From a virus: a stretch of DNA of 21,725 nt. The position numbers and the translations under genes are program-made. Below, in pieces: positions 1 to 21,725 of this stretch (its first letter is position 1; each line of letters starts with the position of its first letter). The notes under the pieces are model-generated. The model was not told the DNA's origin. It made no database searches and saw only the letters and a program-made list of their open reading frames with translations. The stretch lies in IMG/VR virus record IMGVR_UViG_3300027706_000274, positions 1 through 21,725 of that record. The stretch is one strand, 5' to 3'.

Positions 1-369
1 ATGCGTTTGCGCGTTCACGAAGGAATAAACTTTCAAAAGATCGCCGAGCTGGTCGGCTTCAAAGATGCGGCCGCGGCGCAGCGCGCCGTCGAGCGCGCTA
101 TCCGCCGTTTGCCTCTCTATCCCCCGGACCAGTTTCAGCGCATGACCACCGAACGGCTCGAGCATCTCTACTATCTCATTCATCGCAAAGCCGAAGAGGA
201 CGATGCCACCGCGATCAAGGTTGCGGCCGGAATAGCGGCCCAGCAGGCAAAGCTGAACGGAGTTGACGGCAAAAAGAACGGCGGCGAGGAAGAGACCACG
301 CGAATTCCGATTACCGCGGCGCGTGAAGTTCTCGATCGATTCAACAAAGTTGCGCCGAAGGACAAATAA
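1..369 (+). CDS. Terminase small subunit-like protein (5' end possibly cut by window)
   Basis: Probable DNA-recognition subunit of the packaging terminase. Residues 10-36 read as a helix-turn-helix of the type IAELVGF..AAAAQRAVERAI, followed by a helical stretch with the family-like pattern TTERLEHLYYLIHRKAEEDDATAIKVAAGIAAQQAKL broken here into pieces: TTERLEHLYYL, then ATAIKVAAGIAAQQ. The tail is charged (KNGGEEETTR). In this family the helix-turn-helix is normally preceded by another 10-20 residues, and this reading frame is open from the first base of the window, so the true start may lie upstream. The gene directly precedes the large terminase, which supports the role. Other small DNA-binding packaging proteins cannot be excluded. 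Confidence 0.6.
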   Translation: MRLRVHEGINFQKIAELVGFKDAAAAQRAVERAIRRLPLYPPDQFQRMTTERLEHLYYLIHRKAEEDDATAIKVAAGIAAQQAKLNGVDGKKNGGEEETTRIPITAAREVLDRFNKVAPKDK

Positions 370-418
370 GCCCCATCCCGGCCGCGCTCCGGATCTTCAC
401 CGGACCCACGATGAAACG

Positions 419-1819
419 ATGGCGCGAATCATGGCCGATCCCGCGCTGTTCGCGGAATGCGTGCTGGGCTGCGATCTGTGGTGGATGCAGCGGCAAATCA
501 TGCGTTCGGTGGCGGCTACTCCACGCACCGCCGTCAAGGCGTGCCACGCCAGCGGCAAGACGATGATGGCGGCGCTGGCGGTGCTTTGGTGGATTGCGCG
601 CTACAAGGACGCAATCGCGATCACGACCGCGCCCACCTGGGAACAGGTCCGCGACCTGCTGTGGGGAGAAATTCACAAGGCGCTGCCCAGAAGCAGGTTT
701 ATCTTTCCGCCGGCCAATCAAACGGAATTGCGGCTGGGTGCGGGCAATTATGCGATCGGGCTTTCGACCAATCGCGGTGTCCGCTTCCAGGGTTTTCACG
801 CGGAGCATCTGCTGATCGTGATGGATGAAGCGCCGGGGGTTGAAGGCGATATATGGGAAGCGATCGAAGGAGCGCGCGCCGGCGGGCAGGTGCGGTTGCT
901 CGCGCTCGGCAATCCCACGATCGCAAGCGGCCCGTTTCACGACGCGTTCACGACCAATCGCGACGGATGGAACACGTTTACGATTGACGCGTTCGACACT
1001 CCAAACCTTGCCGGCATGTCCCTCGACGATATTCGCGCGATGCGCCGCGGGCTGCCGGAGGAGTCTCCGGAGTTCGCAGTGCGGCCGCGTCCGTACCTGG
1101 TGACGCGGCGATGGGTTTACGAGAAGTTCTGGGAGTGGGGTGAGAGGTCTCCTCTATGGCAGGCGCGCGTGCGCGGGCGGTTTCCGGAGCAGGCGGAAGA
1201 CGCTCTCATTTCGCTGGCATGGCTCGAAGCCGCGCGGCAGCCCGCCGATGGGAACCACGAGACGCGGCTGTACGGGGGAGTGGATGTCGCCGGGCCCGGC
1301 GAGGACGAAACCTGCGCGGTGATCCGCGATGAATCCGGCGCGATAGTCGCGTTGAAAGCCTGGCAGACCGCGGATCCGCGCGGCGACGTGGCCGCATTTC
1401 TGGCCGAGTTTCGCGCCCGCCTTCAGGTTGTGAATGTGGACAGCGTCGGGATTGGCTACAATTTCGGACTTCATCTGCGCGATCAAGGACTTCCCATCGA
1501 GTTCGTCAACGTCGGAGAAACGAGCCGCGACAGCGCGAAGTTCGCGAACGCCAAGGCGGAATTCTTCTGGGGGCTCAGGATGCGATTCGAAGCGGGTGAT
1601 ATCCGCGGACTCGCCGACGAGATCGCAATCAGCCAACTCGCCGGCATACGCTACCGGCACAATCCGCGCGGGCAGATTCAAATCGAATCGAAGGAAGAGG
1701 CGCGCAAACGCGGAGTGAAATCTCCCGATCGCGCGGAAGCGGTGATGCTCGCGTTTGCGGACCGAACGCCCGGAATCATCGAATACTATCGGACGATGGT
1801 GGAAGCGGGCGGCGAATGA
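419..1819 (+). CDS. Terminase large subunit (ATPase and nuclease)
   Basis: Motor and nuclease that cuts concatemeric DNA and pumps it through the portal into the prohead. Seen, numbered from the ATG at 419 (466 residues): a Walker A-like CHASGKT at 42-48, Walker B LLIVMDEA at 131-138, the coupling region LLALGNPT at about 160-167, and an RNase H-fold nuclease with GGVDVAG (Asp289), VDSVGIG (Asp341) and SPDRAEA (Asp437) as likely metal ligands. The frame stays open upstream, with possible starts TTG 263, GTG 323 and TTG 350, but these would overlap the preceding gene and add only a basic extension. MARIMADPALFAECVLG from 419 matches the usual start of the family domain. No clear ribosome-binding site precedes any of them. 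Family assignment is secure; the start is not. Confidence 0.95.
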   Translation: MARIMADPALFAECVLGCDLWWMQRQIMRSVAATPRTAVKACHASGKTMMAALAVLWWIARYKDAIAITTAPTWEQVRDLLWGEIHKALPRSRFIFPPANQTELRLGAGNYAIGLSTNRGVRFQGFHAEHLLIVMDEAPGVEGDIWEAIEGARAGGQVRLLALGNPTIASGPFHDAFTTNRDGWNTFTIDAFDTPNLAGMSLDDIRAMRRGLPEESPEFAVRPRPYLVTRRWVYEKFWEWGERSPLWQARVRGRFPEQAEDALISLAWLEAARQPADGNHETRLYGGVDVAGPGEDETCAVIRDESGAIVALKAWQTADPRGDVAAFLAEFRARLQVVNVDSVGIGYNFGLHLRDQGLPIEFVNVGETSRDSAKFANAKAEFFWGLRMRFEAGDIRGLADEIAISQLAGIRYRHNPRGQIQIESKEEARKRGVKSPDRAEAVMLAFADRTPGIIEYYRTMVEAGGE

Positions 1820-2133
1820 AACGCCGCGCGACAAAGCGGGGGACTTCCGCGAGTGCGTGACGCGCCGGGTCGAGTGGTCCGGTCCTCCCTTGGCCGGCCG
1901 CCGCCGGAGCGGCTCCTTTGACGCTTCCTGCCTGCGCTGTGCGATCAACCTCAGCTACAAAAGTCCACACATCGCTCAAATATCGACAATTCGCTCACGA
2001 CACGCTTAATCGCCCGTTCGTCTCCCAAGCCTTCAGTCCGAAAAAAATTAGTTGCCGGCAAAAATTCCGCTCAATAAACAGGAGCCACGAACCTAACGCG
2101 AGGGGCAGATTTCGAGCCGGGGGAACAAAGGAA
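1820..2133 (+). other. 314-base non-coding leader between terminase and the secreted protein
   Basis: No convincing gene lies here. Short open frames have arginine-rich, shadow-like translations. The stretch is locally more AT-rich from about 1950 to 2080 than the flanking genes, with a run of A at 2041-2047. It contains the candidate promoter at 1983-2010. AAGGAA at about 2128-2133 lies right against the ATG at 2134, and GGGGGA lies about 10 bases before it. A gap this long is unusual in a late operon that is otherwise packed. Confidence 0.6.
1983..2010 (+). promoter_or_regulatory. Candidate sigma-70-type promoter upstream of the secreted DUF5666-like gene
   Basis: TCGACA (1983-1988; 5 of 6 matches to TTGACA), a 16-base spacer, then CTTAAT (2005-2010; 4 of 6 matches to TATAAT). 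It lies in the AT-richer part of the leader, about 115 bases before the ATG at 2134. An alternative -35 TTGACG at 1918-1923 has no good partner. Assigned by eye only. Confidence 0.3.
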
Positions 2134-3336
2134 ATGATGAAAAGAATGTGGGAGGGATGCGCCATCGTTTGCGAACGCCGAGCGATCAGACGACGGGCGA
2201 TTGCCGTGGTAACGGCGGCCATATTGGCGGTTTGCGCGACGCCGATGGTGGCGGGAGCTCGGCAAAGCCGCGCAAAGAAGCCCGCCTCGACGATCGAAGG
2301 ATCGGTCGCCGGAGCGCCCAATGTCAGAGTGACCGTAGTCGGCGCGCGAACTTCAACTCGGACCGACGCATCCGGGTTCTTTTCGATGACAGGGAAGCGA
2401 CTGTCGGGGAACCACGTAATCAGATTCAGGGAGGGCCATAAAACCTTCACGACCACGGTGACGGTGCCGGCGGGAAGCCAGGTGTCACTTCAGGGAGTCG
2501 CGTTAAGCAGCGGCGGAACCGCCGATCCCGAAGAAGAAGATATTGACGTCGACGGTACTCTGACCGCGGTCGACTGCAACGCCACGCCGAACACGTTGAC
2601 GATCACTCCGGGTAATGGCGGCACGGCGGTCGTGATGTCGTTCGATCCCACAGTCACGCAGATAACCGATGAATCCACGGACACCGTCATCACGAGTTGC
2701 GCCACGCTGGCCGGCGATTTCATCAACGCCCCGGCCAAAGCCGAAGGCGTCGAGACCGCCAGCGGCGGCATCAACGCGACCGAGGTTCAGTTGAACCCAT
2801 CGCAAAACAATCCGCAGCCCGAGGAAGTCCATTTCAGCGGCATCGTTCAGTCGGAGAATTGTCCGAGTTCGATCGTCGTGCAACGGAGCGACGGCACTAA
2901 TGTCACCGTCAACATAGCCTCGTCCACCGAGATCAATATCGAAGACTCGGAGCAGCAATCGCAGGGCACCTGCTCCAGCATCCCGGCCGGAGCGATCGTC
3001 AAGGTGGAGGGCACCTCTCAAGGCAGCAGTGTGAATGCCGCGAGCATCGAGGTGCGGCAGAACGAATTCGAGTCCGAAGGGACGATCAACAGCACGAATT
3101 GCGGCGCCAATCCTCCTTCGCTGTCCTTCACTCCCGACAGCGCCAGCAGCGCCGTCGTGGTAACGATCGGACCGACGACGATTATCGAAGTGGGCGACAA
3201 CAAAGGCGCGACCTGTGCGGATGTTGCGAGCGGCGCCGCCAAGGTGGAAGGTGTCGCGCAGCCTGACGGCTCGGTTGCGGCGAGCAAAATCGAGCAGGAA
3301 GGGGAGGGCAGCGACGGGCACAGTTCCGGCCGCTGA
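2134..3336 (+). CDS. Secreted DUF5666-like repeat protein (probable moron)
   Basis: A 400-residue exported protein with no obvious role in the virion. Seen: a basic n-region (RRAIRRR, 16-21+), a hydrophobic core 23-40 (AIAVVTAAILAVCATPMVAG) and a likely signal-peptidase site near GA|RQ at 42. Next is a carboxypeptidase-regulatory-like beta domain at about 54-122 (GSVAGAPNVRVTVVGA, TDASGFF), an acidic linker EEEDID, and three DUF5666-like beta repeats at about 138-225, 232-307 and 313-388. Each repeat contains exactly two cysteines (148/189, 243/280, 323/361), which suggests one disulfide per repeat in the periplasm. The open frame extends to 1918, but the signal peptide and AAGGAA favour ATG 2134. 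It is isolated by a 314-base leader and a terminator, between terminase and portal. The function of DUF5666 is unknown; a lysogen-expressed envelope protein is my inference. Confidence 0.75.
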   Translation: MMKRMWEGCAIVCERRAIRRRAIAVVTAAILAVCATPMVAGARQSRAKKPASTIEGSVAGAPNVRVTVVGARTSTRTDASGFFSMTGKRLSGNHVIRFREGHKTFTTTVTVPAGSQVSLQGVALSSGGTADPEEEDIDVDGTLTAVDCNATPNTLTITPGNGGTAVVMSFDPTVTQITDESTDTVITSCATLAGDFINAPAKAEGVETASGGINATEVQLNPSQNNPQPEEVHFSGIVQSENCPSSIVVQRSDGTNVTVNIASSTEINIEDSEQQSQGTCSSIPAGAIVKVEGTSQGSSVNAASIEVRQNEFESEGTINSTNCGANPPSLSFTPDSASSAVVVTIGPTTIIEVGDNKGATCADVASGAAKVEGVAQPDGSVAASKIEQEGEGSDGHSSGR

Positions 3337-3364
3337 AGCTCGGCCAATAAGATGCGATCGAGAG

Positions 3365-3400
3365 CACGGGACGCCTGGCAAGGCGTCCCGTGTTCATATT
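3365..3400 (+). terminator. Intrinsic terminator-like hairpin after the DUF5666-like gene
   Basis: A perfect 11-base-pair inverted repeat, CACGGGACGCC (3365-3375) and GGCGTCCCGTG (3382-3392), with the six-base loop TGGCAA. The following TTCATATT is only moderately T-rich, so termination may be partial. It lies 28 bases after the stop codon. Confidence 0.7.
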
Positions 3401-3427
3401 CTGGGGACGGAGATTTGCGAGCAAAAG

Positions 3428-3452
3428 CAGCCAGGCGTAGATACGCCGGCTG
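3428..3452 (+). promoter_or_regulatory. Hairpin abutting the portal start codon
   Basis: CAGCC (3428-3432) pairs with GGCTG (3448-3452), and GGCGT (3434-3438) pairs with ACGCC (3443-3447). This gives ten base pairs with one bulged A at 3433 and the tetraloop AGAT. The 3' edge touches the ATG at 3453, and no Shine-Dalgarno sequence is visible. It would sequester the initiation region, so it may limit portal translation or be a protein-binding operator. Confidence 0.5.
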
Positions 3453-4934
3453 ATGCAGCCGCGAAAACGCCCCCGCCGTACCAGGAAATCAATCGACCGC
3501 GACAGCGCGCCGAAAATCCGGCTCGATCCGAAATCGATCCTGTCGCCCGCCGCGCTCGGGCGCACGATACGGCGCAGCGTTCGCACCGCCGTAAGGCAGG
3601 AGATCGCATCGCTGCGCGGCAAAGACTGGCTCTCGCCCCAGCAGCCGCTGCAAAGCTTCCGCCCCGAGGATCAATCCAGCGACTGGCGCACCTGGGATTA
3701 TCCGCCCGGCTACAACGTGGCGATCACGCCGCGCAAGTATGAACCTTACACGTTCGGGCAGTTGCGATGGCTGGCGCGCAACCTCGACTTGTTGCGCGAG
3801 GTGATCGAGCGACGCAAGAACGAAGTCGCGAAATTGCCGTGGGACATCGTCGCGCGGCGCGGAACCTCGGCCGAAGAAGCGGAAATCGCGGCGGTCAGGG
3901 AAATGCTGCGGTACCCGGACGGCGAGACTCCCTTCGTGGCGTGGCAGAACGCGCTGCTCGAAGACATGCTTGTGATTGACGCGCCCACGGTCTATCCCTG
4001 GCCCGCGTTAAGCGGCCGGATCCTGCGGTTCGTCGTAATCGACGGCGCGACCATCAACATTCTGATCGACGAATACGGCCGCGTGCCCGACCCGCCCGAT
4101 CCCGCCTATCAGCAGGTCATCCAGGGGATGCCGTATGAGTTCTTTGCGCGAGACGAGCTTGTCTATGCTCCCCGCAATGTCAGGCCAGGCAGCCCCTACG
4201 GCTTTTCGCCCGTCGAGCAACTGGTGACGTCGGTGGCGATCGCCCTCAAGCTCGAGACCCGGCAGCTCTACTATTACAGCGAAGGCACCATCCCCGACGC
4301 TCTGATCGGAGTTCCGGAGTCGTGGAGCGGCAAGCAGCTTTCCGAATTTCAGACCTATTGGGACAGCCTGATGCGCGGAAACCTGCAACTGCGATCGGGC
4401 GGGGTGCGTTTCGTGCCGGGCGGGATGAAGGAGGTCGCGTTCAAGGACTACAAGTTCGACATCGAGCAATGGGAATGGCTGGCGCGGATGATTTGCGCCG
4501 CCTTTCACGTGAATCCGCAGCCGTATGTGCGGAGCAACAATCGCGCGACCGCTGAAACCGCGCAGGCCGAGCAGATCGAGGAAGGACTCGAGCCCACGAA
4601 AATCTGGTGGAAGGCGCTGATGGATCTGCTGATCGAGCGCTACCTCGGCAAACCCGCCCTCGAATGGGCATGGAAGGACGTACGCGATACCGACGCGGTG
4701 CAACAGGCAAACGCCGACGCAAGCGACATCAAGGCCGGCATCAAAGCACCCAATGAAGTCCGCGCCGCGCGCGGGATGGATCCGTATCGCGGGTTTGGCG
4801 ATGAACCCATAATCGTGACCGGCACGGGCCCGGTCCTGCTCCGATCGTTGTACGAAGATGCGAGAAAACCGCGCGAAGACGGCAACGGTGGCAGCTCGAT
4901 CGGCGAGTCCGGCAATAGCGGTGAATCAGAATAA
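3453..4934 (+). CDS. Phage portal protein
   Basis: Forms the dodecameric ring at the special capsid vertex through which DNA enters and leaves and on which the neck assembles. Seen in 493 residues: a strongly basic N-terminus (1-45), then the portal core with RWLARNLDLLREVIERRKNE at 105-124 and KLPWDIVAR at 127-135. Next come the clip/stem region with FFARDELVYAPRNVRPGSPYGFSP (about 230-253, given here in part as ELVYAP and SPYGFSP), the wing region, and the conserved FHVNPQPY...NRATAETAQAEQ at 351-374. ATG 3453 is the first start after an in-frame stop at 3438, so the start is constrained. The C-terminal 70 residues are polar and low in complexity. Family is clear; I cannot choose confidently between HK97-type and SPP1-type subgroups. 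Confidence 0.9.
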   Translation: MQPRKRPRRTRKSIDRDSAPKIRLDPKSILSPAALGRTIRRSVRTAVRQEIASLRGKDWLSPQQPLQSFRPEDQSSDWRTWDYPPGYNVAITPRKYEPYTFGQLRWLARNLDLLREVIERRKNEVAKLPWDIVARRGTSAEEAEIAAVREMLRYPDGETPFVAWQNALLEDMLVIDAPTVYPWPALSGRILRFVVIDGATINILIDEYGRVPDPPDPAYQQVIQGMPYEFFARDELVYAPRNVRPGSPYGFSPVEQLVTSVAIALKLETRQLYYYSEGTIPDALIGVPESWSGKQLSEFQTYWDSLMRGNLQLRSGGVRFVPGGMKEVAFKDYKFDIEQWEWLARMICAAFHVNPQPYVRSNNRATAETAQAEQIEEGLEPTKIWWKALMDLLIERYLGKPALEWAWKDVRDTDAVQQANADASDIKAGIKAPNEVRAARGMDPYRGFGDEPIIVTGTGPVLLRSLYEDARKPREDGNGGSSIGESGNSGESE

Positions 4935-4958
4935 TCTGTGGATGCCGAGGCATCGGAT

Positions 4959-4987
4959 TTGACAGCAAAAGCCGACAGGACGATCTC
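4959..4987 (+). promoter_or_regulatory. Candidate promoter for the DUF2292-like gene
   Basis: An exact consensus -35 hexamer TTGACA (4959-4964) followed 17 bases later by a weak -10, GATCTC (4982-4987, 2 of 6 matches). The predicted transcript start near 4994 would favour translation from ATG 5013. The poor -10 keeps confidence low. Confidence 0.28.
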
Positions 4988-5012
4988 TGGTTGCGCAGTG
5001 AGCAGCATCACC

Positions 5013-5150
5013 ATGCCGAAGTGGGTAATCGAAAAGATGGAAAGCTTCCTGCGCAGGAAGCCATGGGGTCGAATTGAAATCAAAGTCAGAGCCGGACAGG
5101 TTACCGACCTTGAGTTGACGGAAAACGTCAAGGAGTCGGTCGCGGGCTAG
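5013..5150 (+). CDS. Small DUF2292-like protein
   Basis: A 45-residue protein from ATG 5013. The pattern IEKMESFLRRK, then WGRIEIKVRAGQVTDLELTE, matches the small DUF2292 (YezD/OscA-type) family: a short helix followed by a beta hairpin with a conserved G.V.I.v..G.V pattern. Family members are chromosomal and, as I recall, some are linked to sulfur limitation or organosulfur use; the biochemical function is unknown. Longer starts exist at GTG 4938 (70 residues) and GTG 4998 (50 residues), but the extra residues look non-conserved and no start has a good ribosome-binding site. It is followed 37 bases later by an intrinsic terminator and preceded by a TTGACA box, so it may be a separate cassette between portal and protease. 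It could instead be an unrelated small head protein. Confidence 0.55.
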   Translation: MPKWVIEKMESFLRRKPWGRIEIKVRAGQVTDLELTENVKESVAG

Positions 5151-5187
5151 CGAGTAAACCACAAGAAGCGGCGAGGAGGAGAACTCT

Positions 5188-5222
5188 AGCCTGATTGGGC
5201 GGATGCCCGGTCAGGCTTTTTT
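5188..5222 (+). terminator. Intrinsic terminator just before the protease gene
   Basis: AGCCTGA (5188-5194) pairs with TCAGGCT (5211-5217), with an inner GGGC/GCCC pair, and is followed by six T (5217-5222) and then CGTTTT. This is a textbook Rho-independent terminator. Its T-tract ends six bases before the protease ATG at 5229. Downstream capsid genes therefore need read-through, antitermination or their own promoter. Confidence 0.8.
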
Positions 5223-5228
5223 CGTTTT

Positions 5229-6980
5229 ATGGACATCTCAAGAACACGATTGGCAGGCGCCAATTCGCGCATCCAGCTCTTTTGTCCGATCGCGAAAATC
5301 GAAAAGCAGCCGGACGGGACCGTCTGGGCGATGGGATGGGGATCGGTAGCCGACTATCGCGACGACCAGAACGAGATCGTCGATCCGGCGGCGATGCGCG
5401 AGGCGGTCGCCGAATGGGCGCCCTGGGGAAATATCCGGCTTCAGCACGATGCCTCCAGGCCCATCGGTGTGTGTCCGGAAGGCAACTGGGAAATCAAGCC
5501 GCATCCGGACACCGGGACCGATGCGCTCTGGCTCAACGCGCATATCGTAGAGCCGACCGCGATCCGGATGCTGGAAGAGGGCGTGCTCAAAGGGTTCTCG
5601 ATCGGAGGAGTATGCCTTGAGCGCACGCCGGAAACCGTCGTTGGCGATGACGGCGAAAAGGCGCGCGCCTATCGTCTCAAGCGCTTCAAACTTTCCGAAA
5701 TCAGCCTGGTGGACAAACCCGCGTGCGATCTCGCGACGGTCGAGCGAATCGAGCTGGCCAAGCGCGCGGTGGAAGAGGAAATCGCGATGGACAGTTCAAA
5801 CGAATCGGCGTGCGAGCCGGTAGAGCTTGCCGCCGATGAAGTCGGGATAATGCGGCGCTTCTTCTCGCGACTCTTCGGTAAGAACGCCGAACCCATCCAG
5901 TCTCCGGTGCAAAGGTGCACCGACCACGAGGGGCGGCTGGCGGCCGATGGAAAGGGAGGAGGCAGCAGGCCTGCCATCAACGGCGCAAGGGCCGCCGGAC
6001 CGCCCCTCGCCAAATCGCTCGGCGCAGTCGCGTTCATCGCGCAAAAGCTCGAAGCCTGGGACGACGACATCGAGGCGATGAACGCGGTCGCGGCGGCACT
6101 GAACCATGAAGCGATTCAGGAGAAGGACGAAAGCGGCGCCCCGTCGCGGATGCTCGAGGTGGTCGATGAATTCAGGCGAGTACGGGATCGCCTGGGTCAA
6201 CTGATGGTTGAAATTGCGCAAGAAGAAGCCGGCGAAATTGCCGAAGGCACGGAGGAGGAAAACGACATCATCATGAACGCGGCCAGGGTACTCAAGGCGA
6301 TAAACGAGGCGGCGCAGGAGAACGACGTACGCAAATCCGGCCGCGAAATCAGCGCGGCCAATGCGGCGCATCTTGCGAAATGCGGAGCGCATCTCGAAAA
6401 AGCCGCCCATCACCACGAACGGCTCGGCTCGCATCTGCAAGCCCTGCGCAAATGCTGCAAGGCTTCGGGCGCGGGAATCGACGAAGCGGAGGAGCATCTG
6501 GACCGCGCCCAGGAGCATCACGATGCGATCGGAGAGCATCACGAGCTCGCGCGGCTCCATCTCTCCAAGGTCGGCGCCGCAAATGAACCCGAGGATGAAC
6601 CCGAAGGCGAAATCGAGGACCTGACGCTCGACGAGATGATCGCCTCGGCGCTGGATTCCGGAGGTCTGCGCAAGCATGGGGGAGCGCGCCGGATTGTGGC
6701 CGAGATGATCGCGCTTATCCGCAAGAATGCCGAGCTCGAGGCGCGCCTGGCCGCCCTCGACAACACGCCTGCCCGGCCCAAGGCGCGCCTGTTCGCGGTT
6801 CACAAGGGCGATGAAGCGCGCGCGCTGGTCGAGCAGGCGGGCGAACGGGCATCCGCGGCGGCCGAGAGTTTCGACCCGGGCGACCGCGATGCGTTCCGGA
6901 AGGTCTATCGCAACACCTTCGCCAATCCGCGTTCGATTCGCGACCCGATGTTCAAAGGGAGCGCGGGCGGCGCTCTGTAA
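5229..6980 (+). CDS. Prohead protease fused to a probable scaffold domain
   Basis: A maturation protease of 583 residues; simple HK97-type prohead proteases are about 200. The N-terminal part (about 15-180) matches the S78/XkdF-like serine protease: VADYRDDQNEIVDPAAM, a likely catalytic His73 in IRLQHD, Ser124 in KGFSIGG, and the family strand FKLSEISLVDKPA (153-165). After a low-complexity linker (185-260), residues 260-370 are helical and acidic. Residues 381-446 are His-rich (HLEKAAHHHERLGSH, AQEHHDAIGEHHEL). Residues 465-510 form a probable coiled coil. The end, FANPRSIRDPMFKG, looks conserved and could bind capsid protein. The long extension is most simply a built-in scaffold. The ATG at 5229 is the only canonical upstream choice after the stop at 5187 (TTG 5250 is internal). 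AGGAGGA lies at about 5174-5180, but a terminator hairpin stands between it and the start. Confidence 0.85.
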   Translation: MDISRTRLAGANSRIQLFCPIAKIEKQPDGTVWAMGWGSVADYRDDQNEIVDPAAMREAVAEWAPWGNIRLQHDASRPIGVCPEGNWEIKPHPDTGTDALWLNAHIVEPTAIRMLEEGVLKGFSIGGVCLERTPETVVGDDGEKARAYRLKRFKLSEISLVDKPACDLATVERIELAKRAVEEEIAMDSSNESACEPVELAADEVGIMRRFFSRLFGKNAEPIQSPVQRCTDHEGRLAADGKGGGSRPAINGARAAGPPLAKSLGAVAFIAQKLEAWDDDIEAMNAVAAALNHEAIQEKDESGAPSRMLEVVDEFRRVRDRLGQLMVEIAQEEAGEIAEGTEEENDIIMNAARVLKAINEAAQENDVRKSGREISAANAAHLAKCGAHLEKAAHHHERLGSHLQALRKCCKASGAGIDEAEEHLDRAQEHHDAIGEHHELARLHLSKVGAANEPEDEPEGEIEDLTLDEMIASALDSGGLRKHGGARRIVAEMIALIRKNAELEARLAALDNTPARPKARLFAVHKGDEARALVEQAGERASAAAESFDPGDRDAFRKVYRNTFANPRSIRDPMFKGSAGGAL

Positions 6981-7037
6981 GCGAGGGTCGCGAAAACTAT
7001 CAACTCGGTTCGCAAGGCAAAGGCAGGGAAAAGCAAA

Positions 7038-8573
7038 ATGGCTAATCTGGTTCAGGATCTGATCGATCAAGTCGTAATCGGCGCGAAATCGCGCATCCTC
7101 GACGACCTTCAAAAGGCCGACACGTTTTCGGGCGGGATCAACGGGCAGCAGCTCGTATGGTACGACCTCGACGAATCGGTCCGTTACCTCTACCCGTTTG
7201 AAGAGCAGATTCCGCTGGTTGCGGGCAATGCGAAGAAGGGCATTCCCGCCCTTCCTCGGGTTCCGGCGCGCGGCGGCAACGCCACCCACTGGAAAACGGT
7301 CACGGCGATCAACGCCTCCAACATCTCGGGGGGAGTTGCGCGCGGGCAACGAGGCGGAACGATCGTGGTCGACACCCACGACATGAGCGCCGCGTTCAAG
7401 TCGCTGGGCCTGGAAGCCTCGATCGATTTCGAGACCCGGTACGAGGAAGGCGAACTCGATCCCGACAACATTTCCACCGCGGTCCAATCAGCCCTGCGAT
7501 CCGTGCTGATCTACGAAGAAAAGTGCGCGATCTTCGGGAACAGCTCGCTTGCGCTCGGTACCACGCCGACGCCGGCGCTTAGCGCATCGACCACCGGCGG
7601 ATCGCTTGCCACGCAAACGCTTTCGGTGATTGCGGTCGCGCTCACGGGCGAGGGCTATTACGGCTCTTCGGTCGCGGGCGGTGTGCCCGGGCAGGTTTCG
7701 CGCACCAACGCGGATCGCACAACCGCGACGTATGGCGGCGGCAGCGCGAGGGCCTCGGCCGCGCAGACCGTGTCGGTAACCGGTCCCACCGGCAGCGTCG
7801 CCGCGACGGTCGCTCGCGTGAGCGGCGCGGTTGCGTATGCGTGGTTCTGGGGCGCGCCAGGAAGCGAAGCTCTCGGCGCGATTACCACGATCAACTCCGT
7901 CCAGATCACCGCGCCCGCAGCGGGCACTCAGCTCGCATCGGCCTTGTCGGCGGACAACTCGCAGAACGCCCTGGTGTTCGACGGGATTCTGACCCAGATG
8001 ATGGGCCAATCGTTTGGCGCGGCCTCGGGCAGCTATGTTGGCGTTCAGCCGGCCGGCACCGCGGGAATCGGGACCGGTCTCACGACCGATGGCAACGGCG
8101 GGATCGTCGAGTTCGACGCGATTCTCAAGGACCGATGGGACAACTACAAGCTCGGCTTCGACCGGATCCTGTGCAACTCGCAGGAAGCGATCAACATCAA
8201 CAAAAAGGCGCTCAACGGTTCGCCCGGCGGAGCCACCTCGCTGTTTCGCTTCCAGCTCGATGCTGACAAGAGCGAGGGCGTGGTCGCGGGCTCGCGCGTG
8301 GTCGCGTACCACAACAAATTCACGGGCCGCGACCTCGACGTGGTGGTGCATCCGTGGGTCCCGCCCGGAACGATCGTTTTCTGGAGCGACCGCGTGCCCT
8401 ATGCGCTTTCGAACGTCGCCAACATCATCCAGTTCAAGGTGCGCCAGGGCTACTACCAGATCCAATGGCCGCTCGCGACGCGGCAATACCAGTACGGCGT
8501 CTACGTGGACGAGGTTTTGCAGAACTTCTTCACGCCGGCGTTCGGGATGATCACGAACATCGGGAACGAGTAA
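7038..8573 (+). CDS. Major capsid protein, HK97 fold with inserted beta domain
   Basis: A 511-residue capsid shell subunit. Seen: an N-terminal helix MANLVQDLIDQVVIGAK, a P-domain-like stretch with long helix VQSALRSVLIYEEKCAIFGN (149-168), and an A-domain-like C-terminal half with VEFDAILKDRWDNYKLGFDRI, RVVAYHNKFTGRDLDVVVHP and QYGVYVDEVLQNFFTP (shown in part). Between them, residues about 172-300 are rich in Gly, Ala, Ser and Thr, and contain TGPTGSVAATVARVSGAVAYAWFWG, which resembles an Ig or fibronectin-like fold that would project from the capsid surface. Its position directly after the protease supports the call. CAGGGA at 7024-7029, spaced 8 bases from the ATG, sets the start. No dedicated separate scaffold gene precedes it. 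Confidence 0.88.
   Translation: MANLVQDLIDQVVIGAKSRILDDLQKADTFSGGINGQQLVWYDLDESVRYLYPFEEQIPLVAGNAKKGIPALPRVPARGGNATHWKTVTAINASNISGGVARGQRGGTIVVDTHDMSAAFKSLGLEASIDFETRYEEGELDPDNISTAVQSALRSVLIYEEKCAIFGNSSLALGTTPTPALSASTTGGSLATQTLSVIAVALTGEGYYGSSVAGGVPGQVSRTNADRTTATYGGGSARASAAQTVSVTGPTGSVAATVARVSGAVAYAWFWGAPGSEALGAITTINSVQITAPAAGTQLASALSADNSQNALVFDGILTQMMGQSFGAASGSYVGVQPAGTAGIGTGLTTDGNGGIVEFDAILKDRWDNYKLGFDRILCNSQEAININKKALNGSPGGATSLFRFQLDADKSEGVVAGSRVVAYHNKFTGRDLDVVVHPWVPPGTIVFWSDRVPYALSNVANIIQFKVRQGYYQIQWPLATRQYQYGVYVDEVLQNFFTPAFGMITNIGNE
7551..7937 (+). other. Inserted Ig-like/beta domain in the major capsid protein
   Basis: Codes for residues about 172-300 of the capsid protein. It opens with a Thr/Pro/Ser-rich strand region (LGTTPTPALSAST), continues with GEGYYG, and ends with a beta-sandwich-like run, VSGAVAYAWFWG and ITTINSVQITAP. 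It interrupts the capsid fold between the P-domain helix and the A domain. Boundaries are by eye. Confidence 0.5.
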
Positions 8574-8636
8574 GGACGAGGCGCGCGAGCCGCAGCCGGC
8601 GGGGGCGGGAAGGATGTCCCCGCCGGCGTCTCGTCC
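8574..8636 (+). promoter_or_regulatory. Long two-tier hairpin after the capsid gene
   Basis: The outer arms GGACGAG (8574-8580) and CTCGTCC (8630-8636) start at the first base after the capsid stop codon. The inner arms GCCGGCGGGG (8595-8604) and CCCCGCCGGC (8618-8627) form a perfect 10-base-pair GC stem. There is no T-tract. It may be a partial terminator or a 3' stabiliser that lets the capsid message outlast downstream messages. Confidence 0.6.
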
Positions 8637-8670
8637 GAAACCATCTCACTGGAAAGCGGAGGGAAACCGA

Positions 8671-8916
8671 ATGAAGCTGTTCCATCCCAATTACAGCGGG
8701 TCGGATGTTGGAGTGGGCGGAAAGCAGTACCGAGTCGAGCGCGCGGGGAACGGCGGCGTTTACGTGAACGTGCCGGATGAGTTCGGCCCGTTGCTCTTCG
8801 AGCACGGGTTCCGCGGTGCCGGCGTGATCGATATCGACGCCGTCGCGCGCGATGCGATCAAGACCAGGGCGTCCGAAGAGAACGGAAAAAAGGCCGCCGC
8901 GCGGACCAGGGACTGA
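8671..8916 (+). CDS. Small conserved-type protein following the capsid gene
   Basis: An 81-residue protein, no firm family. ATG 8671 has a strong Shine-Dalgarno GGAGGG at about 8659-8664; an upstream in-frame ATG at 8614 falls inside the hairpin and is not favoured. The sequence FHPNYSGSDVGVGGKQYRVE..GGVYVNVPDEFGPLLFEHGF has a two-strand, one-helix look common in small proteins encoded between capsid and connector genes. The C-terminus is basic and probably disordered (ASEENGKKAAARTRD). It may be a minor head or head-completion protein; the role is inferred from position only. Confidence 0.6.
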   Translation: MKLFHPNYSGSDVGVGGKQYRVERAGNGGVYVNVPDEFGPLLFEHGFRGAGVIDIDAVARDAIKTRASEENGKKAAARTRD

Positions 8917-8955
8917 GGGGCGTCCGCTTAGCGGTTATTTGCGGAAGACACGACG

Positions 8956-9612
8956 ATGCCATCGCCAGACCCGGGTGATTTGACCGATATCGCGGCCGTG
9001 GAACAGTTCCTGTCCTTGCCCGCCGGCAACGCCGACGAAGCACTGCTGCAGAATCTGATCACCGCGGTGTCGGCTGAGATTGCCACCTACTGCGAGCGCA
9101 GTTTCATGTCGCGAACCTGCACCGAAGTTAGAAATGGCAGCGGGCGCGACGTGATGACGTTGTTCAATTCGCCCTGCACTTCGGTCAGCCGGCTCACGAT
9201 CGATGGGGTCGATGTGCCTCCGGCGGCGGATGCGACTTCCGCGGGCTACGGGTTCGATGCCGACCGGATCTATCTCCGCGGCGCTCCGGGATTCGGATCG
9301 CCATTCCTGCTCGGGCGTTACGTGTTCGAGCCGGGCTACCAGAACGTGGCGGTCACCTACACTGCCGGTTACTTCACGCCCGGGCAGCAGGCGGCCGGAC
9401 AATCGCAGCCATCTGAAGTCGCGGCCTTGCCGGCGGACCTGAAGATGGCGGCGACGGAACTCGTGGCGCTTCGATACCGGCAATCGAAGCGATGGGGCGA
9501 CACGGGCTTCGGCATCGGATCGGAGCGTGTGAACTACTTTATCGGCGATATGCCCGCGGCGACGCGGCTCAAGCTCGATCGCCATCGCCGGGTCGTGCCG
9601 ATCGAGCCATGA
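8956..9612 (+). CDS. Head-tail connector (HK97 gp6-like)
   Basis: A 218-residue protein. The first helices, LTDIAAVEQFLSLP.GNADEALLQNLI..VSAEIATYCERSF, match the gp6-like connector family, which sits under the portal as an adaptor ring. A beta-rich middle follows (DVMTLFNSPCTSVSRLTIDG, VAVTYTAGYFTPG) and then a C-terminal helix, LPADLKMAATELVALRYRQS. This family is usually about 100 residues in short forms and about 200 when the beta insert is present, as here. GGAAG about 10 bases upstream supports ATG 8956. The stop overlaps the next start in ATGA at 9609-9612, indicating translational coupling. Confidence 0.78.
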   Translation: MPSPDPGDLTDIAAVEQFLSLPAGNADEALLQNLITAVSAEIATYCERSFMSRTCTEVRNGSGRDVMTLFNSPCTSVSRLTIDGVDVPPAADATSAGYGFDADRIYLRGAPGFGSPFLLGRYVFEPGYQNVAVTYTAGYFTPGQQAAGQSQPSEVAALPADLKMAATELVALRYRQSKRWGDTGFGIGSERVNYFIGDMPAATRLKLDRHRRVVPIEP

Positions 9613-10061
9613 ATTCGCGCGAAGCAATCTACGCGGCGCTGTTCGCCCAGCTCCAGGCGATCAACGCGAATCTTGCGCCGGGAGCTCCCTCAATCCAGGC
9701 CTTCTCGCGCAGGTTCGTTTCGTCGTCGCGAGCGGATCTGCAGCCGGCGCTCCTGATGACGGAGGTGGGCGAGGAGTACGAGCATCTCGCGTTTGGAGCC
9801 CCGGCGAAGGTAACGCTGATTGCGAACGTTTTCATTTATACGCGCGACGGCGCCGACCCGAATGCGGTTTCCGCCACCAATTTGAATGGGCTGCTCGATT
9901 CACTGGAAGCGGCCATCAATCCCGTGTTTCCCGGCGAACAAACCCTCGGCGGACTCGTTCGCTGGGCGCGCATCGCGCATCGACAAACCATCTACGACGC
10001 CGTGCAGGACATGACGCAGGCCGTCACGAAGGTCGAGATTCGGATGCTGGCGGCGGCCTGA
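9609..10061 (+). CDS. Tail terminator / neck protein (tail completion type)
   Basis: A 150-residue protein starting at the ATG that overlaps the connector stop. The frame is open further upstream, but that part only shadows the connector gene. MNSREAIYAALFAQLQAI opens an amphipathic helix. Then come FSRRFVSSSRADLQPALLMT and KVTLIANVFIYTRDG, and a helix LNGLLDSLEAAINPVFPGEQ with the C-terminal strand VTKVEIRMLA. This alpha/beta arrangement and its location just before the tube gene fit the tail terminator or minor tail protein group that caps the tube and joins it to the head. Sequence families here are divergent, so the exact family is not assigned. Confidence 0.6.
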   Translation: MNSREAIYAALFAQLQAINANLAPGAPSIQAFSRRFVSSSRADLQPALLMTEVGEEYEHLAFGAPAKVTLIANVFIYTRDGADPNAVSATNLNGLLDSLEAAINPVFPGEQTLGGLVRWARIAHRQTIYDAVQDMTQAVTKVEIRMLAAA

Positions 10062-10088
10062 CCTAATCGCGAAAGAGAGAGTGAAACC

Positions 10089-10304
10089 ATGGAAGGACTC
10101 AGGGAACGGATCAAGAACGCGTTGAAGGAGCTGTTCGAGAAGCACTTCGAATGCCCCGATCGCAACTGGCCCGCCGAGACTCACCGGGCGATCTCCGCAA
10201 TCAAAAGCGAAATCGTCGCGCGCGTCGAGGCGGAATTCGAGCGTCTCAAGGAACTCGAAGCGGCGGTGGTTTCGCCACGGCATCAGGCGAAAGAGAGGAA
10301 GTAG
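10089..10304 (+). CDS. Small helical protein of unknown function
   Basis: 71 residues, almost entirely helical and charged: LRERIKNALKELFEKHFECP, then NWPAETHRAISAIKSEIVAR and EAEFERLKELEAA, ending in a basic tail. A purine-rich AAAGAGAGAG lies just upstream of ATG 10089. The stop is three bases from the next start, so it is co-translated with the tail tube protein. The frame and ribosome-binding context look real. No family recognised; a neck or tail assembly helper is possible. Confidence 0.55.
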   Translation: MEGLRERIKNALKELFEKHFECPDRNWPAETHRAISAIKSEIVARVEAEFERLKELEAAVVSPRHQAKERK

Positions 10305-10307
10305 CAT

Positions 10308-11072
10308 ATGCAGGCGGCATTCGGCAGCGGCTCGCTGTGGGGTGTGATTACTCAATTTGCCGACGGGTCGATACCGGCGACGCCCACGATCGCAAAGGTC
10401 GGCACACTTCAGGAGTGGTCGCTGAATGTCCAATGGGACATCCGGCAGCTCTACGGAGGCTTCGATTCTCCGGTCGCGATCGGGCGCGGCAAGGCGAAGT
10501 ATCCGCTCAAGTTCAAATTCGCGCAGCTCAACGCGAACCTGCTTCAGGCGTTCGTGTTCGGAGCGCCCGGACAGCCCGTCACGGGTGAAACCCTGATGGC
10601 GGAAGATGAGCAGCACTCGGTCCCCAGCTCCGCGCCCTACAACCTTACGATCTCTCCGCCGAATTCGGGGACTTTCGCAGCCGACTGGGGCGTGCGCTAC
10701 GCGGCGAGCGGCCTCACTCTTACCAAGGTCGCGAGCGCGCCGTCCGCGGGACAATACAGCGTGAGCGGCGGAGTTTACACGTTTGCTTCCGCCGACGCGA
10801 ACGCGGCGATGCTGGTGTCGTACGAGTACGCGCTCGCGGGTGGCTACACGATCCAGGTCAGCAGACAATTGCTCGGTTCGCTCCCGGCCTTCAAGTTCTT
10901 CGGCAAGGTCCTGTTCTCGGGCAAACAGTTGACCGTGAAGATGAACCAGGTGGTCGCGTCGAAACTCTCGATGCAGACGAAGATCGACGATTTCATGATT
11001 CCTGAAATTGACGCGGAGGCCTTCGCCGACGCATCGGGAACCGTGATGTATCTGTCGATGGTCGAGCTGTAG
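10308..11072 (+). CDS. Major tail tube protein
   Basis: A 254-residue protein, the expected size for a siphophage tube subunit, whose hexameric rings stack round the tape measure. Seen: the N-terminal WGVITQFADGSIPATPTIAKVGTLQEWSLN (in part), a beta-barrel core with KYPLKFKFAQLNANLLQAFVFG, and a middle Ala/Gly/Ser-rich beta stretch (ADWGVRYAASGLTLTKV). The end, KIDDFMIPEIDAEAFADASG, then VMYLSMVEL, is typical of tube proteins. GAGAGGAAG precedes the ATG by about 8 bases. Its place just before the chaperone pair is the standard order. Confidence 0.8.
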   Translation: MQAAFGSGSLWGVITQFADGSIPATPTIAKVGTLQEWSLNVQWDIRQLYGGFDSPVAIGRGKAKYPLKFKFAQLNANLLQAFVFGAPGQPVTGETLMAEDEQHSVPSSAPYNLTISPPNSGTFAADWGVRYAASGLTLTKVASAPSAGQYSVSGGVYTFASADANAAMLVSYEYALAGGYTIQVSRQLLGSLPAFKFFGKVLFSGKQLTVKMNQVVASKLSMQTKIDDFMIPEIDAEAFADASGTVMYLSMVEL

Positions 11073-11094
11073 GACGGCGTTCGGGGATGTGAGC

Positions 11095-11493
11095 ATGGGC
11101 TGGTACACCGGGAAAATCCGAGAGCCGTTGATCGAAGGCGAAACGGTTGCGCTGGCGGGTCAGCCGTTCGTTGTCGCGCCGTTCAACATTCGGCGGATGC
11201 GGATGACGGCGGGTGCGCGCTCGATACTGCGCGAAGTCGGCGCGTCCAAACGGCCGGCGGACTCAAACGAGACGATCGCCGCGATTACCGAAATTGCGGC
11301 GGTTGCATTGTCCGCAAACTATCCCGACATCACCGCGGCGATGCTTGACGAGCATGAAGCTCTGCGGCCCGCCGATTTGCGGGCGGTCCTGGAAGCGCTG
11401 GGCAAGGCGAATGGCGGAGGAGACGAACCGCCGGGGGAAGCGAAAGCCCCGCGGAGCGGGGCATCGAACGCACAGCCGACTGGGATCGCGTAG
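11095..11493 (+). CDS. Tail assembly chaperone, upstream frame (gpG-like)
   Basis: A 132-residue protein that by analogy coats the tape measure before tube assembly. ATG 11095 has GGGGA at 11083-11087 with 7-base spacing; GTG 11089 is an alternative start adding two residues. The protein has a beta start (GETVALAGQPFVVAPFNI) and a helical body (TIAAITEIAAVALSANYPDI, LRAVLEALGKA), then a low-complexity tail GGGDEPPGEAKAPRSGASNA. That tail looks like sequence read past the frameshift point rather than a folded end. The next frame overlaps by one base at TAGTG. It is most likely expressed both as this short form and as a longer fusion. Confidence 0.75.
   Translation: MGWYTGKIREPLIEGETVALAGQPFVVAPFNIRRMRMTAGARSILREVGASKRPADSNETIAAITEIAAVALSANYPDITAAMLDEHEALRPADLRAVLEALGKANGGGDEPPGEAKAPRSGASNAQPTGIA
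11433..11439 (+). promoter_or_regulatory. Candidate -1 ribosomal frameshift site GGGGGAA
   Basis: In the chaperone frame the bases read G GGG GAA, an X XXY YYZ-type heptamer. A -1 slip leads into a frame that is open from 11358 to 11735 and encodes SESPAERGIERTADWDRV and then VAHLCVSLGW. DWDRVVAHL looks like real protein, unlike the low-complexity 0-frame tail. The fusion would be about 213 residues. Confidence 0.65.
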
Positions 11494-11735
11494 TGGCGCA
11501 TTTGTGCGTGTCGCTGGGCTGGAGCTGGGAGGAGACCGAGGACCTGACGATGCCGCAGTTGCGCGCATTGCGCGATTACTTTGACGACCATCCGCCGCTG
11601 CATCTGGTGGTAGCGGCCGCATTGAACGTTAAGTCCCGCCGCCGCGCCCAGGAACGGGAAGCAAGTCGGGCGACGATTGCCGCGCTCGATGCGCTGCTCG
11701 CGCAATCGGCCGCGGGCGGCGGACGAGTTCGATAA
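11493..11735 (+). CDS. Tail assembly chaperone, frameshift extension (gpT-like)
   Basis: The T-like part of the G/GT chaperone system. LGWSWEETEDLTMPQLRALRDYFDDHPPLH (seen in parts LGWSWEETEDLT and FDDHPPLH) is characteristic of the second chaperone frame in siphophages. The helical, basic C-terminus is SRRRAQEREASRATIAALDA. A GTG at 11493 overlaps the upstream stop as TAGTG and could allow independent coupled initiation, giving 80 residues. In-frame coding continues upstream of it, through DWDRV, back to the slip site at 11433-11439. I therefore think the natural product is the fusion. In relatives the T part recruits tube protein to the chaperone-coated tape measure. Confidence 0.72.
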   Translation: MAHLCVSLGWSWEETEDLTMPQLRALRDYFDDHPPLHLVVAAALNVKSRRRAQEREASRATIAALDALLAQSAAGGGRVR

Positions 11736-11747
11736 GCGAGGCGCCAC

Positions 11748-12860
11748 GTGAGCAACACCGAAATGATCGCGCGGGTGACGGCGGATACCTCCGGCTTCGC
11801 CGACGGGATGCGGCAAGCGGCCGCGATTGCGCGCGACAGCGCTGGAGACATCGAGGCCGCACTGAGTGCCCTTTCGGAGAACGGTGCGGCAAGTTTGGGC
11901 GATCTTTCTTCCGTCGCGCAGCGCAGCGCGCAGAACGTAAATTCCAGCCTGGCGGCGATGGCCGAAGCGGGCCGCGGCGCTTCGGAATCGATAGCCGGAG
12001 CACTGGCTTCGGCAAGCGAAGCGGGAGGGCGTTTTTTTGATGCGTGGATGCGCGGCGGCCGCAATCTGGGGCTTGAATTTGCCGAAACTGCGCGCTCATT
12101 GCTCTCCGAGTTCGCCCGCACCGGATTGCAGGATCTTGTTATCGGGGGCAGTAGGGGCAGTCTTGGAGGGGCGGTCTTTGGGACGCGCGGATCGGGCGGA
12201 CTGTATGGGCTCGCCGCCGGCGCGTTTCAGGAGACCGCGCTCGAACAAGCGTTGGATCGCGCATGGCGCGGCATCTCGGGCACCGTCAGCGAAGTGTTCA
12301 GCGGAGCCTTTCACGCTCTCGCAGGTTCTTTCACGAGCCTGTTTGGAAACGCATTTTCGGGAGCGGCGGCCGGCGCCATTTCAAATTCCGCCGCCGCGAC
12401 CGTGAGCGAAGCCGCGACGGCGGCGGAGACTACCGCATTGACGGCCAACACCGCCGCAATCGGAGTCCTCTCGGCTGCGATGGCGGCCAACACGATCGCG
12501 GTTGAGCAGCTTGTGGCGGTAACGGAATTGGACGCAGCCACGAGTCTGCCTGGTTTCGAAGGCGGCGGAATTGTTCCTTCGGCCGCACGCGGGATGGTGC
12601 TGGGCGGCCGCGCCTCGCTCGCAATCCTGCATCCTCGCGAGATGGTCCTGCCGGCGCCGCTCAGCGAAGGAGTCCAGTCGGCGATCACCGCGGGCCGGTT
12701 CGGCGAATCGTCCGGCGGCGACGTGCATATCCATATCGGAAGCATCCAGGGCGGCAACCCGACCGACCTTCGGCGCGAGCTGGAGCGATTCGCCGATCGA
12801 ATCGGCGACATCGTCCGCGATCAGCATCGCGCCAACCGCTTTCTGAAGACTCGCTATTGA
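11748..12860 (+). CDS. Tail tape measure protein (short)
   Basis: A 370-residue protein that would set tail length. Start GTG 11748 has GAGG 6 bases upstream. N-terminus: VTADTSGFADGMRQAAAIA, the usual start of tape measure proteins, followed by Ala/Ser-rich helix to about 125. The middle (130-255) is Gly/Ala-rich and hydrophobic. The C-terminus has the lambda-H-like signature GGIVPSAARGMVLGG then LAILHPREMVLP at 273-302, then VHIHIGSI and a charged helix. Most siphophage tape measures are 600-1500 residues. At about 1.5 angstrom per residue this predicts a tail near 50 nm, in the range of gene transfer agents and unusually short siphophages. Gene order after the chaperones confirms the identity. 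Confidence 0.85.
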   Translation: MSNTEMIARVTADTSGFADGMRQAAAIARDSAGDIEAALSALSENGAASLGDLSSVAQRSAQNVNSSLAAMAEAGRGASESIAGALASASEAGGRFFDAWMRGGRNLGLEFAETARSLLSEFARTGLQDLVIGGSRGSLGGAVFGTRGSGGLYGLAAGAFQETALEQALDRAWRGISGTVSEVFSGAFHALAGSFTSLFGNAFSGAAAGAISNSAAATVSEAATAAETTALTANTAAIGVLSAAMAANTIAVEQLVAVTELDAATSLPGFEGGGIVPSAARGMVLGGRASLAILHPREMVLPAPLSEGVQSAITAGRFGESSGGDVHIHIGSIQGGNPTDLRRELERFADRIGDIVRDQHRANRFLKTRY

Positions 12861-12941
12861 TTCGCAGCCGTCGAATCGAAGGGCGCGGATGTGCGCCGGC
12901 TTGGCGCAACCAGTGGAAAACAGGCGGACCGGCGCCGAGCG

Positions 12942-12955
12942 ATTTGCAAGCAAAT
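12942..12955 (+). promoter_or_regulatory. Short inverted repeat before the DUF2460 gene
   Basis: ATTTGC (12942-12947), AA, GCAAAT (12950-12955), in the 121-base gap 12861-12981, 26 bases before the next ATG. It is AT-rich against a GC-rich background. The gap also holds GGCGC/GCGCC around 12882-12897. There is no clear terminator T-tract or Shine-Dalgarno sequence. An operator or messenger hairpin is possible; function unknown. Confidence 0.3.
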
Positions 12956-12981
12956 GTGCGCAAGTCCATAGACGATAGTCG

Positions 12982-13899
12982 ATGAGCTCGGCGCTCTTTC
13001 CCAAATTTCTCGGCGCGGCATTTTCGATCACCAAGGCCCCCAGGTTCAATACACTCATCCAGGAGAGCACGTCCGGCAAGGAACTGCGGCTGGCGCTGCA
13101 GGCGATACCGCGATGGGAGATTACGCTCACCTACGAATATCTGTATGCGCGCCAGCGATACCTCGCGGCGAACCAGGTGCCGGATGCTTCGGCCCTGATC
13201 GATCCCGTCAATTTGATCGCGAACGATTGGGCGGCGCTCGCCGGGTTCTTTGCGGCGCGCCAGGGAGCGTTCGACGATTTTCTGCTCGATGACCAGGACG
13301 AAGATCCCGTCATCAGCGAAGTCAACGGCCTGATCGGGGTCGGCGACGGGAGCACCAGAAGCTTTCAACTGCAGCGGCAGCTCGGATCGTTCAACGAGCC
13401 GGTGCAGAACATAAACGGCGATCCGGTCTTGCCGGCGGGCAACTGGAGCCCGGGCCGAATCAACGCAATCAACGACGTAATTCTTCCAAGTTCGACCGCG
13501 ATGGCGGCGCAGGCCAACCGGCAACCCGCGGTTCAAAGCATAGGATGGCCCTGCAGCTTCAAATGCACGTCCGCCGGGACGTCCGGCGAGATCGAACCGA
13601 ACTGGAGGCTGGCCGCGCAGGCGGGCCAGAGCGTGGCGGACGGTTCCGTTACCTGGACCAATCAAGGCGCGGCGTTTGTGCTGTACGTCAACGGCGCCGC
13701 GCAATCGCCCACTGCGTATGTGTTGTCATCGACCGGAATAGTCACATTCAACACGCCCGTGCCGAATGGATATCGGATTTCATGGACGGGAGATTTCTAT
13801 ACTCGGGTTCGATTTGTGCGCGACACGATCGAGTTCGACGAATTTTACTATCAATTTTGGCAAGCGAAGCGGGTCGAGCTGATTAGCGTGAAACTCTGA
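12982..13899 (+). CDS. DUF2460 distal tail protein with an inserted carbohydrate-binding-like module
   Basis: A 305-residue protein, probably the distal tail ring joining tube and hub; this family (TIGR02217 type) is usually about 210 residues. Core signatures: FPKFLGAAFSITKAPRFNT at 6-24, GKELRLALQAIPRWEITLTY at 32-51, ALAGFFAARQGAFDDFLLDD at 85-104, and the end VRFVRDTIEFDEFYYQFWQ at 277-294 (family-typical). Residues 155-229 are extra and contain CTSAGTSGEIEPNW and SVADGSVTWTNQG, the same pattern as a module in the tip protein. The core resumes at AFVLYVNG. No strong ribosome-binding site precedes ATG 12982. It is the first of four genes in the conserved tail-tip order. Confidence 0.85.
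   Translation: MSSALFPKFLGAAFSITKAPRFNTLIQESTSGKELRLALQAIPRWEITLTYEYLYARQRYLAANQVPDASALIDPVNLIANDWAALAGFFAARQGAFDDFLLDDQDEDPVISEVNGLIGVGDGSTRSFQLQRQLGSFNEPVQNINGDPVLPAGNWSPGRINAINDVILPSSTAMAAQANRQPAVQSIGWPCSFKCTSAGTSGEIEPNWRLAAQAGQSVADGSVTWTNQGAAFVLYVNGAAQSPTAYVLSSTGIVTFNTPVPNGYRISWTGDFYTRVRFVRDTIEFDEFYYQFWQAKRVELISVKL
13444..13668 (+). other. Carbohydrate-binding-like module inside the DUF2460 protein
   Basis: Codes for residues 155-229. The pattern (C)TSAGTSG..EP.W....G.SV.DG.VTWT also appears at 18798-19001 in the tip protein. It resembles short aromatic beta modules scattered through phage tail proteins. Sugar binding is inferred from similarity to such modules, not shown. Confidence 0.5.
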
Positions 13900-13963
13900 A
13901 TCGCGATCGCGGGCGGCCCTTTGACGACAGGAGGCCGGCGCCTGAAAAACCGGTGCGAACGCC

Positions 13964-14647
13964 GTGAAAATTGACACTTTTCGCTCGAAGATATCGTCGT
14001 TTGGCCCTCTCGGATACTGGCGGCTCAACGATGCTTCGCATATCGGGGCCGCAGATTCGTCTGGGTTCGGAAATGATGGGCAATACAGCTCGACCGCGAT
14101 TGCGCTGCTGCAGGGCCTCGCCCCGGGCATCTACGGCGCAAGCCTGCCGGGCAGCGATACGGCATATGTGACGCTGCCAAATGTGGACGCCTTTCGAATT
14201 CCGATTCTGAGCGGCCTGGTTACGTTCAAGGATCAGGGTACCCCGGCGAACGGCCGCCTCGTTTACTTCACGGGCGAAAGCACCGCGGGGCCGGGATGGC
14301 AGGTGATGCGCGCGGCCAGCGGCAACGGCGCGGTTCTGGCGATCGATACGAGCGCGCAACATGCTCAGACGCTGAATTTTCCCGGTGCTCCGTTCGACGG
14401 CAATCGGCACACGCTGGCGTGGGGATTCGACGGCGCTTATCTGTACGCCTCGACGGATTTTTCATCCTGGGCGACCGCGCCTTACAGTGTCGGCGGCGGA
14501 CCGGTCCCCAATCCAAGCGCTTCGTTCCTGATCGGAAAGGCGGCGATCGCGGGGCCGGGATATTACGCAAAGGCGATTATCTCAGACCTTGCGATTTTTC
14601 CTTACGTCCTGCAGGCCGCTCAGCTCGATGGGCTTTCGGCCGCGCTC
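13964..14647 (+). other. N-terminal LamG-like domain of the hub protein
   Basis: Residues 1-228. LamG signs: the opening GYWRLND, DSSGFGNDG, a strand pattern with HTLAWGFDGAYLYAS near 149-163, and a closing SDLAIFPYVL. It shares the opening pattern GYWR..D..........DxSGxGxxG with the second domain at residue 479, so the two are probably distant paralogues. Confidence 0.6.
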
Positions 14648-16222
14648 GGGTCGGGAAACGATGCGCTGGAATACACGCTGCTGACCGCGCGCGAACTTAC
14701 GGTCGCGGATTTGTTCAGCATCGAACTTGCCGATGGCACGGTTCTCAACTGGACGAGCTTCGATTGCGATGTGGTGGCCGGAGCGACCAGGTATTCTTCG
14801 ATGGGTCCGCGGCTCAAGCGCGGAGCAATCAGATGGAAGCGCGGCGTCGAGGCGTCGCCGCTGGAATTGAGAGTCGCCGGAGCTTCGACCGATGTCGGGG
14901 ATCTTGGCCTGACCGTCGCACAAGCGATCACCGCGGGCTATTTCAACGGCGCCAAAGTCACCGTCAGCCGGGTGTATAACCCTGCGCGCACGGCTGACGG
15001 GTCATACTCGGCGCTGTCGGCGCTGATGCTGTTTCAGGGATGGGTTGGAAAGATCGAGCAGGGGCGCCCGTACGCAAGAATCACCGTCAATTCGCTGTTC
15101 GAGCGGATGAATTTGCAGTGGCCGTTCACGATGCTCCAGCCGTCGTGCCGATGGACGCTGTTCGACAGCGGATGCTCGCTGGATCAGGCCGGATTTGCCG
15201 TCAGCGGGGCGGTGCAATCCGGCTCGACCGCGTCGAAGATTGCGCATGGCCTGACGAACGCAACCGGCTACTTCGATCAGGGGCGCATCAAGTTCACCAG
15301 CGGACCGAACAACGGGATCTGGCGCGTGGTGCAATCCGGCATCGCGGCGGGGGCGGCCGCGAGCTACCAACAGACCGTGCTCAACGACAAGCCGGCGGGC
15401 TACTGGCGCTTTGGCGACCTGGCCGGATCGTCAACCGTCGCCGACCTCAGCGGCAACGGTTACCACGGCACGGTGCGCGGCGGCGTTGCGCTCGGGCAGC
15501 CGGGAGCTCTGGCGGGAGATTCGACTACCTGCGCGCTGTTCGACGGAAGCAGCGGCTACATCACGCTTCCGATCCCGAAGCCGGGCGCCTTCGCGCAGGG
15601 AATCAGCTTCGAGTTCTGGTTCAAACTTCCGCCGGGATCGGCGCCTGCGCAGCCGGCGGGAATTTTCGACACCGCTACGGGAGATCCTTTCACGCTGCGC
15701 AACTTCAATCCGGGCGGCGGCTCCCCGGCGTTCGAATGGAAGAGCAAGGGCCAGCCGATGGTCGGCTTCAATCAGCCGGCCGCCAACGTCTGGGTGCATG
15801 TGGTGGTGACCTATCGCGGCCAGAACGCGATCGATCTCTACTATAATGGACAGCTCTACAGTTCAGCGACCGCGCAGGGCAACGGCCAGATAGCCTGGAA
15901 GAACCCGATCACGATCGGAAACATCAACGGCGGCGCGAACGGATGGTTCAAAGGCTATCTGCAGGAATTCGCGATCTATCCCTATGCGATGTCGGCCGAC
16001 CAGCCGCTTGCGCACTACGATGCGGGCGTTACGCCGCCCAGCGCGAGCGGCAGCGGAATATTTGTCCTGACGCAGGCGCTGCCGTATGCGCCGGCGGCGG
16101 GCGACACGTTCGTCGTTTACCCGGGGTGCGACAAATCGCAGCGTACCTGCCGGCTCAAGTTCAACAACCTCGCCAATTTTGGCGGCTTTCCGTACGTGCC
16201 CGCGCCGGAGACCGCGGCATGA
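13964..16222 (+). CDS. DUF2163 tail hub protein with two LamG-like domains
   Basis: A 752-residue protein; typical DUF2163 (TIGR02218) hub proteins are near 300. Domains: LamG-like 1-228 (GYWRLNDAS, DSSGFGNDG, FLIGKAAI); DUF2163 part one 235-458 (FSIELADGTVLNWTSFDCDV, RGAIRWKRGVEASPLELRV, PSCRWTLFDSGCSLD); LamG-like 467-690 (GYWRFGD, VADLSGNGYHGTV, FEFWFKLPPG, VHVVVTYRG, DLYYNGQLY); DUF2163 part two 697-752 (GCDKSQRTCRLKFNNLANFG, GFPYVP). Cys395/404 and Cys722/729 have the 9- and 7-residue spacings of the lambda gpL iron-sulfur ligands as I recall them. GTG 13964 is the only start after the in-frame stop at 13943. AGGAGG lies 29 bases upstream. The stop overlaps the next ATG. Likely at the tail tip, binding surface sugars as well as forming the hub. 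Confidence 0.85.
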   Translation: MKIDTFRSKISSFGPLGYWRLNDASHIGAADSSGFGNDGQYSSTAIALLQGLAPGIYGASLPGSDTAYVTLPNVDAFRIPILSGLVTFKDQGTPANGRLVYFTGESTAGPGWQVMRAASGNGAVLAIDTSAQHAQTLNFPGAPFDGNRHTLAWGFDGAYLYASTDFSSWATAPYSVGGGPVPNPSASFLIGKAAIAGPGYYAKAIISDLAIFPYVLQAAQLDGLSAALGSGNDALEYTLLTARELTVADLFSIELADGTVLNWTSFDCDVVAGATRYSSMGPRLKRGAIRWKRGVEASPLELRVAGASTDVGDLGLTVAQAITAGYFNGAKVTVSRVYNPARTADGSYSALSALMLFQGWVGKIEQGRPYARITVNSLFERMNLQWPFTMLQPSCRWTLFDSGCSLDQAGFAVSGAVQSGSTASKIAHGLTNATGYFDQGRIKFTSGPNNGIWRVVQSGIAAGAAASYQQTVLNDKPAGYWRFGDLAGSSTVADLSGNGYHGTVRGGVALGQPGALAGDSTTCALFDGSSGYITLPIPKPGAFAQGISFEFWFKLPPGSAPAQPAGIFDTATGDPFTLRNFNPGGGSPAFEWKSKGQPMVGFNQPAANVWVHVVVTYRGQNAIDLYYNGQLYSSATAQGNGQIAWKNPITIGNINGGANGWFKGYLQEFAIYPYAMSADQPLAHYDAGVTPPSASGSGIFVLTQALPYAPAAGDTFVVYPGCDKSQRTCRLKFNNLANFGGFPYVPAPETAA
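15362..16033 (+). other. LamG-like domain inserted in the DUF2163 hub
   Basis: Residues 467-690. A complete LamG-like jelly roll lies between IWRVVQS (DUF2163 strand ending near 458) and GIFVLTQALP (resuming at 697). Cysteine codons flank it: 15146 and 15173 on one side, 16127 and 16148 on the other. Confidence 0.7.
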
Positions 16223-16779
16223 TGAGCGGTGAAAACGCCCTTCGAGCCGCGATCGTGAGCGAGGCGCGCTCATGGATCGGCACGCCGTATCTCCATCAAG
16301 GTCGCGCGAAAGGAGCAGGCGTCGATTGCGCGATGCTGTTGCTCGAAGTCTACGAACGCGCGGGCCTGCTGCCCCATCTGGAGCTGGCCGAGATCGTAAC
16401 CGATCCCGAAAAGCAGATCGCGAAGTATCCGCCGGACTGGATGCTGCATCGCGACGACGAGCGCTATCTTCGCATCGTCGAACGATTCGCGTGCCGATTG
16501 CCGGTTGGAGCAATGCCGAGCGACGGCGATATCGCGCTGTATCGATGGGGACGGACCGTCAGCCACGGCGGAATAGTCGATCGATGGCCGCGAATCATCC
16601 ACGCCTATTCGCGATCCAATCGGGTCGAGTACGGAGAGGGCGATCGCGGCGAGATAGGAGGGCCGGGTCCCGACGGCAAACCGCGGTTGGCGGGATTCTG
16701 GTCGCTCTGGCCGCCGCGCAATAACCGCGGCGCCCGCGCTCAACTCGCAACCGCACTCGAGGAATCGAAGGCTGTATGA
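16219..16779 (+). CDS. NlpC/P60 tail peptidoglycan hydrolase
   Basis: A 186-residue cysteine peptidase of the phage NlpC/P60 type (TIGR02219-like; the counterpart of the C-terminal half of lambda gpK) that would cut cell-wall peptides during entry. Likely catalytic residues: Cys37 in GVDCAMLL, His116 in SHGGIV and His128 in IIHAYS. The usual start, ARSWIGTPYLHQGRAKGAGV, is intact at 17-36. The frame is open upstream inside the hub gene, but the ATG at 16219 overlaps the hub stop as ATGA; ATG 16222 is equally possible. The stop overlaps the tip-protein start. There is no signal peptide, as expected for a tail component. It has no JAB-type domain, unlike lambda gpK. Confidence 0.9.
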   Translation: MMSGENALRAAIVSEARSWIGTPYLHQGRAKGAGVDCAMLLLEVYERAGLLPHLELAEIVTDPEKQIAKYPPDWMLHRDDERYLRIVERFACRLPVGAMPSDGDIALYRWGRTVSHGGIVDRWPRIIHAYSRSNRVEYGEGDRGEIGGPGPDGKPRLAGFWSLWPPRNNRGARAQLATALEESKAV

Positions 16780-19700
16780 GTTTCTTCGCCAATCAGAGCG
16801 TCGCGGGCACGCGACCGTCGATTCATCATTTTCGCGTCAATTCTTCCCAGTATGGATCGATAATTCCGATCGTCTATGGGCGAGCGCGCATTCCCGGCAT
16901 CTTCATATGGACCGGGGATTTCACCGCAACCAAGTCTCAAGGTCCGGGCAAGGGACTCGGAGGCACCGGCGGCTCGTTTTATAACTACTCGGTCTCGGTT
17001 GAGATTGCGCTCAGCCAGGGGGCGATCACTTCGCTGGGCCGCTCGTGGCATATGGGCAACGGCGGCCTGAAGCGCCATACCGCCGCGCAGACCAATTCCA
17101 ACTGGACACTGTTCCCCGGCGCATTCGGGCAGGCGCCGTGGTCGTACATGACGACCAGGCATCCGGGGCAGGATCTTGGCTACAGTGGAATCGCCTACCT
17201 CGCGCGCAGCGCCTGGAACCTGGGAACCTCGGGATCGCCGCCGCAGATTACTTTCGAGGTCTTCGGACTCGCGCCTTACGGTTCCGGAGTGTCGGATGCG
17301 AATCCGCGCGACGTGATCAACGACATCCTCGTCAACTCGCGCTATGGGCTCGGCCTCGATCCGTCCTGTGTCGCCGACCTGTCTGATTTCTCGAACTACT
17401 GCATCGCCAGCAGTTTCTTCATCTCGCCGGTTTTCGATCAGCAGAAGACGATGGCGGAATGGATGAAGCTGCTGCTCGATTGCGTACATGCGGACGCGGT
17501 GTGGTCGAACGGCCAGTTGAAAATCGTGCCTTACGGAGATCGGCCGGTCGCGGGAAACGGCACGACATGGATTCCTTCCGTCGGGCCCGTCTATGCGCTG
17601 AATGACGACGACTTCATCGCGGAAAAGAACTCGGCGCCGGTGACTGTCTCCGTGACGACGCCGGCGGATCGCGCCAACGTCGTGAACGTCGAGTACGTCA
17701 ACGCCGCCAACGACTACAATATCGAAACGGCCGAGGCCAAGGATGAAGCGGATATCCAGCGCCTTGGGCAGCGGCGCGATTCACCCAGGCAGTTCCATCC
17801 GATTACCAGCGCATTGATGGCGCGATCGGTCGCGCAGCTCAAGCTGCAGCGGTCGCTGTACGTCGCGAACCAGTGCGAGGTTCGCGTGCCGCAGCGATAC
17901 ATCCTGGCGGAGCCGATGGATGTAGTCGCGCTGACCGACGAATACCTGGGGCTGGACGCTTATCCCGCGCGGATCGTCGAGATCGAGGAAGAAGCGGACG
18001 ATGCGGGCCAGTTGATCGGCGATTCGCTTTTGATAACCCTCGAGGACCTCGGCGCCAACAGCACGCCCGGCTATCCGACCCAGCCTCCCGGCCCATGGGG
18101 AGCGGTGGATCAAAACACGGCGCCCAACCCAATCAATGTCAACCCGATAATCTTCGAGCCGCCCGCAAAAGCACTCGGCAATCACGGCATCGCGGCGCAT
18201 CTCAAGGGATCGCTCGAACTGTGGGTGGCGGCATCGCCGCAGGATGCGGATGCTGATTGGGGCGGATGCAACGTCTATCTCTCGGCCGACAACAACACTT
18301 ACAGCCTGATTGGCCGGATAAGAAACGCGGCGGCGATGGGCATGCTCGCCGCGCCGCTGCCGTCTCATCCCGATCCGGACACCGCCGACACCTTGCAGGT
18401 GGATTTGTCGGAGAGCGGAGGCTCCCTGACCGCCGCATCGCATGCGCTGGCGGATGCGGGAATGAATCTCGCCTACGTGGATGGAGAGTTGATCTGTTTT
18501 GCCGGCGTGGCCGCGGGAGCTGGTCCGAATCAGTTCAATCTCGGCTACCTGCGCCGGGGACGTTATGGCACGACGATCCGGAGCCACGCCGCCGGCTCGA
18601 GCTTCGCCTTCCTTGGCGCGATCCATTCGCTGGATCCGTCGATACTGCGTATTCCACTGAGTAATGCGCACATCGGACAAACCCTCTATCTGAAGTTCGC
18701 GTCCGTCAACACGGAGATCGATTCCGAGCAGGATCTCGCCGCCTGCGCCGCGTACAGCGTAACCATAGCGGGCACGGCGCATCAGAACCGCATCCCCCAT
18801 CGCCACGTAAAGAAGTACCGGGCCGCGACGTTTTACACCGCGGGCGCATACGTCAAGCCGAATTTGCCCAACGGGTTTTTCTATCAGGCGCAGAACAGCG
18901 GAACGTCCGGCGGAGCCGAACCCGCATGGCCGCTCGGAGTCGACGAAAGCGTTACCGATAGCGGCGGCATCATGTGGACCGCGATCGAGGCATCGCCGGA
19001 GATCGACGATGGGTCCATCCCGACTTCGGGCCTTGACAACACGCCGATGCCGGATGTGACGGGATTGACCTATGCGATAACGAAGAAGGGCGACATCAAG
19101 CTGTCATGGTCGTTCGCCACGCCGCGCCCTTCCAACTTCTCGCATTTCGAAATCCGTCAGGGCGCGAGCTGGGCGGCCGGAACTTTCGTCGATACAACGA
19201 AGCGCAATCAGCTTCTGATTAGCGATCCCGCGCCGGGAACCGAAACTTACTGGGTCGGCGCGATCAACGTTGCGCTGGTTGCCGATGCCGTCCCGCAGTC
19301 GGTCAGCGTTACGATGCCGTCGTTGCCCCCTGTGACCGGCCTGACCGCAACCGTCACGAAGAAGCAGGACGTTCAGCTCCGATGGACGAAACCGTCGCCA
19401 TTCCCGGTTCACTTTCGCGCTTATGAAATCCGGACGGACACGAATCCCGGCAACGCGGTGAACCTGGTCGATCACACCAAGAAGACCAGCTACCTGATAA
19501 CCGATCCCGTCGGCGGCGCCACATATTACGTGTACGTACTCGATTCAGCCGGAAACTACAGCGCGGGCGTTTCGGTAACGGCGACCGCGGGCGCGCCCTA
19601 CAAAAAGTCCTGGCTTCAACTGTGGTCCGGGCTGACCGCCGATCCGAGCGACAACAATCGCTACCAGCCGGGCCAGCGCACCGGCGCGCCCGTCACCGGC

Positions 19701-21725
19701 ACCGCGACCATCAGCAGCTATGGGGGAGATTGGGAAGTCTCGTTGCAGGTCGAGCTTGGAGCGAATGCGGAAATCGAGCTCTATCAGTCCGACGGCGGCG
19801 GCCACGGCTATCTGCTGCAGGTCGGCGCCGTTAGCGGCCGCAGCGCGGCGGTCGTCAGATGGAATGGGTCGGCCTACACCGACCTGGTGGTCGCCTCCGG
19901 TGCCTACCCCGCGGCCACGCCCTTCAACATAATCTTCAAGCGTCACGCCACCGGCCACTTCGAGATTTACGTGAACGGCGCGCTGGCGGCGAGCTTCCAG
20001 GATACGACCTACGGCGCGGCAGGCCCGCTGTATCTGATGTACTCAACCGCCGTCTGTTACCTGAGCAACCTGGTGGTGCGCGGCGGGCACGCCGACACGC
20101 CGAAGGCATACAAGGACGCGAACAAGCGCGGGCTCATCGACTTCACCCAGAGCGGCCACGTCGGCAAGCACCTCGGCAACATCCCCGACGATCCGGCGAG
20201 CAGCCGGTACGGCGTTTCGGCGATCGACGGCAATCGCAAGGCGCTGATCGATTTCACGCAAAGCGGACATGCCGGCAAGCATCTGGGCAATCTCCCCGAC
20301 GATACGACTTCATCCTCGGGCCGGCGCAAGGCGCACGTCGTGGATGTGCTTGCGAACCGGCCCGCAGCCGGAAACGCGGGCGCTCTCTTCCACGCCACTG
20401 ACGTAGGCGCGAACGGAACGACCTATCGCGACACCGGCACGGCCTGGAAGAAGGTCGGGGTAGGGCATCTCGACGACCTCGACGAGGGCACGGCTTACAA
20501 GCGCATCCCCGCGGCCGTGGTCGATAGCAACCAGATTCCCGTCAAGCAGCAGGCGCATCTCTGGAGCGGACTTACCAACGACCCCGCCAACCCAAGGCGC
20601 ATGTACCCGGTGCAGCGCACTGCCAATCCCGTCACCGGCACTCAGACCAACTCTTCCTACCAGGGCGACGTGGAAATCGCGATGCAGGTCGAGCTTGCGC
20701 CGGGCGGATCGATCGAGATGTTCTATCCCGACCCTGCCGGCAACGGCTATCTGTTCCAGGTCAGCACTACCAGCGTTTACGGCATCTGGAAGTTCGCCGC
20801 GTCAACCGCGACCTGGACCAACGTCTCCACCACCCTCGAAAACTTCCCCGCCAACACTCCGATGGGCGTGATGTTCAAGTATCACAAGACCGGCGATCTC
20901 GAGGTGTGGGTGAACGGCATCGCCTATCAGACCGCGCGCGATACCACCTATACTCCGGGTGGACGGCTCGCCCTCGACTGGTTCGGGGCGCAGTCCTGGG
21001 TAAGCGACCTCAACCTGCGCCATGGTCACACCGACTCCCCCGCGCGCATCAAGGATCCCGGCAAGCGCGACCTCATCGACTTCTCGCAGTCCGGGCATCT
21101 CGGCAAGAACCTCGACAACATTCCCGACGGCACGAACTTCGTATCGATTCCGGCGATCAACATCTCCGGCACCGGCGCCAACAAGAAACTCAAGAAGAGC
21201 GGCATCGCCGCCAAAGAACTCGACAACTCCGTTCTAGCCGTCGGCGCGGTCACGACTTCTGGGGCCAACAGCGCAGCCGGCACCGTTGGCAACCCGCTCG
21301 CGAATATCACCGGATGGCCGGTGAACTCCTATTCAGCTTGGACTTCGCTCGTTTCGGTGCCCCTGAACATTCAGAACGTTGGCGATCTTGTCGAAACCAC
21401 CTGTGTCATCAGCGCAGAACTGAACAGCTACAACAAGGGCAACGACGATGTAGAGGTTCGGGTGATCGATGACCTCGGCAATGTCATCTGCACGCCTCAA
21501 CTAGCGATCGGAGACTTCACGCGCGTGCAAGGTCAAACCGATCCGACAACCTATGGAGGTGCTGGCCTTCAACTTGACGTTCTTGCGGGCATCGATTTCG
21601 GGACAGCCGCCGCGAGCGGAAGCCGCACGCTGACGCTCCAAATACGCGCATATCAGGTATCGACGATTCATTTCACCCTCGTCGTACACTACGCCCGTCT
21701 CGCGGCTAAGGATTTTGGCGCGTGA
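16776..21725 (+). CDS. Giant tail tip / receptor-binding protein (J-like, 1649 residues)
   Basis: Central tip protein and host-recognition fibre. The first 430 residues match the J-like tail tip family: IIPIVYGRARIPG, GKGLGGTGGSFYNYSVSVEI, and FEVFGLAPYGSGVSDANPRDVINDILV (in part). Residues 450-650 include AYVDGELICFAGVAAGAG and LGYLRRGRYGTTIRSHAAGS, usual for tip proteins. Then come a carbohydrate-binding-like module (675-742), two fibronectin III-like repeats (758-849 and 850-938), lectin-like module A (949-1117), and two LIDFTQSGH motifs (from 1120 and 1157). An ANRPAAGNAG..F..TDVG fibre element lies near 1190-1230. Lectin-like module B (1262-1430) and a third motif (from 1433) follow, then a spacer SGIAAKELDNSVLAVG and a beta-rich end (about 1475-1649). 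ATG 16776 overlaps the NlpC stop. The stop codon is the last three bases of the window, so the gene is complete. Confidence 0.85.
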   Translation: MSFFANQSVAGTRPSIHHFRVNSSQYGSIIPIVYGRARIPGIFIWTGDFTATKSQGPGKGLGGTGGSFYNYSVSVEIALSQGAITSLGRSWHMGNGGLKRHTAAQTNSNWTLFPGAFGQAPWSYMTTRHPGQDLGYSGIAYLARSAWNLGTSGSPPQITFEVFGLAPYGSGVSDANPRDVINDILVNSRYGLGLDPSCVADLSDFSNYCIASSFFISPVFDQQKTMAEWMKLLLDCVHADAVWSNGQLKIVPYGDRPVAGNGTTWIPSVGPVYALNDDDFIAEKNSAPVTVSVTTPADRANVVNVEYVNAANDYNIETAEAKDEADIQRLGQRRDSPRQFHPITSALMARSVAQLKLQRSLYVANQCEVRVPQRYILAEPMDVVALTDEYLGLDAYPARIVEIEEEADDAGQLIGDSLLITLEDLGANSTPGYPTQPPGPWGAVDQNTAPNPINVNPIIFEPPAKALGNHGIAAHLKGSLELWVAASPQDADADWGGCNVYLSADNNTYSLIGRIRNAAAMGMLAAPLPSHPDPDTADTLQVDLSESGGSLTAASHALADAGMNLAYVDGELICFAGVAAGAGPNQFNLGYLRRGRYGTTIRSHAAGSSFAFLGAIHSLDPSILRIPLSNAHIGQTLYLKFASVNTEIDSEQDLAACAAYSVTIAGTAHQNRIPHRHVKKYRAATFYTAGAYVKPNLPNGFFYQAQNSGTSGGAEPAWPLGVDESVTDSGGIMWTAIEASPEIDDGSIPTSGLDNTPMPDVTGLTYAITKKGDIKLSWSFATPRPSNFSHFEIRQGASWAAGTFVDTTKRNQLLISDPAPGTETYWVGAINVALVADAVPQSVSVTMPSLPPVTGLTATVTKKQDVQLRWTKPSPFPVHFRAYEIRTDTNPGNAVNLVDHTKKTSYLITDPVGGATYYVYVLDSAGNYSAGVSVTATAGAPYKKSWLQLWSGLTADPSDNNRYQPGQRTGAPVTGTATISSYGGDWEVSLQVELGANAEIELYQSDGGGHGYLLQVGAVSGRSAAVVRWNGSAYTDLVVASGAYPAATPFNIIFKRHATGHFEIYVNGALAASFQDTTYGAAGPLYLMYSTAVCYLSNLVVRGGHADTPKAYKDANKRGLIDFTQSGHVGKHLGNIPDDPASSRYGVSAIDGNRKALIDFTQSGHAGKHLGNLPDDTTSSSGRRKAHVVDVLANRPAAGNAGALFHATDVGANGTTYRDTGTAWKKVGVGHLDDLDEGTAYKRIPAAVVDSNQIPVKQQAHLWSGLTNDPANPRRMYPVQRTANPVTGTQTNSSYQGDVEIAMQVELAPGGSIEMFYPDPAGNGYLFQVSTTSVYGIWKFAASTATWTNVSTTLENFPANTPMGVMFKYHKTGDLEVWVNGIAYQTARDTTYTPGGRLALDWFGAQSWVSDLNLRHGHTDSPARIKDPGKRDLIDFSQSGHLGKNLDNIPDGTNFVSIPAINISGTGANKKLKKSGIAAKELDNSVLAVGAVTTSGANSAAGTVGNPLANITGWPVNSYSAWTSLVSVPLNIQNVGDLVETTCVISAELNSYNKGNDDVEVRVIDDLGNVICTPQLAIGDFTRVQGQTDPTTYGGAGLQLDVLAGIDFGTAAASGSRTLTLQIRAYQVSTIHFTLVVHYARLAAKDFGA
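18798..19001 (+). other. Carbohydrate-binding-like module in the tip protein
   Basis: Residues 675-742: TFYTAGAYVKP, GFFYQAQNSGTSGGAEPAWP, ESVTDSGGIMWTA. The GTSG..EP.W..G.SVTD..W pattern is shared with 13444-13668 in the DUF2460 protein. It precedes the fibronectin repeats, where a sugar-binding or spacer module is common. Confidence 0.5.
19047..19592 (+). repeat. Two fibronectin III-like repeats
   Basis: Residues 758-849 and 850-938 both begin P.VTGLT..(I/V)TKK.D(I/V).L.W and carry the later FEIR / YEIR and YWVGAI / YYVYVLDSAG strands. Spacing is 92 codons. They form a tandem beta-sandwich stalk between the tip core and the lectin-like modules. Confidence 0.7.
19620..20126 (+). repeat. Lectin-like module, copy A
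   Basis: Residues 949-1117, exactly 169 codons, from LWSGLTADPSDN to the lysine before the first LIDF motif. Shared with copy B: LWSGLT.DP, PVTG, SSY.GD, QVELA/GxxxxIE, GYL.QV, FEIYVNG/LEVWVNG, DTTY, SDLN/SNLV..GH.D.P. The vNG-DTTY pattern suggests a concanavalin-like jelly roll. Confidence 0.7.
20133..20192 (+). repeat. LIDFxQSGHxGK motif, copy 1
   Basis: Residues 1120-1139, LIDFTQSGHVGKHLGNIPDD. It follows lectin-like module A directly. Confidence 0.8.
20244..20303 (+). repeat. LIDFxQSGHxGK motif, copy 2
   Basis: Residues 1157-1176, LIDFTQSGHAGKHLGNLPDD. It has 18 of 20 residues identical to copy 1. The DNA differs at 11 of 60 positions, 9 of them synonymous. Confidence 0.8.
20559..21065 (+). 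repeat. Lectin-like module, copy B
   Basis: Residues 1262-1430, also 169 codons, starting LWSGLTNDPANP. It aligns end to end with copy A at the protein level while differing widely in DNA, so the duplication is old. It is followed by the third LIDF motif in the same relative position as in copy A. Confidence 0.7.
21072..21131 (+). repeat. LIDFxQSGHxGK motif, copy 3
   Basis: Residues 1433-1452, LIDFSQSGHLGKNLDNIPDG. It follows lectin-like module B directly, at the same spacing as copy 1 after module A. Confidence 0.8.

Follow-up and report, generated by a model that had tools for sequence, protein, structure and literature searches.

How can a phage tail-tip hub that is expected to hold an iron–sulfur cluster through two pairs of cysteines accommodate a lectin-like domain between those pairs, and what might such a domain do there? 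The question is raised by one gene in a 21,725-nucleotide stretch of viral DNA (IMG/VR record IMGVR_UViG_3300027706_000274, positions 1–21,725), which we refer to as the window. For comparison we drew on the available portions of published accounts of the RcGTA, R4C, lambda and JBD30 hubs and of the evolved Dit and Tal proteins (PMC7296036, PMC11445458, PMC10276861, PMC10721106, PMC10688798, PMC7291167, PMC13243795, PMC7326821).

The hub gene and its neighborhood

The gene is a single frame at 13964–16222 that translates to 752 aa with zero internal stops. TIGR02218 matches the whole protein at 106.8 bits (cut-off 80.5); in a six-frame genome search its two halves score 60.7 and 52.3 separately, below the cut-off. 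The attachment domain PF09931 is found at 100.2 bits (cut-off 26), and PF09356 (Phage_BR0599) matches residues 697–747 (E 6.5e-22; 78.1 bits, cut-off 22.9). A 91-row profile reaches RcGTA g13 (1.2e-33), the R4C hub (8.2e-29), Chi gp27 (1.1e-23) and JBD30 (6.8e-20). Judged by these profile matches, the protein is a DUF2163/TIGR02218 baseplate hub, kin of the RcGTA, R4C, Chi and JBD30 hubs. The hub and its neighbors are as follows.

12982–13899, + strand: upstream neighbor, DUF2460, RcGTA g12-like distal tail protein (PF09343, E 1.4e-32)
13964–16222, + strand: baseplate hub gene (DUF2163/TIGR02218, from Pfam and TIGR02218), 752 aa, predicted GTG start
16219–16779, + strand: downstream neighbor, NlpC/P60-like tail peptidase, RcGTA g14-like (PF00877, E 0.0015, below cut-off; phrog_329, E 5.4e-14)
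16776–21725, + strand: downstream neighbor, RcGTA g15-like (megatron) tail protein (PF13550 and PF23666, Rcc01698 C-terminal; phrog_1101, E 7.1e-88)

Pfam and PHROG matches thus give the order DUF2460, hub, NlpC/P60-like protein and megatron, which is the g12–g15 order of RcGTA. Upstream of the hub, the window also contains terminase, portal and protease-like genes. The likeness to RcGTA is one of the tail module only, and we do not claim gene transfer agent status for the element. All five flanking proteins scanned on the contig are of host type: the left flank encodes a shikimate kinase, a HAD hydrolase, an M20 peptidase and a Na/H exchanger, and the right flank an acyl-CoA dehydrogenase. 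We therefore take the element to be an integrated prophage. Between the terminase and portal genes, the frame at 2161–3336 has weak CarboxypepD_reg and DUF5666-like matches, below the cut-offs, and no PHROG match was found for it; it is perhaps a cargo gene.

Within the hub, the following segments can be assigned.

13964–14653, + strand: N-terminal segment, residues 1–230, possibly LamG-like (Laminin_G_3, E 0.012; 16.2 bits, cut-off 27.6)
14678–15184, + strand: attachment domain PF09931, residues 239–407 (Pfam, E 1.7e-28)
15182–15340, + strand: first half of the OB-like (oligosaccharide-binding) domain, residues 407–459 (hub profile matched to position 227 at residue 459)
15341–16051, + strand: inserted segment, residues 460–696, with LamG at about 466–690 and its Pfam core at 527–680 (profile gap 227/229)
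16052–16126, + strand: second half of the OB-like domain, residues 697–721 (hub profile resumes at residue 697)
16151–16219, + strand: C-terminal clip-like segment, residues 730–752 (by position relative to the RcGTA hub)

This order resembles that of RcGTA g13 (6tba/6teh) and the R4C hub (8gtc), which likewise have an attachment domain, a split four-cysteine ion-binding domain, a clip and, between the cysteine pairs, an OB-like oligosaccharide-binding domain. Unlike the window hub, they have neither a LamG in the OB-like domain nor an N-terminal LamG-like segment. Their domain order is published, and the name 'oligosaccharide-binding' in the available RcGTA account is based on structural similarity.

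Putative cluster cysteines and their spacing

The window hub has six cysteines, at residues 268, 395, 404, 523, 722 and 729. Four of these occupy hub-family columns in alignments that include the PDB relatives, and are cluster ligands by homology.

15146–15148, + strand: Cys395, ligand 1 by homology (hub-family columns)
15173–15175, + strand: Cys404, ligand 2 by homology (hub-family columns)
16127–16129, + strand: Cys722, ligand 3 by homology (hub-family columns)
16148–16150, + strand: Cys729, ligand 4 by homology (hub-family columns)

The pairs are spaced by 9 (Cys395/404) and 7 (Cys722/729), as the original prediction had it, and the interval that it named, 15146–16150, runs exactly from Cys395 to Cys729. 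It had also likened these spacings to those of lambda gpL, with a short stretch between the pairs. For gpL itself this is accurate: the 9 and 7 spacings are shared with the window, and the available account gives Cys173, 182, 205 and 212 as ligands of a known [4Fe-4S] cluster, with 22 residues between the pairs. The usual figure in DUF2163-type hubs, however, is about 82, and the 22 residues of gpL leave no room for an OB-like domain or a LamG. The JBD30 hub, with Cys147/156/238/245, has the spacing 9-82-7 and is reported to contain a putative metal site.

We surveyed 319 loci fetched by similarity (several contigs more than once), in which the motif was found in 277, representing 138 distinct hubs by their last 150 residues. 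Among these 138, Cys1–Cys2 is 9 in 137 and Cys3–Cys4 is 7 in 133. Cys2–Cys3 is 80–100 in 136 (82 in 85 of them), the exceptions being two LamG-bearing hubs from metagenome-assembled genomes (MAGs), L013 (417) and L014 (427); in the window hub it is 318. The motif was missed in 42 loci, and 35 of these were re-examined by profile after seven repeating contigs already taken had been left out. Many of the 35 keep four cysteines with changed letters or spacings, and several have a Cys3–Cys4 of 9 or 10. L070 is cut off by the end of its contig, the L311 hub lies in two frames and the first pair of L230 is ambiguous.

These sets are non-random. The loci are best matches and the rows of alignments A3 and A7 were mostly picked for having the motif, so that part of the near-invariance of the cysteines in A7 is built in. 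Evidence free of that selection comes from the two LamG hubs, the PDB relatives and 20 phage-record hubs, with the loss in L265 standing against it. That locus (L265:1036–2454) encodes a hub relative without three of the four cluster cysteines, the remainder of which still matches the hub profile. The cluster is therefore not indispensable in the hub family, and hub homologues without it have already been reported in the part of PMC13243795 available to us.

Such cluster-less homologues, and the putative metal ion that the JBD30 authors modelled at the equivalent cysteines, would be in keeping with a view in which the four cysteines hold another metal or form disulfides, or in which the cluster is absent from the window hub. 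We consider this improbable, because both the spacing and the alignment columns match those of RcGTA and R4C, where cluster density was modelled. The alignment of close relatives that the original prediction proposed as a check gives a similar answer: all four cysteines are kept in both LamG relatives, L013 and L014.

A LamG domain nested in the OB-like domain

In the window hub, Laminin_G_3 matches residues 527–680 (E 5e-25; 88.8 bits, cut-off 27.6). A full LamG-like domain between the cysteine pairs had been proposed at 467–690, and these edges are reasonable because similarity to the MAG LamG domains begins at about 466 and the hub profile is interrupted between 459 and 697. The alignments support a gpL-type hub with four conserved cysteines and a LamG between its pairs.

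The insertion point was read from a profile of hubs without inserts, in which Cys2 is position 172 and Cys3 is position 254. In the window, 237 residues replace one profile position, between 227 (residue 459) and 229 (residue 697), which places the insert 55 positions after Cys2 and 25 before Cys3. The corresponding point in RcGTA lies inside the oligosaccharide-binding domain, reported at residues 168–249 between the two parts of the ion-binding domain, and the LamG is therefore an insertion nested in an insertion. As placed by the profile, the arrangement is one of domain within domain: a LamG in the OB-like domain, itself inside the iron–sulfur domain.

This differs from the original prediction, in which the lectin grows directly from a loop at the cluster, beside the hub's structural lock, and from a version of it in which the sugar-binding surface would be coupled to the cluster as a lock or trigger. 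The LamG does lie between the cysteine pairs in sequence, and inserts beside the ligands are found in other hubs, either after Cys2 (L013, L014, the V10 group and Ccr-type hubs) or between Cys3 and Cys4 (L262, L283 and L344). The window insert, however, is located at 227/229, in a turn of the OB-like domain, which makes direct outgrowth from the cluster loops quite improbable here.

The same junction carries a LamG in the hubs of L013 (231/229) and L014 (230/228), which are public MAG contigs labelled Proteobacteria and Deltaproteobacteria. Both have roughly 75–85 extra residues directly after Cys2, and the window's N-terminal segment is absent from both. Residues 134–264 of the L013 hub, including the extra residues after Cys2, match a pectin-lyase-annotated protein of Burkholderia phage BcepMigl (38.2%). 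A third contig, L015 (IMG/VR), is identical to L013 across all 9848 bases fetched, and we do not treat it as an independent case. Since the four cysteines occupy hub-family columns and two other genomes share the arrangement (47 and 52% identity), the arrangement is not a product of chance.

Each of the four regions compared in the three LamG-hub pairs has dN below dS (for L013 versus L014, 0.30 against 0.92 in the LamG and 0.19 against 0.69 in the attachment domain), the ratios for the window pairs being weak because dS is high (0.71–2.93). The LamG therefore looks to be kept by selection. These results also bear on whether a LamG fragment was joined into the hub by chance, through an assembly error or in a decayed prophage gene. 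The genome is a draft in 87 contigs, with host genes around the prophage, but the frame is open throughout, dN is below dS and the junction recurs in the two MAGs. We judge an assembly error unlikely, and the chance that either process accounts for the gene to be very slight.

The N-terminal segment is not classed as a LamG because its Laminin_G_3 score is below the cut-off. By blastp, residues 1–230 match the L013 LamG (E 0.002) and the window's own internal LamG (E 0.02).

Predicted structure of the hub

The AlphaFold2 model that we used covers residues 228–752 and was built with 91 rows (mean pLDDT 77.3, pTM 0.46). When all 752 residues were modelled, the mean pLDDT was 58.7 and residues 1–222 fell below 50, this segment being without homologues in the input. 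In blocks of ten residues, pLDDT in the 228–752 model is 78–95 in the attachment domain to about residue 377 and 63–68 from there to just before Cys404. The two OB-like halves are at 91–97 (407–459) and 91–98 (697–721), and the LamG is mostly at 62–82, with two stretches below 50 (562–598 and 639–660). Block means at Cys395, 404, 722 and 729 are 63, 94, 91 and 90.

The model aligns on both sides of the insert with the RcGTA hub (6tba_7A; Z 15.1, 273 aligned, rmsd 9.5 Å) and with lambda gpL (8iyk_L; Z 14.4, 197 aligned, rmsd 4.7 Å). The R4C (Z 15.1), Chi (Z 14.3) and JBD30 (Z 13.7) hubs are also aligned across the insert, and BFVD matches include A0A1B0V117 (686 aa) and M4QRB6. The low pTM and the high rmsd over the whole hub make domain placement uncertain.

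The internal domain of the model is a Laminin_G_3 (LamG/ConA-like) jelly-roll in its predicted fold. It matches AbnA domain 4 (5hon_A) with Z 13.1 and 2.8 Å over 159 aligned residues at 23% identity, and the title of that entry names a complex with arabino-oligosaccharide. Many further fold matches are to clostridial neurotoxin or NTNH chains; these attest to the fold and do not imply sugar binding.

Inserts in other hubs

Two further questions are (i) how widespread LamG hubs are and (ii) whether other hubs carry inserts around the same ligands. For the first, some match to the LamG-hub alignment was found in 16 of 148 genomes of the window's class; hub and LamG parts were both matched in three of the 148 (the window's own included), all of one family. 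In a sample of 395 genomes from the phylum, TIGR02218 has matches in five, in one of them above the cut-off. The genome_contigs scan found no LamG hubs beyond L013 and L014. Scanning viral_contigs with P0001 alone gave three pattern matches and no relative. With A1, relatives are encoded by 416 of the candidates, of which we kept the best 80. In 76 of these best 80 of 416, Cys2–Cys3 is 417 (L015) or 82–86 (the remaining 75); in the other four, read by profile, it is 88 (L041, L054 and L062) or 82 (L070). The A3 and A1 scans of viral_contigs returned nearly identical contig sets.

For the second, the 20 phage-record hubs, several chosen for C-terminal-only matches and the Sphingobium phage Lacusarx hub for a structure hit, have the 9 and 7 spacings without exception (20/20), and 10 of them have long inserts between the pairs. 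Laminin_G_3 is over the cut-off between the pairs in all six tested (V10, MD18, RpAliso, DSS3_MAL1, RcXuper and DSS3P8). These are related hubs of Ruegeria, Phaeobacter and Rhodobacter phages that combine DUF2163 with Laminin_G_3 as the window hub does. They differ in that the insert starts close behind Cys2 (a break in the hub profile from 174–177 to 183–194, unlike the window's 227/229), Cys2–Cys3 is 488–520 and more inserted sequence surrounds the LamG. They are not six independent cases, as the V10 and DSS3P8 hubs look nearly the same. The window LamG matches that of V10 weakly (27.8% over 72 aa, E 0.01) and is closer to the LamG of L096, a phage tail protein of another kind (32%, E 3e-22). 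Given the weak match and the different insertion points, separate insertions are the simpler account, and the simplest reading of these alignments is that a LamG between the cysteine pairs arose at least twice.

The Lacusarx hub (LAV_00021) also has four cysteines and a long insert between its pairs (Cys162 to Cys427), but this is annotated as F5/8 type C-like (Pfam E 3.5e-4, below the cut-off) and breaks the profile at 191/199. Three Caulobacter and Brevundimonas phage hubs have inserts without a Pfam match at E 0.01; phrog_20658 matches the CcrKarma insert at 388–428. Inserts thus occur in other hubs at differing points, from which it follows that the split iron–sulfur domain accepts them at several points. 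Three loci (L262:982–2634, L283:1489–2658 and L344:1492–2673) encode hubs with about 90–105 extra residues between Cys3 and Cys4, and part of the L262 insert matches phrog_8234, to which the window protein at 10308–11072 also belongs.

The original prediction knew of no described case of a LamG in this position. In the literature available to us we likewise found no description of a LamG between hub cysteine pairs. The accessible portions of the DSS3P8 and Rhodobacter phage papers (PMC4961962, PMC8601537) mention neither LamG nor concanavalin, nor, respectively, ORFG13 or iron–sulfur. The claim needs qualifying in two respects. The RcGTA and R4C publications already describe a putative sugar-binding domain between the pairs, and database records of phages such as DSS3P8 and V10 already contained hubs with a LamG.

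A possible role at the tail tip

We think it probable that the window encodes a prophage hub of the lambda gpL/RcGTA g13 kind in which a LamG inserted in a hairpin turn of the OB-like domain is a candidate auxiliary adhesin. The C-terminal half would form a split iron–sulfur (ion-binding) domain, with Cys395/404 and Cys722/729 contributed by separate segments and the OB-like domain between them. By holding these distant segments together, a cluster could allow the hub to tolerate the insertion. If the hub is trimeric, as in RcGTA, three internal LamGs, and possibly three N-terminal ones, would project from the baseplate and might make extra weak contacts with surface polysaccharide. Such contacts could assist the tail tip in settling onto the envelope ahead of megatron opening, a role like that of carbohydrate-binding modules in evolved Dit.

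Evolved Dit and Tal, from phages of Gram-positive hosts, offer the nearest functional parallel, as there too a carbohydrate-binding module is inserted in a baseplate core protein. They are other proteins with other modules, and the portions of their descriptions available to us do not describe an iron–sulfur domain. Skunavirus recombinants with evolved Dit are reported to have regained full infectivity on EPS-bearing hosts and to have adsorbed better, and carbohydrate-binding modules are reported in the gp27-like part of Tal as well. The RcGTA and R4C authors suggest that particles attach to the capsule, or pass through it, with the help of sugar-binding sites on the distal tail protein, hub, megatron and fibres. 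On this analogy, an auxiliary adhesin is the most likely role of the LamG.

LamG domains are not always lectins, and the domain might instead be a structural spacer or contact the megatron, a fibre or a neighboring hub, with no binding of host sugar. LamG/ConA-like domains occur in many viral proteins, the matched rows name no ligand and many fold neighbors are chains whose matched part does not bear on sugar binding. The three hub LamGs also seem to be under constraint similar to that of the hub core, which would be expected of a fixed contact. We regard this alternative as somewhat unlikely. AbnA domain 4, among the closer fold neighbors, was solved with arabino-oligosaccharide, and the inter-cysteine segment takes unrelated modules (F5/8C-like in Lacusarx, others in the Ccr-type hubs), a pattern more like that of swappable adhesins.

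A broader and rather unlikely extension of the adhesin reading is that the split iron–sulfur domain of gpL/g13-type hubs is a general docking port for adhesins and that the cluster may also act in release. As a port, the cluster would pin four cysteines from separate segments, leaving the sequence between or beside them free to accept modules. Entry points would lie after Cys2, at two places in the OB-like domain, between Cys3 and Cys4, and after Cys4. In release, engagement of a receptor by the inserted lectin might strain or expose an oxygen-sensitive cluster and help to open the baseplate.

For lambda, the available account places the iron–sulfur domain on the outer surface of the tip and states that its functions remain to be characterized. 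The window hub keeps its ligands despite 237 inserted residues, and hubs of the family repeatedly carry inserts around these ligands, a recurrence that is to us the most interesting part. Both suggest the testable idea that the cluster acts as a staple, allowing the hub to tolerate added receptor-binding parts. If true, the evolved Dit/Tal concept, familiar from phages of Gram-positive hosts, would also cover GTA-like tail tips.

Several minor observations concern related modules. L096:2782–6474 encodes a 1230-aa phage protein of another family with a similar LamG cassette near its N-terminus. The hub at L031:3983–5749 carries an N-terminally placed LamG (Laminin_G_3, E 2.1e-18) and extra sequence after Cys4; in this LamG a W-F-DEG...SGN.NDG segment follows the jelly-roll core, as if circularly permuted. 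In a genome of the same family as the window's, the hub frame at L011:9734–10699 runs, by eye, into sequence like an integrase C-terminus, apparently in a rearranged prophage. Within the window, a phrog_20658 module is common to the distal tail protein (12982–13899; residues 190–227) and the megatron (16776–21725; residues 678–736), and the C-terminal half of the megatron contains repeated segments of the types LIDFTQSGH..GKHLGN and LWSGLT.DP.
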